Assembly (NCBI GenBank): GCA_030427925.1
Contig: JAUICJ010000004.1
Location: forward strand, 1 to 64,000
DNA from: Bacteroidia bacterium
GTDB taxonomy: Bacteria > Bacteroidota > Bacteroidia > Flavobacteriales_D > Sanyastnellaceae
DNA length: 64,000 bases
Direction: 5' to 3'
Shown here: in pieces, positions 1-64,000 of the stretch
Layout of the letters: every line of letters begins with the position of its first letter
How positions within the stretch are numbered: position 1 is the first letter of the stretch
Translations under genes and position numbers: made by a program
The notes under the pieces: model-generated
The model's input: only the letters and a program-made list of their open reading frames with translations
Told to the model about the DNA's origin: nothing
The model's database searches: none

Positions 1-2066
1 CCTGAGAAGCCTTGGTCCCAGTCGAAGCTGTCATCGCCTGCGAAGGCCACGGCTGCGTAGTTGATTTCGACCGTGCCACCGAAGAACTCGATGCCGTCGT
101 CTTCGTTGGCAACGACTTCGATGTGGTGGATGGTGGTACCCGCGCCGACGCCACCGAGGGTGAGGCCGTTGATTTCATTGGCAGCGGAGAGGGTGGTACC
201 GCCGTGGCGGATGCTCACGTAGTTGAGGACGCCGGAGTTGTCGTTGGCGTTCGATCCACCGTATGCAGCGCGGTCGTTGTCGGCGGGGATGCCTTCGATT
301 TGGCCTTCACCCGTGGGCAAGTTGGTCGGAGCATCACCGAGGATGATGACGCCTCCCCACTGGCCGGAGAGGTCGTAGGCGACGGAGCCGTCGAGGGGGT
401 CGGCTTGGTGCGTGAAGGTGATGGGGCAGTCCGCCGTTCCTTCAGCGAAGATCTGACCGCCGCGAGCGACGATGAGGGCTGCTGCGTCAGCACCGGCACC
501 GGCCATGCCCTTGATGACGGTTCCGGGTTCGATGGTGAGGGCTTGTCCGTCGTTGACGAAGACGTAGCCGTCGAGCAAGTACGTGTTGTTGCAGGTCCAG
601 GTCGTGGTGCCGGTACCTTGTCCAGCGTCGGAGATGATGACTTCCGTGCGATCGGCCAAATCCGGGCAGTCGCAACCGGTGTTGCCACCCGTGTTGCCTT
701 CGCCCTCGTTGACCAAGCCCGTGTCCGCCGCACCGCTTTCGTCGAGGTACGACCATCCGCCGAGCCAGTTCTCACCGTCGGCGTCGAATGCGCCCATGTA
801 GGCGAACGCACCGTTGGCGTCCACGTTGGCGGTCGGTACCGGGTTGAACGGGTTAGTGAACGCCGTTCCAGCCGCGTTGGTGGCCCAGTCGTTGTCGATT
901 CCGACGTTGGCGAGGCTCATGTTGTTGGCAGCCGCGTAGCTGTCGAGTTGGGCATCACCGTCTGCCACGGCCACGCCGTCGTAGTCGATGAGTTCGTTGA
1001 CGTCCTGCATGCGGAAGTTCTCGAGGGTGAGGTCGCCTGCGGCCCACTTGTCGAACGCGTCGGATGGGTTTTGGACGTCCTCGATTTCGATGCCTTCACC
1101 GAAGCCGACGATGAGCACGTTGGAGACGTGTCCACCAGTACCGGCGCGGAAAAGGAGGCCCTGCTTGTTGGCCGAAGAGCCTTGGCCCATGATGGTCCAG
1201 TTGGTGACGGTCGGGATGGCGAAAGGCTGTCCGTTCGTCGTAACGTTGGGGCTGTCGTCGCCGTCGAGCTCACCCCCGCGGTCGCCGAGGCCGGGCTTGT
1301 TGATGGAGAACCAGTGGTGACCGCCGCCCGAGAAGCCTTGGTCCCAGTCGAAGCTGTCATCGCCTGCGAAGGCCACGGCTGCGTAGTTGATTTCGACCGT
1401 GCCACCGAAGAACTCGATGCCGTCGTCTTCGTTGGCAACGACTTCGATGTGGTGGATGGTGGTACCCGCGCCGACGCCACCGAGGGTGAGGCCGTTGATT
1501 TCATTGGCAGCGGAGAGGGTGGTACCGCCGTGGCGGATGCTCACGTAGTTGAGGACGCCGGAGTTGTCGTTGGCGTTCGATCCACCGTATGCAGCGCGGT
1601 CGTTGTCGGCGGGGATGCCTTCGATTTGGCCTTCACCCGTGGGCAAGTTGGTCGGAGCATCACCGAGGATGATGACGCCTCCCCACTGGCCGGAGAGGTC
1701 GTAGGCGACGGAGCCGTCGAGGGGGTCGGCTTGGTGCGTGAAGGTGATGGGGCAGTCCGCCGTTCCTTCAGCGAAGATCTGACCGCCGCGAGCGACGATG
1801 AGGGCTGCTGCGTCAGCACCGGCACCGGCCATGCCCTTGATGACGGTTCCGGGTTCGATGGTGAGGGCTTGTCCGTCGTTGACGAAGACGTAGCCGTCGA
1901 GCAAGTACGTGTTGTTGCAGGTCCAGGTCGTGGTGCCTGTTCCGTCACCGATGTCGGAGACGATGACCTCGGTGCGGTTTGCGAGATCCGGGCAGCCGCA
2001 TTGAGCGGAAACGGCCTGGAAAGCGCCCAACAGCAACGCAGAAGCGGCAATCAGAAGGTGTTTCAT
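1..2066 (-). CDS. T9SS-type surface protein with tandem beta-helix-like units (C-terminus off the window)
   Basis: The gene starts at the ATG at 2066 and continues past base 1, so 688 codons are visible and the C-terminus is missing. Residues 1-21 form a signal peptide ending in VSAQ. The mature part is a Cys-poor, Gly/Asp-rich unit of about 442 residues (TWTCNNTYLLDGYVF, NEDDGIEFFGG, GDDSFDWDQGF) resembling the right-handed beta-helix repeats of Bacteroidota surface proteins. A second unit begins near residue 480. Residues 44-245 and 486-687 are identical, even at the DNA level. The neighbouring gene at 2299-5568 is a diverged paralogue with the same two-unit layout and a C-terminal T9SS domain, so export by T9SS is inferred here too. 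The Asp-rich loops could bind calcium. Function is unknown; adhesion or a surface layer is a guess. Confidence 0.8.
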   Translation of the reverse strand, partial: MKHLLIAASALLLGAFQAVSAQCGCPDLANRTEVIVSDIGDGTGTTTWTCNNTYLLDGYVFVNDGQALTIEPGTVIKGMAGAGADAAALIVARGGQIFAEGTADCPITFTHQADPLDGSVAYDLSGQWGGVIILGDAPTNLPTGEGQIEGIPADNDRAAYGGSNANDNSGVLNYVSIRHGGTTLSAANEINGLTLGGVGAGTTIHHIEVVANEDDGIEFFGGTVEINYAAVAFAGDDSFDWDQGFSGGGHHWFSINKPGLGDRGGELDGDDSPNVTTNGQPFAIPTVTNWTIMGQGSSANKQGLLFRAGTGGHVSNVLIVGFGEGIEIEDVQNPSDAFDKWAAGDLTLENFRMQDVNELIDYDGVAVADGDAQLDSYAAANNMSLANVGIDNDWATNAAGTAFTNPFNPVPTANVDANGAFAYMGAFDADGENWLGGWSYLDESGAADTGLVNEGEGNTGGNTGCDCPDLADRTEVIISDAGQGTGTTTWTCNNTYLLDGYVFVNDGQALTIEPGTVIKGMAGAGADAAALIVARGGQIFAEGTADCPITFTHQADPLDGSVAYDLSGQWGGVIILGDAPTNLPTGEGQIEGIPADNDRAAYGGSNANDNSGVLNYVSIRHGGTTLSAANEINGLTLGGVGAGTTIHHIEVVANEDDGIEFFGGTVEINYAAVAFAGDDSFDWDQGFS
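4..611. repeat. 608-base direct repeat, copy in second protein unit
   Basis: These bases match 1330-1937 without a difference, at a constant offset of 1326 bases (442 codons). The match stops sharply at both ends (base 3 differs from 1329; base 612 differs from 1938). It lies in frame inside the surface-protein gene. Confidence 0.95.
1330..1937. repeat. 608-base direct repeat, copy in first protein unit
   Basis: Partner of 4-611. It encodes residues 44-245 of the partial surface protein. The equivalent two units in the neighbouring paralogue have diverged, so this identity points to recent duplication or gene conversion. Confidence 0.95.
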
Positions 2067-2243
2067 GGTGTTGATTTTGGGATAAAGGAATTTCATCGTC
2101 AAAATTCACTGCTTCATCAGCTTCCAGCGTCAACCTCACGCGATGTTCAGGTAACCCCGAAGTCACCATTTCACACCGAGAATGCAATCGGAATGAGAAT
2201 TCCAATCGACCCCCATGAGGAGGAAATTTTACCGAACCGTTAA

Positions 2244-2276
2244 CAAAAAAAGCGGGTGACCCGAAGGCCACCCGCT
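2244..2276 (-). terminator. Rho-independent terminator of the upstream surface-protein gene
   Basis: Read on the minus strand, an AGCGGGTG / CACCCGCT stem (2276-2251) with a TTCG-containing loop is followed by a run of seven T. It sits 23 bases after the stop codon at 2299 and separates the two surface-protein genes. Confidence 0.9.
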
Positions 2277-2298
2277 CCAACCAAACAATCCAAATCGG

Positions 2299-5200
2299 TT
2301 ACTGAATCACCAATCGTTGAGTCGACGTTTCTGCGCCGTCCAGCGTTTGGAGCGTCAAGAAATACAGGCCCCCTGGGAGGTGACCGATGTCCAAACGGTT
2401 CATGCCTTGCACCATGGTCAACTCGGCGACCACCCGGCCCAACTCGTCCCGCAACACCGCTTGGCGGAACGCCGTTGCGACTTGCTCAACGTTCAAGAAA
2501 TCCGAAGCAGGGTTGGGGTAGATGCGGGCTTGAGCGCCCTCAATGCCTTCGATGCCCACGTTTAAGATGGTCCAAGTCATGGAGTTCGTGCAGCCCGTGG
2601 AATCGGTCTCCGTCAACAGGATGCTTCCGCCGTTGAAGGGGTCTGACCAGGTGATTTCGAAGGAACCCATCGTGGTCGATGACGCCGATCCGCTTTCGAC
2701 AGTCCACGCGAGGTCGCCCAACACCGGCTCGTACGCATACGCTTCCACCGCACCCGGCTGGACTTCGAGCGAACCGGTCAAGGTCCCGTTCGCCAACACG
2801 TAGCAGCTGCCGTCATCGTCCGTTGCCAACTCATCGAAGTTGCAAGCCGCTTCGTTCGTGCAACCGTACCACGTGCACGAGGCGTCGAACAGGCCGACTT
2901 GGTGTGCGAAGCTCCAGGGCAAGTCGAGCCAGTTCGTTCCGCAGGGTTCGAACGCTCCTTTGTAGTCCGCAGCGACGAACCAAGGACCGTTGGGCAAGGC
3001 ATCCGCGCCCACCGCAACGTCCATCACCGGGTTCACCATCATCGCGTCGGCCACAAACGTGCCCGACGCGTCAAACGCGAAGGTGTAGTCGATTCCTGCC
3101 TCCATGATGGTCAAGTCGTTCGCGGCGGCGTAGGCGTCCATCGTGGTTTGGCCATCCGCTTCAGAACCATCGTAGAAGAACAGCGTGTTCACGTCCATGA
3201 AGCCGATGTGGCTGAAGCCCAAATCGCCGTTCACAAAGTGATCGTAAGCGTCCAACGGCGACTGCAAATCCTCCAACTCGATGCCGCGGTTGAAACCGGT
3301 GATGAGCGAGTTGTGCAAGTCACCCGCAGAGCCCGCGCGGAACAAGGTGCCCGTCGTGCCGGCGTTGGAACCGCGGCCGATGAAGGTCACGTTGTAGAGC
3401 GTCGGGTCGGCATAGGGCAGGCCATCGGGCGTGACGTTGGGGTTGTCGTCCCCATCGAATTCGCCGGCGCGGTCGCCCGCTTCGGGATGCTGCACCGCGA
3501 ACAAGAATTGGCCGTTTCCGGACCATCCTTGATCGTAATCGAACGAGTCATCGCCGGCGAAGAGCACCGCGATGTGGCTGATGTTGACCGTGCCGCCGAA
3601 CAATTCGATGCCGTCATCCTCGTTGGAGACGATTTCAATGTGGTCGATGACGGTGCCGCTGCCGACCGAAGCAAGGGTCAGGCCGTTGATTTCGTTTGCT
3701 GCTGCCAGTTGGGTTCCACCGTGGCGGATGCTCACGTAGCGCAGGACGCCGCTGTTGTCCTCGGCGTTGGTGCCGCCGTAGGCGCTCTGGGCGTTGTCGG
3801 AAGGGATGCCTTCAACTTGGCCTTCGCCCGTGGCCAAATTGTTGGGCGCGCTTCCGCACACAATCAAGCCGCCCCATTGGCCGCTCGTGCCGAAGCTCAC
3901 GCTGCCGTCGAGCGGGTCCGCCTCAAAGGTGAAGGTGATGGGGCACGTCTCCGTACCTTCTGCCATGATCTGCGCACCGCGCGTCACGATGAGCGCCGCA
4001 GCATCTGCACCTGAACCTTCCATGCCCTTGACGATGGTGCCCGGCTCGATGGTGAGGGTTTGGCCCTCGCTCACGAACACGAACCCATCGAGGAGGTACG
4101 TCTTGTCGCAGGTCCACGTTGTCGTGCCGGTGCCTGAACCGTTGTCGGTGATGACGATTTCCTCACGTGCTCCCACGGGGGGGCAATCGCAAAGCAACGG
4201 CTCTTGGAATTCCGGAACCAGCGCGCCGGACTCGTCCAAGTAGCTCCAGCCCGCGAGCCAGTTTCCGTTGACGGCATCGAACGGGTCGAATGCCCCCATG
4301 TACCCGAATTGGCTGAACACCGATGCGTTGCTGTTGGGAACCGGATTGAACGGATCCGTGAACTCCGTGCCCGTGGCGTTCGTGCTCCACGTGTTGTCGA
4401 TGCCCGTATCGAGTGCCCCGATGTTGTTGCTTTCAGCGTATTGGTCCAAACCGCTGTCTCCACCGGGATCCATGACCCCGTCGTAATCGATGACCTCGTT
4501 GACGTCGTCCATCCCGATGTTCACCAAAGTCAAATCGCCATTCACCCACATGTCAAACGCATCGAAAGGTGCCTGCAGGTCCTCCAATTCGATGCCTTCA
4601 CCAAATCCGACCATCAACACTTCCGAAACGTGTCCACCGGTTCCGGCGCGGAAAAGCAGGCCTTGCTTGTTCGCTGCCGATCCTTGACCCATCAACGTGA
4701 TGTTCGAAACGGTGGGAATGGCCATCGGCATCCCATCGGGCGTGACGTCCGGGCTGTCGTCGCCATCGAGTTCACCGCCCCGGTCGCCCAATCCCGGCTC
4801 GTTGATGGCGAACCAGTGGTGCCCTCCTCCAGAGAAGCCTTGGTCCCAATCGAAGCTGTCGTCGCCCACGAAGGCCACGGCGGCGTAGTTCACGTGAACC
4901 GTACCACCGAAAAACTCGATGCCGTCGTCTTCATTCGCCAACACTTCGATGTGGTCGATGGTCGTTCCCGATCCCACACCGGCCAAGGTCAACCCGTTGA
5001 TTTCATTCGCAGCGCCGAGCTGCGTACCGCCGTGGCGGATGCTCACGTAGCGGATGATGCCGCTGTTGTCCTCGGGGTTGTTGCCTCCATAGCTGGAGCG
5101 GTCATTTTCCGAAGGAATGCCTTCCGCTTGGCCTTCGCCGAGGGCCAAATTGATGGGGGCATCGCCCAACACCAAGACCCCGCCCCATTGGCCGCGTTCG

Positions 5201-5568
5201 TTGAATGCAACCGATCCATCCAACGGGTCGGCTTCGTGCGTGAACACGATGGGACAATCCGCCGTGCCTTCGGCGAAGAGTTGACCACCGCGGGCCACGA
5301 TCATGGCCGCTGCATCGGCACCGCTTCCACTCATGCCCTTCACGACGGTTCCCGGTTCGATGGTCAACGCTTGACCGTCGTTCACGAAGACGTAACCGTC
5401 CAGCAGGTAAATGTTGTCACAGGTCCAAGTCGTGGACCCCGTGCCCGCGCCCTCGTCGGTGACGACGATGGGGGTGCGTTCTGAAATCGGCGGGCAATCA
5501 CACGATTGGGCTGCAGCGTGCAGTCCACCGGCCAACAGGCCGGCAATGAACAAAGGAAACTGTTTCAT
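2299..5568 (-). CDS. Secreted T9SS type A surface protein with two beta-helix-like units
   Basis: A complete protein of 1089 residues. It begins with a signal peptide (MKQFPLFIAGLLAGGLHAAA). Two homologous units follow, about residues 22-458 and 459-905, each opening with a CDCPP motif and containing NGLTLA, NEDDGIE and DGDD motifs. Next come a short Cys-rich GCTNEAACNF-type segment (about 920-945), an Ig-like stretch, and a C-terminal T9SS type A domain (IYPNPASDFLNVEQ to the final RLVIQ, about 1006-1089). That domain would direct passage across the outer membrane and attachment to the surface. The two units differ at many positions, unlike those of the adjacent paralogue. A strong terminator follows. 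Ligand or role is not recognisable from sequence. Confidence 0.85.
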   Translation of the reverse strand: MKQFPLFIAGLLAGGLHAAAQSCDCPPISERTPIVVTDEGAGTGSTTWTCDNIYLLDGYVFVNDGQALTIEPGTVVKGMSGSGADAAAMIVARGGQLFAEGTADCPIVFTHEADPLDGSVAFNERGQWGGVLVLGDAPINLALGEGQAEGIPSENDRSSYGGNNPEDNSGIIRYVSIRHGGTQLGAANEINGLTLAGVGSGTTIDHIEVLANEDDGIEFFGGTVHVNYAAVAFVGDDSFDWDQGFSGGGHHWFAINEPGLGDRGGELDGDDSPDVTPDGMPMAIPTVSNITLMGQGSAANKQGLLFRAGTGGHVSEVLMVGFGEGIELEDLQAPFDAFDMWVNGDLTLVNIGMDDVNEVIDYDGVMDPGGDSGLDQYAESNNIGALDTGIDNTWSTNATGTEFTDPFNPVPNSNASVFSQFGYMGAFDPFDAVNGNWLAGWSYLDESGALVPEFQEPLLCDCPPVGAREEIVITDNGSGTGTTTWTCDKTYLLDGFVFVSEGQTLTIEPGTIVKGMEGSGADAAALIVTRGAQIMAEGTETCPITFTFEADPLDGSVSFGTSGQWGGLIVCGSAPNNLATGEGQVEGIPSDNAQSAYGGTNAEDNSGVLRYVSIRHGGTQLAAANEINGLTLASVGSGTVIDHIEIVSNEDDGIELFGGTVNISHIAVLFAGDDSFDYDQGWSGNGQFLFAVQHPEAGDRAGEFDGDDNPNVTPDGLPYADPTLYNVTFIGRGSNAGTTGTLFRAGSAGDLHNSLITGFNRGIELEDLQSPLDAYDHFVNGDLGFSHIGFMDVNTLFFYDGSEADGQTTMDAYAAANDLTIMEAGIDYTFAFDASGTFVADAMMVNPVMDVAVGADALPNGPWFVAADYKGAFEPCGTNWLDLPWSFAHQVGLFDASCTWYGCTNEAACNFDELATDDDGSCYVLANGTLTGSLEVQPGAVEAYAYEPVLGDLAWTVESGSASSTTMGSFEITWSDPFNGGSILLTETDSTGCTNSMTWTILNVGIEGIEGAQARIYPNPASDFLNVEQVATAFRQAVLRDELGRVVAELTMVQGMNRLDIGHLPGGLYFLTLQTLDGAETSTQRLVIQ

Positions 5569-5587
5569 CGAATGAGGTTTGATGCGG

Positions 5588-5617
5588 CAAAGTTCAATCG
5601 ACCTGAAGGAAGGTCGA
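5588..5617 (-). promoter_or_regulatory. Candidate promoter with adjacent inverted repeat upstream of the surface-protein gene
   Basis: A perfect 7-base inverted repeat, TCGACCT (5598-5604) and AGGTCGA (5611-5617), lies beside a GAACTTTG box (5595-5588, minus), a one-base variant of TAnnTTTG. The box is 19 bases upstream of the start codon at 5568. The repeat has no T-run, so an operator or mRNA-end hairpin is likelier than a terminator for the gene ending at 5674. This is inference. Confidence 0.4.
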
Positions 5618-5673
5618 TGGTTTGGCTTGTGAACGCTTCTTCGCGATTGCGTTAAGCGAACGTTAGCGGAGGT

Positions 5674-6561
5674 TTATGCCAAAGGAACAGCTGCCACCAA
5701 AGCCGCCAATCCCCCCGCCAAAGTCAGTTTGAGCCAAGCAGAAACCCGGTCCTCCCTTCCGCGGCGCAGTTCTCGCCAACCCGCTGCGAACGGCAGCCAG
5801 AACAGCAGCGTGGCCGAGGCTCCGAATTCGATTTGGCTCCACCACCAACCGCTGGCCAAGACAAGCCAAATTGCGGAAACGGCGAACAGCCCATTCAACG
5901 CGCGCAACGTCCGCTCGCGTCCCCACCGAATCGGCAGGGTGTCGTACCCCCACTGTGCATCCCCCTCAGCGTCTTGCAAGTCCTTCGTCACTTCGCGAAC
6001 CAAGGTGAGCCAACCCGAAATGAACGCGAAGCCGATCAACACCACCCAGGCCTGCTCCTCCCGCACTTCCAACACGGCGCCCGTCCACAGAGGCAACTGA
6101 CCCACAGCCAGGGCAATCAGCACATTGCCTCGAAGGAAATGCCGCTTGAACCACGGGCTGTAAGCGGCCAGAGCTCCCCCCAGCACCGTGGTCCAAAGCA
6201 ACGGCCAACCGACCTGCATCTTCCAAGATCCCCAGCCCGCAGCGCACAAGGCAAGCACGGTGAGTGCGCCGTGTTCCGCCAGGGCGACGCGCCGTTTCAA
6301 GACGCGGCCCACCAGGGCGCGACGCGGCTTGTTCACGCGATCTTCCCGCTGATCGAAATAGTCGTTGATTACGTTGCCCGCCGCCGCCATCGACACCATG
6401 ACGACCACCGCCCAAAGGTGGTCCTGCAACGCGGTGCCGACGACTTTCCACGCGAACACGGCCATGGACGCGGCGATCATCACCAAGTTCCAAGGCCGCA
6501 TGATGCGCAGGCCGGCGACCCAAGCCTGCCGCGTGACGGGAGCCTTTCGGTGCTCAGGCAT
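5674..6561 (-). CDS. UbiA-family prenyltransferase
   Basis: Integral-membrane enzyme of 295 residues that attaches a prenyl chain to an aromatic or glycerol-phosphate acceptor. Both Asp-rich Mg-prenyl-diphosphate motifs are present: NDYFDQRED (residues 66-74) and DLQDAEGD (193-200). About eight hydrophobic segments fill the rest. The family includes MenA, UbiA and geranylgeranylglyceryl-phosphate synthase-like enzymes, and sequence alone does not settle the acceptor. The start overlaps the last 8 bases of the glycosylasparaginase gene, so the two are probably co-transcribed. A menG gene occurs at 48072, but no link is shown. Confidence 0.85.
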   Translation of the reverse strand: MPEHRKAPVTRQAWVAGLRIMRPWNLVMIAASMAVFAWKVVGTALQDHLWAVVVMVSMAAAGNVINDYFDQREDRVNKPRRALVGRVLKRRVALAEHGALTVLALCAAGWGSWKMQVGWPLLWTTVLGGALAAYSPWFKRHFLRGNVLIALAVGQLPLWTGAVLEVREEQAWVVLIGFAFISGWLTLVREVTKDLQDAEGDAQWGYDTLPIRWGRERTLRALNGLFAVSAIWLVLASGWWWSQIEFGASATLLFWLPFAAGWRELRRGREDRVSAWLKLTLAGGLAALVAAVPLA

Positions 6562-7567
6562 GGCTGCTCTCGACCAAATCCCGGGTCAGCTGTCCGTTGG
6601 TCTTGCGCATGCGGTGCACGGCATAGGAAAAGTGGGGGTGTATGGCGTGACCGCCCACCGAACCATCGGCTCCCAGCGCGATGTAGCCCACCTGCATGTT
6701 TTTGGAATCCATCCGCTCCATGATGCGGCCGATGGCTTCCACCGAGGCTCCTTGCGGATTCATCCCTCCCCGCATGAGTTCCACCACCAAAAATGAGCCG
6801 AGGGTGCGCATCACCGCTTCCCCCAAACCCGTTGCCGCAGCGGCCCCCACTTCACCATCCACGTAAAGGCCCGCTCCGATGATGGGACTGTCGCCTACGC
6901 GCCCATGCATCTTATAGGCCAGCCCACTCGTCGTGCACGCCCCGGCCAGCCGGCCTTCTCCGTCCAGCGCCAACAAGCTGATCGTGTCGTGGTTCTCGAT
7001 GTTGATGACCGGCGCGTATTCAGCGGTTTCCCGCCACTTCTTGTAAGCCTCCTCGGATTCCGGCGTCAACAAGTTGACCCGGGGCATGCCGAGTTCTTCT
7101 GCATACTGTTCAGCTCCTTCACCGGCGAGCATCACGTGGGGTGTGTCTTCCATCACCCGGCGAGCCAAGCTGATGGGGTGTTCGATGCCGGTAACGAAGC
7201 ACACGCTGCCGGCATTCAACGTGTGGTCCATGATGCAGGCATCCAGGGTGACGTAACCGTCGCGATCGGGCAAGCCACCGAGTCCCACGCTCTGTCCGGA
7301 AGCGTCGGACTCCACGAGGCGTGCACCGGCTTCCACCATGTCGAGCGCTGAGCCGCCTTGTCCACCCACGACCATGCCCGCGTCGTTGGCTGGCATGCCG
7401 TGGTTCCACGTTGAAACCATCACCAAATCGGACTGGCCGTAAACCGGGGAGGGCAGGGGCGGTTGGGCAGCCCACGCGTGCTTCCAGCGTTCCTGCGCGG
7501 CCACACCGAGTCCCAAGCCCGATGCCAAGGTGCCCACGTGCTTGATGAATTTGCGTCTCGTGCTCAT
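6554..7567 (-). CDS. N(4)-(beta-N-acetylglucosaminyl)-L-asparaginase
   Basis: Ntn-hydrolase that cleaves the GlcNAc-asparagine bond of glycopeptides. The protein is 337 residues from the ATG at 7567. That start gives a twin-arginine-like leader (STRRKFIKHV followed by a hydrophobic stretch and AAQ), which fits export; an upstream in-frame start would spoil the leader. Autocleavage would occur before Thr195 in ENHDTISLL, the family nucleophile. GRVGDSPIIGAGLYVD and the Gly-rich GLGEAV region match the substrate-binding part. It shares an 8-base overlap with the UbiA gene downstream. A periplasmic glycopeptidase suits a bacterium that scavenges glycoproteins, but that role is inferred. Confidence 0.9.
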   Translation of the reverse strand: MSTRRKFIKHVGTLASGLGLGVAAQERWKHAWAAQPPLPSPVYGQSDLVMVSTWNHGMPANDAGMVVGGQGGSALDMVEAGARLVESDASGQSVGLGGLPDRDGYVTLDACIMDHTLNAGSVCFVTGIEHPISLARRVMEDTPHVMLAGEGAEQYAEELGMPRVNLLTPESEEAYKKWRETAEYAPVINIENHDTISLLALDGEGRLAGACTTSGLAYKMHGRVGDSPIIGAGLYVDGEVGAAAATGLGEAVMRTLGSFLVVELMRGGMNPQGASVEAIGRIMERMDSKNMQVGYIALGADGSVGGHAIHPHFSYAVHRMRKTNGQLTRDLVESSHA

Positions 7568-7613
7568 GGAGGCAATTTCGCGATTTTTCGATGAACGACG
7601 TGCGAAACCGGCG

Positions 7614-7651
7614 CGAAAAAAAGCCGCCTCCCTCATCGGAGGAAGGCGGCT
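7614..7651 (-). terminator. Rho-independent terminator after dnaK
   Basis: On the minus strand, AGCCGCCT (7651-7644) pairs with AGGCGGCT (7629-7622), with further inner pairs, and is followed by about eight T. It is 24 bases past the dnaK stop codon. Confidence 0.92.
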
Positions 7652-7674
7652 CAATTGATGGGCCAACAAATGGC

Positions 7675-9564
7675 TTATTTCACTTCTTCAAAGTCCACAT
7701 CGGTGACTTCGGCGTCGCTCGCATTGGTGGCTCCAGCTTCTGCATTGGCTCCACCTTCTGCGCCCTGGGCGTACATCTCTTGGCTCGCGGCTTGGAAGGC
7801 ACTGTTCAAGGCTTCCATGCCCGACTTGCAGGCTTCCACATCTTGCTCGCCGTGCGCCTTTTTCAAGGCCTCGAGCGCCGAGTCGATGGGGGCGCGCTTG
7901 TCCGCTGGGATCTTGTCGCCGAACTCGCCCAACTGCTTTTCCACTTGGAAGATCAAACCGTCGGCTTGGTTCAAGGTGTCAACGCGCTCGCGTTCTGCTT
8001 GGTCGGCTTCTGCGTTGGCTTCGGCCTCGGCCTTCATGCGCTTGATCTCGTCCTCGGTCAAGCTGCTGTTGGCTTCGATCTTGATCTTCTGCTCCTTGCC
8101 CGTCGCCTTGTCCTTCGCCGACACCTGGATGATGCCGTTGGCATCGATGTCAAAGGTCACTTCGATCTGGGGCACACCGCGCGGGGCAGGGGGGATGTCG
8201 GACAATTGGAAGTTCCCGATTTCCTTGTTGTCCTTCGCCATGGGGCGCTCACCTTGGAGGACCTTGATGTCCACGCTTGGTTGGTTGTCGCTGGCCGTGG
8301 AGAAGGTTTCGGACTTTTTCGTGGGGATGGTGGTGTTCGCTTCGATGAGTTTCGTCATCACGCCGCCCATGGTTTCGATGCCCAAAGACAACGGCGTCAC
8401 ATCCAACAACAGGACGTCCTTCACCTCTCCGGTCAAGACCCCGCCTTGGATGGCCGCACCAATGGCCACGACTTCGTCGGGGTTCACGCCCTTCGATGGC
8501 TCTTTGCCAAAGAACGCCTTGACGGCATCCTGGACTGCAGGAATGCGGGTGGATCCTCCGACCAAGATGACTTCGTCGATGTCGGATTTGTCCAAGCCAG
8601 CGGCCTTCAAGGCAGAGGCACACGGCTCGATGGTGCGCTTCACCAACGCGTCGGCGAGTTGCTCGAATTTCGCACGGCTCAACGAGCGGACCAAGTGCTT
8701 CGGAACGCCGTCGACGGGCATGATGTACGGCAGGTTGATTTCGGTTGAGGTGGTGCTGGAGAGCTCGATTTTGGCTTTCTCAGCAGCTTCCTTCAAACGC
8801 TGCAAGGCCATCGGGTCCTTCGACAAGTCGATGCCGCCGTTCTCGGACTTGAACTCGTTCACCAACCAATCGATGATGAGCTGGTCGAAGTCGTCACCTC
8901 CCAAGTGCGTGTCGCCGTCCGTGGACAACACTTCGAAGACGCCGTCACCGAGTTCGAGGATGCTCACGTCGTGTGTTCCTCCACCGAGGTCGAAGACCAC
9001 GATTTTTTGGTCCGTGGCTTTCTTGTCGAGGCCGTAAGCGAGGGCCGCAGCCGTGGGCTCGTTGATGATGCGCTTCACTTCGAGGCCTGCGATTTCACCG
9101 GCTTCTTTCGTTGCTTTCCGCTGGTCGTCGTTGAAGTACGCGGGCACGGTGATGACCGCTGCCGTGACCTCTTGGCCCAAGTAGTCTTCGGCGGTCTTCT
9201 TCATTTTCTGAAGGACCATCGCGCTGATTTCTTGCGGGGTGTACAGCCGGCCGTCGATGTCCACGCGGGGCGTGTTGTTGTCGCCCTTGACCACGCTGTA
9301 AGGCACCCGGCCCACCTCGTTGCTCACCTCGTCGAACGAGGAGCCCATGAACCGCTTGATCGAGTAAACGGTTTTGCTGGGGTTCGTGATGGCTTGGCGC
9401 TTGGCCGGTTCGCCCACTTTGCGCTCGCCGCCGTCGGCGAATCCGATGATGGAAGGCGTGGTGCGCTTGCCTTCCGCGTTGGTAATGACGACGGGTTCGT
9501 TGCCTTCCATTACGGCTACGCAGCTGTTCGTCGTTCCGAGGTCGATTCCGATGATCTTGCTCAT
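7675..9564 (-). CDS. dnaK: Molecular chaperone DnaK (Hsp70)
   Basis: ATP-dependent protein-folding chaperone, 629 residues, near the usual 630-640. The ATPase domain opens with [17 protein letters not shown] (residues 4-20), contains the phosphate loop [17 protein letters not shown], and has the [15 protein letters not shown] helix. The interdomain linker [16 protein letters not shown] leads to the substrate-binding domain. The tail is acidic and ends DVDFEEVK, close to the EEVD-type ends of the family. No dnaJ or grpE is adjacent, and the gene has its own terminator. No HrcA-type CIRCE repeat was seen in the 152 bases upstream (9565-9716). Confidence 0.98.
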
Positions 9565-9716
9565 GATATGGGGTTGTGTCGTTTACGTGTTTGCCGGGCT
9601 TTTGCTCCGGATTCGCGGCCCCTTGTTCAAGCATTGTGCCTTTCGGGCCAAACCTGACACCGACTGACAAATCCGCGTCCTCCACCCCGGACCGCAGGCC
9701 GGAGTGTGCCACGATG

Positions 9717-10433
9717 TCAGGTTTTACGTGACAGCGCCTGGGCAATGTCGCTCCGAAGGGCGCGCAAGTCCTGCACCGCGTGGAGCATGCGGCTGCCATA
9801 CCAACTGAAGGCCTCGCCGTTGACGAGCAACGCGGTTTGGCCCGCTTCACGAAGCGCCTTCGCATGCGCCTCACGGAACGGATACGGCTCGCTCGACAAC
9901 AGCACGACCGCTGCGCCGCCCCAATGCGTGACCTCCGGATACCGCTGTTCGTCCGCAAATGCATTCGCCACCCCCCACCACCTCAAGACGTCGTGGATGT
10001 ACGTGTCGCCGCCCGCCACCATCCACGGCTCGCGCCAAATCGCATACGCAGCCGTCCATTCCGCCGTCCGCGGCTGCCCCCACGCCGCTTGAATCCGCGA
10101 CACCCAATCCCGCCCGTGAGCCGCCCGCCCCACCGCTTCCGCAATGCGCAGCATGTCCTTCCAAGCCCCTTCAACCGTCGACGCGTCCGTCACCAACACC
10201 GGCAAGTCCAGCGCCTCCACCTGAGCCTTCACGTTCTCCTCACGGCAGGCGATGACCAAATCCGGCTTCAGCGCGTGCACCCGCGAAACGTCCACTTGCT
10301 TCGTTCCCCCCACGCGCGCCACCCGCCGATGCAGCCCCTCAGGATGAACGCAAAACTTCGTCACCCCAACGGGCTCCACGCCGAGGTCCACCAGCCATTC
10401 GGACCAACTTGGAACCAAACTCACAATTCGCAT
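9717..10433 (-). CDS. Helical-backbone metal/cobalamin-binding protein (BtuF-like)
   Basis: A 238-residue protein of the periplasmic-binding-protein-2 family (BtuF, FhuD). It begins MRIVSLVPSWSEWLVDLG, matching the family N-terminus (RIVSL.PS.TE), then GVTKFCVHP, and VGGTKQVDVSRVHALKPDLVIA. The start chosen is the ATG at 10433; the open frame extends further upstream but with no homology. No signal peptide precedes the conserved N-terminus, so it may be cytosolic or exported by another route. Family members bind B12, haem or siderophores for ABC import, and no permease or ATPase is adjacent. It diverges from the patatin gene. Confidence 0.75.
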   Translation of the reverse strand: MRIVSLVPSWSEWLVDLGVEPVGVTKFCVHPEGLHRRVARVGGTKQVDVSRVHALKPDLVIACREENVKAQVEALDLPVLVTDASTVEGAWKDMLRIAEAVGRAAHGRDWVSRIQAAWGQPRTAEWTAAYAIWREPWMVAGGDTYIHDVLRWWGVANAFADEQRYPEVTHWGGAAVVLLSSEPYPFREAHAKALREAGQTALLVNGEAFSWYGSRMLHAVQDLRALRSDIAQALSRKT

Positions 10434-10438
10434 GCAAC

Positions 10439-10446
10439 GCAAGGTA
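10439..10446 (-). promoter_or_regulatory. -7-like box upstream of BtuF-like gene
   Basis: TACCTTGC on the minus strand ends 5 bases before the ATG at 10433. It departs from TAnnTTTG at the last two positions. Confidence 0.4.
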
Positions 10447-10463
10447 CAACGGGCCGGGCGTCC

Positions 10464-10471
10464 TAACTTTC
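10464..10471 (+). promoter_or_regulatory. -7-like box before patatin gene
   Basis: TAACTTTC, four bases, then ATG at 10476. It matches TAnnTTTG except for the final base. It lies back to back with the box for the opposite gene, 17 bases away. Confidence 0.5.
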
Positions 10472-10475
10472 CCCC

Positions 10476-12746
10476 ATGATTCGTTGGCTCCTCCTCATGG
10501 GATCGCTGTGGACGGCCTGTGCCGCATCGGCTCAGGTGCGGGTGGGCGTGGTGTTGAGTGGCGGGGGCGCGAAGGGGGCGGCGCACGTGGGGTTCCTCCA
10601 GGCGTTGGAAGAGCTGGGCATTCCGGTGGATGCGGTCACCGGCGCGAGCATGGGGGCGTTGGTGGGGGCCTATTACGCGGCGGGCTATTCGCCGGCGGAG
10701 ATGGATTCGTTGCTCCAAACCGAGGCCTTCCAACACCGCGCCAATGGCACCCTTCCGATTTCGTTTGGCTTCAAGCGGCAAGATCCGGACCCGAGCGTGG
10801 TAGAAGTGCGGCTTTCGAGCGCATCCGGGTGGACGCGCGATTACGTCATCGATGGGCTGCCCACGGATTGGGGGTTGATGCAGGATTTGGCGCCCGCTTC
10901 GGCGAAAGCGCAAGGGGATTTCGATGCCTTGTTCGTGCCGTTTCGCTGCGTGGCTTCGGACGTGCTGGCCAAATCCGATACGACGTTTTCCTCCGGCGAC
11001 CTCGCCACCGCCACCCGCACCTCCATGACCTATCCGTTCTACTTGGAGCCGGTCGAGGTCGACGGGCGCCTCCTGTTCGATGGTGGCCTGTACAACAACT
11101 TCCCCAGCGACGTGCTCCTGGAGGCGTTTGCGCCGGAGATCATCATCGGGTGCAACGTGTCGTTTGGTGAGGTCAGCCTGAGCGCGCAAGACCCCGCCTC
11201 CCAAATCGAAGCGATGATCACCCGGCCCGCGAATCTGCAACTGCTGAGCAACTCCATGGTGATCATCAGTCCGGAAACGGGCATCGGAACCTTCGATTTT
11301 GACGAGGTGGAGCAGGCCGTGGAAGCGGGGTACCGGGCGACGATGGAACGGGCAGACGAGCTGCTCGATCTCGTGGCCGGAATCGGGATTTCCCCGGAAG
11401 AGGTGGCGCGTCGTCGAACGGCCTTCCGGGAGTCGGTGTTGCCGTTCGAAGTCGGGGACGTGCGGCTTACGGGCTTGAATCCAGGCCAAACCCAATATGC
11501 GTCCCGCCTCCTCCGGCGCGCCGCACCGGGAACCCGGTCCTCCGTGCTCGAACGCAGCTTGTACCTGCTCGTTTCGGACGAACACATCGCTTCTGCCCGC
11601 CCCGTGGCCACGTTCAATCCGAGTACGCAACGGTTCGACGTGTCGGTGGCGGCGCGTTCGGAGCGTGACCTTCGGTTCGAGGCGGGGGGCAGCCTGTCAT
11701 CGAGTCCGGTGAGTTTTGGCCATGCAGGGCTTTCCGTTTCGCGCTTTGGTCGGGTGCCGCTGGCGGTCGAGGCGAGCAGCACGTTTGGGAATTTCTACAG
11801 CGCGTTTGCTGCGCACGCTCGCCTCGACTGGCACGGCGCATTGCCCTTCGCGATTCGCCCCGATTTCACACTGCATCGCTGGAATTTTGAGCGGAGTTTT
11901 GCAACGTTTTTCCAGGATGTGCGGCCGAGCTATTTGGTGCTCACGGAACAGGAGTTCGGACTTTCTGCCTTCACGCCAGTGGGGCCTCACGGGGTCTTGT
12001 GGATGCGTGGGGCCCACCTCGAAACGACCGACGATTTTTATCCGGAGTTCGAATTCAACCCGACCGACACCACCGACCGCATTCGTTGGACAGGGGTGGT
12101 GGGTGGTGCTGGCTATCGCCGGTCGACGATGCAGGAGAAGTCCATGAACCGTGCGGGGAATCGCTTCGAATTGAGCCTGCGCAGGTTTCGAGGCACCACG
12201 CAGGATTGGCTGCGGAATGAGGTGGGCCTTGCCCGGCGCGACACCTCCGTTTCGCAGGCGGCGTTTTACCGGTTGCACGGGCTGGTCGAGCAGTACACGG
12301 CCGCTCGCGAGGAGCGCATCAGCGTTGGGGTGCGGGGGGAATTCCTCTTTTCTGACGAGCAGCTTCGCCGAAGTTACATGGGGAGTGTGGTCCAAACCGC
12401 GCCCTTTGCTCCAACTCCCGGTTCCGACATTCGGATGCTCGAGCGCTTCCGCTCGTACAACTACGTGGCCGTCGGCGCCATTTCGGACGTGCGGTTGTTC
12501 GGGGTTTTCCGTTGGAGGACGGAGGTGCATTGGTACCGACCATTTGATCGGTTGCTGAGTACCGGGAAAGGGCCGGTGCTGGATGAGAGCGTTGGGCCGG
12601 GTTACTTGGTGGGAACGTGGCTGGTGGCGTCTACGCCGTTTGGCCTGATGACGATGGGCGTGGAACACCACCAAGGGGAGCGGGATCCTTGGCTGGTGGA
12701 ATTCACGTTGGGGCATCGGGTTTTCAACCGATCGGCTCGGCGCTAA
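10476..12746 (+). CDS. Patatin-like phospholipase with POTRA and outer-membrane beta-barrel (PlpD type)
   Basis: Predicted self-exported lipase of 756 residues. A signal peptide (about 1-20) leads into a patatin domain with the oxyanion motif GGGAKG (29-34), nucleophile Ser58 in GASMG (56-60) and catalytic Asp202 in DGG. These form the Ser-Asp dyad that cleaves acyl esters. A POTRA-like segment follows (about 325-395, VGDVRLTGLNPGQTQ). The remainder (about 400-756) alternates polar and hydrophobic residues with many aromatics, as in a BamA/TpsB-type 16-strand barrel. This order is that of type Vd autotransporters such as PlpD, in which the barrel holds the enzyme at the outer membrane. The lipid substrate is not evident. 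Confidence 0.85.
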   Translation: MIRWLLLMGSLWTACAASAQVRVGVVLSGGGAKGAAHVGFLQALEELGIPVDAVTGASMGALVGAYYAAGYSPAEMDSLLQTEAFQHRANGTLPISFGFKRQDPDPSVVEVRLSSASGWTRDYVIDGLPTDWGLMQDLAPASAKAQGDFDALFVPFRCVASDVLAKSDTTFSSGDLATATRTSMTYPFYLEPVEVDGRLLFDGGLYNNFPSDVLLEAFAPEIIIGCNVSFGEVSLSAQDPASQIEAMITRPANLQLLSNSMVIISPETGIGTFDFDEVEQAVEAGYRATMERADELLDLVAGIGISPEEVARRRTAFRESVLPFEVGDVRLTGLNPGQTQYASRLLRRAAPGTRSSVLERSLYLLVSDEHIASARPVATFNPSTQRFDVSVAARSERDLRFEAGGSLSSSPVSFGHAGLSVSRFGRVPLAVEASSTFGNFYSAFAAHARLDWHGALPFAIRPDFTLHRWNFERSFATFFQDVRPSYLVLTEQEFGLSAFTPVGPHGVLWMRGAHLETTDDFYPEFEFNPTDTTDRIRWTGVVGGAGYRRSTMQEKSMNRAGNRFELSLRRFRGTTQDWLRNEVGLARRDTSVSQAAFYRLHGLVEQYTAAREERISVGVRGEFLFSDEQLRRSYMGSVVQTAPFAPTPGSDIRMLERFRSYNYVAVGAISDVRLFGVFRWRTEVHWYRPFDRLLSTGKGPVLDESVGPGYLVGTWLVASTPFGLMTMGVEHHQGERDPWLVEFTLGHRVFNRSARR

Positions 12747-12764
12747 GCACCCGCTTTCGGGTCG

Positions 12765-12772
12765 TAACTTCG
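12765..12772 (+). promoter_or_regulatory. -7-like box before Gfo/Idh/MocA gene
   Basis: TAACTTCG, then four bases and the ATG at 12777. A weak ACCCG/CGGGT hairpin (12749-12762) precedes it. Confidence 0.6.
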
Positions 12773-12776
12773 CGCC

Positions 12777-13817
12777 ATGAAGTCGATTCGATTTGCCGTG
12801 GTCGGGATGGGCCACATCGGGAAGCGCCATGCGGAAATGGTGCAGCGTCAAGCGGGATGTGAGCTTGTGGCGGTGTCTGATGTTCGCACAGCTGCGGAGT
12901 GCGGCTATGAAGGCTCCGAGCCGTTCTACACGTCTTTGACCGAATTGCTCGAGCAACATGCCGGTGGATTGGATGTGCTGTGCGTCTGCACGCCCAACGG
13001 ATTGCACGCTGCCCAAAGCCTCGAAGCCATCGAGTCGGGATTGCATGTTGTCATTGAGAAGCCGATGGCCTTGAACCGTCAGGACGGGGAGCAGGTGTTG
13101 CATGCGGCACTTGCCCGCGGGAAGCAGATTTTTTGCGTGATGCAGAATCGGTTTTCTCCGCCTTCGATTTGGTTGAAGAGCCTCTTGGATGCTGGGACGC
13201 TGGGGCGGATTTTCATGGTGGAAATTCAGTGCTTTTGGAACCGCGATGACCGCTATTATGGCAAGATTCCATGGAAAGGCACGCGCGAGTTGGACGGAGG
13301 CACGCTGTTCACCCAGTTTTCGCATTTTGTGGACATCATGTACTGGTTGTTTGGCGACATCCACCAAATCCAAAGCCGCTTTGCGGATTACACCCACGCG
13401 CACAACACGGCCTTTGAGGACAGCGGACTGATCACGTTCGACTTCGTTCGCGGCGGCATGGGCTGCTTCAATTTTTCCACCTCCGTTCATCACCAAAATT
13501 TCGAGTCGAGCCTGACCATCGTCGCCGAGAAGGGCACCGTAAAAGTGGGCGGTCAATACATGAACGAGGTGGAATACTGCGACATCGAAGGCTATGAAAT
13601 GCCGGAACTGCCGCCCGCAAATCCGGCGAACGACTACGGTCACTACAAAGGTTCGGCGGCGAACCACGGGTACGTGTTCGAAAACGTCGTGGAAGCACTG
13701 AGTGGCGGCGGTCACATCGCCACGAATGCGCTCGAAGGCCTGAAGGTGGTGGACATCATCGAGCGCATGTACGCCGCGGGCAAGCGTCCCTTGAAACCGA
13801 ATCCGGGAGCAGCGTGA
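12777..13817 (+). CDS. Gfo/Idh/MocA-family sugar oxidoreductase, WbpB/WlbA-like
   Basis: NAD(P)-dependent dehydrogenase of 346 residues. The Rossmann motif GMGHIG is at residues 10-15, and the family signature EKP at 94-96 (HVVIEKPMALN) supplies the catalytic Lys. The C-terminal alpha/beta domain includes KGTRELDGGTLFTQFSHFVD, like WbpB/WlbA enzymes that oxidise the 3-position of UDP-GlcNAc-uronic acid. The next gene is a glycosyltransferase that starts inside its stop codon (GTGA overlap), so a role in making a modified sugar for a surface glycan is plausible. The exact substrate is inferred only from resemblance. Confidence 0.8.
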   Translation: MKSIRFAVVGMGHIGKRHAEMVQRQAGCELVAVSDVRTAAECGYEGSEPFYTSLTELLEQHAGGLDVLCVCTPNGLHAAQSLEAIESGLHVVIEKPMALNRQDGEQVLHAALARGKQIFCVMQNRFSPPSIWLKSLLDAGTLGRIFMVEIQCFWNRDDRYYGKIPWKGTRELDGGTLFTQFSHFVDIMYWLFGDIHQIQSRFADYTHAHNTAFEDSGLITFDFVRGGMGCFNFSTSVHHQNFESSLTIVAEKGTVKVGGQYMNEVEYCDIEGYEMPELPPANPANDYGHYKGSAANHGYVFENVVEALSGGGHIATNALEGLKVVDIIERMYAAGKRPLKPNPGAA

Positions 13818-14953
13818 AGCGACGTCGGATTGCCGTAGTGGTGCTCAACGATTTCACCCGGGATAACCGGGTGCTCAAGGTCGCTTCGACCCTAGCGGAG
13901 GCGGGGGCGGAGGTGGAGGTGGTGGCGTTGCCCGGCCGCGATTTGCCCGAGCGGGAGGAGCGCGAAGGGGGGTGGCGGGTTCGGCGACTTCGTTGGGGGA
14001 TTTGGAAGTCGGATCGCATCAAGGGCGCACGGTTTGGTCGCTTGGCGTACTTCGCGTGGCAGGTGGTGGTGGGATACCGCAAGTGGGATGCGTGGCATTG
14101 CAACGATGCGGAGGCGTTTGCCTTGGGCGTTCTGGCCAAACGGCTAGCTCCGCGACTCGAACTCATTTACGACTGCCACGAGTTTGAGGCCGAGCGGAAC
14201 GCGAAATCTCCGCGGTACCTGGCCGCGGTTGCGTGGCTGGAACGGCGGCACATCCACCGGGCGCATTCGGTCATCACGGTCAGCCCGTCCATCCGGCAAG
14301 CGTACCTCGACCGGTACGGTTCCGTGGGAGTGCCGGAAGTGCATTTGGTGCGCAACGTGCCGCACGCGGTGGATCGTCCCACACCGCCGGAACGGGACTT
14401 CCGCGCTCGGTTTGGCATTCCTCCCACGGAATTCATTGCCCTTTATCAAGGGGCGTTCACGTACAACCGTGGGCTGGAGAATGCATTGGAGGCGGCGGAG
14501 CGCTTGACGGGGCGTGGGGTGCACTTTGTGTTCATGGGGTACGGGCCGTTGGAGGGGCTCGTGGAGGAAGCAGCGAATCGGTTGGCGCACGTGCACCGGC
14601 ACGAGGCGGTTGCTTACGATCGGGTTTTGGCCCACACCGCAGCGGCCGATGTGGGGCTCGTGAGCGTCAAACCCACGTGCCTCAGTTACCTGTATTGCCT
14701 CCCGAATAAGCTGTTCGAATACATCCAAGCCGGCCTTCCGGTGCTGACCAACGAATTGCCGGACTGCGTCCAACTCGTGCAGGAATTCGGAATCGGAGAA
14801 GTGGTTTCGGATGATTCGCCGCAAGGATGGGCGGACGCGCTGTTGACCATGCGCGAGTCCGGCAGGGACTACCGCGAAGGGTTGAAAGCAGCGAGCCTCC
14901 AACTGCGCTGGCAGAAGGAGGCTCCGTTGCTGTTGAAGGCCCACGGCCTGTGA
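13814..14953 (+). CDS. GT-B fold glycosyltransferase (family 4-like)
   Basis: 379-residue glycosyltransferase beginning at a GTG that overlaps the TGA of the oxidoreductase gene by four bases. The N-terminal half has VLNDFTRDNRVLKVASTLAEAG and YDCHEFEAE, typical of GT4 enzymes acting on lipid-linked or surface glycans. The C-terminal half has the donor-binding segment GAFTYNRGLENALEAA, and later LPNKLFEYIQAGLPVLTNELP, the E-x-E-like region of the family. The protein at 59172-60314 has the same layout and is probably a paralogue. Donor and acceptor cannot be read from sequence. Confidence 0.85.
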   Translation: MKRRRIAVVVLNDFTRDNRVLKVASTLAEAGAEVEVVALPGRDLPEREEREGGWRVRRLRWGIWKSDRIKGARFGRLAYFAWQVVVGYRKWDAWHCNDAEAFALGVLAKRLAPRLELIYDCHEFEAERNAKSPRYLAAVAWLERRHIHRAHSVITVSPSIRQAYLDRYGSVGVPEVHLVRNVPHAVDRPTPPERDFRARFGIPPTEFIALYQGAFTYNRGLENALEAAERLTGRGVHFVFMGYGPLEGLVEEAANRLAHVHRHEAVAYDRVLAHTAAADVGLVSVKPTCLSYLYCLPNKLFEYIQAGLPVLTNELPDCVQLVQEFGIGEVVSDDSPQGWADALLTMRESGRDYREGLKAASLQLRWQKEAPLLLKAHGL

Positions 14954-14959
14954 GTGCGG

Positions 14960-15742
14960 TTACCCGCCGATGGATCGGCGAATGGCATTGAGTTCCCGGT
15001 CGTCGGGGAAAATCTCAGCCACCAAGTTCAGCCATTCCATGGCCCCCGCGCGGTCGCCTTCATCGGCGAGCATTTCAGAAGTGTAGCGGACGGCGTAATG
15101 GAGCAAGTCCCGCTGGACGTCCTCCAGTCCCTTGCCGCCGAATTCAGTCAGCAGGTTTTTCGCGGTTTCCCAGCTCTCCTCGGCGTCGCGTCGGGCCTTC
15201 GTTTTCCACAACACCGTGCCGTACATGATCCAAGCGCCGGCATCGCCCTCGTCGATGACGTAGAGGTACTTGTAATAGGATTTGGCACGGGTGAATTTCT
15301 CGTCATCCACGAACACCTCCGCCTCGTTCATCGTGGCGCGACGCAGTTCGTTGAAGTAGGCAACGTAATCCGCGAAGTATTCGTTATCGCGGTCCTTTTT
15401 CCGAAACTTCGAAGCGTACTTCAGCGCGTCCTTAAGGGCTCCGTCGTACTCGGCGACCAACTCAGCGTCGTCCGACTGGCTGATGCGGAAAAACGCCTCC
15501 GACATGAACGCATAGGGCAACGGCTCCTTGCTGGTTTTATCGTCTTCCGTGTAGCGAATGGCCTTGAACAAAACCTTCTCGTACTTTCCGTCCACCATCC
15601 ACATCAAGAGCTCGTCGTAATCCTCTTGGGGAATCAGGGGTTTTTCTTCTTCGTCTTGGGCAAAGGATTGAAGGGGTAACGCCAACAAGCCTAACAGTGC
15701 AAAGAGCAGGGTCGTTTTCATGGCGAATAGGTTACAAATCAT
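14960..15742 (-). CDS. Secreted TPR-like protein of unknown function
   Basis: Not recognised as a named family. The start at 15742 is chosen because a TATCTTCG box lies four bases upstream; the next ATG at 15721 is also possible. Either start gives a signal peptide (TTLLFALLGLLALPLQSFAQ) followed by an acidic mature N-terminus (DEEEKP). The remaining 230 residues are helical, with repeated A-x-x-Y/W patterns (AFFRISQSDDAELVAEYDGAL, AKSYYKYLYVIDEGDAGAWI, AEEWE-like ends), like tetratricopeptide repeats. It is probably periplasmic. It runs convergently towards the glycosyltransferase gene, 6 bases away. Confidence 0.65.
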   Translation of the reverse strand: MICNLFAMKTTLLFALLGLLALPLQSFAQDEEEKPLIPQEDYDELLMWMVDGKYEKVLFKAIRYTEDDKTSKEPLPYAFMSEAFFRISQSDDAELVAEYDGALKDALKYASKFRKKDRDNEYFADYVAYFNELRRATMNEAEVFVDDEKFTRAKSYYKYLYVIDEGDAGAWIMYGTVLWKTKARRDAEESWETAKNLLTEFGGKGLEDVQRDLLHYAVRYTSEMLADEGDRAGAMEWLNLVAEIFPDDRELNAIRRSIGG

Positions 15743-15746
15743 GTGC

Positions 15747-15754
15747 CGAAGATA
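15747..15754 (-). promoter_or_regulatory. -7-like box that decides the TPR-gene start
   Basis: TATCTTCG on the minus strand, four bases before the ATG at 15742. The alternative start at 15721 would leave a 25-base leader. Confidence 0.55.
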
Positions 15755-15794
15755 GGAAGAGTGCATTGCTTTGCCTACGGATTGAGGCACGGGC

Positions 15795-15802
15795 TATTTT
15801 TG
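15795..15802 (+). promoter_or_regulatory. -7-like box before helicase gene
   Basis: TATTTTTG, four bases, then the ATG at 15807. It is divergent from the minus-strand box 40 bases away. Confidence 0.65.
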
Positions 15803-15806
15803 GACC

Positions 15807-18212
15807 ATGAATTCGATGGGGAGCGCCGTAGCGAAGTGGTTTGATTCGTTGGGGTGGGAGCCCAATCCGTTCCAAAGGGAAGCGTGGAAGGCCTTTGCGG
15901 CTGGAGGCGACGGCTTGGTGCAGGCGCCGACCGGGATGGGCAAGACGTTCGCGGCATTGGGTGGGGTGGTGGATGAGGCGTGCCGGGAGGGCGGGAAGTC
16001 GAAGGGGCTGCAGGTGATTTGGATTGCTCCCATCCGCGCGTTGTCCAAGGAGATCGAAGCCAGTGCTCAGCGCATGTTGGAAGGGGTGGGACTGGATTGG
16101 CAAGTGGGCATTCGAACGGGGGACACCACCGCAGCGGAACGGGCGCGCCAGCGTCGTCGCTTGCCGGAGGTGCTCATCACCACGCCCGAGAGCCTGCATG
16201 TGCTCTTTTGCACCGCGGATCATGCCCAACACTTCGCATCGTGCCGCCTGTTGGTGGTGGACGAATGGCACGCGTTGTTGGGGTCGAAGCGCGGAGTCCA
16301 GGTGGAATTGGCGGCTGCGCACTTGCGTAAGTTGGCCCCTAAATTGCGCACGTGGGGGTTGACGGCGACCATCGGCAATTTGGAACAGGCCTTGGAGGTG
16401 CTGTGCCCGGCGGGCGGTGAGTTGGTCCAGTCCCATGCGGCCAAGCGGACGGAAATCGTCAGTTTGATGCCTCCCTCGTTCGAGCGGCTGGCGTGGGCCG
16501 GCTTCTTGGGGATTCCGCTGTTGGAGCAGGTGTTGAAGGTCGTGAAGGCGCACCGCACCACGCTGGTGTTCACGAATACGCGGTCGCAGTCCGAGATTTG
16601 GTACCATCGGTTGTTGGATGCGGATCCGGATTTGGCAGGCCAAATCGCGCTGCACCACGGCTCCATGGCCAAGGATGCGCGGATCTGGATCGAGGAAGCC
16701 ATCGGCCGGGGCCTGTTGAAGGCGGTGGTGTGCACGAGTTCGCTCGACCTCGGGGTGGATTTCCCACCGGTGGAAGCAGTGGTCCAAATCGGCAGTCCCA
16801 AAGGCGTCGCCCGCTTCCTCCAACGCGCCGGACGCTCGGGCCACCAACCGGGCGGAATCAGCCGGATTCACTTCGTCCCCACCCACGGGCTGGAATTGCT
16901 CGAAGGGGCGGCGTTGCGAACGGCAGTTCATCGCGGGTGGGTGGAGTCCCGAACCCCTGTAATTCGGGCATTTGACGTGCTCGCTCAATGGGTGTGTACC
17001 CGGGCGCTCGGGGGCGGATTTGAGCCGGAGGAGGTGAAGGCCGAGGTGATGGCGACCCATGCGTTTCGCTCCGTCGATGAGGCGGAATGGCGGTCTTGCT
17101 TGGATTTCGTTCGATTCGGTGGTTCGGCGCTCGAGGCGTACGACGAATACCGCCGGGTGGAGGTGGTGAATGGGCGGTGGGTGATGCCCGACCGCCGGAT
17201 GGCTCGTCGCCACAGGATGTCCATTGGAACCATCGTTTCGGATCCCATGGTGGCGGTGAAGCTCCGGCGGGCGGGGGTGGTGGGGCACGTGGAGGCGACG
17301 TTCATCGAGCGCATGAATGCGGGGGACGTGTTCTGGTTTGCGGGGCGGCAATTGGAGCTGGTTCGGCACAACGGAGCCGTGGCGGAAGTGAAGCCCGCAA
17401 AGCGGACGACCCAGCGGGTTCCGGTTTGGTCAGGAGGCCGGTTGCCTTTGTCCACCGAATTGGGGTTTGCCCTGCGGGAGGAGCTGGACTCGGTGGCTCG
17501 AGGCGAAGCGGCACATCCGGAATTGCTGCGGTTGGAGCCCTTGCTCTCGTTGCAGCGCGCCCGCTCCCACGTGCCGATGAAGCACGAGTTGCTCGTGGAG
17601 GAGTTCACTTCGGATGACGGGCACCACGTGTGCGTGTTTCCATTCGAAGGTCGGGCAGTGCACGAGGGGTTGGCCATGCTCGTCAGCCATCGCTTGGGAC
17701 AAACCACCGCCCAAACCATCACCTTCGCCTGCAACGACTACGGATTCGAGTTGCTGTCGAACGAACCGTTGCGCATGAACGAAGCGGAAATGCGCCGATT
17801 GCTCACTTCGAAAGAGCTGGAGTCGGATGTTCTGGGGAGTTTGAATGCCAGTGATTTGGCCCGTCGTAGGTTCAAAGAAGTTGCGGTGATTTCAGGGCTG
17901 CAATTCCAGCCGCCACAGGGGGCAAGCGCGAAGCACCTTCGGACGCACAGCGGATTGCTGTTTGACGTGTTTTCGGACCACGACAGCAACCACGTGCTTT
18001 ACCGACAAGCGTTGGAGGAAGTGCTGGCGGATCAGCTTCAAATCGCCTCGTTGCACCGAGCGCTCGACCGCATGAAGTCGGCGGAATGGGCGTGGTGCAG
18101 GCCGGAGCAAGTCACGCCTTTGGCCTTTCCCTTGATGGTGGATCGGATGCGCGAAACGATGAGTACGGAAGAATTGGAACTGCGCATCGAACGGATGGCG
18201 ATTGCGCGCTAA
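15807..18212 (+). CDS. Lhr-like DEXH-box helicase, ligase-associated type
   Basis: Superfamily 2 DNA helicase of 801 residues. Walker A APTGMGKT is at 40-47 and Walker B is DEWH at 152-155. The extended VDEWHALLGSKRG is characteristic of helicases that usually sit beside an ATP-dependent DNA ligase and an exonuclease in a DNA-repair cluster. The C-terminal helicase half has TLVFTNTRSQSE and QRAGRSGHQPGG (motif VI), followed by the Lhr-core winged helix and beta-barrel. Here no ligase, exonuclease or phosphoesterase partner is adjacent; the flanking genes encode a TPR-like protein and a TonB receptor. The partners may be elsewhere in the genome. Confidence 0.88.
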   Translation: MNSMGSAVAKWFDSLGWEPNPFQREAWKAFAAGGDGLVQAPTGMGKTFAALGGVVDEACREGGKSKGLQVIWIAPIRALSKEIEASAQRMLEGVGLDWQVGIRTGDTTAAERARQRRRLPEVLITTPESLHVLFCTADHAQHFASCRLLVVDEWHALLGSKRGVQVELAAAHLRKLAPKLRTWGLTATIGNLEQALEVLCPAGGELVQSHAAKRTEIVSLMPPSFERLAWAGFLGIPLLEQVLKVVKAHRTTLVFTNTRSQSEIWYHRLLDADPDLAGQIALHHGSMAKDARIWIEEAIGRGLLKAVVCTSSLDLGVDFPPVEAVVQIGSPKGVARFLQRAGRSGHQPGGISRIHFVPTHGLELLEGAALRTAVHRGWVESRTPVIRAFDVLAQWVCTRALGGGFEPEEVKAEVMATHAFRSVDEAEWRSCLDFVRFGGSALEAYDEYRRVEVVNGRWVMPDRRMARRHRMSIGTIVSDPMVAVKLRRAGVVGHVEATFIERMNAGDVFWFAGRQLELVRHNGAVAEVKPAKRTTQRVPVWSGGRLPLSTELGFALREELDSVARGEAAHPELLRLEPLLSLQRARSHVPMKHELLVEEFTSDDGHHVCVFPFEGRAVHEGLAMLVSHRLGQTTAQTITFACNDYGFELLSNEPLRMNEAEMRRLLTSKELESDVLGSLNASDLARRRFKEVAVISGLQFQPPQGASAKHLRTHSGLLFDVFSDHDSNHVLYRQALEEVLADQLQIASLHRALDRMKSAEWAWCRPEQVTPLAFPLMVDRMRETMSTEELELRIERMAIAR

Positions 18213-18217
18213 ATTCG
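18210..18217 (+). promoter_or_regulatory. -7-like box before TonB-receptor gene
   Basis: TAAATTCG overlaps the TAA stop of the helicase gene and ends four bases before the ATG at 18222. The receptor therefore seems able to be transcribed independently despite the 9-base gap. Confidence 0.55.
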
Positions 18218-18221
18218 TGGC

Positions 18222-20576
18222 ATGCAGAAATTGAAGTCCGGGCGACTCTTCGGTGCGGCCTGCTTGCGCGCGCTCGCGTTGGTGTTTGTTTTCGCTTCGG
18301 GGGCGACCTCGGTGTGGAGCCAAGGAACATTGAAGGGATTCCTCCGAAGCGAGGCGAGTGGGGAGCCGATTTTGTTCACGAGCGTTTCCCTTGAAGGGAC
18401 GCCGTACGGGGTGACCACGGATGTGGGGGGATTTTACAGCTTGAGCAAGGTGCCTGCGGGCACTTACACGTTGGTGGTGTCAAGCTTGGAGTTCGAAGGA
18501 GTTAGGGAAGAAGTGGTGATCAAGGACGGGGGCATTTTGACGCGGAATTTCCTCTTGAGCCCGAAGGTCATCGAGTTGGGCAGTGCCGAGGTGAGTGCGG
18601 AGCGGCAAGAGCAATTGACGAACGTGAACATGAGCATCGAGACCATCCGGCCAGCTGATTTGCGCCGGGTGCCGAGTTTTGGGGGTTCGCCGGATTTGGT
18701 CCAAGCCTTGCAGGTGCTCCCGGGGTTCGTCTCAACGGGCGACCAAGGGGGGCAATTGTACATCCGCGGTGGATCGCCCATCCAAAACATGGTCTTGCTC
18801 GACGGCATGATCATCTACAACGCCTTCCACAGCATCGGTTTGTTCAGCGTGTTCGATTCGGACTTGATTTCCAATGCGGACATTTATACGGGCGGGTTTT
18901 CGGCTCGGTTCGGTGGTCGGATTTCGTCGGTCATGGACATCAAGACCCGCGACGGAAACAAGCAGCAATTGGCGGGACGCGTGGGGGCCAGTCCGTTTGG
19001 CGCACGCTTGTTGCTCGAAGGGCCGTTGAAAAAGTTGGACGAAAGCGGAAGCGGCATTTCGTTCGTGCTGTCCTTGAAAAACTCGTACCTCGAACAAACG
19101 TCGAAGGTCCTTTACGACTACGTCAACCGCGATGGACAGGGGTTGCCATTCAACTTCACGGACGCCTATGGCAAAATTTCGTTCGGCGGTTCGACGGGGT
19201 CGAAGCTGAGCTTGTTTGGCTTCCGGTTCGCTGACCGCGTGAGCTACCAAGCGCTGTCGAACCTCAGCTGGGTGAATGCCGGCGGAGGCGGAAACTTCAC
19301 GGTGGTGCCTCCGGGTTCCGCCATCCTGATGACCGGTCACTTCGCCACCAGCGTGTACAACATCCGATTGGAAGAGGAGACCTTGCCCGACCGGTATTCC
19401 AAGGTGAACGGCTTCAACTTTGGATTGGATTTCAAATACGTTTTGGGGGAAGACGACGTGAAGTACGGGTTGGAAGTGGTGGGCATGGAGACGGATTTTC
19501 GGACGTTCAACGCCTTGGGCGTGGGGGTTGAACAGGTGGAAAACACCACGCAATTTGGCGGGTACATCGATTACCGCATCCACCGAGGGAAGGTGATTTG
19601 GAATCCCAGTTTGCGGATGCAGTACTACAGTTCCCTGGCCAAATTCCGCCCCGAGCCCCGCCTCGGCATCAAGTACAAGGCTTCGGAACGCCTCCGCTTA
19701 AAGATGGCTGCGGGCCTCTATTCCCAAAACCTGATCTCGTCGAATTCCGATCGCGACGTGGTGAACCTCTTTTACGGTTTCCTCGCCGGCCCTGAGAACT
19801 TGCAGAACAACTTCATCACCCCGGACGGCGACGTCAAGGAAATCGTGCATTCGCTTCAAACCGCTTCCCACGTGGTAGGAGGATTCGAGTTCGATTTGAC
19901 GGAGCGCGTTAACCTCAATGTGGAGGGGTACTTGAAGCATTTCTCCCAGCTGACGAATCCGAACCGGAACAAATTGTTCGAAGACGATTTGGAGCACGCG
20001 GATGTTCCGGAAGTGTTGCGAAAGGACTTCATCGTGGAGTCGGGGCATGCGTACGGGGCCGATGTGGTCTTGAAGTACGAGGAGCGCTTCACCTACGTTT
20101 GGGTGGTTTACGGGTATGGCAACGTGGATCGTTGGGATGGTTTCCGTTGGTACGACCCGGTGTTCGATCGCCGGCACAACGTGAACTTGGTCGTGAGCCA
20201 AGGGTTGGGCAAGGATGGCTTGTGGGAAGTTTCGGCCCGTTGGAATTTGGGTTCTGGCCTGCCGTTCACCCAAACCGCCGGATATTTTCAAGCTCCCAAC
20301 GTTTCCGGCGGCATTTCATCCGATTACATCGTGGGCAATTCCAACGAGCTTGCCATCCAATACGCGGGGTTGAATGAGGGGCGATTGCCTGCGTACCACC
20401 GGTTGGACGTGAGCGTTCGCCGGGACTTTGAATTCGATTCCGGTACCTTGGAATGCAACGCGGGCATCACGAACCTCTACAGCCGGGACAACGTCTTCTA
20501 CGTGAACCGCTTGACCGGAGAGCGCGTCGATCAGTTGCCGTTTTTGCCGAGCATCGGGCTGGATTGGCGCTTCTGA
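18222..20576 (+). CDS. TonB-dependent receptor with N-terminal carboxypeptidase-like domain
   Basis: Outer-membrane transporter of 784 residues. A signal sequence (about 1-35, ending VWSQ) is followed by a CarboxypepD_reg-like beta-sandwich (GTLKGFLRSEASGEPILFTSV to NFLLSPK, about 36-115), a plug domain (LVQALQVLPGFVSTGDQGGQL, IRGGSPIQNMVLLDGM, about 130-250), and a beta-barrel ending in DWRF with a C-terminal aromatic residue. Such receptors import siderophores, vitamins or glycans using TonB-ExbBD energy. No SusD partner is adjacent, which argues against a classical glycan-utilisation pair. The ligand is unknown. The gene is convergent with recN, 7 bases apart. Confidence 0.88.
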   Translation: MQKLKSGRLFGAACLRALALVFVFASGATSVWSQGTLKGFLRSEASGEPILFTSVSLEGTPYGVTTDVGGFYSLSKVPAGTYTLVVSSLEFEGVREEVVIKDGGILTRNFLLSPKVIELGSAEVSAERQEQLTNVNMSIETIRPADLRRVPSFGGSPDLVQALQVLPGFVSTGDQGGQLYIRGGSPIQNMVLLDGMIIYNAFHSIGLFSVFDSDLISNADIYTGGFSARFGGRISSVMDIKTRDGNKQQLAGRVGASPFGARLLLEGPLKKLDESGSGISFVLSLKNSYLEQTSKVLYDYVNRDGQGLPFNFTDAYGKISFGGSTGSKLSLFGFRFADRVSYQALSNLSWVNAGGGGNFTVVPPGSAILMTGHFATSVYNIRLEEETLPDRYSKVNGFNFGLDFKYVLGEDDVKYGLEVVGMETDFRTFNALGVGVEQVENTTQFGGYIDYRIHRGKVIWNPSLRMQYYSSLAKFRPEPRLGIKYKASERLRLKMAAGLYSQNLISSNSDRDVVNLFYGFLAGPENLQNNFITPDGDVKEIVHSLQTASHVVGGFEFDLTERVNLNVEGYLKHFSQLTNPNRNKLFEDDLEHADVPEVLRKDFIVESGHAYGADVVLKYEERFTYVWVVYGYGNVDRWDGFRWYDPVFDRRHNVNLVVSQGLGKDGLWEVSARWNLGSGLPFTQTAGYFQAPNVSGGISSDYIVGNSNELAIQYAGLNEGRLPAYHRLDVSVRRDFEFDSGTLECNAGITNLYSRDNVFYVNRLTGERVDQLPFLPSIGLDWRF

Positions 20577-20583
20577 GGGGGCG

Positions 20584-22242
20584 TCAGTTGCCCTCGGCTA
20601 ACAGCGACAGCGCGTGCTCTCGAGCGGCTTCGGTGATGCGTGCACCGCTTAACATGGAGGCAATTTCCTCTACGCGTTCGGCCGAATCCAGTGAGCTAAC
20701 CGCCGTGTGAACGCGGTCTGCGGAGGTGTGCTTGGTTACGCGCAAGTGGTGGTTTGCAGCTCCGGCAACTTGGGGCAAATGCGTTACGGAAATCACCTGT
20801 TGGGTTTGCGACATTTCGCGCATCATGTTTGCCATGCATTCCGCCACGTGTCCTGAGACTCCCGTGTCGATTTCGTCGAGGATGATGGTCGGGGCGGGGG
20901 AGTGGCTGCACTGAACGGCCTTGATGGCGAGCATCAACCGGCTGCGCTCGCCGCCAGAAGCGACCTGGGTCAGCGGTTGGAATGCTGACGTGGGGTGAGA
21001 CCGAAACAGCCATTCCACCTCGTCCAGCCCCCATGAATCGGGCGTTTCGAGCGGAGTCCACGCGACCTCCATGGCGGCGTCTTCCATCTTCAAAGCCCGC
21101 AACTGATCCATGACTTGAGCGACCCATCGTTCAGCGGTTTCGGTGCGTGCAGCTCGCAGGACCGTTCCGCGGCGCGTGACTTCTGCAAACGCTTCGGCCA
21201 CTTCGGTTTCGATGGCTTCCAATCGTTCCGCGCGGTGCTGTATTTCTGCAATGGCTTCATTCATCTCGGCCTCCTTTTCGAGGAGCTCGGATGCTTGTTG
21301 AACGCGGTGTTTGGCAAGAACGCGCTGGTATTCGTCCAGCCATTGCTGGAGTTCTTGCTGCCGCTCGGGATCTTCTTGAACCCGTTCCGCTTCCGCTTCG
21401 ATGTCCCGTTGAAGCTCCGCCAGTTCCGTCCGAACGCTTTCCATGCGTTCCGCCAACTCGCTAGCACCCGGATGGTGGTGCGCCGCACGCGACAAGGATT
21501 TGGCCGCCATCCCGATGGCTGAAAGGGCATCCACCTCGCTCCGTTCAGAGGAGAGCACCTCCGCAGATTCCAGGAGTTCCGCTCGAATGCTCGCGGCATG
21601 TTGCAGCACATGCCATTCGGCTTGCAAAGCATCCACGTCCTTGCCCGCCAAACCCAGCGCCGCGATTTCCTCGCATTGGTACGACAAGTAATCCACGTCG
21701 CCTTCAGGACCCTTCGAACGGTTCAGGAGGTTTCTTCGCTCCTCCAGTCGGTCCTGCCAAAACCGATGTGCAGCGATGTATGCGTCCACGAGTCCGCGAT
21801 GATTGCCCATGGCATCCATGAGTTCAATGCGGCGAACCCGATCCGCGAGGGCGCGGGTTTCGTCTTGACCGTGCAGGTCAACGAGCAGCTGCCCCAAGGC
21901 CTTCAGCTCGGAAACCGACGTCGGCGTGTCGTTGATGAATGCGCGGGAGCGCCCCTTCGCAGTGACTTCCCTTCGGATGACCAGCTCATCTTCCACATCA
22001 AAATCGTGCGCATTCAGCCAATCGGCAACATCGGCTTGAAACCGCGCCTCAACGAGGCATTTGGTGGCCCCCGTTCGGATCACGGATGCGTCGCCCCGTT
22101 CGCCCAATGCCAGGCCGAGTGCCCCCAAGACGATGCTTTTACCGGAGCCCGTCTCACCCGTCAAGGCCGTAAGCCCCTCCTTCCACTCCATTTCCATGGA
22201 GTCGATCAAGGCGTATCCCTCGATCTTCAGCGCTTTCAACAT
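20584..22242 (-). CDS. recN: DNA repair protein RecN
   Basis: SMC-like ATPase of 552 residues acting in recombinational repair of double-strand breaks. Walker A GETGSGKS is at 29-36; a long coiled coil spans the middle (about 150-370, rich in Glu, Arg and Ala). The ABC signature ASGGERSRLMLAIKAV and Walker B IILDEIDTGVSG follow. It is the last gene of the run bamD-rpoZ-coaBC-porD-recN and starts 3 bases after the porD stop. Confidence 0.97.
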   Translation of the reverse strand: MLKALKIEGYALIDSMEMEWKEGLTALTGETGSGKSIVLGALGLALGERGDASVIRTGATKCLVEARFQADVADWLNAHDFDVEDELVIRREVTAKGRSRAFINDTPTSVSELKALGQLLVDLHGQDETRALADRVRRIELMDAMGNHRGLVDAYIAAHRFWQDRLEERRNLLNRSKGPEGDVDYLSYQCEEIAALGLAGKDVDALQAEWHVLQHAASIRAELLESAEVLSSERSEVDALSAIGMAAKSLSRAAHHHPGASELAERMESVRTELAELQRDIEAEAERVQEDPERQQELQQWLDEYQRVLAKHRVQQASELLEKEAEMNEAIAEIQHRAERLEAIETEVAEAFAEVTRRGTVLRAARTETAERWVAQVMDQLRALKMEDAAMEVAWTPLETPDSWGLDEVEWLFRSHPTSAFQPLTQVASGGERSRLMLAIKAVQCSHSPAPTIILDEIDTGVSGHVAECMANMMREMSQTQQVISVTHLPQVAGAANHHLRVTKHTSADRVHTAVSSLDSAERVEEIASMLSGARITEAAREHALSLLAEGN

Positions 22243-22245
22243 GGC

Positions 22246-23151
22246 TCAGCCCAAAATGCTGTCGTACTTGCTGATGTTTCCCGGATCCATCTGCTTGAGG
22301 ACCGGGAGCAAGCGTGTTTTCTCAACGTCGGGAGCGGGCCCAAAGACCTTCAGGATTTCATCCGATTTGGCCAAGAAAAACAACTGCAAGTTGTACGAGG
22401 ACGGTCGAATGCGGTGGGTAGCCCGCATTTCGATCAACGCATCAGCCATCGTCAACCTTGCCCGTTCCACATCCTCGTACAGGCGGTCAAGCCCCAATCG
22501 GTGGTAATTGTACAAACAATTCCGAACGGGCCTGAAGGTCTGTGAAAGCATGTTTTCGACGAGCCAGTAGCGATTCTGTTGATTCTGACTGGCTTTCCAA
22601 CCGGATGATCCCGTGCTTTGGGCATTCGCCACGATGGCTTGCGCCTGCACGTAGTAGTCCGTTCCGCCATCTTGCGCCATGCTGTCGTAATCCATGCCGA
22701 GGATCATGTACGCGTAATAGGCCAAAAAGGAAGACAGGTTATCCCGGTGCTGTCCCGGACTGAATTGAATGGTCGACGACCCGTCCCAAACGATTTCAAA
22801 GTCGTTGTCGTTCACGAGGAGCAGCGGGGTGTTGTAGTCCGAATTGTAAACAGGACGCGAGCTCTGCACCTGCACGTTGCCCTTGAATGTGGTCGGGGTC
22901 GGGGCATCCGAGATGGTGATTTGCATCGTGCATTCAATGCGTTCTTCGAGTCGGAAATTGTCGTTGGTCCACCGCCGTCCGTTCACGAATTCGGTGATGC
23001 GTTCCTCCAACGACTCAAAGATGCTTGCCTCCACATTCGAAATCTGCGGAGCGATGACTTCCACGCGGCAGTTCAATTCTTGGGCAAGCACCCGGCTGGA
23101 CGCCAAAGAACAGAACAGAACAGAAAAGAAGGCAATCGAACGGATCATCAT
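22246..23151 (-). CDS. porD: Type IX secretion protein PorD (DUF4835 family)
   Basis: A 301-residue secreted protein. The start ATG at 23151 overlaps the coaBC TGA (ATGA). A signal peptide (about 1-22, ending VLAQ) precedes ELNCRVEVIAPQISN, then WTNDNF..EERIECTMQITI and later QQNRYWLVENMLSQTFRPVR and YDSILG at the end, the conserved blocks of DUF4835. PorD is among the proteins required for T9SS in Porphyromonas. Its presence fits the T9SS-type cargo proteins at both ends of the window. The position between coaBC and recN is the common Bacteroidota order. Confidence 0.9.
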   Translation of the reverse strand: MMIRSIAFFSVLFCSLASSRVLAQELNCRVEVIAPQISNVEASIFESLEERITEFVNGRRWTNDNFRLEERIECTMQITISDAPTPTTFKGNVQVQSSRPVYNSDYNTPLLLVNDNDFEIVWDGSSTIQFSPGQHRDNLSSFLAYYAYMILGMDYDSMAQDGGTDYYVQAQAIVANAQSTGSSGWKASQNQQNRYWLVENMLSQTFRPVRNCLYNYHRLGLDRLYEDVERARLTMADALIEMRATHRIRPSSYNLQLFFLAKSDEILKVFGPAPDVEKTRLLPVLKQMDPGNISKYDSILG

Positions 23152-24353
23152 GATGGGTAACAATAGGGATGAAGAAAGGCAACCAAGTCTGCGGCCACAG
23201 CGGCTTTGGACTTCAACTCAAAAGTATGCCAATTCGCGCCCGCATAGATGGAAACTTTGTTCGTGTCGGTCTGAAATCCAGCGCCGTCGTCTAACAGGGT
23301 GTTCAGCACGATGCAGTCGAGCTGCTTGCGGTGAAATTTTGACTCCGCGCTCGCTCGTCCCTCATCGGTTTCCAGGGCAAAGCCCACCAACCGCTGGTTC
23401 GTCCGTTTCGACGCGCCCCATTGGGCCAGGATGTCGGGCGTGGGCGCCAACGGTATGGCAGCAGGGAGGTCTGCGCGATGCACCTTTTCCTTGTGGGCGA
23501 AAGCCGGACGCACATCCGCCACGGCCGCAGCCGCAATCCCCCAATCCGCTTCGGGCCACCGGGCTTGCGCCAATGCGTTGAGTTCCTCCGCAGTTTCGAA
23601 TCGCACGACTTCGGCACAACCAGCTGGCGGAGCGATGGAAGTTGGCCCCAGCAACAACGTGACCTCAGCGCCTTGTTTGGCCCATTCGGCGGCCAAAGCG
23701 ACGCCCATCTTCCCGGAACTCCGGTTGCCGATGAACCGCACGGCGTCAATGGGCTCGTGGGTGGGGCCTGCTGTGATGAGCACGCGCTGACCGCGCCACG
23801 GAGCCCGGGCGAGGAAGTGGGCGTCTACAGCATCCGCAATCCGATCGGGTTCTTCCATCCGGCCTTTCCCTTCCAACCCACTGGCCAACGCGCCTGACCC
23901 CGGTTCGACCACCAAAACTCCGCGTTCCCTCAGCGTCAACAAGTTCTTCTGTGTGGCCGCATGTGCGAACATGTCCAAATCCATCGCCGGAGCCACCATC
24001 ACTTCGCAGCGGCTGGACAAATGCACCGCTTGCAAAAAATTGCTGCAAGCGCCCGAAGCAAACGCAGCGAGGGTTTCCGCCGTGGCAGGCGCGACCAGGA
24101 ACAAATCCGCCCACAGCCCCAAGTCCACGTGATTCGTCCACGTGCCCTGATCGGCATCCTCCGTGAAATCAGAATATACGCGGTGCCCGGTGAGCGTAGC
24201 AAAGGTCAAGGGACCAACGAATTCCGTCGCAGCAGCAGTCATCACCACACGGACTTCCGCTCCACGCCGCATCAATTCACGCGCCAAAAACACCGCCTTG
24301 AACGCAGCGATGCTCCCGGTAACGCCCAATAAAATTTTACGACCGTGCACCAT
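23148..24353 (-). CDS. coaBC: Bifunctional phosphopantothenoylcysteine decarboxylase / phosphopantothenate-cysteine ligase
   Basis: Catalyses two steps of coenzyme A synthesis; 401 residues from the ATG at 24353. The start MVHGRKILLGVTGSIAAFK matches the family. A TTG at 24374 overlapping the rpoZ stop is the alternative. The CoaC flavoprotein half contains VAPAMDLDMF and the Asn/His motif TWTNHVDLG. The CoaB half begins VLITAGPTHEPIDAVRFIGN and has SSGKMG. It lies in the rpoZ-coaBC-porD run with overlapping or nearly overlapping ends. Confidence 0.95.
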   Translation of the reverse strand: MVHGRKILLGVTGSIAAFKAVFLARELMRRGAEVRVVMTAAATEFVGPLTFATLTGHRVYSDFTEDADQGTWTNHVDLGLWADLFLVAPATAETLAAFASGACSNFLQAVHLSSRCEVMVAPAMDLDMFAHAATQKNLLTLRERGVLVVEPGSGALASGLEGKGRMEEPDRIADAVDAHFLARAPWRGQRVLITAGPTHEPIDAVRFIGNRSSGKMGVALAAEWAKQGAEVTLLLGPTSIAPPAGCAEVVRFETAEELNALAQARWPEADWGIAAAAVADVRPAFAHKEKVHRADLPAAIPLAPTPDILAQWGASKRTNQRLVGFALETDEGRASAESKFHRKQLDCIVLNTLLDDGAGFQTDTNKVSIYAGANWHTFELKSKAAVAADLVAFLHPYCYPS

Positions 24354-24370
24354 GGCCCGGACCGTTGGAA

Positions 24371-24739
24371 TCAAGCTTCCTTCGCTTCCGAAGCCTCGAG
24401 GCCCGGAACATCGGGCAGGGCAGGAGCGGGGTGTTCAATGGCCAACATGCCTCCCCGCAACTCCGCAATGGCGATGCTGTGCGGCTTCGGCAGGCGCTCG
24501 TAGAACTTGGAAATCTCGATTTGCTCACGGTTTTCAAACACCTCTTCCAACGAATCCGTGGGCGTGATGAACTCCTCCAATTTGGCAGAGAGCTCCTTTT
24601 TCAGTTCCACCGAAATTTGGTTGCTCCGAGTGCTCAAGGCCACGATGGTTTCGAACAGGTTCCCGGAACCCGAGTTCTCCAATGCGAGGGTATCGCGCGT
24701 TTCCGTCGTGCGCTCGGCTTTGATGCTTTTGAAATTCAT
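24371..24739 (-). CDS. rpoZ: RNA polymerase omega-like subunit (RpoZ)
   Basis: A 122-residue protein. The start ATG at 24739 overlaps the bamD stop (ATGA) and gives MNFKSIKAERTTETRDTL, followed by GNLFETIVALSTRSNQIS. That block is the conserved omega helix binding the beta-prime subunit, with ELSAKLEEF after it. The C-terminal extension of about 50 residues (from EEVFENREQ) is longer than in E. coli omega, as usual in Bacteroidota. Identification rests on this motif and on the bamD-rpoZ-coaBC order. Confidence 0.85.
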   Translation of the reverse strand: MNFKSIKAERTTETRDTLALENSGSGNLFETIVALSTRSNQISVELKKELSAKLEEFITPTDSLEEVFENREQIEISKFYERLPKPHSIAIAELRGGMLAIEHPAPALPDVPGLEASEAKEA

Positions 24740-25584
24740 AGGCTTTCTGCTGGTGTCGTTTCCTTGAGTCGGACCACTTCCGATACGCACACTTCATGGA
24801 TGCGCTGTGCTCGGTCGGAGTAACGGCTGTCGGGATAACGGGCCACAAAGCTAAGGAAAGCTTCAATAGCTTCGTTATACCGCTCCAATTTTCGTCGTTC
24901 GGTGCTCTGTTGGGCGTATTGGAAGTGGCTGTCGAGGATGAGCCATTGGATTTCCTCGCGGTAAGGGCTGTCCGGAAAGTCCTTCAACGCTTGGCGCAGT
25001 GCGATGGTCGCGCTCTTGTATTGCTCGATTTGGTGGTAATGCGCAGCGGTTTCGAAGGATTTGCGCTCGAGTTTCTCGCGGAGGTTGTCCACGAGGGTTT
25101 GGCAGGAATCCCGCAGCGGACTTCCCGGGTAGGTGTCCATGAACAGTTGCAGTTCCTCGATGGCTGTGCGGGTCTCTGTTTGGTCCAAACTGGGGCCCGG
25201 GCTCAACCGATAACTGCACATCGCAGCGTCAAACTGCGCCTGTTCACTCCGCACGTCATCCGGATAGGTCCGCGCAAACTGCTTGAAGTAGTAGCGGGCC
25301 AAATAATAATCCCCCAAGCAGTACTGAGCCCGCGCGTGATGGTATTGCACCTCGCGGCCCTGCGAAGTGCCCCGCGTGAGGTTCATCAAGTCTTCAAGGA
25401 CCATCAAAGCACCGTAGCACTGACTGGAATCGATGAAGCCGATGGCGCGCTCCAGCTTGTACTCCGGGTCCGTACTTTTCAACACCTCATTGTAACCGTT
25501 GCATCCGCTTGCCCCCCAAACCAGGGCCACCAATGCCAAACCTGCAAGCCCGTGTCCTGCGCGATATTTCGTTGCGTTCACCAT
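24736..25584 (-). CDS. bamD: Outer membrane assembly lipoprotein BamD
   Basis: 282-residue lipoprotein of the BAM complex, which inserts beta-barrels into the outer membrane. The signal peptide ends in a lipobox, WGASGC, so Cys28 would be lipidated. TPR-like helical repeats follow (YHHARAQYCLGDYYLARYYF, FMDTYPGSPLRDSC, FVARYPDSRYSDRAQ), with the tPDS-type motifs of BamD. It is the first gene of a five-gene run, with its promoter box at 25595-25602. It would serve the patatin barrel and TonB receptor encoded nearby. Confidence 0.9.
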   Translation of the reverse strand: MVNATKYRAGHGLAGLALVALVWGASGCNGYNEVLKSTDPEYKLERAIGFIDSSQCYGALMVLEDLMNLTRGTSQGREVQYHHARAQYCLGDYYLARYYFKQFARTYPDDVRSEQAQFDAAMCSYRLSPGPSLDQTETRTAIEELQLFMDTYPGSPLRDSCQTLVDNLREKLERKSFETAAHYHQIEQYKSATIALRQALKDFPDSPYREEIQWLILDSHFQYAQQSTERRKLERYNEAIEAFLSFVARYPDSRYSDRAQRIHEVCVSEVVRLKETTPAESL

Positions 25585-25594
25585 GCGTCGGCTG

Positions 25595-25602
25595 CGAATT
25601 TA
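25595..25602 (-). promoter_or_regulatory. -7-like box for the bamD-rpoZ-coaBC-porD-recN run
   Basis: TAAATTCG on the minus strand, 10 bases before the bamD ATG, leaving room for a leader of about six bases. Confidence 0.5.
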
Positions 25603-25713
25603 GGTCGAATGGGTGAACCTTGAGGTCAGGACTTGTGAACATCGGCAGCGATTCCCAAGGTTTAACAATCCACGCATTTGATTTCTAGGACTTTGAGATT
25701 CCGTTTCCTTGGC

Positions 25714-25721
25714 TATCTTTG
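25714..25721 (+). promoter_or_regulatory. -7 box for serine palmitoyltransferase gene
   Basis: A full TAnnTTTG match (TATCTTTG). The likely TTG start at 25743 is 21 bases further on, so this mRNA has a true leader, unlike many others here. Confidence 0.55.
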
Positions 25722-25742
25722 CGCCCTCAAAATCGTTTGCTT

Positions 25743-26987
25743 TTGGACATCTTCGATCGGATCCGCAAGGATCGCGGCCCACTCGGCCAACACGCCCGCG
25801 AAAGCCACGGCTACTTTACCTTCCCGAAGTTGGAAGGCGACATTTCCAACCGCATGACGTTCCGTGGAAAGGACGTATTGGTTTGGTCCATCAACAATTA
25901 CCTCGGCCTTTCGAACCATCCGGAGGTGCGCAAAGTGGATGCGGACGCTGCTGCGGAGTGGGGCATGGGCTACCCGATGGGCGCGCGGATGATGTCAGGC
26001 CAAACGTCCATGCACGAAGCCCTCGAGGAACAACTCGCCGACTTCATGCAGAAGGAGGACGCGTTTCTCCTGAACTACGGCTACCAAGGATGCCAATCGG
26101 CCATTGAAGCCCTCGTCAGCCGCCACGACGTGGTGGTCTACGACAGCGAGTCCCACGCCTGCATGGTTGACGGGGTTCGGTTGCACCAAGGCAAGCGCTT
26201 CGTGTTCCAGCACAACGACATGGAGAGCTTCAAAAAGCAGCTCGACCGTGCAAAGGCGATCTGCGAACAAACGGGCGGAGGCATCCTCGTGGTCACCGAA
26301 GGCGTCTTCGGCATGGCCGGCGACCAAGGCAAGCTCAAGGAAATCTGCGAATTCAAGAACGAATACAGCTTCCGCTTGTTCGTTGACGATGCACACGGTT
26401 TTGGCACCATCGGCGAAAACGGCCGCGGCGCAGGAGACTTCCAAGGCGTTCAGGACCAAATCGACGTGTACTTCGGCACCTTCGCCAAGGCCATGGCCAC
26501 CATCGGCGCGTTCGTGGCCGGCGACGAAGACGTCATTGACTTCCTGCGCTACAACATGCGTTCCCAAACGTTCGCCAAGTCGCTCCCCATGCCCATCGTG
26601 GTCGGCGCGATCAAGCGACTCGAAATGATGCGCACGCAACCCGAGCACAAGGAGCGCTTGTGGACGGTGGCAAACGCCCTCCAAAGCGGACTGAAAGAAG
26701 CGGGCTTCAACATCGGCGCAACCAACTCCTGCGTCACCCCGGTGTTCTTGTCAGGCGGACTCGGTGAAGCGACGAACTTGACCTTGGATTTGCGCGAAAA
26801 CTTCGGCATTTTCTGTTCCATCGTGGTGTACCCTGTGGTGCCGAAAGACACGATCATGTTGCGCCTCATTCCGACGGCTGTCCACACCTTGGAAGACGTC
26901 GAGTACACGATTGAAACCTTCAAGAAAGTCAAGGCGAAATTGTTTGCGGGCGAATACAAAAGCGAGTCCATCGCTTCGTGGGCGTAA
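25743..26987 (+). CDS. Serine palmitoyltransferase (alpha-oxoamine synthase family)
   Basis: PLP enzyme joining serine and an acyl-CoA to make 3-ketosphinganine, the first step of sphingolipid synthesis. The first in-frame ATG comes only after the conserved N-terminus (FDRIRKDRGPLGQHARESHG), so a TTG start is needed. TTG at 25743 is preferred; TTG at 25737 is possible. This gives 414 residues. The Schiff-base Lys249 lies in FGTFAKAMATIGAF, and the PLP-ring contacts are in FVDDAHGFGTIG (213-224). GVQDQIDVYF distinguishes the Bacteroidota sphingolipid enzymes from biotin-pathway BioF. A strong terminator follows. Confidence 0.88.
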   Translation: MDIFDRIRKDRGPLGQHARESHGYFTFPKLEGDISNRMTFRGKDVLVWSINNYLGLSNHPEVRKVDADAAAEWGMGYPMGARMMSGQTSMHEALEEQLADFMQKEDAFLLNYGYQGCQSAIEALVSRHDVVVYDSESHACMVDGVRLHQGKRFVFQHNDMESFKKQLDRAKAICEQTGGGILVVTEGVFGMAGDQGKLKEICEFKNEYSFRLFVDDAHGFGTIGENGRGAGDFQGVQDQIDVYFGTFAKAMATIGAFVAGDEDVIDFLRYNMRSQTFAKSLPMPIVVGAIKRLEMMRTQPEHKERLWTVANALQSGLKEAGFNIGATNSCVTPVFLSGGLGEATNLTLDLRENFGIFCSIVVYPVVPKDTIMLRLIPTAVHTLEDVEYTIETFKKVKAKLFAGEYKSESIASWA

Positions 26988-27013
26988 CCGCGCGCAATCC
27001 CCTCATGCATTCC

Positions 27014-27046
27014 AGCCCCGAGCCCTTGTGGTTCGGGGCTTTTTTC
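27014..27046 (+). terminator. Rho-independent terminator after serine palmitoyltransferase gene
   Basis: AGCCCCGA (27014-27021) pairs with TCGGGGCT (27033-27040) and is followed by six T. It begins 27 bases after the stop codon. Confidence 0.92.
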
Positions 27047-27080
27047 TGCGCTACCGTTCGGTGTTCATCCCCCAAGGCGC

Positions 27081-27088
27081 TAATTTTG
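27081..27088 (+). promoter_or_regulatory. -7 box before truA
   Basis: TAATTTTG, five bases, then ATG ATG at 27094. Because the preceding gene is terminated, truA needs its own promoter, which supports the box. Confidence 0.7.
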
Positions 27089-27093
27089 CGGCC

Positions 27094-27888
27094 ATGATGG
27101 AGGGAGGCCAACGCGTATTTTTTGAACTGGCCTACGATGGCCGTCCTTTCCATGGGTGGCAACGTCAGCCGCATTGCACATCGGTTCAAGGCGTGCTCGA
27201 GGAAGGCCTCAATCGGTTGACAGGACAGCCCATCAACTTGGTGGGGTGTGGCCGCACGGACACCGGCGTACACGCTTCGTATTACGTGGCGCACGTGCAC
27301 TTCGAGGAATCGCCCGTAGGAACCGAACGCCTGCCCGACTTTCAGCGGTTGGTCCACAAACTCAATGGCATGCTGCCTCCCGAGGTGGCGGTGTTCGAAG
27401 CCGCTGAAGTGGCACCGAACGCCCACGCTCGATTCAGCGCCAGGGAGCGGACGTACACGTATTGGCTGCACACGGTGAAGGATCCGTTTCTCGTGGGGCG
27501 GTCCACCCGGGTGTACCGGGATTTGGACGTGAAGGCCATGCAGCGGGCGGCCCAAACCCTGGTTCGTCAAGGAGACTTCGGCGCCTTTTGCAAGGCCGGA
27601 AGCGCTGCTTCCACCACGCTGTGCGATGTGCGTCGGTGCGAATTCATTTCGGTCACGCCGCACATCTTGCGCCTCGAAATTTCGGCTGATCGATTCCTGC
27701 GCAACATGGTTCGCGCAGTGATGGGAACCCTCCTTGAAATCGGCCAAGGCCGTCGTCCCGTTGAGGACATGGAGCGGGTCTTTGCTTCGGGCGATCGAGG
27801 CGAAGCGGGCAAGTCCGCCCCGTCCGATGGCTTGTACTTGCACCACATTGCATACCCCCCTGAGATTTGGCAGCGCCGTGCGGAGTGA
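27094..27888 (+). CDS. truA: tRNA pseudouridine(38-40) synthase TruA
   Basis: Isomerises uridines 38-40 of the tRNA anticodon arm; 264 residues. Catalytic Asp56 lies in GCGRTDTGVHA (51-61). The N-terminal FELAYDGRPFHGWQRQP and the C-terminal RFLRNMVRAVMGTLLEIGQG match the family. The start is set by the promoter box and the ATG pair at 27094/27097; the open frame upstream lies over the terminator and is not coding. Confidence 0.96.
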   Translation: MMEGGQRVFFELAYDGRPFHGWQRQPHCTSVQGVLEEGLNRLTGQPINLVGCGRTDTGVHASYYVAHVHFEESPVGTERLPDFQRLVHKLNGMLPPEVAVFEAAEVAPNAHARFSARERTYTYWLHTVKDPFLVGRSTRVYRDLDVKAMQRAAQTLVRQGDFGAFCKAGSAASTTLCDVRRCEFISVTPHILRLEISADRFLRNMVRAVMGTLLEIGQGRRPVEDMERVFASGDRGEAGKSAPSDGLYLHHIAYPPEIWQRRAE

Positions 27889-27906
27889 CCAGACGGAATC
27901 CCCCCG

Positions 27907-27914
27907 TAACTTTG
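27907..27914 (+). promoter_or_regulatory. -7 box before ABC exporter gene
   Basis: TAACTTTG, four bases (CTGC), then the ATG at 27919. Confidence 0.7.
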
Positions 27915-27918
27915 CTGC

Positions 27919-29679
27919 ATGAGTGATTCGAATCGGGCGGGGAAGGTGTTCGACCGCGAGCTGTTGGTGCAGGTGCTTCGACAGGCGAATCCTTACCGCA
28001 GGCGATTCGCCTTCACGGGGGTGCTCGTGTTGATCATGAGTGGCCTCATTTGGGTGCGGCCTGCGTTGATCCGGAGGGCCGTAGACGTCGAAATTGCCCA
28101 AGGTGACGCCGAGGGCTTGCTTTGGGTGTTCTTGGCAGTGGTCGGCGTTTTGCTGTTGGAGGCGTTTCTCCAATACCGGGTGACTTACTTGGCGAATTGG
28201 GTTGCCGAATCGGTGTCAATGGACCTGCGAACGCGGCTGTTCAAGCGGATTCTGCCGTTCAAGTTGCCCTTTTTTGATCGCACGCCCGTGGGCACATTGG
28301 TCACGCGGCACGTGAGCGACATCAACGGCATCAGCAACGTGTTCTCCAACGGCATCTTGAATGCGGTGGGGGATTTGTTGGCGCTGACGGTCACCGTGGT
28401 GGCCATGTTCGTCTTGGATTGGCGGTGGGCATTGTTGGCTTTGGCCCCGATTCCCGTGTTGATTTGGGCCACGCGCTTGTTCCAAAAGGCGATCAAAAAG
28501 GCCTTCGTCGACGTCCGCAATCAGGTGGCTCGGATGAACGAATTCGTGCAGGAGCACGTCACGGGCATGCACATTGTGCAAGCATTTAATCGGGAAGAGC
28601 GGGAGGCGGAGCGGTTCGAGGCGCTGAATGAGGCGCACCGTGCGGCCAACATCCGCTCGATTTGGGCGTTCTCGGTCTTCTTCCCGGTCGTCGAATTGCT
28701 TTCTGCGGGCAGCGTGGCCTTGCTGCTTTGGTTCGGTTTGGGCGATGTGGTCACCGAGCGCATGACCCTGGGGGTGTTGCTGCAGTTCATTTTGTACGTG
28801 TTCATGTTGTACCGGCCGATTCGCCAGTTGGCCGACCGCTTCAATGTGCTTCAGATGGGCATTGTGAATTCGGAACGCGTGTTCAAATTGCTGCGGTTGG
28901 ATGAGGAGATGGCGGATGAGGGAACCGCGGCGAATGTGCCGTTCCATGCCGAGATCGTCTTTGAAGACGTTTGGTTTGCCTACCAAAACGAGGATTGGGT
29001 CTTGAAGGGGGTCAGTTTCACCATCGAGCCGGGAAGCACCGTGGCCTTTGTCGGCGCCACGGGAGCGGGCAAGTCCACGGTGATTTCGCTCATCTGCCGA
29101 TTTTACGAGCCGCAAAAGGGGCGCATCACGATCGATGGGGTCGATCTGCGCGACATCCCGTTGGACACGTTGCGCACCCGGGTGGGGCTGGTGGCGCAGG
29201 ACGTGTTCTTGTTTTCCGATTCGTTGCGCAACAACGTGACCCTTTATGAGCCGTCGGTTTCTGATGCCGTCCTCGATGAAGCGGCGCGTGCGGTCGGAGC
29301 GGACAGCTTCATCGATCAGCTCCCGGGTCGTTGGGACATGCCGGTGCGCGAGCGCGGGGCTTCATTGTCTGTGGGGCAACGCCAACTCATCGCCTTCATG
29401 CGCGCATCCGTGACCCAGCCCTCCGTGCTCGTCTTGGATGAAGCCACGTCTTCCATCGACTCGGAGAGCGAACGCCTCATCCAAGAGGCCACCCGCCGCA
29501 TCACGAAGGGGCGGACGAGTTTGGTGGTGGCTCACAGGCTGAGCACAATCCAGGAGGCGGATGCCATTTTCGTATTCGATTCAGGCCAAATCACAGAACG
29601 CGGCACCCACTCCGAACTCCTCGTTCTTGGCGGCACTTACCACACCCTCTACAACAAGCAGTTCTCAGCACTGCCATAA
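27919..29679 (+). CDS. ABC exporter, fused permease and ATPase (MsbA/MdlB-like)
   Basis: Half-transporter of 586 residues that would work as a dimer in the inner membrane. Six transmembrane helices lie in residues 30-310, with the coupling segment NEFVQEHVTGMHIVQAFNRE (207-226). The nucleotide-binding domain has Walker A GATGAGKST (379-387), Q-loop VAQDVFLF, a signature of LSVGQRQ in place of the usual LSGGQ, and Walker B VLVLDEATSSID, followed by the His switch in VVAHRLST. Homologues export lipids, lipid A or drugs. Substrate is not evident. Confidence 0.9.
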   Translation: MSDSNRAGKVFDRELLVQVLRQANPYRRRFAFTGVLVLIMSGLIWVRPALIRRAVDVEIAQGDAEGLLWVFLAVVGVLLLEAFLQYRVTYLANWVAESVSMDLRTRLFKRILPFKLPFFDRTPVGTLVTRHVSDINGISNVFSNGILNAVGDLLALTVTVVAMFVLDWRWALLALAPIPVLIWATRLFQKAIKKAFVDVRNQVARMNEFVQEHVTGMHIVQAFNREEREAERFEALNEAHRAANIRSIWAFSVFFPVVELLSAGSVALLLWFGLGDVVTERMTLGVLLQFILYVFMLYRPIRQLADRFNVLQMGIVNSERVFKLLRLDEEMADEGTAANVPFHAEIVFEDVWFAYQNEDWVLKGVSFTIEPGSTVAFVGATGAGKSTVISLICRFYEPQKGRITIDGVDLRDIPLDTLRTRVGLVAQDVFLFSDSLRNNVTLYEPSVSDAVLDEAARAVGADSFIDQLPGRWDMPVRERGASLSVGQRQLIAFMRASVTQPSVLVLDEATSSIDSESERLIQEATRRITKGRTSLVVAHRLSTIQEADAIFVFDSGQITERGTHSELLVLGGTYHTLYNKQFSALP

Positions 29680-29685
29680 CGCGGT

Positions 29686-30171
29686 TCAGAAGCACTTGAA
29701 GTGGTCGAACGGCTCCAAGCAGGCCTTGCACGTGTAGTGAGCCTTGCAGGCCGTCGATCCGAACGCACTGACCAGCTGGGTGTCCAAGCTTCCACAACGC
29801 GGGCAAGGAACGACGCTTTTTTTACCAAGCAGAAAGGACTTGTCGTTGCTGCTTCCTTCAGGAGGAGCAATGCCGTTGGCAGCCATTTTCGCTCGCGCCT
29901 CGGGGCCGATCCAGTCCGTGGTCCAAGCGGGGTGCTGTACGATTTCAACGCGCGCATGGGGGTGGGTGGCCCGAAGTACAGACCGGATGTCGTTCATGAT
30001 GACGTCCGTAGCGGGACATCCCGAGTAGGTCGGCGTGATGCGCACAACGAGGTCGTCCCCTGTGAATTCCACTTCCCGAACCATGCCCATTTCCACCACG
30101 TTGAGAAACGGCAATTCGGGGTCCACCACGGTTTCCAACCGCTTCCAAATGGCGGCTTCGGAATTCACCAT
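29686..30171 (-). CDS. paaD: Phenylacetyl-CoA epoxidase subunit PaaD
   Basis: 161-residue protein needed for the phenylacetyl-CoA epoxidase, probably for iron or iron-sulfur maturation. The N-terminal MIP18/DUF59 domain has DPELPFLNVVEMGMV and TPTYSGCPA. The C-terminal zinc ribbon has CPRCGS and CKAC plus a final C (residues about 130-160). Its start overlaps the end of paaC by 7 bases, in the order paaA-B-C-D. Confidence 0.95.
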   Translation of the reverse strand: MVNSEAAIWKRLETVVDPELPFLNVVEMGMVREVEFTGDDLVVRITPTYSGCPATDVIMNDIRSVLRATHPHARVEIVQHPAWTTDWIGPEARAKMAANGIAPPEGSSNDKSFLLGKKSVVPCPRCGSLDTQLVSAFGSTACKAHYTCKACLEPFDHFKCF

Positions 30172-30926
30172 GTCACCCCCGGGTGCTTGCGCGCCAGGCT
30201 CTGCATTTCAGCCAACAAGTAACCCAAATGTTCCGAATGGCGCCCCGCCTTGCCCCCGGATTGCATCCATCCAGTGGAGGAGGGGAGGTCCAGCGTGGCT
30301 TCGGTCAAGGCGGCTTCAACGATGGCCGTCCACCGACTGTGCAGGGCATTCAAATCCGGACCGATGCCGGCTTGGAGGGCCCATTCGTCGATGGAATCGG
30401 GCGCAAACAGCTCGCCCGTGTAGGGCCACAAGGCGGCCAAGCTCTCTGCGACGCGGCGGTGGCTTTCCTCCGTGCCGTCGCCCAAGCGAACGACCCAATC
30501 CCGGGCGTGTTCCACGTGGTAGCGGAGTTCCTTCACGGCTTTGGTGGCGATGGCGGCAAGCTCGGGGTCTTGGGTTTGGCCTGAAAGGTGCTCCATGCGA
30601 AGCCAGTTGAAGGCCCCGAATAAAAATTGGCGCATCAGCGTGAAACCGAAGTCCCCCTTCGGCAATTCGACCATCAGGTGATTCCGAAACGCCTCTTCAT
30701 CCCGGAAGTAGGCGAAATCGTCCTCCGTTTGGCCAGCGCCCGCTCGCTCGGCCGCGAGCGCGTACAGCGCCCGGGCTTGTCCAATGCAGTCCAAGGCCAG
30801 GTTCGTCAACGCGATGTCCTCCTCCAGAATGGGGCCGTGCCCACACCATTCGCTCAAGCGCTGGCCTTGGATCACGGCGTCGTCCGCAAGCCGAAGCACG
30901 TAGTTGAGGTGTGCAGAATTCGCCAT
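30165..30926 (-). CDS. paaC: Phenylacetyl-CoA epoxidase structural subunit PaaC
   Basis: 253-residue partner of PaaA in the multicomponent epoxidase. Ferritin-like helices carry EEDIALTNLALDCIGQARALY and ELRYHVEHARDWVVRLGDGTEESHRR, the PaaC hallmarks. It resembles PaaA's fold but is not the catalytic subunit. The ATG at 30926 sits in a TGATG junction with paaB, which implies coupled translation; a GTG one codon earlier is the alternative. Confidence 0.95.
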   Translation of the reverse strand: MANSAHLNYVLRLADDAVIQGQRLSEWCGHGPILEEDIALTNLALDCIGQARALYALAAERAGAGQTEDDFAYFRDEEAFRNHLMVELPKGDFGFTLMRQFLFGAFNWLRMEHLSGQTQDPELAAIATKAVKELRYHVEHARDWVVRLGDGTEESHRRVAESLAALWPYTGELFAPDSIDEWALQAGIGPDLNALHSRWTAIVEAALTEATLDLPSSTGWMQSGGKAGRHSEHLGYLLAEMQSLARKHPGVTW

Positions 30927-31216
30927 CACATGTTTTTCACTTCGTCCGGCAAATCGTAAAACGTCGGGTGACGGTACACCTTATCGTTCGCCGGCTCAAA
31001 CAAGCAATCCTTGTCCGCAGGCGATGAAGCGGTGATGGACGATGCGGGCAAGACCCAAATGCTCACGCCTTCCTGGCGTCGGGTGTAGACGTCGCGGGCG
31101 TTTTGGATGGCCATTTCCGCGTCGGGTGCGTGCAAGCTTCCAACGTGCCGGTGGCTCAGGCCTTGTCGGCTTCGGACAAAAACTTCCCAAAGGGGCCAAG
31201 TGCTGCGTTCGCTCAT
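30926..31216 (-). CDS. paaB: Phenylacetyl-CoA epoxidase subunit PaaB
   Basis: Small subunit of 96 residues that bridges the epoxidase heterodimers. [24 protein letters not shown] is the family N-terminal signature, and [15 protein letters not shown] follows. The ATG at 31216 overlaps the paaA stop (ATGA). The longer open frame upstream overlaps paaA and is not used. Confidence 0.95.
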
Positions 31217-32157
31217 GCTGCGTGGGTTGAGGACGCGTCGGTGCGCGCGTGTTTCTTTGCGTAGGCGCTGGCAGCGTCCCGGACCCAAGCTCCTTCTTCG
31301 TGCGCTTTCCGCCGAGCTTCGAGGCGCTCCCGATTGCAAGGACCGTTTCCACGGATGACGTGGTGGAATTCGTTCCAATCGATTTCCCCAAAATCGTAAT
31401 GCCCGCGCTCCTCGTTCCACTTCAAATCCGGATCGGGGATGGTCAAACCGAGCAACTCCGCTTGGGGAACGGTCATGTCCACAAATTTCTGCCGCAGTTC
31501 GTCGTTCGTGAAGCGCTTGATGCGCCACCGCATCGACTCTTCCGTGTGCTGCGAGTCTTCATCGCGGGGACCGAACATCATGAGCGCAGGCCACCACCAG
31601 CGATTCAGCGATTCCTGAGCCATGGCTTTCTGGGCTTCGGTTCCATTGCACAACGCGAGCAGGATTTGGAACCCTTGGCGTTGGTGAAAGCTCTCCTCTT
31701 TGCACACGCGAACCATGGCGCGGGCGTACGGGCCGTAGCTCGTTTTGCAAAGGGGAACTTGGTTCATGATGGCGGCGCCGTCAACGAGCCACCCCACCGT
31801 GCCCATGTCGGCCCAACTGGTGGCCGGGTAGTTGAAGATGGAGCTGTATTTGGCCTTGCCGCTGTGCAAATCAGCAATCAAATCGTCGCGCGAAACGCCC
31901 AACGTCTCGCACGCGGAATACAGGTACAGCCCATGCCCCGCTTCGTCCTGCACCTTCGCCAACAAGATGGACTTGCGCAACAAACTCGGGGCGCGCGTAA
32001 CCCAATTTCCTTCGGGCAACATGCCGACCACTTCGCTGTGGGCGTGCTGGCTGATTTGGCGGATCAACGTCTTGCGGTACGCATCGGGCATCCAGTCCTT
32101 CGGCTCGATTTTCGCGTCGGAGGCGATGTAGGCTTCAAAGCGCTCGTTCATGTTCAT
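31213..32157 (-). CDS. paaA: Phenylacetyl-CoA epoxidase catalytic subunit PaaA
   Basis: Di-iron oxygenase of 314 residues that forms ring-1,2-epoxyphenylacetyl-CoA using oxygen. Iron ligands are visible as E72-x-x-H75 (DEAGHG) and E155-x-x-H158 (EESFHQ), with an upstream Glu42. [22 protein letters not shown] near the C-terminus is typical. It leads the paaABCD run on the minus strand and diverges from paaE. The downstream pathway genes (paaG, paaZ, paaJ, paaK) are not in the window. Confidence 0.96.
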
Positions 32158-32162
32158 GGTGT

Positions 32163-32170
32163 CAAAGATA
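32163..32170 (-). promoter_or_regulatory. -7 box for paaABCD
   Basis: TATCTTTG on the minus strand, five bases before the paaA ATG. The 59 bases between it and the paaE box contain a short CAACC/GGTTG inverted repeat (32171-32189) that could bind a regulator. Confidence 0.65.
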
Positions 32171-32229
32171 CAACCTCACCTGCCGGTTGGTTCTGATGCA
32201 AATCGGCTTGGGGCTCGCGGGCTGTGCGC

Positions 32230-32237
32230 TAAATTTG
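32230..32237 (+). promoter_or_regulatory. -7 box for paaE
   Basis: TAAATTTG, six bases, then the ATG at 32244. It fixes the start against an upstream in-frame codon at 32187. Confidence 0.65.
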
Positions 32238-32243
32238 CGCCCG

Positions 32244-33317
32244 ATGACACGATTCTACCCCCTCGAAGTGACCGAAATCCGTCGGGAAACCGCCGACAGC
32301 GTTTCCATTCGATTCCAAGCTCCCGCTGATGCGGCCGGCGAATTTGCATTCCGCGCAGGCCAGTACTTGACCCTGGAGCATGCCATCGACGGCGAGCTGG
32401 TCCGCAGGAGCTACAGCCTCTGCGCGGCCCCCGAGGACGGCGAATTGCGCGTGGGCGTGAAGGAGGTTCCCGGTGGGCGCTTTTCGACCTTCGCGAACCG
32501 GGTGTTGAAGGTGGGGGATACGGTGCAAGGCATGGTTCCGCAAGGGCGGTTCGTGTTGGAAGCGGATGCCGCACTGCAGCGGAGTTTCGTGGGCATGGCG
32601 GCGGGATCGGGCATCACGCCGATTTTGAGCCAAATCCGCCACATCCTCTTCAACGAGCCGCAGTCCACCTTCTCGCTGTTCTATGTGAACAAGACGTCTT
32701 CAAGCATCATGTTCAAGGAGGAACTCCAGGACCTCAAGGACCAATTCCTCGAGCGGTTCCGGCTGTTCCACTTGCTCACGCGCGAGCCGGTGGACGCCGA
32801 GTTGTTCCACGGACGGCTCGATGCGGCGCGGTGCAAGGCCCTCATCGATGCGGGCCTGTTGGAAGTCGAGGCGACTGACGGCGTTTACTTGTGCGGTCCA
32901 GAATCCATGATCCTCGATTGCCGTGATGTACTCCAAGGTGCGGGGATGCCGAGTGATCGCGTTCACTTCGAGCTGTTCACGACCGCGGATTCCAAGGTAG
33001 AAAAGGCGGCCTCAGTCACCGCAGCAACGGGCAGCGCACAGCAAGTGGCCATCGTCCTCGATGGCATCACCACCACCGTGGAGCTGGAGGGCAACAAGAG
33101 CATTCTGGACGCTGCGCTGGATGCTGGACTGGACGCTCCTTATAGCTGTTTGGGCGGCGTGTGTTGCACGTGCCGCGCGAAGATGACCTCGGGCAAGGCG
33201 GACATGGACATCAACTATGCGCTCGAACCGAGGGAGGTTGAGCAAGGGTTCATTTTGACCTGCCAATCCCACCCGAAAGGCCCGGGTCCGTACGTGGTCG
33301 ATTTCGACCAACAGTGA
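32244..33317 (+). CDS. paaE: Phenylacetyl-CoA epoxidase reductase PaaE
   Basis: 357-residue NAD(P)H:ferredoxin-type reductase that passes electrons to PaaA. The FAD-binding domain has FRAGQYLTLEH and RRSYSLCA; the NAD-binding domain has GMAAGSGITPILSQIRH. The C-terminal plant-type 2Fe-2S domain has the C-x4-C-x2-C motif CLGGVCCTC and a distant fourth Cys in ILTCQSHP. It diverges from paaABCD instead of following it. Its TGA abuts the convergent ABC-F stop with no bases between. Confidence 0.95.
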   Translation: MTRFYPLEVTEIRRETADSVSIRFQAPADAAGEFAFRAGQYLTLEHAIDGELVRRSYSLCAAPEDGELRVGVKEVPGGRFSTFANRVLKVGDTVQGMVPQGRFVLEADAALQRSFVGMAAGSGITPILSQIRHILFNEPQSTFSLFYVNKTSSSIMFKEELQDLKDQFLERFRLFHLLTREPVDAELFHGRLDAARCKALIDAGLLEVEATDGVYLCGPESMILDCRDVLQGAGMPSDRVHFELFTTADSKVEKAASVTAATGSAQQVAIVLDGITTTVELEGNKSILDAALDAGLDAPYSCLGGVCCTCRAKMTSGKADMDINYALEPREVEQGFILTCQSHPKGPGPYVVDFDQQ

Positions 33318-35207
33318 TCATTCCGCTCGTTCCGAGAGTTCCAGCCAGCGCATTTCGGCCTCGTCGAGCGCGCTGACCACTTCGGTCAAGCGGGAACTGA
33401 TTTCGAGGATGCGTTCGTGGTCGTTGGTGGACTCCAATTGTGACGTCAGCTCGGCCTTTTCGGCTTCGAGTTCGTCGATGCGTCCGGGGAGCTGCTCGAA
33501 CTCGAATTTCTCCTTGTAACTCAAGCGTTGGGTGTAGTCGTTCTTGACTTCGGGCGCCGCATCGGAGGCGGGCTTGGCAGCGGCTGCCGAGGCGCGCTGG
33601 GCGTCCCTGACGGCTTCTTCCCGGGCGAGGCGGTATTGGGTGTAGTTGCCGGGGTAGTCGCGGATTGTGGTTTGGCCATCTTCTCCCAGCACCCAAATGT
33701 GCTCCACGAGCCGGTCCATGAAGTACCGATCGTGGGAAACGATGATGAGGCAGCCCGGAAAGTCGAGCAGGAATTCTTCCAGCACCTGCAGCGTGAAAAT
33801 GTCCAGGTCGTTCGTGGGCTCGTCCAGAATGAGGAAATTCGGATTCCGCATCAGGACCTGGAGCAAATGCAGCCGCTTTTTCTCCCCGCCGCTGAGCACC
33901 GAAATCTGCATGTGGTGCATGGGCCGCGGAAATAGGAAACGCTCAAGGAGCTGGACCGCGGAAAGCTTTTGGCCCTTCTGCAAGGGCATGAATTCCGCAA
34001 TCTCGCGCACCGCGTCGATGACCTTCAGGCCGTCGGGGAAATCAGCGCCGTGCTGGCTGTAGTGCCCAAAGACCACGGTCTCGCCGATGACCACCTTGCC
34101 ATTTCGTGGGGTTTCCAGCCCGACCAACAAGTCGAGCAGCGTGGACTTGCCCGCTCCGTTCGCCCCGACGATGCCCAGCCGCTCGCTTTTTTTGAAGTGG
34201 TGGGTCACTCCGCTGAACAGTTCCCTTTCACCAAATCCGTGTCCCACTTTGTGAAACTCCACGAGTTTGCCGCCCATTCGGGCCGGGTTCAATGCGATGT
34301 ACATGGGGTCCTCCTCAAGCCGCACCCGCGCCTTCGCCTTCAGGTCGTAAAACGCATCGATCCGAGCTTTCGATTTGCCGGTTCGTGCTGCGGGCGTCTG
34401 CCGCATCCACTCCAGTTCGCGCCGCATGGTCCGACGCGCGCGGTCGCGTTGGGCGAGCGCGTTTTCCTGCCGTTCGGCACGTTTTTCAAGGAAATAACTG
34501 TAGTTGCCTTTGTACAGGTAGAGGGTTTGGTCGTCCAATTCGTAAATGCTGTCGCACACGTTCTCAAGGAAGTAGCGGTCGTGCGTGACCATCAGCAGGG
34601 TGGTGTTGCTTTGGGCCAAATGCCGCTCCAACCAGGCGATCATTTCCAAATCCAAGTGGTTCGTCGGCTCGTCCAAAAACAACAAATCCGGCTCCTCAAT
34701 GAGCACCTTCGCCAAGGCGATCCGCCGCTGCTCTCCGCCGCTCAGCGTGCCCACCTTCCGTTCGAGGTCGTGCAAGTTCAATCGCCCGAGAACCTCCCGC
34801 GCGCGCGCCTCAAAATCCCATCCGCCGAAGCGATCCATCGCGTCGTAAGCGCGCTGCAAGGCATCGCCTTCGAGCCCCTGAGCAACGGCGGATTCGTACA
34901 CGTGCAAGGCGCGCACGGCCTCGTTGTCCCCGGCGTACAGGTTATCGAGGATGTTCTGGTCGGGATCCAAGCCGGGATCTTGGTCCAAGAGGGCCCAGCG
35001 GATGCCGGCTTCGAAGCTGACGGTGCCTTCGTCGGCGGGCTCCTTTCCCGTGAGCGCGCCGAGCAGCGTGGACTTTCCGGTGCCGTTGCGGGCGACGAGG
35101 GCGGCTTTTTGGCCTTGACTCAAGCCGAAGGTGATTCCTTCGAACAACAGGCGCTCGCCAAAGCGCTTCGTCAACCCCTCAGCCGAGAGCGCATTCGATA
35201 CTTGCAT
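33318..35207 (-). CDS. ABC-F family ATPase (Uup-like)
   Basis: Soluble protein of 629 residues with two ABC ATPase domains and no membrane part. Walker A motifs are NGTGKST (41-47) and GANGAGKST (about 345). Signatures LSGGEQRR and LSGGEKKR are each followed by LDEPTNHLD or LDEPTNDLD. A charged linker joins the domains, and a C-terminal coiled coil (about 560-629) like that of Uup is present. ABC-F proteins act on ribosomes, or for Uup in DNA-related roles. The ATG at 35207 fits the box four bases upstream. Confidence 0.92.
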   Translation of the reverse strand: MQVSNALSAEGLTKRFGERLLFEGITFGLSQGQKAALVARNGTGKSTLLGALTGKEPADEGTVSFEAGIRWALLDQDPGLDPDQNILDNLYAGDNEAVRALHVYESAVAQGLEGDALQRAYDAMDRFGGWDFEARAREVLGRLNLHDLERKVGTLSGGEQRRIALAKVLIEEPDLLFLDEPTNHLDLEMIAWLERHLAQSNTTLLMVTHDRYFLENVCDSIYELDDQTLYLYKGNYSYFLEKRAERQENALAQRDRARRTMRRELEWMRQTPAARTGKSKARIDAFYDLKAKARVRLEEDPMYIALNPARMGGKLVEFHKVGHGFGERELFSGVTHHFKKSERLGIVGANGAGKSTLLDLLVGLETPRNGKVVIGETVVFGHYSQHGADFPDGLKVIDAVREIAEFMPLQKGQKLSAVQLLERFLFPRPMHHMQISVLSGGEKKRLHLLQVLMRNPNFLILDEPTNDLDIFTLQVLEEFLLDFPGCLIIVSHDRYFMDRLVEHIWVLGEDGQTTIRDYPGNYTQYRLAREEAVRDAQRASAAAAKPASDAAPEVKNDYTQRLSYKEKFEFEQLPGRIDELEAEKAELTSQLESTNDHERILEISSRLTEVVSALDEAEMRWLELSERAE

Positions 35208-35211
35208 GGCC

Positions 35212-35219
35212 CGAAAATA
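35212..35219 (-). promoter_or_regulatory. -7-like box before ABC-F gene
   Basis: TATTTTCG on the minus strand, four bases before the ATG at 35207. Confidence 0.55.
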
Positions 35220-35235
35220 CGCACGGATGCTTCGC

Positions 35236-35243
35236 TAACTTCG
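35236..35243 (+). promoter_or_regulatory. -7-like box before acetyltransferase/DinB gene
   Basis: TAACTTCG, four bases, then the ATG at 35248. It diverges from the ABC-F box with 16 bases between them. Confidence 0.55.
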
Positions 35244-35247
35244 GGGC

Positions 35248-36222
35248 ATGGAATGGAAAACTTGTGCGTGGTTCGAGCTCGATCGCGATGCGCTTTACGG
35301 TGTGCTTCAGTTGCGATCCGAGGTCTTCGTGGTCGAGCAGGATTGCGTGTACCAGGACCTCGACGGGAAGGATGAGGCGGGGTGGCACGTGGTGGGCGTC
35401 GAGGCGGGGGTGTGCGTGGCGACGGCGCGCGTGCTCCCGCCCGGAGCCAGTTACGCGGAGCCCAGCATCGGTCGGGTGGTCGTGAAGGCCGATCACCGCC
35501 ACGCCGGCATCGGTCGGCGGCTGATGGGGGAGGCGCTCGCGTGCTGCCTCGATCGGTGGCCCACGGCGGGCATTCGTATTTCGGCCCAAACCTACCTTGA
35601 AGCGTTCTACCGCTCCCTGGGGTTCGAAGTGAGCTCGGAGCCGTACCTCGAGGACGATCTGCCCCACGTCCAAATGTTCCGTTCGGGCCTGCCGCATGGC
35701 GCGTGGGATCCGTTTCGCAGCCTGCCGACTGCGGTGGAGGAATGGGAGCAAGCGGTGCGGCGCCTTCCGGGGAACCGCGTTTATGGAGCGGGGGAGGGTT
35801 GGCGTGCAGGGGCCATCACGGACCACTTGCGGGCATCAGAAGAAGCGACTTACCGGTTTTTAGCGAAGCACTGCAAAGGGGAGGCGAGCGCATTGCCGGC
35901 CATCGATGAAGCGTCAACCGTGCGCGCTGCAACCCTCAGCGCCCGGCTTCGAAGTGCGGAGCAGTACCGCATGCCCGAAGGCTTGCCGGAACCCGCGCCC
36001 GTTGCGGGGGGCGAGGATTTCGATGCCCTGATGGCGCGCTGGCGAGCAGCTCAGGCGCGTGGGCGCGCTTTTTTAGCGGGACTTCCTCTGGACTGGTGGG
36101 ACGTTCAGGTCTTCCAGCACCCGCATGCGGGCGGCATGGGCTTGGCCGTCACGGGCACGTTCATTGCGGACCACATCACCCATCACCGTCACCAGTTGCA
36201 ACGATTGGTCGGAGTGGAGTGA
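35248..36222 (+). CDS. ElaA-type GNAT acetyltransferase fused to a DinB-like domain
   Basis: A single uninterrupted frame of 324 residues. Residues 1-150 are a GNAT acetyltransferase of the ElaA type: LRSEVFVVEQDCVYQDLDGKDE, VATARVLPPG, then the acetyl-CoA loop VKADHRHAGIGRRLM and AQTYLEAFYRSLGF. Residues about 160-324 resemble a DinB/DUF664 four-helix domain, with ITDHLRASEEATYRFLAKH early and FIADHITHHRHQLQRL at the end, whose His residues could bind a metal. ElaA and DinB proteins are normally separate. The fusion suggests linked action on one small molecule, perhaps a thiol or amine, but the substrate is unknown. No sign of a sequencing frameshift between domains. Confidence 0.7.
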   Translation: MEWKTCAWFELDRDALYGVLQLRSEVFVVEQDCVYQDLDGKDEAGWHVVGVEAGVCVATARVLPPGASYAEPSIGRVVVKADHRHAGIGRRLMGEALACCLDRWPTAGIRISAQTYLEAFYRSLGFEVSSEPYLEDDLPHVQMFRSGLPHGAWDPFRSLPTAVEEWEQAVRRLPGNRVYGAGEGWRAGAITDHLRASEEATYRFLAKHCKGEASALPAIDEASTVRAATLSARLRSAEQYRMPEGLPEPAPVAGGEDFDALMARWRAAQARGRAFLAGLPLDWWDVQVFQHPHAGGMGLAVTGTFIADHITHHRHQLQRLVGVE

Positions 36223-36223
36223 G

Positions 36224-36231
36224 TACCTTTG
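36224..36231 (+). promoter_or_regulatory. -7 box before GT2 glycosyltransferase gene
   Basis: TACCTTTG starts just after the TGA of the fusion gene and ends six bases before the ATG at 36238. Confidence 0.65.
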
Positions 36232-36237
36232 CGCTCC

Positions 36238-37275
36238 ATGATTTCAGTTGTCATCCCGTGTTTGAATGAGGCCGATTACATCGACGCAACCTTGCAGTCG
36301 TTGGTGGACCAAATCGGATGCGATGAACCCTGGGAGGTCGTCGTAGCCGATGGGGGGAGCACCGACGGGACCCGGGAAATCCTGACGGGCTGGTCCCATC
36401 GGGATGCCCGCATCCGGTGGATCGATAACCCGTCGCGGTTTACGCCACAGGCGCTGAACTTGGGCATCGAGGCGTCCAATGGCTCCACGGTGATCATTCT
36501 GGGCGCCCATGCCCAATGCGCTCCGGATTTCCTCCAGCGCAATGCGGAGGCGCTGCGAGCCCATCCGGAATCCGGTTGCGTGGGCGGGGTCGTTGAGCAG
36601 GTGCACGGAAGCGCGGTGTCCCGTCGCATCGGAGCGGCTTTGAGCACGCCCTTTGGGGTAGGCGATGCCCGCTTTCGGACGGGAGGAACCGCGGGGCACG
36701 TGGACACCGTGGCGTTCGGAGCGTATCGCAAGTCCGCTTTGGAGGAAATCGGTGGGTTCGACGAGCATTTGATTCGGAACCAGGACGACGAACTGAACTT
36801 TCGACTGCACGAGGCCGGGTGGCGGATTTGGTTCGATCCGCGGATCCGAAGCAACTACCACGTGCGCTCGTCATTTGGCAAGCTCTTCCGCCAGTACCGG
36901 CAATACGGTTATTGGAAGGTGTTCGTGAACCGAAAGCACCGGACGGTGACGACGTGGAGGCAAGTGGTCCCGGCGTTGTTCCTTTCGCTGCTCGCGGTTA
37001 CTTCCGGCTTGGCCCTGGCCGATTTGGCAGGGTTCATCCCGCTGATTTGGCATGGGGTGAGCGCCTCGGTGTGGCTCACGATTGTGTTGGCGTGGTTCAT
37101 CGGTGCGGTGGTGTCTGCGATGGCGGTGGCGGAGGAGGGGCAGGATGTGCCCGGCATTGTGAAAGCGTATTTGTGGGTGCACGTGGCGTATGGTTTGGGG
37201 TATTGGGAAGGGGTGGGGCGCTTTTTGTTGTTGCGCGGGGAGCCCCGCGATGCTTCCAAGGCGTTGACGCGATGA
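36238..37275 (+). CDS. Membrane-anchored family 2 glycosyltransferase (ExoA-like)
   Basis: 345 residues. The GT-A domain has SVVIPCLNEADYIDATLQSL, the donor site VVADGGSTDGT, and the acceptor-side QDDELNFRLHEAGWRIW. Two or three transmembrane helices follow (about 235-330). It resembles succinoglycan ExoA-type enzymes that extend polyprenyl-linked oligosaccharides at the inner membrane. Its TGA overlaps the ATG of the O-antigen-ligase-like gene, so the pair probably builds and polymerises one surface polysaccharide. Confidence 0.85.
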   Translation: MISVVIPCLNEADYIDATLQSLVDQIGCDEPWEVVVADGGSTDGTREILTGWSHRDARIRWIDNPSRFTPQALNLGIEASNGSTVIILGAHAQCAPDFLQRNAEALRAHPESGCVGGVVEQVHGSAVSRRIGAALSTPFGVGDARFRTGGTAGHVDTVAFGAYRKSALEEIGGFDEHLIRNQDDELNFRLHEAGWRIWFDPRIRSNYHVRSSFGKLFRQYRQYGYWKVFVNRKHRTVTTWRQVVPALFLSLLAVTSGLALADLAGFIPLIWHGVSASVWLTIVLAWFIGAVVSAMAVAEEGQDVPGIVKAYLWVHVAYGLGYWEGVGRFLLLRGEPRDASKALTR

Positions 37276-38495
37276 AGCGATGGCTCGCTGCGTTGCCGGT
37301 GCTCTGTGCAGCTGCGTTTCCGCTTCACCCCCGTGCTACGACGCCTGTGCTGATTTTGTGGGGGGTGTCGGTTGTTTGGGCCGCTTGGCGTCCCCCGGGG
37401 GCAGCGCGTCAAGTGGAACGTCCGTTTGCGTGGTGGGCGGGGTGGATCCAATACGCGTTCATCGCGCTGGGGTTGCTCGCTACGGAGGATATGGATTCGG
37501 GTTGGTTCGCATTGGAGGTTAAGATTTCGTTGTTCCTGTTGCCGTTGCTTTGGAGCGCGACCACGCGTTGGGTGGACATTTCCCGCACGCGGCTGGCCAA
37601 CGGACTTTTTGCGGGTTTGTTGATTTCAGCGATTTGGGGCGCTGGAAATGCGCTCTGGTCTTCCGCGGTGATGGGGGACCACAGCGGCTGGCGGTACGCG
37701 GAGCTTGCGGGGGCGATGCATCCGACGTATTCTTCGTGGTATTGGGCGATGGGAGCGGGGCTTTGGCTGAGCGATGCTGGGCGCAACCGGGCTGCAGTGG
37801 GAGCGGTGGTGGCCGGATTGATGCTGGGGCTTTTGGCCTCGAAAGCGGGGTGGATGGCGGGGTTGGCGGTGTTCGGTTGGGCGGTGGTGAAGGGGGGGCA
37901 TCGATGGGCTGGCGCCCTCGGTCTGGCCTCGCTGGTGTTGGCCGGAGCTACGGTGGGACAGGGCCGGGCACTGGAGTGGTTGGAGGGCATGCAGGAGGCG
38001 GCTCCCGTGGAGGTGAGCGCGTCTGCCGGCGAGGTGGAGCGGAAGTCCGGGTCGACTGCCGGTCGGTTGCAGTCGTGGAGGGCGGCTTGGTCGGTGATGC
38101 AGGAGCATCCTTGGGGAGTGGGGACCGGAGATGTTCGGTCCGCGCTCGTGTCGGAGTACCGGAAAGTGGGAGCCGAATACGCGGCGGAGCACCGGATGAA
38201 CGCTCACAATGCCTACTTGGAGGTGGGAGTGGCGTTCGGGGTGCCGGGATTGCTTTGGTTGGTGGGGTGGTGGGGGAGCGTGCTCGTGGTCGCTTGGCGG
38301 CGAAGGGATGTCCCCGCTTGGGCCTTTGTGGGGCTTGCGATGTGGATGGGCTTGACCGAGAGCACCTTTGAGTTGCAGTCGGGGGTGGTGTGGATGGCTT
38401 TCGGGTTTTGGGCCTGGGGACCGATGCGTGTTGGGGGCGTTAGGAGCGATGCTTCGGGGTCCAAACCTCCATCAGCTCGCCCGTTCCTCGGCTGA
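37272..38495 (+). CDS. O-antigen ligase / polymerase-like membrane protein
   Basis: 407 residues with about ten hydrophobic segments. It contains the Wzy_C/WaaL-type periplasmic loop: GRLQSWRAAWSVMQEHPWGV and MNAHNAYLEVGVAFGVPGLL, with the conserved His in AHN. Such proteins ligate or polymerise O-antigen-like chains in the periplasm. It starts in an ATGA overlap with the GT2 gene. Its last 56 bases overlap the opposite-strand sixA gene; the C-terminal 30 residues after the last helix are low-complexity and probably dispensable. Confidence 0.82.
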   Translation: MKRWLAALPVLCAAAFPLHPRATTPVLILWGVSVVWAAWRPPGAARQVERPFAWWAGWIQYAFIALGLLATEDMDSGWFALEVKISLFLLPLLWSATTRWVDISRTRLANGLFAGLLISAIWGAGNALWSSAVMGDHSGWRYAELAGAMHPTYSSWYWAMGAGLWLSDAGRNRAAVGAVVAGLMLGLLASKAGWMAGLAVFGWAVVKGGHRWAGALGLASLVLAGATVGQGRALEWLEGMQEAAPVEVSASAGEVERKSGSTAGRLQSWRAAWSVMQEHPWGVGTGDVRSALVSEYRKVGAEYAAEHRMNAHNAYLEVGVAFGVPGLLWLVGWWGSVLVVAWRRRDVPAWAFVGLAMWMGLTESTFELQSGVVWMAFGFWAWGPMRVGGVRSDASGSKPPSARPFLG

Positions 38496-38919
38496 CGTGA
38501 TTCCACTCAGCGACTTCAAATTGAATGGCCACGAGGCCGCAGGTGGGGAGCCATTCCGTTTGGCCTGACAACAACTCCACCAATCCGCTGACTCCGGGGT
38601 TGTGGCCCACCACCAAACCTGCATCCGCGGGATGCGTCCACGCCATGATGCGCTGGGCCCAAAACCAATCCGAAGCCAAGTACCCCTCCATCAGCGGATC
38701 CGGCGCGTTCCAGCCGGTCTGGGCCGCCACGCGTTCCGCGGTCTCGCGGGTGCGCAATGCGGCAGAAACAAGGCCCGGGCTGTCGGGTGCGAGTCGCCCG
38801 TTGAGCCACCGGCCCACCGCGTCGGCATCGCGTTGGCCACGAGGAGCCAGCGTTCGATGGAAATCATCTTGGGCCTCCTGAACGGCCTTGCCGTGGCGCA
38901 GGACGTACAAGGTTTTCAT
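38440..38919 (-). CDS. sixA: Phosphohistidine phosphatase SixA family
   Basis: 159-residue histidine-phosphatase-fold protein. The catalytic motif LRHGKA is at residues 7-12, with RTRETAERVA and VVGHNPGVSGL supplying the second Arg/His pair. SixA removes phosphate from histidine on phosphotransfer proteins; other small-molecule roles are possible for the family. It follows pyrG with a 5-base gap and overlaps the end of the convergent polysaccharide gene. Confidence 0.88.
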   Translation of the reverse strand: MKTLYVLRHGKAVQEAQDDFHRTLAPRGQRDADAVGRWLNGRLAPDSPGLVSAALRTRETAERVAAQTGWNAPDPLMEGYLASDWFWAQRIMAWTHPADAGLVVGHNPGVSGLVELLSGQTEWLPTCGLVAIQFEVAEWNHVSRGTGELMEVWTPKHRS

Positions 38920-38924
38920 GCGGC

Positions 38925-40640
<1,716 letters not shown>

Positions 40641-40689
40641 TCAAAGGTAACGCAATGCGGGGCCTGTCGGGTTACGTGTGAGCGAATTG

Positions 40690-41790
40690 TTACAAACTCT
40701 TCGTGAGCTGGCTGATGACTTTGTAGTGTCCCAGCCACTCTTTGGCGACGATTCGGAACAACGTATAAGCGGGGATCGCGAGCACCATGCCCGCTGGACC
40801 TGCCCACGTTCCGGCGATGGAGATGACAAGGAACACCTCGAGCGGATGTGCGTTTACGCGGTTGGAGAACACGAACGGTTGGGTGAAGAAGTTGTCAATG
40901 GCCTGGGCGATGGCATAAACGAGCATCGACCACCCCAACCTCCCGGGCAAGAGCTCCAACGCGCCGTCGAAGGTGCCGGCGATCAAAATCAGTCCCAACG
41001 AGGTACCGAAAAGGGGACCGATGTACGGAACCAGATTGAAGATGCCCGCGAGCAAACCGATGAGGAAGGCGTGCTCCACTCCGACCAACGCGAGTCCCAC
41101 TGAAACCGTCGTCGTGATGATGGCGACCTGGATGATGAGGCCCCCGAAGTAACGGGTGAGCAAGCGGGCTGTTCGGTTGAGGATGCTCAGGATTTGGTCT
41201 TCTTTTTCATCCGGCGTCAAGGCAAGGACCATTTTCTTGAACAACGCGCCGTCTTTGAGAAAGAAGAACGTCATGAACGCGATGGAGAAGGCGGCGATGA
41301 GGGCATTGCCAATGCCGGAAATGACGCCGCCGAAGAGGCTGCTGACGCCGTTGATTTGGACCAAATCCTGAACCCGACCGATCAAATACGCGCTGTTCGC
41401 CTCGCCATTTCCAGACAAATCGAATGCGGCCAAATCCTCATCCAACCAACGCGTCACGTGGGCGGAAAGCTGCTGCATTTGGGCCACATCCAATTGCTTG
41501 ATCGCTTCCGCCTGCGCAGCAATCAGCGGGGCAAACAACACGACGAGCGCCCCGGCCGAAGCGAAAAATAAGCTCAACACGAAGGCGGCAATGAGGCCAT
41601 TCGGAACCCGGCGCTTCCCCACGTGCAGCCGCTGCAACAGCAAAACGATGGGCCTCCCCACAAAGCTCAGCGCGACCGCGGCCAGTAAGTACGCCACGAG
41701 CGCACGAAATGACCACAGCGCATAGGCAAAAAACGCGGTGCCTACCAGGCCCACCACCATGCGACGACGCGATGTCCACCACGAGTTCAT
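40690..41790 (-). CDS. AI-2E family transporter (PerM/YdiK-like permease)
   Basis: Inner-membrane protein of 366 residues from the ATG at 41790. It has eight hydrophobic segments and the family blocks FMTFFFLKDG, YFGGLIIQVAIITTTVSVGL, and NLVPYIGPLFGTSLGL. A central hydrophilic domain (about 100-200) is typical. Homologues include AI-2 exporters and Na/H antiporters, so the substrate is open. An upstream in-frame codon at 41847 is rejected because the promoter box sits between. Confidence 0.85.
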   Translation of the reverse strand: MNSWWTSRRRMVVGLVGTAFFAYALWSFRALVAYLLAAVALSFVGRPIVLLLQRLHVGKRRVPNGLIAAFVLSLFFASAGALVVLFAPLIAAQAEAIKQLDVAQMQQLSAHVTRWLDEDLAAFDLSGNGEANSAYLIGRVQDLVQINGVSSLFGGVISGIGNALIAAFSIAFMTFFFLKDGALFKKMVLALTPDEKEDQILSILNRTARLLTRYFGGLIIQVAIITTTVSVGLALVGVEHAFLIGLLAGIFNLVPYIGPLFGTSLGLILIAGTFDGALELLPGRLGWSMLVYAIAQAIDNFFTQPFVFSNRVNAHPLEVFLVISIAGTWAGPAGMVLAIPAYTLFRIVAKEWLGHYKVISQLTKSL

Positions 41791-41794
41791 GCGC

Positions 41795-41802
41795 CGAAGG
41801 TA
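41795..41802 (-). promoter_or_regulatory. -7-like box before AI-2E permease gene
   Basis: TACCTTCG on the minus strand, four bases before the ATG at 41790. Confidence 0.55.
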
Positions 41803-41896
41803 CGAGGTGCGCGGTAGAAATGGCCGCCCGCGCGGTGTGAAAAGCATGCGTGGACGGCGACTTCGTTCCGGGTTTTAGGAGTGGAAGGTTATTTAA

Positions 41897-41912
41897 TTTA
41901 GCTTTGCCTAAA
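41897..41912 (+). promoter_or_regulatory. Promoter with overlapping DtxR-type operator
   Basis: TTTAG (41897-41901) and CTAAA (41908-41912) form a perfect inverted repeat with a 6-base centre, like DtxR/MntR-family operators. The -7 box TAGCTTTG (41899-41906) lies inside it, so metal-loaded regulator bound here would block its own transcription. The leader to the ATG at 41921 is about 14 bases. The surrounding 30 bases are AT-rich, unlike the rest of the window. Confidence 0.65.
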
Positions 41913-41920
41913 AATAGTTC

Positions 41921-42580
41921 ATGCAAGGAGCAAGTTCTTCAAGAGAGGATTACCTCAAAGCCCTGTACGTCCTGTCGACAGGAGCGGAAGGCCCCGTGAC
42001 GACCACGGCGCTGGCGGAGCACCTGTCCATGCGTCCTGCCTCCGCTTCCGGGATGATGAAGCAACTGGCGGAGGCGGGCTGGGTGGAGCACGAAGCGTAC
42101 CGGGGAGCTTCCTTGACTCCTTCTGGGGAGCGCATCGCATTGGACGTGATCCGCCGGCACCGGCTTTGGGAGTTCTTTCTGGTGGAGCGGTTGGGGTTTG
42201 CGTGGGACCAAGTGCACGAATTGGCGGAGCGTTTGGAGCACATTGAGGACGCTGAACTGATCAACCGCTTGGACGATTACCTCGGGTGCCCCGATTTCGA
42301 TCCACACGGTGACCCCATTCCGCGTGCCGACGGCACCGTAGTCGATGCGCGTCCACTTCAGGTTGCAAGCGAGCTGCGGCCGGGGGCGCGCGCGGTCATC
42401 AAAGGCGTGGTGGACAGCAGCGACGTGTTCTTGCGCCACTTGGATGCCCTGGGCATTCGACTGGGAATCGAGTTCAAGGTGGTCGAACGCCATGAGTTCG
42501 ACGGAAGTGCCCGTGTGGAAGGGCACGGAATCTGGACGCTTGGGGTCTTGGAGAATTTGTTGGTCGTCATTCAACCGTAA
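41921..42580 (+). CDS. DtxR-family metal-dependent transcriptional repressor
   Basis: 219 residues. The N-terminal winged helix (residues about 7-65) reads REDYLKALYVLS, TTALAEHLSMRPASASGMMKQL and GWVEHEAYRG. The dimerisation/metal domain has RRHRLWEFFLVERLGF, HELAERLEHIE and CPDFDPHGDPIP, which contain the usual His/Glu/Cys ligands. A C-terminal SH3-like (FeoA) domain spans about 140-219. It probably senses Mn or Fe and controls the ZIP transporter four bases downstream, and itself through the overlapping operator. Confidence 0.92.
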   Translation: MQGASSSREDYLKALYVLSTGAEGPVTTTALAEHLSMRPASASGMMKQLAEAGWVEHEAYRGASLTPSGERIALDVIRRHRLWEFFLVERLGFAWDQVHELAERLEHIEDAELINRLDDYLGCPDFDPHGDPIPRADGTVVDARPLQVASELRPGARAVIKGVVDSSDVFLRHLDALGIRLGIEFKVVERHEFDGSARVEGHGIWTLGVLENLLVVIQP

Positions 42581-42584
42581 CGGA

Positions 42585-43406
42585 ATGGAACACCTCTTGG
42601 ATTGGTTCGAATCGCTGGGGCCGGTGAAGGCCGCATTGGTCGCTACGACGGGCACGTGGTTGCTCACAGCGGCGGGGGCGTCGCTCGTGCTTTTTTTCGG
42701 TCAGGTTCACCGAAAATTCTTGGATGCGATGCTCGGTTTCACAGGCGGGGTGATGGTGGCTGCGAGTTTTTGGTCGCTGTTGGCTCCAGCGATTGAGATG
42801 TCGGATGGGGAGGGATTTGCTCGCGTGGTGCCTTCCGCGCTGGGCTTTGCCCTGGGAGCGGTGTTCATTTTTGCCTTGGACAAATTCACTCCGCACTTGC
42901 ACATCAACTTCTCGAAGGATGAAGCCGAAGGCCCCGCCACGAAATGGCACCGCACGACGTTGCTGGTCTTGGCCATTACCCTTCACAACATCCCTGAAGG
43001 ACTTGCGGTGGGGGTGATGTTCGGCGGGGCGGCAGCAGGGTTGCCGGGTGCGAGCATCGGGGCGGCCGTGGCGCTGGCCATCGGCATTGGGTTGCAGAAC
43101 TTTCCCGAGGGATTCGCCGTGAGCATGCCCTTGAGGAGGGAAGGCGTATCGAAGTGGCGCGCGGCGTGGTTTGGCCAACTTTCGGCCATCGTGGAACCGA
43201 TCGCGGGCGTTATCGGGGCTTACGCCGTGATGCAGGTTCAGGAACTGCTGCCCTATGCGCTGGCATTTGCTGCTGGCGCCATGATTTACGTCGTGGTGGA
43301 GGAAGTCATTCCAGAGACGCAACGCGACCGCTACACGGATTTGGCAACGCTGGGCTTCATCGCGGGATTCATCGTGATGATGGCGCTGGACGTCGGCTTG
43401 GCCTGA
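42585..43406 (+). CDS. ZIP-family divalent metal transporter
   Basis: Inner-membrane metal importer of 273 residues with about eight helices. Helix IV HNIPEGLAVGV and helix V LQNFPEGFAVSMPLRREG carry the metal-binding His/Asn/Glu residues, and VVVEEVIPE is the later Glu motif. ZutT/ZupT-like members take up Zn, Fe or Mn. It lies four bases after the DtxR gene and starts at the ATG at 42585, so it is controlled with it. The open frame further upstream overlaps the regulator and is not used. Confidence 0.92.
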   Translation: MEHLLDWFESLGPVKAALVATTGTWLLTAAGASLVLFFGQVHRKFLDAMLGFTGGVMVAASFWSLLAPAIEMSDGEGFARVVPSALGFALGAVFIFALDKFTPHLHINFSKDEAEGPATKWHRTTLLVLAITLHNIPEGLAVGVMFGGAAAGLPGASIGAAVALAIGIGLQNFPEGFAVSMPLRREGVSKWRAAWFGQLSAIVEPIAGVIGAYAVMQVQELLPYALAFAAGAMIYVVVEEVIPETQRDRYTDLATLGFIAGFIVMMALDVGLA

Positions 43407-43408
43407 GG

Positions 43409-44749
43409 TCAGTTCTCAAGCGGCCATTCTGCTCCCGAAAACCACCCTGAACTCATTAAGAGGACAACGCGCGGTCCGGATTGCCACGTGGCCCATACCG
43501 CTTCCAAATCTTCACGGGACGTGATGACCCGGAGGTCGGGGCGTTGAAAGCTGGATCGTACAAACTCGGCATCCAATTCCGGCAACCGTTTGTGCTCGAT
43601 GACGTTCGGGTCGAAGTACACCACGGCCTCATCAGCTGCGTGCAGGGCCTTCGAATAAGTGGGGAGAAAATCGCGGTTCAGGGAGGAAAACGTGTGCAAT
43701 TCAAAGCAAGCGAGCAATCGCCGGTCCGGAAAACTCGCTCGCACCCCTTCGGTGGTGGCCTTTACTTTAGAAGGGGCATGTGCAAAATCTCGAAAGACCA
43801 CCACGTCGTCGCCTTTTTCGATGGGTTGCAGCCTGCGGGCCGCACCGGAGAAGGAGCCGATCGCGCGGTCGAAATCGGCAGGTGAAACGCCCAGTTCCCC
43901 GCACAGTGCACGCGCTCCAGCGAGGTTTTGGAAGTTGTGTGTTCCGACGAGCGATGTCCTGCAGGTTCCACCATCGGGAAAGCGCAAAGACACACCGGCT
44001 TCATCAGCTTCCCATTGCGGCGTTCGATAGGGAATGGCGCGCACCCCGCTCGCTTCGACGAGTCGCGTCAACTGCGCGTCTTCCGCGCAGTACACCACCG
44101 CACCGCCGTGTTCAATGGTCGTCAGGTAATGCGCGAACTGCTCCACGTAGTTCGCCTCCGTCGGAAACACGTTGATGTGGTCCCATGCGATGCCCGTCAG
44201 CAAGGTCAGGTGCGGCCGGTACCAAAAGAACTTCGGCCTCCGGTCGATCGGGGAACTGAGGTATTCGTCGCCTTCGAACACCGCGAGGTCTCGGTCTTGC
44301 GACAACGAGACCATGCGGTCGAAGCCTTCGAGTTGCGCCCCGACCATGAAATCCGTGGGCCGGTTGAGCGCCTGCAGCACGTGAAGCACCATGGAGGTCA
44401 CGGTGGTTTTGCCGTGGCTTCCGCCGATCACGACGCGCTGCTTGCGCTCGGTGGCGTGGAAAAGGAATTCGGGGTAGGACTGAACGGAAAGGCCCAGCGC
44501 CTGCGCCGCCAGCAGCTCGGGGTTGTCGGTGCGCGCGTGCATGCCGAGGATGACCACGTCGAGGTCCGAGGTGATGCGCTCGGGGAACCACCCTTCCGCC
44601 TCGGGCAGCAGCCCCTCGGCGTCGAGCCGGCTGCGTGAAGGCTCCAGGATTTGGTCATCCGAACCCGTCACTTGGTGCCCATCGTCGTGCAGCGCCAAAG
44701 CCAAATTGTGCATGGCGCTTCCCCCAATCGCAATGAAATGTATCCGCAT
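43409..44749 (-). CDS. mpl: Mpl: UDP-MurNAc:murein-tripeptide ligase
   Basis: Mur-ligase family enzyme of 446 residues that recycles murein tripeptide by joining it to UDP-MurNAc. The N-terminal MRIHFIAIGGSAMHNLALALH is the Mpl form of the MurC N-terminus. The ATP loop is GGSHGKTTVTSMVLH; the central domain has AVFEGDEYLSSPIDRRPKF, and NVFPTEANYVEQF follows. DFAHAPSKVKATTEGVR distinguishes Mpl from MurC. The start at 44749 is preferred over the upstream frame, which overlaps the divergent gene's promoter area. Confidence 0.92.
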   Translation of the reverse strand: MRIHFIAIGGSAMHNLALALHDDGHQVTGSDDQILEPSRSRLDAEGLLPEAEGWFPERITSDLDVVILGMHARTDNPELLAAQALGLSVQSYPEFLFHATERKQRVVIGGSHGKTTVTSMVLHVLQALNRPTDFMVGAQLEGFDRMVSLSQDRDLAVFEGDEYLSSPIDRRPKFFWYRPHLTLLTGIAWDHINVFPTEANYVEQFAHYLTTIEHGGAVVYCAEDAQLTRLVEASGVRAIPYRTPQWEADEAGVSLRFPDGGTCRTSLVGTHNFQNLAGARALCGELGVSPADFDRAIGSFSGAARRLQPIEKGDDVVVFRDFAHAPSKVKATTEGVRASFPDRRLLACFELHTFSSLNRDFLPTYSKALHAADEAVVYFDPNVIEHKRLPELDAEFVRSSFQRPDLRVITSREDLEAVWATWQSGPRVVLLMSSGWFSGAEWPLEN

Positions 44750-44816
44750 GGCCTGAAATTCCGACACATCTGCCTTCGATTTCCGAAGTTTGTGAGGCGG
44801 TTTCACACAGCGAATT

Positions 44817-45689
44817 ATGGAAAGAACACGGACAGGTTGGGCCGGAATTGGCAGCGGATTGGCGGCGTATGGCCGGAGTTTTGGAGCCATCCGGCGGTTT
44901 CGGATGCGCCGGGTTTACGCACTTTCGGCGGGGCTGACGCTGCTGTTCGTGCTCGTCGGCGCATGGGGCATCGGTGCGTTGGTGGATGCGCTGTCGCATG
45001 CGTACCGCGAGTGGTGGGGCACGAGCGATGCGTGGCCGGAGGAGGCGACCTGGTGGGATCAGGCCAAATGGCTGTTCGCCCAAGCCGGCGACGCCGCCCT
45101 CCAAGTTGTCGCCTACGTGGCGTTGTTTTGGCTGAAAATCAAGCTGACGAAATACCTCGTCTTGGCCTTCCTTGGTCCGGTGATGGCCTGGGCTTCGGAA
45201 CGGGCCGAAGCTGGCGTGACCGGGGACGAGCGAGCGCTCAGCATGCGGCTCATGGTCCGCGAATTCGTGCGCGGCGTGCGTTCGGCGGTGCTGTTGTTCT
45301 TCGTCGAACTCGGCTTCGGGGCCGTGCTCTTCGCGTTGTCCTTGCTCGTGACGTTGTTCGCGGGACCGGTGGCCGTGGTGCTGTCGCCCGCCTTTGCTGT
45401 CCTTTCGTTCTTGATGGGGGCGTGGTTTTATGGGGCCTCCACCTTTGATTTCATTTGGGAGCGGCGCGGGTTGGGCGCGCGCAAAGGCCTGAGCGCTAGC
45501 TGGGGAATGCGCGGTCGGGTGCTCGGCGTGGGCCTTCCGTTTCAGGTGTGGATGGCTGTGCCGGTGCTGTCGTGGTTCGTCGCCCCCATTTTCGCTCCGG
45601 TGACGTGCGCGGTTGCGGCGGTGTTGGCCTTCCCGAGGGAGGAGCTTACGGCAACAGCACGCGCTGCGAACCCGTCGGACCCGCAATGA
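44817..45689 (+). CDS. EI24/CysZ-like membrane protein
   Basis: 290 residues with about five long hydrophobic segments. It matches the EI24 family layout: SGLAAYGRSFGAIRRFRM near the N-terminus, KYLVLAFLGPVMAWASERAEA after the second helix, and RGVRSAVLLFFVELG. Bacterial EI24 proteins include CysZ sulfate permeases, but many Bacteroidota members are uncharacterised, so transport is only a possibility. Its 3' end overlaps the convergent Kazal-like gene by 44 bases. Confidence 0.72.
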   Translation: MERTRTGWAGIGSGLAAYGRSFGAIRRFRMRRVYALSAGLTLLFVLVGAWGIGALVDALSHAYREWWGTSDAWPEEATWWDQAKWLFAQAGDAALQVVAYVALFWLKIKLTKYLVLAFLGPVMAWASERAEAGVTGDERALSMRLMVREFVRGVRSAVLLFFVELGFGAVLFALSLLVTLFAGPVAVVLSPAFAVLSFLMGAWFYGASTFDFIWERRGLGARKGLSASWGMRGRVLGVGLPFQVWMAVPVLSWFVAPIFAPVTCAVAAVLAFPREELTATARAANPSDPQ

Positions 45690-46752
45690 CGATGAGACCG
45701 TGCCAACCGGCCGCGTCGATGCGGTGGTTGCGCCCCGTGGCGATCAATTGACCCGCCGGGTTGAAAGCGCGCCAAGTGGCGTCGGTGTTCCAGCCGAGCA
45801 ATTGGATTTGGCCTCCGTCCAAGCGTTGCACGCGCCACGTCATTTGGCCCGATGCTTCGCCCACATTCGTAGCACACGGACCCGCCGACCACGTCGCCAA
45901 TCCTCCGTAATACCAGGCTTGGCAGGGATTCGTGTACGTCACGCCATCGCATCCGCACACCGACTCTTCCGCGTCGTCACACGCCATTTCCGGCATCACC
46001 CGGGCCTCATCGTAGCAGTCTCCTGCGCAGGGTCCCGGGGTAAAATCGCTCACCCAATCCAGATTAGTCGCGGTGCACGGATTCACGTGCGTCAAGGAGT
46101 CGCAACCGCAAACCGGCTCGGCATCAAAGGGATTGCAATCCACGAGCGGGTCGGCGAGCGAAGGGTCGATGCAGTTGCCGGAACCGCAATCCGCTTCGCA
46201 GTCCTCCAAGGTTTCGAAGCTGTACACGCTGTAGTCCACGCCGTTCACGACCCAGCCGCAACCGCTCAGACCGGCGCAGCTGCCGTTGACGAGCGCCACG
46301 CCCATGACCATGTCGCACACACCGAAATCCACCCCGCCGAGGTCTTGGCAGGTTCCTCCACCGCATGCGGCGATGCAATCCGCCGTGCTCTCGAAACTGT
46401 AGAGGCTATAATCCACGCCATTTACTACCCAGCCGCATCCGCTCAGTCCGGTGCAATTGCCGTCCACGATGCCGACGCCCATGGCCAGTTCGCAATCGCC
46501 GAAGTCGATGCCGCTGAGGTCGATGCAATCCACCGAGGAACCGGAGCATTCGCCCGGCGTGAAACTCGTCACCCCGCCAAACACTTCCGCTTCGCAGGCG
46601 TTGCCGTAAGTGACGCCATTGCACCCACAGACCGGATCCCAAATCATGGGGCAAGCCGCAGTCGGGTCGATCAACGTGCTGTCAATGCAGGCTTGGGCCG
46701 CGGCCGTGGTGGCGAATGCTGCAAGCGAAAGGAGCAGGAGTGAAGTGCGCAT
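45646..46752 (-). CDS. Secreted protein with Kazal-like and repeated Cys-rich modules
   Basis: 368 residues with a signal peptide (about 1-20, ending TAAAQ). Three Kazal-like modules with the C-G-C-(N/D)-G-x-T-Y/H-x-N-x-C core occur near residues 21-70, 195-245 and 247-295. Between them are two copies of another roughly 58-residue module (about 76-134 and 136-193) sharing SGCGWVVNGVDYS and YSFE. The C-terminal 70 residues end in a degenerate T9SS type A-like domain (NPAGQLIATG, then RVLLP). Kazal domains inhibit serine proteases; inhibition here is untested, since the reactive loop is not identifiable. It is probably surface-exposed or secreted. Confidence 0.75.
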   Translation of the reverse strand: MRTSLLLLSLAAFATTAAAQACIDSTLIDPTAACPMIWDPVCGCNGVTYGNACEAEVFGGVTSFTPGECSGSSVDCIDLSGIDFGDCELAMGVGIVDGNCTGLSGCGWVVNGVDYSLYSFESTADCIAACGGGTCQDLGGVDFGVCDMVMGVALVNGSCAGLSGCGWVVNGVDYSVYSFETLEDCEADCGSGNCIDPSLADPLVDCNPFDAEPVCGCDSLTHVNPCTATNLDWVSDFTPGPCAGDCYDEARVMPEMACDDAEESVCGCDGVTYTNPCQAWYYGGLATWSAGPCATNVGEASGQMTWRVQRLDGGQIQLLGWNTDATWRAFNPAGQLIATGRNHRIDAAGWHGLIVIAGPTGSQRVLLP

Positions 46753-46774
46753 GGCTGAAGGTTGAATTCAGCGC

Positions 46775-46782
46775 GGAAGTTA
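46775..46782 (-). promoter_or_regulatory. Candidate -7-like box for Kazal-like gene
   Basis: TAACTTCC on the minus strand, 22 bases before the ATG at 46752. It overlaps the aroA stop codon. Confidence 0.35.
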
Positions 46783-48075
46783 GTTCTTTTTAACCCATTG
46801 AACCACGGCGCCTAACGCTTCGAGGTCGTCGAAGAACGCGGGGTAGCTTTTCGCCACGCACTCCGCGCCCTCGATTTCGATGGGGGCCCCTGCCAGTCCG
46901 AGCAGCGCTCCGGCCATTGCGATGCGGTGATCGCCCGCGGCGTCAATCCGGGCGGCGAGCACCTTGTCCTTGCCCTTTCGCGGCACGACCACCAGGGCAT
47001 CGAGTCCTTGGTCGTGACGGATTTCAATGCCCGCGGCTTCGAAGGCCCGTTGAAGGCTTGCGATGCGATTGGATTCCTTGTGGATCAGGCGGTGTGCGCC
47101 GCGCAGCGTGCTGGGTTTGTTTCCGAAAGCTGCCAGGGAGGCCAAAACCGGGAACAAATCCGGGCTGTCGGTCAAGTCCACATTGAACGCCCGCACCGGC
47201 CTTCGGGCGACCTGCACCCCCTCGTCCGTCCCGCTCGCCGCGCCACCGGCGAACAGGAGGGCTCCCCGGATCGCCTCGTCCGCTTGCGGGTAGCTGTTCT
47301 GCAGCCCGTCCACAGTGATCGCGTTTTCCGCAGCCAGCATGCCGGCGACGAGCAGGGCGGCCGCGGCGCTCCAATCCCCGTCCACGACGCCATCCCACGG
47401 TTGGTAAGTTTGGCCTCCACGAATGCGGTAAACGCCTTCCTCCGAAGCGTCGATTTCAATGCCAAAATCCTCCAGTACGGCAAGGGTCAAATCCACGTAA
47501 GGCCGGCTCACCAAGCCCTCCACGCGCAACGTGCTGTCCTCCGCTGCCAACGGGAGGGCAAAAAGCAACCCCGTCAAGAACTGTGAACTCAAGCTCCCAT
47601 CCACCGCACAATCCCCCCCGCGCAATGGGCCGTTCAACGCAATGGGAGGCCTTCCGTCCTCGGCCAATTCGCACGCTGCGCCCAACCGGCGCAACACCTC
47701 CTGCATCGGCTGTTGCGGACGTTTCAACAAGCTGCCAGAGCCCGTCAACCTCAGCGGCTCGCCGTGCAAGGCTGCAATCGGTGCAAACAGGCGCAATCCC
47801 AGACCGCTCTCGCCCAAATCCAATTCCTCCACCCGGGGCGCGAGGGTTCCCGCCACTCCCGTGATGCGGATGGCGTCGTCACCCAACTCAATCTCAGCTC
47901 CGAGGCCCGCCGCCGTGGCCAGGGCCGCCGTGCAATCGTCGCTCTCGCTGGGACGGTGCAACATGGAGGCGCCGTCAGCAAGCAGCGCTCCGGCGATGAG
48001 CCGCTGCATCACGCTCTTGGAAGGCGGGGCGAACACCGTGCCCTTCAAGAAGGAAGGCCGAACCCGCAAGATCAT
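46780..48075 (-). CDS. aroA: 3-phosphoshikimate 1-carboxyvinyltransferase (EPSP synthase)
   Basis: Sixth step of the shikimate pathway to aromatic amino acids; 431 residues. The phosphate/PEP-binding segment APPSKSVMQRLIAGALLADG lies at about 16-35. SLSSQFLTGLLFALPLA and the second-domain block KESNRIASLQRAFEAAGIEI match, and the catalytic DHRIAMAGAL is near 380. The start overlaps the menG stop by four bases (ATGA). Confidence 0.95.
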   Translation of the reverse strand: MILRVRPSFLKGTVFAPPSKSVMQRLIAGALLADGASMLHRPSESDDCTAALATAAGLGAEIELGDDAIRITGVAGTLAPRVEELDLGESGLGLRLFAPIAALHGEPLRLTGSGSLLKRPQQPMQEVLRRLGAACELAEDGRPPIALNGPLRGGDCAVDGSLSSQFLTGLLFALPLAAEDSTLRVEGLVSRPYVDLTLAVLEDFGIEIDASEEGVYRIRGGQTYQPWDGVVDGDWSAAAALLVAGMLAAENAITVDGLQNSYPQADEAIRGALLFAGGAASGTDEGVQVARRPVRAFNVDLTDSPDLFPVLASLAAFGNKPSTLRGAHRLIHKESNRIASLQRAFEAAGIEIRHDQGLDALVVVPRKGKDKVLAARIDAAGDHRIAMAGALLGLAGAPIEIEGAECVAKSYPAFFDDLEALGAVVQWVKKN

Positions 48076-48821
48076 GGCGCGACCGGTTGACGTCCGAGGT
48101 AAATCGAGGCGATGCCGCCCGTGAGCGGAATGGCGCGCACGTCCGTATAGCCCACGCGTTCAAGGATGTCGAGGAAGGCTTGGCCCTCGGGGAAGGCCTT
48201 CACGCTTTCCGGCAGGTAGGCGTAGGCCGCGTTGTCCTTGGAGACGAGCTTGCCGATGGTGGGCATGATGAAACGGAAGTAGAATCCGAAGAGCTGCTTC
48301 ATCGGGAAGTGCTGCGGCTTGGAGAATTCCAGCACGATGCCGAGTCCGCCGGGACGCAGGACCCGCCGCATTTCCGTCAATCCCGCTTCGAGGTGCTCGA
48401 AGTTCCGCACCCCAAACGCCACCGTGTAGGCGTCGAAGTGGCCGTCTTCGAAGGGCAGCTGAACGGAGTCGCCCTCGAGGAGGGTGATTTGGTCCGCGTA
48501 ACCGCGCTTCGCGATTTTCTTGCGGCCAACGGCGAGCATTCCAGGACTGATGTCCACGCCGGTGATGTGCGTGTCACTCAGGCCCATGCGCACCGCCTCG
48601 ATGGCGAAGTCGGCGGTGCCGGTGGCCATATCCATGACCCGCTTCGGCGACTCCTTCCGCAGGATGCGGATCGCGCGTTTCCGCCACAGCACGTCGATGC
48701 CGAAGGAGAACAGGTGGTTCAGGAGGTCGTAGCTGTGGGCGATGTTGTCGAACATGCGCGCCACTTGGCGGGTTTTTGCCTCTTCGTCGGGCGAAGAGTA
48801 GGGGGTGATGCGTGTGCCCAT
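48072..48821 (-). CDS. menG: Demethylmenaquinone methyltransferase (MenG/UbiE)
   Basis: SAM-dependent methyltransferase of 249 residues that makes menaquinone. The N-terminal MFDNIAHSYDLLNHLFSFGID is the UbiE signature. The SAM-binding motif is VMDMATGTADFAIEA, then GVDISPGMLAVGRKK and AFGVRNFEHLEAGL. As Bacteroidota use menaquinone, MenG is preferred to UbiE. Its stop overlaps the aroA start, and it begins 3 bases after the trkH stop, so kinase-trkH-menG-aroA are probably one transcript. Confidence 0.93.
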   Translation of the reverse strand: MGTRITPYSSPDEEAKTRQVARMFDNIAHSYDLLNHLFSFGIDVLWRKRAIRILRKESPKRVMDMATGTADFAIEAVRMGLSDTHITGVDISPGMLAVGRKKIAKRGYADQITLLEGDSVQLPFEDGHFDAYTVAFGVRNFEHLEAGLTEMRRVLRPGGLGIVLEFSKPQHFPMKQLFGFYFRFIMPTIGKLVSKDNAAYAYLPESVKAFPEGQAFLDILERVGYTDVRAIPLTGGIASIYLGRQPVAP

Positions 48822-48824
48822 GGA

Positions 48825-50651
48825 TTAGCCGACCATCGTGTGGCCTTCGGGGTATTTGAAGTGGTTGGTGACCAAACGTCCTCCGATGGCAAACGCCACC
48901 GTCAAGGTTCCTACGCGGCCAACGAACATGCTGGCCGAGAGGATGAATTTTCCTGCAGTGCTCAAGTCGGCTGTGATGCCGGTGCTCAAGCCGACGGTGC
49001 CCATCGCGCTCACTTGTTCGAAGGTGAGGTCGAGCAGGTTCCGTCCGTTTTGGGCCAAAATCTCCGCTTCGGTAATGCTCAACACGAAGATGCACAGCAA
49101 GTTGCCCATTAAAAAGAACAGCAGTACGCTGTACGCCCGCGACCGCAAAATCTCGGGAATGGTGCGTTTGAACAGCTGGACGTGTTCGATGCCGCGGATG
49201 GTCCGCCACACGTCCGCCAAGACGATGGCAAGCGTGCTCGTTTTGATGCCTCCACCCGTTGAAGATGAGCTTGAACCGATGAACATTAAAATCGTGAGCA
49301 AGAACAGCATAGGGATTCCGACTGAGCCGATGTCTACGGTGTTGAATCCGCTGGTTCGGGTCGCACTTTGGAACACGGAGGTGGTGATTTGGCCCCACGT
49401 GCTCATGCCCTTCAACGTGCCCTCTTGTTCGAGCAAAAAGTAGCTGACGGCCCCGATGACCACGAGGATGACGCTGAAGTAGAGGGCAATTTTCGTAGCG
49501 AACCCGATTTGCTTCCACGGCTGCTTCATCCGTTCCCGAAGTCGCGAGGGGTCGAACAAGTCAAAGATGGCCATCATGCCCAAGGCTCCGAAAAACACCA
49601 ACAACGTCACGATCCAGTGCATCGTCCAATTGGAGGCCACTTCCGGGGCGGCCAAGCCGTTCGTGAACAGGGAAATCCCCGCGTTGTTGAACGCTGAAAC
49701 GCTGTGGAAAATGGAGTAGAACACCTTCTCGCCCAAATTCGCGAACTCCACGGCTTCGTCCCAACTCGCAAACAAGGCAACGCTGCCGACGAACTCAATG
49801 CCCATGCACCACAGGAAGACCTTTTTCAGCATGCCGGTGCTCGATTGGACGTTGTCCCGGTTGACGAAGTCCTCGATGACGTCGTGTTGCCGCACTCCGA
49901 GGCCCAATCGAGCGGCCAAGGCCAAAAACGATCCGAACGCAATGAGGTTCAGCCCCCCGAGTTGGATGAGCAACAAGAGCACGAATTGGCCTTTGAAGGT
50001 GAAGTAGTTCACCGTATCCACCAACATCAGACCGGTTACGCACGTAGCGCTCGTGCTGGTGAAAAACGCATCGACCCACGGCATGCCGCCTTCCATGGTG
50101 GTCATTTCGGGCAACATGAGCAAGATGGTGCCCAAGGTGATGATGGCCGAAAAACTCAGGATGAAAATGACAGCGGGGTTGAGTCGGATTTTGGGCAGGA
50201 TGGTGCCTCCTCGCCACAACTCAGCGAAGACCATCAAGAAGAAATAAATCTGAATGAACAAGGTGTAGACGTCCCTCGCTGACCGCAGTCCCCAGGAGCT
50301 GACCAAGGGTTCAAGCAGCAGGTGCCCCGTGAACAGGTCGCTCATGCCTTCGATGACCAAGATGGCCATGACGCTGGCTTCCAACAACGTGCCCTTCACG
50401 AAGGTCAAGGGATGGAATTCATAGACGACGCGAACGATGTAGTGGGTGACGTAGAAAACGAAGCTGCCGGTGACGCCCTTCAAAATGAGGTCCGAACTTG
50501 CGCTGTCTTGCGGAAAACCGTAATACGCTGCGAGCAGCACCAAGGCGGTGGACGAAACGAAGACATTCAGGATGCGAAAGGCGCGGAGCACCGCATCTTT
50601 CGAGCTGTAGAGCTGAACGTTGGCCCGTTCTCTGAATTCGCTCAGTTTCAT
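48825..50651 (-). CDS. TrkH/KtrB-family potassium transporter
   Basis: Inner-membrane K+ channel-like subunit of 608 residues. The four pore-loop repeats include TSTSATCVTGLMLVDT, HSVSAFNNAGISLF, QSATRTSGFNTVD and EQVSAMGTVGLSTG, whose Gly residues form the selectivity filter. SSSSSTGGGIKTSTLAIV is typical of TrkH. An N-terminal hydrophobic extension of about 150 residues precedes the core, longer than in E. coli TrkH, as is common in Bacteroidota. No TrkA gating subunit is adjacent. The ATG overlaps the kinase gene stop. Confidence 0.92.
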   Translation of the reverse strand: MKLSEFRERANVQLYSSKDAVLRAFRILNVFVSSTALVLLAAYYGFPQDSASSDLILKGVTGSFVFYVTHYIVRVVYEFHPLTFVKGTLLEASVMAILVIEGMSDLFTGHLLLEPLVSSWGLRSARDVYTLFIQIYFFLMVFAELWRGGTILPKIRLNPAVIFILSFSAIITLGTILLMLPEMTTMEGGMPWVDAFFTSTSATCVTGLMLVDTVNYFTFKGQFVLLLLIQLGGLNLIAFGSFLALAARLGLGVRQHDVIEDFVNRDNVQSSTGMLKKVFLWCMGIEFVGSVALFASWDEAVEFANLGEKVFYSIFHSVSAFNNAGISLFTNGLAAPEVASNWTMHWIVTLLVFFGALGMMAIFDLFDPSRLRERMKQPWKQIGFATKIALYFSVILVVIGAVSYFLLEQEGTLKGMSTWGQITTSVFQSATRTSGFNTVDIGSVGIPMLFLLTILMFIGSSSSSTGGGIKTSTLAIVLADVWRTIRGIEHVQLFKRTIPEILRSRAYSVLLFFLMGNLLCIFVLSITEAEILAQNGRNLLDLTFEQVSAMGTVGLSTGITADLSTAGKFILSASMFVGRVGTLTVAFAIGGRLVTNHFKYPEGHTMVG

Positions 50652-51646
50652 GCGGTCAAAGGCGGGGTTGAAGACACTTCGCGTTGCAACCGACGCGCGT
50701 CGATGGGAACAACCCCCACGTTTTCGCAGACCAAACCGCCCGCGAGGTTGGCGACCCGCGCCACTTCTCCCGCGTCCACACCGAGGGCATAGAGGCAGGT
50801 GGCCACGGCGATGACCGTATCCCCAGCACCCGATACATCTGCGATTTCCCGCGCGTGGGCGGCTTGGCGCAAGTGAACAATTCCCCGGTCGGGTTGGTGA
50901 ACGTGGACGCCGTGTTCACTCAACGTCACCAAGGCGCATTCGGGCTGTAGTCGCGTCATCAACTCTTCCACTGCAGCTTCCACACTCGCAGGGTCTCCCG
51001 GCTCGACGTAACGACCGAGTCCTTCTTGGAGTTCCTTCACGTTGGGCTTGAATAAGCCCACGCCACGGTAGGCATGGAATTGCCGAAACTTAGGATCCAC
51101 GGCCGTGGGCACGTTGAGTTCGCGGGATCGCCTCACCACGAATTCGATGATGCGCTCCGTCAAAACGCCCTTGTCGTAGTCTTCGAACAGGACGGCATCG
51201 GCCTGAGCGAGCAACGGATCCAAGGCCGCGAGGAGGGCATCCTCCAACGCTGGGCTCAACGGTTCCGTCGTTTCTTCATCGACCCGCAACAGCTGCTGTC
51301 CGCTGCTCATGATGCGGGTTTTTACGGTTGTGGGGCGGTCGGGGGTTTGGACCACGGCAGCTGTGCCCACGCCGTGCTGTTCGAGTTGCTCCAGCAACGC
51401 ATTGCCCGCCTCATCCGCCCCGACAGCGGAGGCCAAATCCACTCGGGCCCCAAGCGCCAACAAATTCAACACCACATTGCCCGCACCTCCGAGCCGCCGA
51501 TCGCGCTTCTGAATGTCCACCACCGGCACCGGTGCTTCGGGCGAAACCCGCTTCACCGCGCCGATGTAATAAGCGTCCACCATCACGTCCCCGATGACGA
51601 GTACCCGCAAACTGCGGCAAGATTCGAGGGCTTCGAGCGCGTTCAT
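50648..51646 (-). CDS. PfkB-family heptose-7-phosphate kinase (HldE kinase-domain-like)
   Basis: 332 residues, equal to the kinase half of HldE/RfaE without the nucleotidyltransferase half. GDVMVDAYYIGAVKRVSPEAPVPVV and RLGGAGNVVLNLLALGA are the RfaE hallmarks. DYDKGVLTERI and the C-terminal ADVSGAGDTVIAVATC give the PfkB anion hole and catalytic Asp. It would phosphorylate D-glycero-manno-heptose-7-phosphate for LPS or other heptosylated glycans. The adenylyltransferase must be encoded elsewhere. It leads the transcript into trkH, menG and aroA. Confidence 0.88.
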   Translation of the reverse strand: MNALEALESCRSLRVLVIGDVMVDAYYIGAVKRVSPEAPVPVVDIQKRDRRLGGAGNVVLNLLALGARVDLASAVGADEAGNALLEQLEQHGVGTAAVVQTPDRPTTVKTRIMSSGQQLLRVDEETTEPLSPALEDALLAALDPLLAQADAVLFEDYDKGVLTERIIEFVVRRSRELNVPTAVDPKFRQFHAYRGVGLFKPNVKELQEGLGRYVEPGDPASVEAAVEELMTRLQPECALVTLSEHGVHVHQPDRGIVHLRQAAHAREIADVSGAGDTVIAVATCLYALGVDAGEVARVANLAGGLVCENVGVVPIDARRLQREVSSTPPLTA

Positions 51647-51650
51647 GCCG

Positions 51651-51658
51651 CGAATTTA
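51651..51658 (-). promoter_or_regulatory. -7-like box for kinase-trkH-menG-aroA run
   Basis: TAAATTCG on the minus strand, four bases before the ATG at 51646. Confidence 0.55.
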
Positions 51659-51680
51659 GGCACTGCGCGCGGTTTCGGGC

Positions 51681-52877
51681 TCAGTTCAGCGCCAGAATGG
51701 CTTCCTCAATCCGATCGCACGCCGCTTCGAGTTGCGCTTCGGATGCCGCGTAGGAGAGCCGAATGCATTCTGGGGTACCAAACGAATTGCCTCCCACCGT
51801 CGCCACGCGCCCTGCTTCGAGCAAATAGAAGGCCACGTCGTCGCCCGATTTCAGGACGTGCTCCCCGGCCCGCTTGCCGAACAACCCGCTGACGTCGGGG
51901 AATAAATAGAACGCCCCCATCGGGCGGTTCACCTTCAGGCCCGGGATGCGCTCCAGCCGCGCAATCATCAACTCCCGCCGCTTCAAGAAGGCCGCACGCA
52001 TTTCATCCGCAATCGACGGATCCGCAGCCACGGCAGCCCCGGCTGCGACCTGCGCAATGGAACACGGTGCCGAAGTGACCTGCCCTTGGATCTTCGTGCA
52101 CGCCTGCGCAATCCAAGCCGGCGCTCCGATGTAACCCAATCGCCACCCCGTCATCGCAAACCCCTTCGAAACCCCATTCACCGTCACCACCCGATCCTGC
52201 ATGCCTTCCACCGCGCCCAAGCTCGCATGCGCCCCCGTGAAGTTGATCAATTCGTAAATTTCATCGCTGATGACGACGACCTGTTCGTGCCGCTTGAACA
52301 CTTCGGCGAGGGCCTCCGTTTCTTCCTGCGTGTAAACCGATCCCGAAGGATTGCAAGGGGAGGAGTAAATGACCAAACGCGTCCACTCCGTCATCGCAGC
52401 TTCCAAGTCCCCAGGTTGGACCTTGAAATCGTCCTCAATGCGCGTTGGCAGCACCACCGGGGTTCCGCCCGCCAACAGCACCATGTCTTTGTAGCTCACC
52501 CAAAACGGCGCAGGCAACAACACCTCATCGCCCGGGTTGATGAGCGCGAGCACCACGTTGGTGATGCTTTGCTTGGCTCCGTTGGAAACGACGATTTGGT
52601 TGGGCGCGTAGTCGAGGCCGTTGTCGCGCTTGAATTTCGCACTGATGGCTTCGCGAACGTCCGCGATGCCCGGCACCGGCGTGTAGTGGGTGACGTTGTC
52701 GCGAATGGCTTGAATGCCCGCCTCTTTGAGCACCTCCGGCGTGTCAAAATCCGGCTCGCCGAGCGAGAGGGAGATGACGTCGATGCCTTGGGCTTTCATT
52801 TCGGTCGCCTTGCGCGCCATGGCGATGGTCGCGGATTCGGACAGGCGGTTGAGGAGGTCGGAGGTCCGTGGGTTCAT
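51681..52877 (-). CDS. PLP-dependent class I aminotransferase (aspartate aminotransferase-like)
   Basis: 398 residues from the ATG at 52877. PLP-binding Lys lies in NGVSKGFAMTGWRLGY; VISLSLGEPDFDTPEVLKEAG at the N-terminus, NPSGSVYTQEE, and the substrate-binding Arg in CIRLSYAAS near the C-terminus match subgroup Igamma aspartate/prephenate aminotransferases. Activity on aspartate, or on prephenate for aromatic amino acids, is possible; aroA is 3.6 kb away but not in the same transcript. Confidence 0.9.
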   Translation of the reverse strand: MNPRTSDLLNRLSESATIAMARKATEMKAQGIDVISLSLGEPDFDTPEVLKEAGIQAIRDNVTHYTPVPGIADVREAISAKFKRDNGLDYAPNQIVVSNGAKQSITNVVLALINPGDEVLLPAPFWVSYKDMVLLAGGTPVVLPTRIEDDFKVQPGDLEAAMTEWTRLVIYSSPCNPSGSVYTQEETEALAEVFKRHEQVVVISDEIYELINFTGAHASLGAVEGMQDRVVTVNGVSKGFAMTGWRLGYIGAPAWIAQACTKIQGQVTSAPCSIAQVAAGAAVAADPSIADEMRAAFLKRRELMIARLERIPGLKVNRPMGAFYLFPDVSGLFGKRAGEHVLKSGDDVAFYLLEAGRVATVGGNSFGTPECIRLSYAASEAQLEAACDRIEEAILALN

Positions 52878-52898
52878 GTCGTTGCGTGTTGCGTGGGC

Positions 52899-52906
52899 CA
52901 AATTTA
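52899..52906 (-). promoter_or_regulatory. -7 box for aminotransferase gene
   Basis: A complete TAAATTTG on the minus strand, 21 bases before the ATG at 52877. It is one of the few strong boxes here that leaves a leader. Confidence 0.6.
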
Positions 52907-52929
52907 CTTCCCCCTACGATGCCACGCGC

Positions 52930-54402
52930 TCACAGGTTGCGCTTTTTCGACAGCAACGCAAGGCCACTGAACATGAGTCCGCCGTTCACCGCAAGCAACG
53001 CAAATCCGAAGCTGAATCCCGTCCCTTCCCGCAGCCCCAATTCCAGCGCGTAGCAGGCGAGGGGAGCGGCCACCGCCAGCACCGGAATCCACCGGTCATT
53101 CACCGCCCGGCGCGAAAGGATGCCGAAGGCGAACAGCCCGAGCAGCGGACCGTACGTGTAATTCGCCGCCGTGAAAATCGACGACAGCACGCTCGCATCG
53201 GTCGCCATGGAGAAGCCGAGCATGACGGCAGCCAGGAGCAAGGTCATGCCGAGGTGCACCCGCTTGCGAAGCCGTTCGGCTGCTGCGTCGGGCATTTGGT
53301 CTACGCGGGCCAAATCCACGCACACGCTCGTCGTCAACGCCGTCAACGCGCTGTCCGCCGAGCTGAACGCCGCCGCCATCAGCCCCACCAAAAACACGAT
53401 CCCCACGCCCCATCCCAACTCCCCGCTCAATGCCACCCCGGGAAACAGCCCATCGGTCCGCTCCGGCGACCACCCCATCGCCTCCGCCTGCAACCACAGC
53501 ACAGCTCCGAGGAACAGGAACAGGAAATTCACCCCCACCAGCACCACCGCAAACGACCCCATGTTCCACCGCGCCTCCCGCAAATTCCGGCACGCCAAAT
53601 TCTTCTGCATCATGTCCTGGTCCATCCCCGTCATCGTCGCGGCCACGAACGCCCCCGCCACCACGTGCTTCACCACATGATTCGGCGCCCGCCAGTCCTC
53701 CGTCACCCAAATCCGCGTCCACCCGCGCGCCTCCGCCTCCCCCCACAACGCGCCCCAATCGCCCCCAACGAGCGAATCCGCCACCGCATCCACAGCCAGG
53801 ACCACCGCGATCAACATCGCTGCGGTTTGGAGCGTATCCGTCCACACCACCGTCCCCAGCCCTCCGGCCCGCGTGTACCCATAAATCACCCCCAACACCC
53901 CCAACGCGGTCAGCGCCACGCCCACCGGCCACCCGCCCACGTGCAAGTCCCACCCCAGCGGCTGCAACACAAACAACTGCAGCACGAGCACCACCAAAAA
54001 CAGCCGAAAACTCGCCCCAATCACCCGGCTGATCAAGAAAAACACGGCCCCCGTCCGATACGCCCGCGGCCCAAACCGCTCCCCCAAATACCCGTAAATG
54101 CTTGTCAATTGCATCCGGTAATACAGCGGCATCAACACGCCCATGATGAACGCATAGCCGATCAAGTACCCGAACACCATTTGCATGTAGGTGAACCCAG
54201 CGCCTTGCACCTGGCCCGGAACGCTGATGAACGTCACCCCGCTCAGCGAAGCCCCGATCATGCCGAACGCCACCACGTACCACGGCGTCGTCCGCCCGGC
54301 CAAGAAAAAACCCGCGTTGCCGCGTTGCGCGGTGAGCCGGCCGATGACCGCCAACAACGCGGCGTAGGCGATGAACACGCCGATGACGAGGAGGGGTTGC
54401 AT
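52930..54402 (-). CDS. Sodium:solute symporter family protein
   Basis: 490 residues with about thirteen transmembrane helices. GFFLAGRTTPWYVVAFGMIGASLSG and FISVPGQ in the second helix, YGYTRAGGLGTVVWTD, and the Na+-site region AFSSADSALTALTTSVCVDLA match the SSS family. Bacteroidota members carry sugars, sialic acid, amino acids or myo-inositol; nearby genes do not reveal the substrate. The start at 54402 agrees with the box at 54407-54414 and excludes a longer upstream frame. Confidence 0.9.
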   Translation of the reverse strand: MQPLLVIGVFIAYAALLAVIGRLTAQRGNAGFFLAGRTTPWYVVAFGMIGASLSGVTFISVPGQVQGAGFTYMQMVFGYLIGYAFIMGVLMPLYYRMQLTSIYGYLGERFGPRAYRTGAVFFLISRVIGASFRLFLVVLVLQLFVLQPLGWDLHVGGWPVGVALTALGVLGVIYGYTRAGGLGTVVWTDTLQTAAMLIAVVLAVDAVADSLVGGDWGALWGEAEARGWTRIWVTEDWRAPNHVVKHVVAGAFVAATMTGMDQDMMQKNLACRNLREARWNMGSFAVVLVGVNFLFLFLGAVLWLQAEAMGWSPERTDGLFPGVALSGELGWGVGIVFLVGLMAAAFSSADSALTALTTSVCVDLARVDQMPDAAAERLRKRVHLGMTLLLAAVMLGFSMATDASVLSSIFTAANYTYGPLLGLFAFGILSRRAVNDRWIPVLAVAAPLACYALELGLREGTGFSFGFALLAVNGGLMFSGLALLSKKRNL

Positions 54403-54406
54403 GCGG

Positions 54407-54414
54407 CAAAGATA
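54407..54414 (-). promoter_or_regulatory. -7 box before symporter gene
   Basis: TATCTTTG on the minus strand, four bases before the ATG at 54402. Confidence 0.7.
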
Positions 54415-54436
54415 TCGGCAGCGCGCTCGGGCGGCG

Positions 54437-54444
54437 TACCTTCG
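54437..54444 (+). promoter_or_regulatory. -7-like box before recR
   Basis: TACCTTCG, four bases, then the ATG at 54449. It is divergent from the symporter box, with 22 bases between them. Confidence 0.6.
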
Positions 54445-54448
54445 CGGC

Positions 54449-55078
54449 ATGGAATTGCCTTCGCGCCTGATGGAAGTGGCCGTGGACCAAATGGCTTCCC
54501 TCCCCGGCATCGGCCGCAAAACAGCCTTGCGCCTCGTCCTCCACCTGCTGAAGCGGGACGAAGAACGCGTCGACGCCTTCGCCCGCGCCTTCACGGATTT
54601 GCGAGCCGGGGTGCGCCCGTGCACGACCTGTTCGAACCTGACCGAGTCGGAGCAGTGCAGCGTCTGCGCGGACCCCGTTCGGGACGAGCGCACCATTTGC
54701 GTGGTGGAGGACCTGCGGGACCTGCTGGCCATCGAGCAGCTCGGGCTCTACAAGGGCCGTTACCACGTGCTCGGTGGTGTCATCAGCCCGATGGACGGGG
54801 TCGGGCCTTCGGATTTGACGGTGGAGGCGCTCGTAGCGCGGTGTGGCAATCCGGAGTGGGTCCAAGGGACAGACGGCTTGCCCGCGGAGGTCATTTTTGC
54901 CTTGCCCACCACGATGGAAGGCGAAACCACGGCGTTTTACCTGTATAAAAAGTTGGAGCCGACGGGCGTTCGGGTAACGGCGATTGCGCGCGGCATTGCG
55001 GTGGGCGATGACTTGCAGCACGCGGACGAAGCCACGTTGGCCCAAAGCTTGAACCAGCGTTTGCCCTACAGCACATGA
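54449..55078 (+). CDS. recR: Recombination mediator RecR
   Basis: 209-residue protein that works with RecO to load RecA at gaps. The N-terminal HhH region has MASLPGIGRKTALRLVLHLL; the zinc finger is C-T-T-C ... C-S-V-C (about residues 58-75). The Toprim domain follows with ICVVEDLRDLLAIE and LGGVISPMDGVGP. Its TGA overlaps the ATG of the next glycosyltransferase gene. Confidence 0.95.
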   Translation: MELPSRLMEVAVDQMASLPGIGRKTALRLVLHLLKRDEERVDAFARAFTDLRAGVRPCTTCSNLTESEQCSVCADPVRDERTICVVEDLRDLLAIEQLGLYKGRYHVLGGVISPMDGVGPSDLTVEALVARCGNPEWVQGTDGLPAEVIFALPTTMEGETTAFYLYKKLEPTGVRVTAIARGIAVGDDLQHADEATLAQSLNQRLPYST

Positions 55079-57030
55079 GCGCGCGGCCCGACTTGTCCAT
55101 CGTCATCGTCAACTACAACGTGGAGCACTTCCTCGAGCAGTGCTTGACGTCCGTGGAGCGCGCGGTGGCGCGGATGCAGGCAGCGGGCTATGAAGCGGAG
55201 GTTTGGGTGGTGGACAACCGTTCGGTGGACGGGTCGTGTGCCATGGTGCGTGCGAAGTTTCCGCAGGTCAAACTGGAGGCGCTGGAGGAGAATGTGGGGT
55301 TTTCGAAAGGGAACAACGTGGCGATCCGGAAATCGACGGGCCGTTGGGTCCTGTTGTTGAATCCCGACACGGTGGTGCGGGAGGACACGTTCGTTGCGGC
55401 CCTCGCGTACGCCGATGCCCACCCGAGGCTTGGGGGGTTGGGGGTGCCGATGGTCGATGGGGCAGGGCGGTACTTGCCCGAGTCGAAGCGGGGGTTGCCG
55501 ACGCCTTGGGCCTCGTTGTGCAAGATTTCGGGGGTGTACCGGTTGGCGCCGCGATCGAAGCGGTTCAACCGGTATTATTTCGGCCATTTGGACCGCGATT
55601 CTTCGGCGCCGATTGAGATTTTGTCCGGGGCCTTCATGTGGATGCGGCGGGAAGCGTTGGACGAGGTGGGGTTGTTGGACGAGGCGTATTTCATGTATGG
55701 GGAGGACATTGATTTGTCCTGGCGGCTCATCCAGGGCGGATGGGAAAACCATTACTTCGCGGGCACTTCCATCATCCATTATAAAGGGGAGAGCACGAAG
55801 AAGGGATCGCTGAATTACGTGTCGGTGTTCTACGGGGCGATGCTGATTTTCGCTTCGACGCATTTTGAAGGGCGGCAGGCGCGGCTGCTGACGTGGTTGA
55901 TTCGGCTAGCCATTTATTTGAGGGCGGGGCTTGCGGTGGTCCGGCGCGTGGTGGACCGTCGGGGGCTGCAGGTGGCGGAGGCGGCGGTGTTGTTCAGCGG
56001 GTTGTTGGCGATTTTGAAGGGGTACTCGCAGTGGTCGGGCATCGTGTACGATTTCAAGTTGGCGGCGACGGCGTTTGCGGTCTACACGGGCGTTTGGTCG
56101 GTGGCCGTGACGTGGAGCGGGGGGTACGATCGGCCGTGGCGCTTGGGGGCGGTATTGAAAGGAGTGGCGCTCGGCGGACTCGTATTGATGGCCGGCTACG
56201 GGTTGCTGCCCAAAACCGTTCAGTTTTCCCGCGCAGTCCTGCTCCTTGGAACCGCTTGGGCCGCACTGGCCTTTTGGGGGCTCCGAACGCTGTTTCATCG
56301 GAAGGGCTGGCGGCACGCCGTCCGCAAACGCCGGCTGGTGGTGGCCAGCAGCGATTCGTTGGCCGAACTGTTGCCCATTTTGCGGGGGGCAGGGGCGGCG
56401 GTGGAGTCGTGGGCGCTGACGCCGGAAAAGGAGGAGGTCGCGTCGGTGGAGGGGGTGCGGGTGGTGGGGACGGTTGCGGATTTGGAAGAGGCGATGCGGA
56501 TCCACCGCGTGAATGAAGTGGTGTTCAACGGGCGGGAATTGTCGGCTGCGGCCATCATCGATGCGATGACGGGGGTGAGCGATGGGGGGGTGCAGTTTCG
56601 CATCGCATGGGAACCCGGGAGTCCGCTCATCGGGCCGGGTGGACCGGAGGGGCTGGAGGGGTTCGTGGAGGTGCAGCGGGCAATCCAGTTGCCGGATTCG
56701 AGGCGGCGGAAGCGGTTGTTCGATGTGTTGGCGGCGTTGGCCGTGGGGTTGGCATCGCCGTTGCTGCGGTTGAGTGGGCGGCGCGGATGGGGGCGCGCTG
56801 CGCTGCGGGTGGCGTTTGCCGGGTGGACGTGGGTCGGCTATTCGGAGCCCCGCAAAGGCCTGCCCACGCTGAGGATGGCGGTGTTGCGGCGGTCGGAGTC
56901 GGGGGATGTTCGGGTGCGGAGGCGAACGGATTTGGCCTATGCTCGTGATTATAGATGGACAACAGACCTGTCGGTCGTCCGTGAAGCCTTAATTTCGCAT
57001 CGCGCAATACAACGATATGGCAACAATTGA
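55075..57030 (+). CDS. Family 2 glycosyltransferase with membrane helices and phosphoglycosyltransferase-like tail
   Basis: 651 residues. Residues 1-260 are a GT-A domain (LSIVIVNYNVEHFLEQCL, VDNRSVDGS, LLLNPDTVV, YFMYGEDIDLSWR). The middle has about four helices (280-420) and a Rossmann-like segment (RRLVVASSDSLAELLPIL, VGTVADLEEAMRI). The last 100 residues start KRLFDVLAALAVGLASPLL and end YARDYRWTTDLSVVREAL, like the two ends of WcaJ-type phosphoglycosyltransferases, but the catalytic core between them is missing. Such chimeras appear to be common in Bacteroidota. Its end overlaps the E2 gene by 14 bases. Confidence 0.8.
   Translation: MSARPDLSIVIVNYNVEHFLEQCLTSVERAVARMQAAGYEAEVWVVDNRSVDGSCAMVRAKFPQVKLEALEENVGFSKGNNVAIRKSTGRWVLLLNPDTVVREDTFVAALAYADAHPRLGGLGVPMVDGAGRYLPESKRGLPTPWASLCKISGVYRLAPRSKRFNRYYFGHLDRDSSAPIEILSGAFMWMRREALDEVGLLDEAYFMYGEDIDLSWRLIQGGWENHYFAGTSIIHYKGESTKKGSLNYVSVFYGAMLIFASTHFEGRQARLLTWLIRLAIYLRAGLAVVRRVVDRRGLQVAEAAVLFSGLLAILKGYSQWSGIVYDFKLAATAFAVYTGVWSVAVTWSGGYDRPWRLGAVLKGVALGGLVLMAGYGLLPKTVQFSRAVLLLGTAWAALAFWGLRTLFHRKGWRHAVRKRRLVVASSDSLAELLPILRGAGAAVESWALTPEKEEVASVEGVRVVGTVADLEEAMRIHRVNEVVFNGRELSAAAIIDAMTGVSDGGVQFRIAWEPGSPLIGPGGPEGLEGFVEVQRAIQLPDSRRRKRLFDVLAALAVGLASPLLRLSGRRGWGRAALRVAFAGWTWVGYSEPRKGLPTLRMAVLRRSESGDVRVRRRTDLAYARDYRWTTDLSVVREALISHRAIQRYGNN
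56990..56997 (+). promoter_or_regulatory. -7-like box for E2 gene, inside the glycosyltransferase gene
   Basis: TAATTTCG, 19 bases before the ATG at 57017. It would let the E2 gene be transcribed independently of recR. Confidence 0.45.
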
Positions 57031-58312
57031 AATCCTCCTCCCGAAGATGGGTGAAAGCGTAGCAGAAGCTACGATTACGAACTTGGTAGCACAGCCGGGA
57101 CAAGCGGTTGAAGCGGACGAGAACATCGTCGAAATCGCCACGGACAAGGTGGACAGCGAGGTGCCGGCTCCGGAGGACGGGGTGCTGGTGGAATGGTTGG
57201 TCGCGGAAGGTGATGTCGTGCAAGTGGGCGCGCCGATTGCGCGGTTCGAGACGGGGGGAGCGGCTTCTGCTCCGGCTCCGGTGGCAGCACCGGTCGCTGC
57301 ACAGGCACCCTCACCGGAGGTCGTTGAGGCCTTGGAAGCACCGCTTACGGGCATGCCCCCGCGGGTCAGCGAGTCGGGGCGTTTTTATTCGCCCTTGGTG
57401 CGCAGCATCGCCGCTGCGGAGGGCGTGAGCGCTGCGGAATTGGAAGGCATTGCCGGATCGGGAAGCGAAGGGCGCGTGACGAAGAAGGACATCCTGGCCT
57501 ATGTGGAAGGGCGTGGGGCGGGAGCTCCAGCACCCGCTCCGGCGCCTGTCGCTCCAAAGGCTGCTCCTGCAGCGAAGCCTGCAGCGGTCAGCGTTTCGGG
57601 CAGCGACGAAATCATCGAAATGGACCGGATGCGGAAGATGATCGCCGAGCACATGGTGCGTTCCGTGTCCACGAGCCCACACGTGACTTCGTTCGTGGAA
57701 GCAGACGTGACGCGCATCGTGAACTGGCGCAAGAAGAACAAGGACGCGTTCCAAGCAAAAACGGGGGAGAAATTGACGTTCACTCCGATGTTGGCCGAGG
57801 CCATTGTGAAAGCCATTCGCGATTTCCCAGGCGTCAACGCCCAAGTGGACGGTGACCGCATCATCATCAAGAAGGACATTCACCTCGGCATGGCGGCGGC
57901 TTTGCCCTCGGGCAACCTCATCGTGCCCGTCATCAAGCATGCGGACCAGTACAATTTGGTCGGTTTGGCGCGCCAAATCAACGACCTCGCGAACCGTGCT
58001 CGTGCCGGGAAGCTGGGACCGGACGACATCGCAGGAGGCACGTACACGATGTCGAATGTCGGCACGTTCGGCAACGTGATGGGCACTCCGATCATCAACC
58101 AGCCGCAAGTGGGGATTTTGGCCTTGGGAGCAATCCGCAAGAAGCCGGCGGTCATTGAAACGCCGGAAGGCGATGTGATTGCGGTGCGGCACATGATGTT
58201 CCTCTCGCACAGCTACGATCACCGGGTGGTCGACGGCATGCTCGGCGGCAGCTTCGTGCGTCGGGTGGCGGATTACTTGGAGGCGTTCGATCCCGAGCGA
58301 CCGATTGACTAA
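57017..58312 (+). CDS. 2-oxo acid dehydrogenase dihydrolipoamide acyltransferase (E2)
   Basis: 431-residue core of a 2-oxo acid dehydrogenase complex that transfers acyl groups to CoA. The lipoyl domain has Lys44 in ATDKVDSE; an Ala/Pro linker follows. The peripheral-subunit-binding domain has SPLVRSIAAAEGVSAAELEGI and RVTKKDILAYV (about 120-165). The catalytic domain (about 200-431) ends with HSYDHRVVDGMLGG, His402 being the active site. Whether it serves pyruvate, 2-oxoglutarate or branched-chain acids cannot be read; no E1 or E3 gene is adjacent. Confidence 0.93.
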   Translation: MATIEILLPKMGESVAEATITNLVAQPGQAVEADENIVEIATDKVDSEVPAPEDGVLVEWLVAEGDVVQVGAPIARFETGGAASAPAPVAAPVAAQAPSPEVVEALEAPLTGMPPRVSESGRFYSPLVRSIAAAEGVSAAELEGIAGSGSEGRVTKKDILAYVEGRGAGAPAPAPAPVAPKAAPAAKPAAVSVSGSDEIIEMDRMRKMIAEHMVRSVSTSPHVTSFVEADVTRIVNWRKKNKDAFQAKTGEKLTFTPMLAEAIVKAIRDFPGVNAQVDGDRIIIKKDIHLGMAAALPSGNLIVPVIKHADQYNLVGLARQINDLANRARAGKLGPDDIAGGTYTMSNVGTFGNVMGTPIINQPQVGILALGAIRKKPAVIETPEGDVIAVRHMMFLSHSYDHRVVDGMLGGSFVRRVADYLEAFDPERPID

Positions 58313-58330
58313 TTTGAAAGCATACACGAA

Positions 58331-59167
58331 ATGAATTGGTCCCAGATGAACTTGAAGCGCCCGCTGGTGGTGCTGGATTTGGAAACGACCGGGACCGAAG
58401 TGGGGAAGGACCGCATCGTGGAAATCGCGATGATCAAGGTGTCTCCCGATGGTTCCGTGGTGAAAAAGCCGGAGCAACGCGGGGCGGAGCATCGCATCCT
58501 CGTAAACCCCGAGATGCCGATTCCGCGGGAGGCGAGTTTGGTTCACGGCATTTGGGATGCCGATGTAGCGGGCAAGCACACGTTTCAGCAACTGGCGCCC
58601 CGGCTGGTGCAGTTCCTCGACGGGTGCGATTTGGCGGGGTTCAACAGCAACCGATTTGACGTTCCGATGTTGGCGGAGGAATTCTTGCGCGTGGGCGTGG
58701 ATTTCGGTTTGGAAGGGCGCAATTTGATCGATGTCCAAAACATTTTCCACAAAATGGAACAGCGGACGCTCCGGGCGGCCTTCAAGTTCTACTGCGGAAA
58801 GGAACTCGATGGAGCGCATGAAGCGTTGCCGGATACGGAAGCCACCTTGGAAATCTTGTGGGCGCAGCTCGAACGGTACCAAGAGTCCACGGTGCTTGAC
58901 AGCATGGGAGAACCGGTGGGGCCGGTGCCGCGCGACATGGATGCCCTGCACGCATTTTGTCAGCGCCAGCCGTTCGCCGATTTGGTGGGACGGTTCATTT
59001 ACGACGATGCGGGGGAGGTGCTGTTCAACTTTGGACAGCACAAGGGGAAGTTGGTAAAGGACGTGTTGCGGGTGAATCCCGGCTACTTCGGCTGGATGAT
59101 GGATGCCGACTTCCCGAACTACACGAAGCGCACGCTGCGCAAGGTTTGGGAGGACATGAAGAAGTAA
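58331..59167 (+). CDS. DnaQ-like 3'-5' exonuclease
   Basis: 278 residues. The DEDDh exonuclease domain has D16-x-E18 in VVLDLETTGTE, GFNSNRFDVPMLAEEF as ExoII, and AHEALPDTEATLEILW with the His and last Asp of ExoIII. The C-terminal 90 residues (FNFGQHKGKLVKDVLRVNPGYFGWMM) form a domain often attached to Bacteroidota exonucleases. Roles in DNA or RNA processing are possible; it is too short to be a polymerase. Confidence 0.88.
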   Translation: MNWSQMNLKRPLVVLDLETTGTEVGKDRIVEIAMIKVSPDGSVVKKPEQRGAEHRILVNPEMPIPREASLVHGIWDADVAGKHTFQQLAPRLVQFLDGCDLAGFNSNRFDVPMLAEEFLRVGVDFGLEGRNLIDVQNIFHKMEQRTLRAAFKFYCGKELDGAHEALPDTEATLEILWAQLERYQESTVLDSMGEPVGPVPRDMDALHAFCQRQPFADLVGRFIYDDAGEVLFNFGQHKGKLVKDVLRVNPGYFGWMMDADFPNYTKRTLRKVWEDMKK

Positions 59168-59171
59168 GGGC

Positions 59172-60314
59172 ATGGGGCGTCGTGCGGTTGTTTTGGTGTC
59201 AAATGATTTGAGTTTTGACCAGCGGGTTCGAAAGACCGTCGCCACCTTGGAAGCCGATGGTTGGGAGGTGGACGTGGTCGGCAGGCTGTTGCCCAATTCG
59301 GTTGAAGTTCCGTGGACCCAACGAGCGACCCGTTACCCGTTGCGGTTCACCCGTGGGAAGGAGTTTTATGCGGAATTGACCTGGGTGTTGACCCGGGATC
59401 TGATGCGCAGGAAGGAGGTGCAGCTGATTTGGGCCAACGACTTGGACACGTTGCTTCCGGCGCGGATTGCAGGTTGGCGTCGCCGCATTCCCGTCGTCTA
59501 CGACAGCCATGAATTTTTTACGGAGGCAGAGGCCCTGTCAAAGCGGCGCTTGCAGCGACTGGTCTGGCTGACGGTGGAGCGCTTGACCATGCCCAGTTGC
59601 CGATCCGTCATCACCGTCAACGAGAGCATCGCCGAAGCCTTGGCGGCTCGTTACCCCCGCTCGCGCTTCGGTCGGCCCTTCGTGGTTCGGAACATGCCCA
59701 TGCGTCGCACTGAGCCCATCCACCCGAATCGAGCCCTGTGGGCGCAATACGGCGTGCCAGCGGACCGCCCCATTGTCCTCATGCAAGGGGCATTCATCGA
59801 CCGGGACCGGGGAGGAAAAATTGCGGTGAACACGTTGGAACACCTGCCCGACGTCACGCTCGTGTTGATTGGAGCGGGGAAGGAGTTCGATTGGGCCCGT
59901 GAGCAACAGCCGAAGTGGAGCGGCCGGTTGCACTGCATTCCCAAGTTGCCGTATGCTGAACTCTTCCCCCTCACCGCTTCTGCCGATGTGGGCCTCTCCC
60001 TCGACCAGGGCCTTTGTGGCAATTTCTACTTCAGTTTGCCGAACAAGTTGTTCGATTACATCCAAGCAGGCCTGCCCGTCGTGGCCACGGATTTGCCCGA
60101 GGTGAGTCGGATTGTGAACGAATACGAGGTAGGCCAAATCACCCCATCCTCCAGCCCCCAAGCCGTTGCAGAAACCATCCTCACCGTGCTTGCCACACCA
60201 CGCGCGACGTGGCGCACCCGATGCGAGCGGGCTGCCGAGGTGTTGAATTGGGAGTCGGATTCGGCCAACATCAAGCGGGCCATTGAGCGTTCGATGAATC
60301 CTCCCTCCGATTGA
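59172..60314 (+). CDS. GT-B fold glycosyltransferase (family 4-like), paralogue
   Basis: 380 residues. VLVSNDLSFDQRVRKTVATLEADG, PVVYDSHEFFTEAEAL and LPNKLFDYIQAGLPVVATDLPE match the enzyme at 13814-14953 block for block, so the two are paralogues. It starts 4 bases after the exonuclease gene. It probably adds a sugar to a surface glycan; donor and acceptor are unknown. Confidence 0.85.
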   Translation: MGRRAVVLVSNDLSFDQRVRKTVATLEADGWEVDVVGRLLPNSVEVPWTQRATRYPLRFTRGKEFYAELTWVLTRDLMRRKEVQLIWANDLDTLLPARIAGWRRRIPVVYDSHEFFTEAEALSKRRLQRLVWLTVERLTMPSCRSVITVNESIAEALAARYPRSRFGRPFVVRNMPMRRTEPIHPNRALWAQYGVPADRPIVLMQGAFIDRDRGGKIAVNTLEHLPDVTLVLIGAGKEFDWAREQQPKWSGRLHCIPKLPYAELFPLTASADVGLSLDQGLCGNFYFSLPNKLFDYIQAGLPVVATDLPEVSRIVNEYEVGQITPSSSPQAVAETILTVLATPRATWRTRCERAAEVLNWESDSANIKRAIERSMNPPSD

Positions 60315-60363
60315 CCAAGAAAGCTCCCGTGTTCAACGTACAACCAACACCAAAACCTGAGAC

Positions 60364-63300
60364 TTGAAATCGATCCTTGCCCTCATTGCCTGGTTGGCCT
60401 TGCCTTTCTTTGCCTTTTCGCAGTTTTCAACCGAAGGGGATGCTTCGAACCAAGGAGGGGGATGCTACCGCTTGACCGACGACGACAACAACGAAATCGG
60501 TGCTGCCTGGTCGAACGTTCCCATGGACCTCACCGCACCCTTCGATGTGGTGGCTTCCGTGTTTTTAGGGAACTCCAACGGAGGGGGCGATGGCATGGCG
60601 TTGGTCATTCGCAACAGCAGCAGCAACGACCTCCAACCGAACCAAATGCCCGGACCAGACGGTCAGTACCTCGGTTACGGCACCATCGATGAGAGCGTGA
60701 TCGTCGAAATCGACACCGACGACAACAACGCGGCCAATGATCCCAATTGGGACCACCTTTCGGTCCTGCGCGATGGCAATCCGGATCACGACGCCCCGAC
60801 ATGCCTGTTCGACCCCGTTCCTGCGCTGCCCGATTTCAGCAACATCGAGGACAACGATGAGCACCTTTTTCGGGTAACGTGGAACCCCGAAAACGACAGC
60901 CTCAAGGTTTACTTCGATTGCTTCCTCCGGATTGCAACCACCGTGGACATTCCGAACATCATCGGCGATGCGGAAGGCATTTGGGGCTTTGTGGCGTGCA
61001 CGGAGTCCGAAGAAAATGAGCACCGATTCTGTGAGCTGGAGGCGTTCGAACCTGCGGAACTGAACTTGGTGGACGTGGAGCTGTGTGCGGGCCAAACCGC
61101 AACCATCAACCTGCCCGACGGATTTGTCGTCGATTGGTCGCCCACGACGGGCCTCAGCGGCACAGCCAGTTCCACCATCGTCGTCTCACCCGCTGTGACC
61201 ACGACCTACACGGCCTCGTGGTTGGATGCGTGTGGCAACACCGTCGAAGCGTCATTCACGGCCACCGTCAACGACGCCGATTTCCCGGTCGCTGTGCCGG
61301 ACTTGCAAATGTGCAACGGAGCCCCGGTGCTCGTCCCGTTCATCTTGGTGCCTCCCGGCTTTGCGGTTGGATGGGAATCCGTGGGGGGGCAAGTCCCCGC
61401 TTCCATTGACGCACCGGGAACGTACACCCTCTTCGTGACCAATTCGGAAGGGTGCACCGATGAGCAGACCCTGACGGTAACGAACGTGGACTTGCCGGTG
61501 GTGAACTTGGGATCAGACATTGAACTGTGTCCAGGGACGAGTTACACGTTCGATGCGGGTGTCGCGGATGCCGTTTGGGCGGACAACAGCGTGGGGCCGA
61601 CGTACACCGCGAATGGCCCGGAAACGGTGACCGCAACGGTGGGGTCGGGAACCTGCTCCGTGACGACCGCTGTGGAAGTCACCTCGGTTCAAGCTTTCGA
61701 ACCCGTTTGGAGTTCGGAGTGGACGCTGTGTGAGGGGGCTGGGGTGTTGGAACTTGACGCAGCGGATGGGAATTGGGATCCCATTGACGTGGCGTACGAG
61801 TGGCCCGATGGCTCCACCGAGTCGACGTTTGATGTGGTTGCTCCGGGCCCCGTCGAGGTGGACGTGGTCGCGGGCGGATGCTCCTACACCTTCGTAACGG
61901 ACGTGCAAGCGAGTGAGATCACTTCGGTTGACTTGGGACCGGACGCAACCCTTTGCCCTGGAGACGAGGTGGAATGGAATGTCCCGTATCCGGACACCTG
62001 GGTTACGTGGTGGAATGAGGGGGAGGCCGTGGGATTTGGGGACTCGTTCATGCCCGATGCAGCAGGAACCTACCTTGTGGAAGTGTCCCATGCGGGGTGC
62101 TCGGTCGAGGATGAAGTCGCGGTCGATTGGGTGCCGGATTACCAGCCGGATGGGGGAGCGAACCTGACCCTTTGCCAAGGAGAAACGGTGATCTTGGATG
62201 CGGCCGATTCGAATTGGAATGGGGGGGAGGTGACTTTTGCTTGGCAAGGCGGGCCAAATGCCGCTTCGTGGGAAGTGGACCAAGCCGGCTCGTATGCCGT
62301 GGACGTGATGGCAGGGGGGTGTCCGCACACGTTCGAAGTGGAAGTGGTGGCCTCGGAAGTGCCGGAGTTGGACTTGGGCCCCGAAGTCGCCCTGTGTGAG
62401 GGCGAAGTTCAGGTCGTCAACAGCGGGGCTCCAGACGTCTTTACGAGCTGGTTGTGGAACGGAAATGCCCTTGTCGCGGGGGTGGCATCGGTCGCGGTGG
62501 AGGAGGCGGGCACCTTGACGTGTTGGGTGGACGATGGGGTGTGCTCGGCTTCCGACGAAGTTGTGGTTTCCGAGTTGCCCGCTTTCGATGCCCAGTTGCC
62601 GTTGAGCCTTTCTTTTTGCGCAGGCGAGTCGGCGACCCTCTTGGCCGCGGCCGGGGCGGACGCGTACGAGTGGGTGCTTCCCGATGCTTCGACCGCTTGG
62701 GGCAGCTCCCTCTCGATCGATCAGCCGGGAACCGTCGTGCTGAACACCGACTACTTGGGCTGTGTGGCTTCGTTTGAAGTGTCCGCGGTGGAGGTTCCGC
62801 TGCCTTCCGTTGACCTCGGCGAGGACATCGGGGTCTGTGAAGGAACCAACGTCGTGCTGGAGGTGAACGCCGACGTGGATTGGATCCAATGGAACGGGGG
62901 CGCCGATGGGGCGTCGTTTGAGGTGCAGGAATCTTCTTTGGTTACCGTGGTGGTTTCTGCTTTGGGGTGCACGAACCAGGACGAAGTGCAGGTGGAATTT
63001 TATCCCACACCGGAATTTGATTTGGGACCGAATCAGAACCTGTGTGCGGGCGGCACGGCCCTGTTGGAGGCTGAAGGATTGCCAGCCGGAGCAACGCTCG
63101 ACTGGATCGGCATTGGATCGAATGCCAATCCATTGGTAGTGAACGCCTCGGGGACTTACCAAGCCGTGGCATCGTTGGGAGGATGCACCTTTGAGGACGA
63201 GGTGACCGTGCTTGTAGCGGCTGAGTACGACACCGGTCTTCCCGAGTTCGCGACGCTGTGTTCGGGAGAGGCCGATGCCTTGACGGCTGCACCAGCGGAC

Positions 63301-63753
63301 ACGTTGTTTGCGACCTGGTACGCTTGGTCTCCGGGGGGTGAGGGGTTGAGCACGCTGGTGGACCATGAAGGAACGTACACGTTCACGGCGGGCAACGCAT
63401 GCGGAACGTGGTCGCAAAGCGTCTTCGTCGAGGTGGAGGATTGCGCGTGCTCCCTGTTCGTTCCGAGTGCATTCACTCCAGACAACGACGGGCGCAACGA
63501 CCGGTTCATTCCTGAGTTTTCGTGCGAACCGACACAGTATTCATTCGAGGTGTTGGACCGTTGGGGCGTTCGATTCTTCTACACCGAGGACCCGAGCGAA
63601 GGTTGGTTGGGCCAAATCCCCGACGGCGAAGGCGATGACCACCCGTATTTCGGTCCGCAAGACCTCTACGTTTGGCGGGTCATCGCGGTGGTTGAGCGCG
63701 ATGGCGTTGCCCGCCATCAAGTCCACACCGGACAGGTGACGTTGTTGCGCTGA
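60364..63753 (+). CDS. Large surface protein with lectin-like N-terminus and T9SS type B C-terminus
   Basis: 1129 residues starting at a TTG (60364), which gives the signal peptide [20 protein letters not shown]. No ATG is suitable. Residues about 20-235 resemble a legume-type bacterial lectin domain ([19 protein letters not shown], then DSLKVYFDC). About eight 85-residue Ig/PKD-like repeats follow, each opening VDLGPDxxLCxGE or similar and rich in Trp/Asp. The C-terminus, [20 protein letters not shown] to VTLLR, is the gliding-motility-associated T9SS type B domain. A carbohydrate-binding adhesin or gliding protein is plausible. The neighbouring glycosyltransferase is not functionally linked by the sequence. 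Confidence 0.85.
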
Positions 63754-63778
63754 CTGCCTCACCGGTGGGCAGAATGCG

Positions 63779-63786
63779 TACCTTTG
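63779..63786 (+). promoter_or_regulatory. -7 box before glnS
   Basis: TACCTTTG, four bases (CGGC), then the ATG at 63791. Confidence 0.7.
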
Positions 63787-63790
63787 CGGC

Positions 63791-64000
63791 ATGTCAAAGG
63801 AAGGTCACAACGAAGCGCTCGAATCGGGAGCCGAAACGCGCAAGCCGCTCAATTTCATCGAGCAGAAAATCGAAGCTGATTTGGCTGCCGGCAAGCACGG
63901 AGGGCGCATTCACACCCGCTTCCCACCGGAGCCCAACGGGTACTTGCACATCGGTCACGCGAAGGCCATTTGCGTGAGCTTCGGTTTGGCCCAGAAGTAC
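63791..64000 (+). CDS. glnS: Glutaminyl-tRNA synthetase (N-terminal part, cut by the window edge)
   Basis: The first 70 residues only. [20 protein letters not shown] contains the class I HIGH motif (residues 53-56). [17 protein letters not shown] is characteristic of GlnRS rather than of bacterial Glu[20 protein letters not shown] before it also matches GlnRS. The ATG follows a strong promoter box. Confidence 0.92.

Follow-up and report, generated by a model that had tools for sequence, protein, structure and literature searches.

A partial gene at the left end of the window, by which we mean the whole 64,000-base stretch analysed here (bases 1-64000 of contig C17, G000:C17:1-64000, in a contig of 135,640 bp), very likely encodes a secreted protein built of tandem units of about 440 residues, probably beta-helical, whose number is altered by recombination. 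Its two visible units share a segment that is identical at 608 of 608 positions (4-611 against 1330-1937, an offset of 1326 bases, which is 442 codons and in frame), as a sequence-only reading had claimed, and it would seem likely that this identity stems from a recent exchange. The features are listed below.

1..3, no strand: contig end; the sole mismatch before the sequence stops is a silent T/C at base 3
3..2066, minus strand: partial gene g2, with a signal peptide (MKHLLIAASALLLGAFQAVSAQ) and two units, cut by the contig end; translation of 688 visible codons
675..2000, minus strand: unit 1, 442 residues; beta-rich, the probable fold being a right-handed beta-helix
3..674, minus strand: unit 2, cut at the contig end just past the motif FDWDQGFS
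1330..1937, minus strand: R1, copy 1 of the identical segment (608/608), in the N-terminal half of unit 1
4..611, minus strand: R2, copy 2 of the identical segment; real edge at 611/612, left side abutting the contig end
2299..5568, minus strand: neighbouring paralogue g1, 1089 aa, with two diverged units starting at about 5502 and 4191
2302..2523, minus strand: T9SS type A C-terminal sorting domain of g1 (PF18962 E 1.1e-7, TIGR04183 E 2.5e-7, both above cut-off)

The repeat-bearing gene and its units

Both g1 and g2 lie on the minus strand. The repeat-bearing gene, g2, starts at about 2066 and has a homologue in synteny in a same-genus genome (G001), with 70% identity over residues 1-457. Its array begins immediately after the signal peptide, with no N-terminal adhesin domain ahead of unit 1. 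We infer a surface location for the protein, the C-terminus of which is beyond the contig end. It had been described as giant, which goes further than the visible sequence: 688 residues can be read up to the contig end and a large size is suggested by the relatives. A plus-strand open reading frame opposite g2 (12-2243, 743 aa) was rejected as the antisense frame of a G+C-rich gene, a by-product of composition.

The family of multi-unit secreted proteins to which these arrays belong is unannotated. No Pfam or NCBIfam model claims the ~440-residue unit and a search of PDB sequences with the unit profile gave no match. A model of unit 1, made from 55 aligned units, is beta-rich with a mean pLDDT of 92 and a pTM of 0.92. 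Nearly all of the leading Foldseek matches to this model were right-handed beta-helices (AlgE4, pectate lyases, GH87, PfbA and tailspikes); the matches were weak, the best having an E of 0.0025 with none at E 0.001, and TM-scores on the query reached up to 0.34. From the model the unit would probably be a right-handed beta-helix, an assignment to a fold class and not to a family. A fold search of viral proteins returned weak beta-helix matches only.

The identical segments and the contig end

The right-hand edge of the identity is real. Just outside it the 75 homologous bases at the unit starts (674 and 2000) are 77% identical, after which 608 bases agree perfectly, and the distinct start that unit 2 has of its own (CDCPDLADRTEVIISDAGQ) is joined in frame to R2. 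The left edge of R2 is the end of the assembled sequence and is not biological. At base 3 the copies carry T and C respectively, a silent difference (TCA against TCG), bases 1-2 match and the contig then stops. Of the sharp edges ascribed to the repeat, the one at 611/612 stands and the other is where the contig finishes. Because the left edge is unobserved, the near-identical stretch is at least 608 bases long.

When codon-aligned, the N-halves of the two units are identical at 570 of 570 nucleotides and at 107 of 107 four-fold sites. Across 25 other adjacent within-gene pairs, assembled in genomes of Bacteroidota and Alphaproteobacteria, four-fold identity ranges from 35 to 74%, though such assembled pairs are a biased sample since identical units tend to escape assembly. 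Identity of this kind is seen in no other pair of the family, and the pair in L046, a relative whose assembly is one contig, is no exception. The two units of g1 have diverged, as had been noted from the sequence, with 70.5% nucleotide identity in the N-half and 57% in the C-half.

Could selection on the sequence, rather than recent exchange, have kept the copies identical? The N-half protein is strongly conserved, and units 1 and 2 of L052 (Flavobacteriales MAG, PKEB01000025.1) show 98.9% amino acid identity with 105 of their 116 differences at third codon positions. Selection on the protein nevertheless leaves four-fold sites free: about one third of them differ in this L052 pair, and pairs with ~99% amino acid identity have a four-fold identity of 33-87%, whereas all 107 agree here. 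Given this silent-site divergence despite protein identity, the identity in the window is explained by a recent exchange or by an assembly effect and not by selection on the protein, and we regard selection as extremely improbable.

In an assembly artefact, either the second unit would be truly diverged (or there would be one unit only) and the contig end misextended with reads from the first unit, or the copies would have been collapsed to a consensus. The sequence-only reading had remarked on this risk, which is stronger than it stated since base 1 of the window is base 1 of the contig; g2 runs open to this base, and both the remainder of the gene and the left edge are missing. The genome, G000, is a Flavobacteriales draft of 51 contigs, estimated to be 99.5% complete. 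For 65 contig ends (45 starts and 20 ends) the terminal 300 bp were compared with the 4-kb end pieces from this set, and a second copy of the 300 bp was present for 30 of the 65 ends, against 5 of 65 interior controls. Breaks in repeats are thus usual in this draft, so in part it is to be expected that a long identical repeat should lie at the end of a contig. That the repeat ends 3 bases from the contig end, in a draft whose ends fall in repeats, counts against the preferred explanation, since a collapsed or wrongly extended end could make the copies look more alike than they are. An artefact would also be consistent with the overlap of some contig ends (126, 58 and 161 bp), with the single unit of the same-genus homologue and with a family that holds no other identical pair. 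However, the unit 2 start at one junction and the base 3 difference at the other are sequence that copy 1 cannot supply, and relatives assembled independently often have multi-unit arrays. We infer that the identity is genuine to the organism rather than produced by repeat collapse, and consider an artefact improbable.

The overlapping contig ends in G000 are C4/C13 (~161 bp), C29/C35 (~58 bp) and C6/C32 (~126 bp). A fixed assembler overlap length was dropped from consideration, since the overlaps vary (about 40, 58, 126 and 161 bp). Several ends lie inside the repeats of large repetitive genes, with C37, for example, starting within a repeat. Homologous arrays in other assemblies also start or stop mid-unit at a contig end (L053, L055, L056, L057, L061 and L063).

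The rest of g2 was not found elsewhere in G000, whether the protein, the first 611 bases, the first 130 bases or the full same-genus homologue was used as the query. This homologue matches 113 places in G000 (e.g. on C30, C22, C11, C2 and C43), nearly all through Cys-rich GCTD...DDGSC repeats and a dockerin-like C-terminal tail. Many large open frames in G000 carry this tail, which is matched by no Pfam or NCBIfam model. The downstream neighbours are not conserved, and queries with downstream genes (the TonB-receptor gene of L052 and a downstream gene of G001) found nothing in G000 that continues g2. In L052 and its near relatives a TonB-dependent-receptor-like gene (L052 10885-13986) directly follows the array gene, an arrangement that is not conserved in G000 or G001.

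Unit number and exchange between units

Complete genes of the family have one unit (G001 g2), two (G001 g1, G000 g1 and L058) or five (L052), a range that holds between species and paralogues, with one genome per species. G001 keeps the order DnaK - isoaspartyl peptidase - prenyltransferase - two-unit gene, followed by the one-unit gene (genes named here by recognisable sequence, not by family search). The one-unit gene ends in a tail that is Cys-rich and dockerin-like, and at the matching place L052 has an intact 2484-residue gene with five units and a similar tail. The one-unit gene (L039 9438-11729) looks hybrid, its N-half being closest to the window gene (83% nucleotide identity) and its C-half grouping with last units.

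The last visible residues of g2, DWDQGFSG, are those of a first-type unit, while the last units of G001 g2 and of the neighbouring gene read DYDQGWHGKG and DYDQGWSGNG respectively. As unit 2 ends like first units and not with the last-unit motif, another first-type unit may come next, and these eight residues mildly favour g2 having at least three units.

On the preferred explanation, unit number in the family would shift through homologous recombination between units, and the recent exchange would have been either an unequal crossing-over giving a tandem duplication or a gene conversion. One breakpoint would be at 611/612, in the strongly conserved unit start, and the other where the contig ends or past it. 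The breakpoint at 611/612 is within homologous sequence, the flank being 77% identical, and this fits recombination between units. With unequal crossing-over the identity would run on across the C-half and into another unit; with conversion it need not.

A sub-case of this explanation, whose probability overlaps with that of the whole, is a gene conversion confined to the N-half in a gene of exactly two units, leaving the unit number unchanged. The visible identity does stop at base 4, near the junction of the N-half and C-half, and N-halves are exchanged within genes while C-halves stay position-specific. This left edge is, however, the contig end, and the first-type DWDQGFSG at the end of the visible sequence favours another first-type unit next, so that we think conversion of the N-half alone rather unlikely.

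Recent intragenic recombination, in either form, and a variable unit number had been proposed from the sequence and are supported by the unit numbers of the relatives, by L052 and by conflicting trees of the half-units. In L052 the resemblance between units 1 and 2 runs from the unit anchor on, while at its start unit 2 is closer to unit 3 (94%) than to unit 1 (69%), and the likeness between units 2 and 3 falls sharply about 150 bases beyond the anchor. This pattern would be an older footprint, such as is left by unequal crossing-over within the N-half.

Trees were built from 28 N-halves and 27 C-halves. In the N-half tree the four neighbouring-gene units of both same-genus genomes group as a single clade (support 96/90), and the last-unit class comes together in the C-half tree (85/84, which is not strong). 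The former grouping is rejected for the C-half (AU p 0.002) and the latter for the N-half (AU p 0.0002), p-values that are optimistic, since the groups were picked once a first tree had been seen. The conflict between the two trees implies that intragenic exchange has recurred. Among 55 units 18 columns are invariant, 16 of them in the N-half, with truncated rows lowering the count in the far C-terminal part. The most conserved stretch is the easiest site for exchange, which gives a simple reason for the difference between the halves. Tentatively, the units may undergo a half-unit form of concerted evolution, in which the N-half is repeatedly homogenised within the gene by recombination while the C-half keeps its position-specific identity, although we hold this to be somewhat short of an even chance. 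If true, changes in unit number and chimeric units, such as that of the one-unit G001 gene, would arise without blurring the position-specific half.

Known systems and distribution

In Periscope Proteins (SasG, Rib and Sgo_0707), a class of surface or secreted proteins, near-identical folded units stand in tandem; homologous recombination within the gene alters their number, and short-read data leave them unresolved (PMC8201768, PMC9704523). The units of this class each fold on their own and together make a rod; for g2 a single unit was modelled, with high confidence. The g2 protein resembles them in being secreted, in its tandem units and, for the pair in the window, in DNA-level identity over 608 bases. 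It differs in the size of the unit, ~440 residues against about 50-165, and in that most unit pairs of its family are diverged. Unit number varies between species and paralogues here but among strains in Periscope Proteins, whose N-terminal functional (adhesin) domain is absent from g2. The host also differs, belonging to the Bacteroidota, which have an outer membrane, and the gene next to g2 carries a T9SS tail. By analogy g2 would behave in a Periscope-like manner; we do not claim membership of the class. Our search of the literature on tandem-repeat surface proteins found nothing specific.

Proteins sorted by T9SS type A (TIGR04183 / PF18962) share their C-terminal domain with g1, above cut-off, whereas the same-genus homologue of g2 ends in GCTD...DDGSC repeats and the dockerin-like tail, the C-terminus of g2 itself being beyond the contig end. 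The predicted fold class is like that of the right-handed beta-helix carbohydrate-active or adhesive proteins AlgE4, pectate lyases, GH87 and PfbA, to which the matches are weak.

The window would clearly capture recombination within a gene from a family of multi-unit secreted proteins that carries no annotation. It also bears on draft genomes, in which long identical repeats tend toward contig ends. Since repeats sit there, public assemblies would hide or cut short the newest exchanges in such genes, and a unit count taken from a draft is a lower bound.

Homologous units occur across Bacteroidota, with fewer matches in Proteobacteria, Verrucomicrobia and Myxococcales. Those outside Bacteroidota (Alpha- and Gammaproteobacteria, Verrucomicrobia and a Myxococcales MAG) are at L097, L099, L102, L103, L112-L118, L121, L094, L096 and L105, and L097, L099 and L102 are two-unit arrays.
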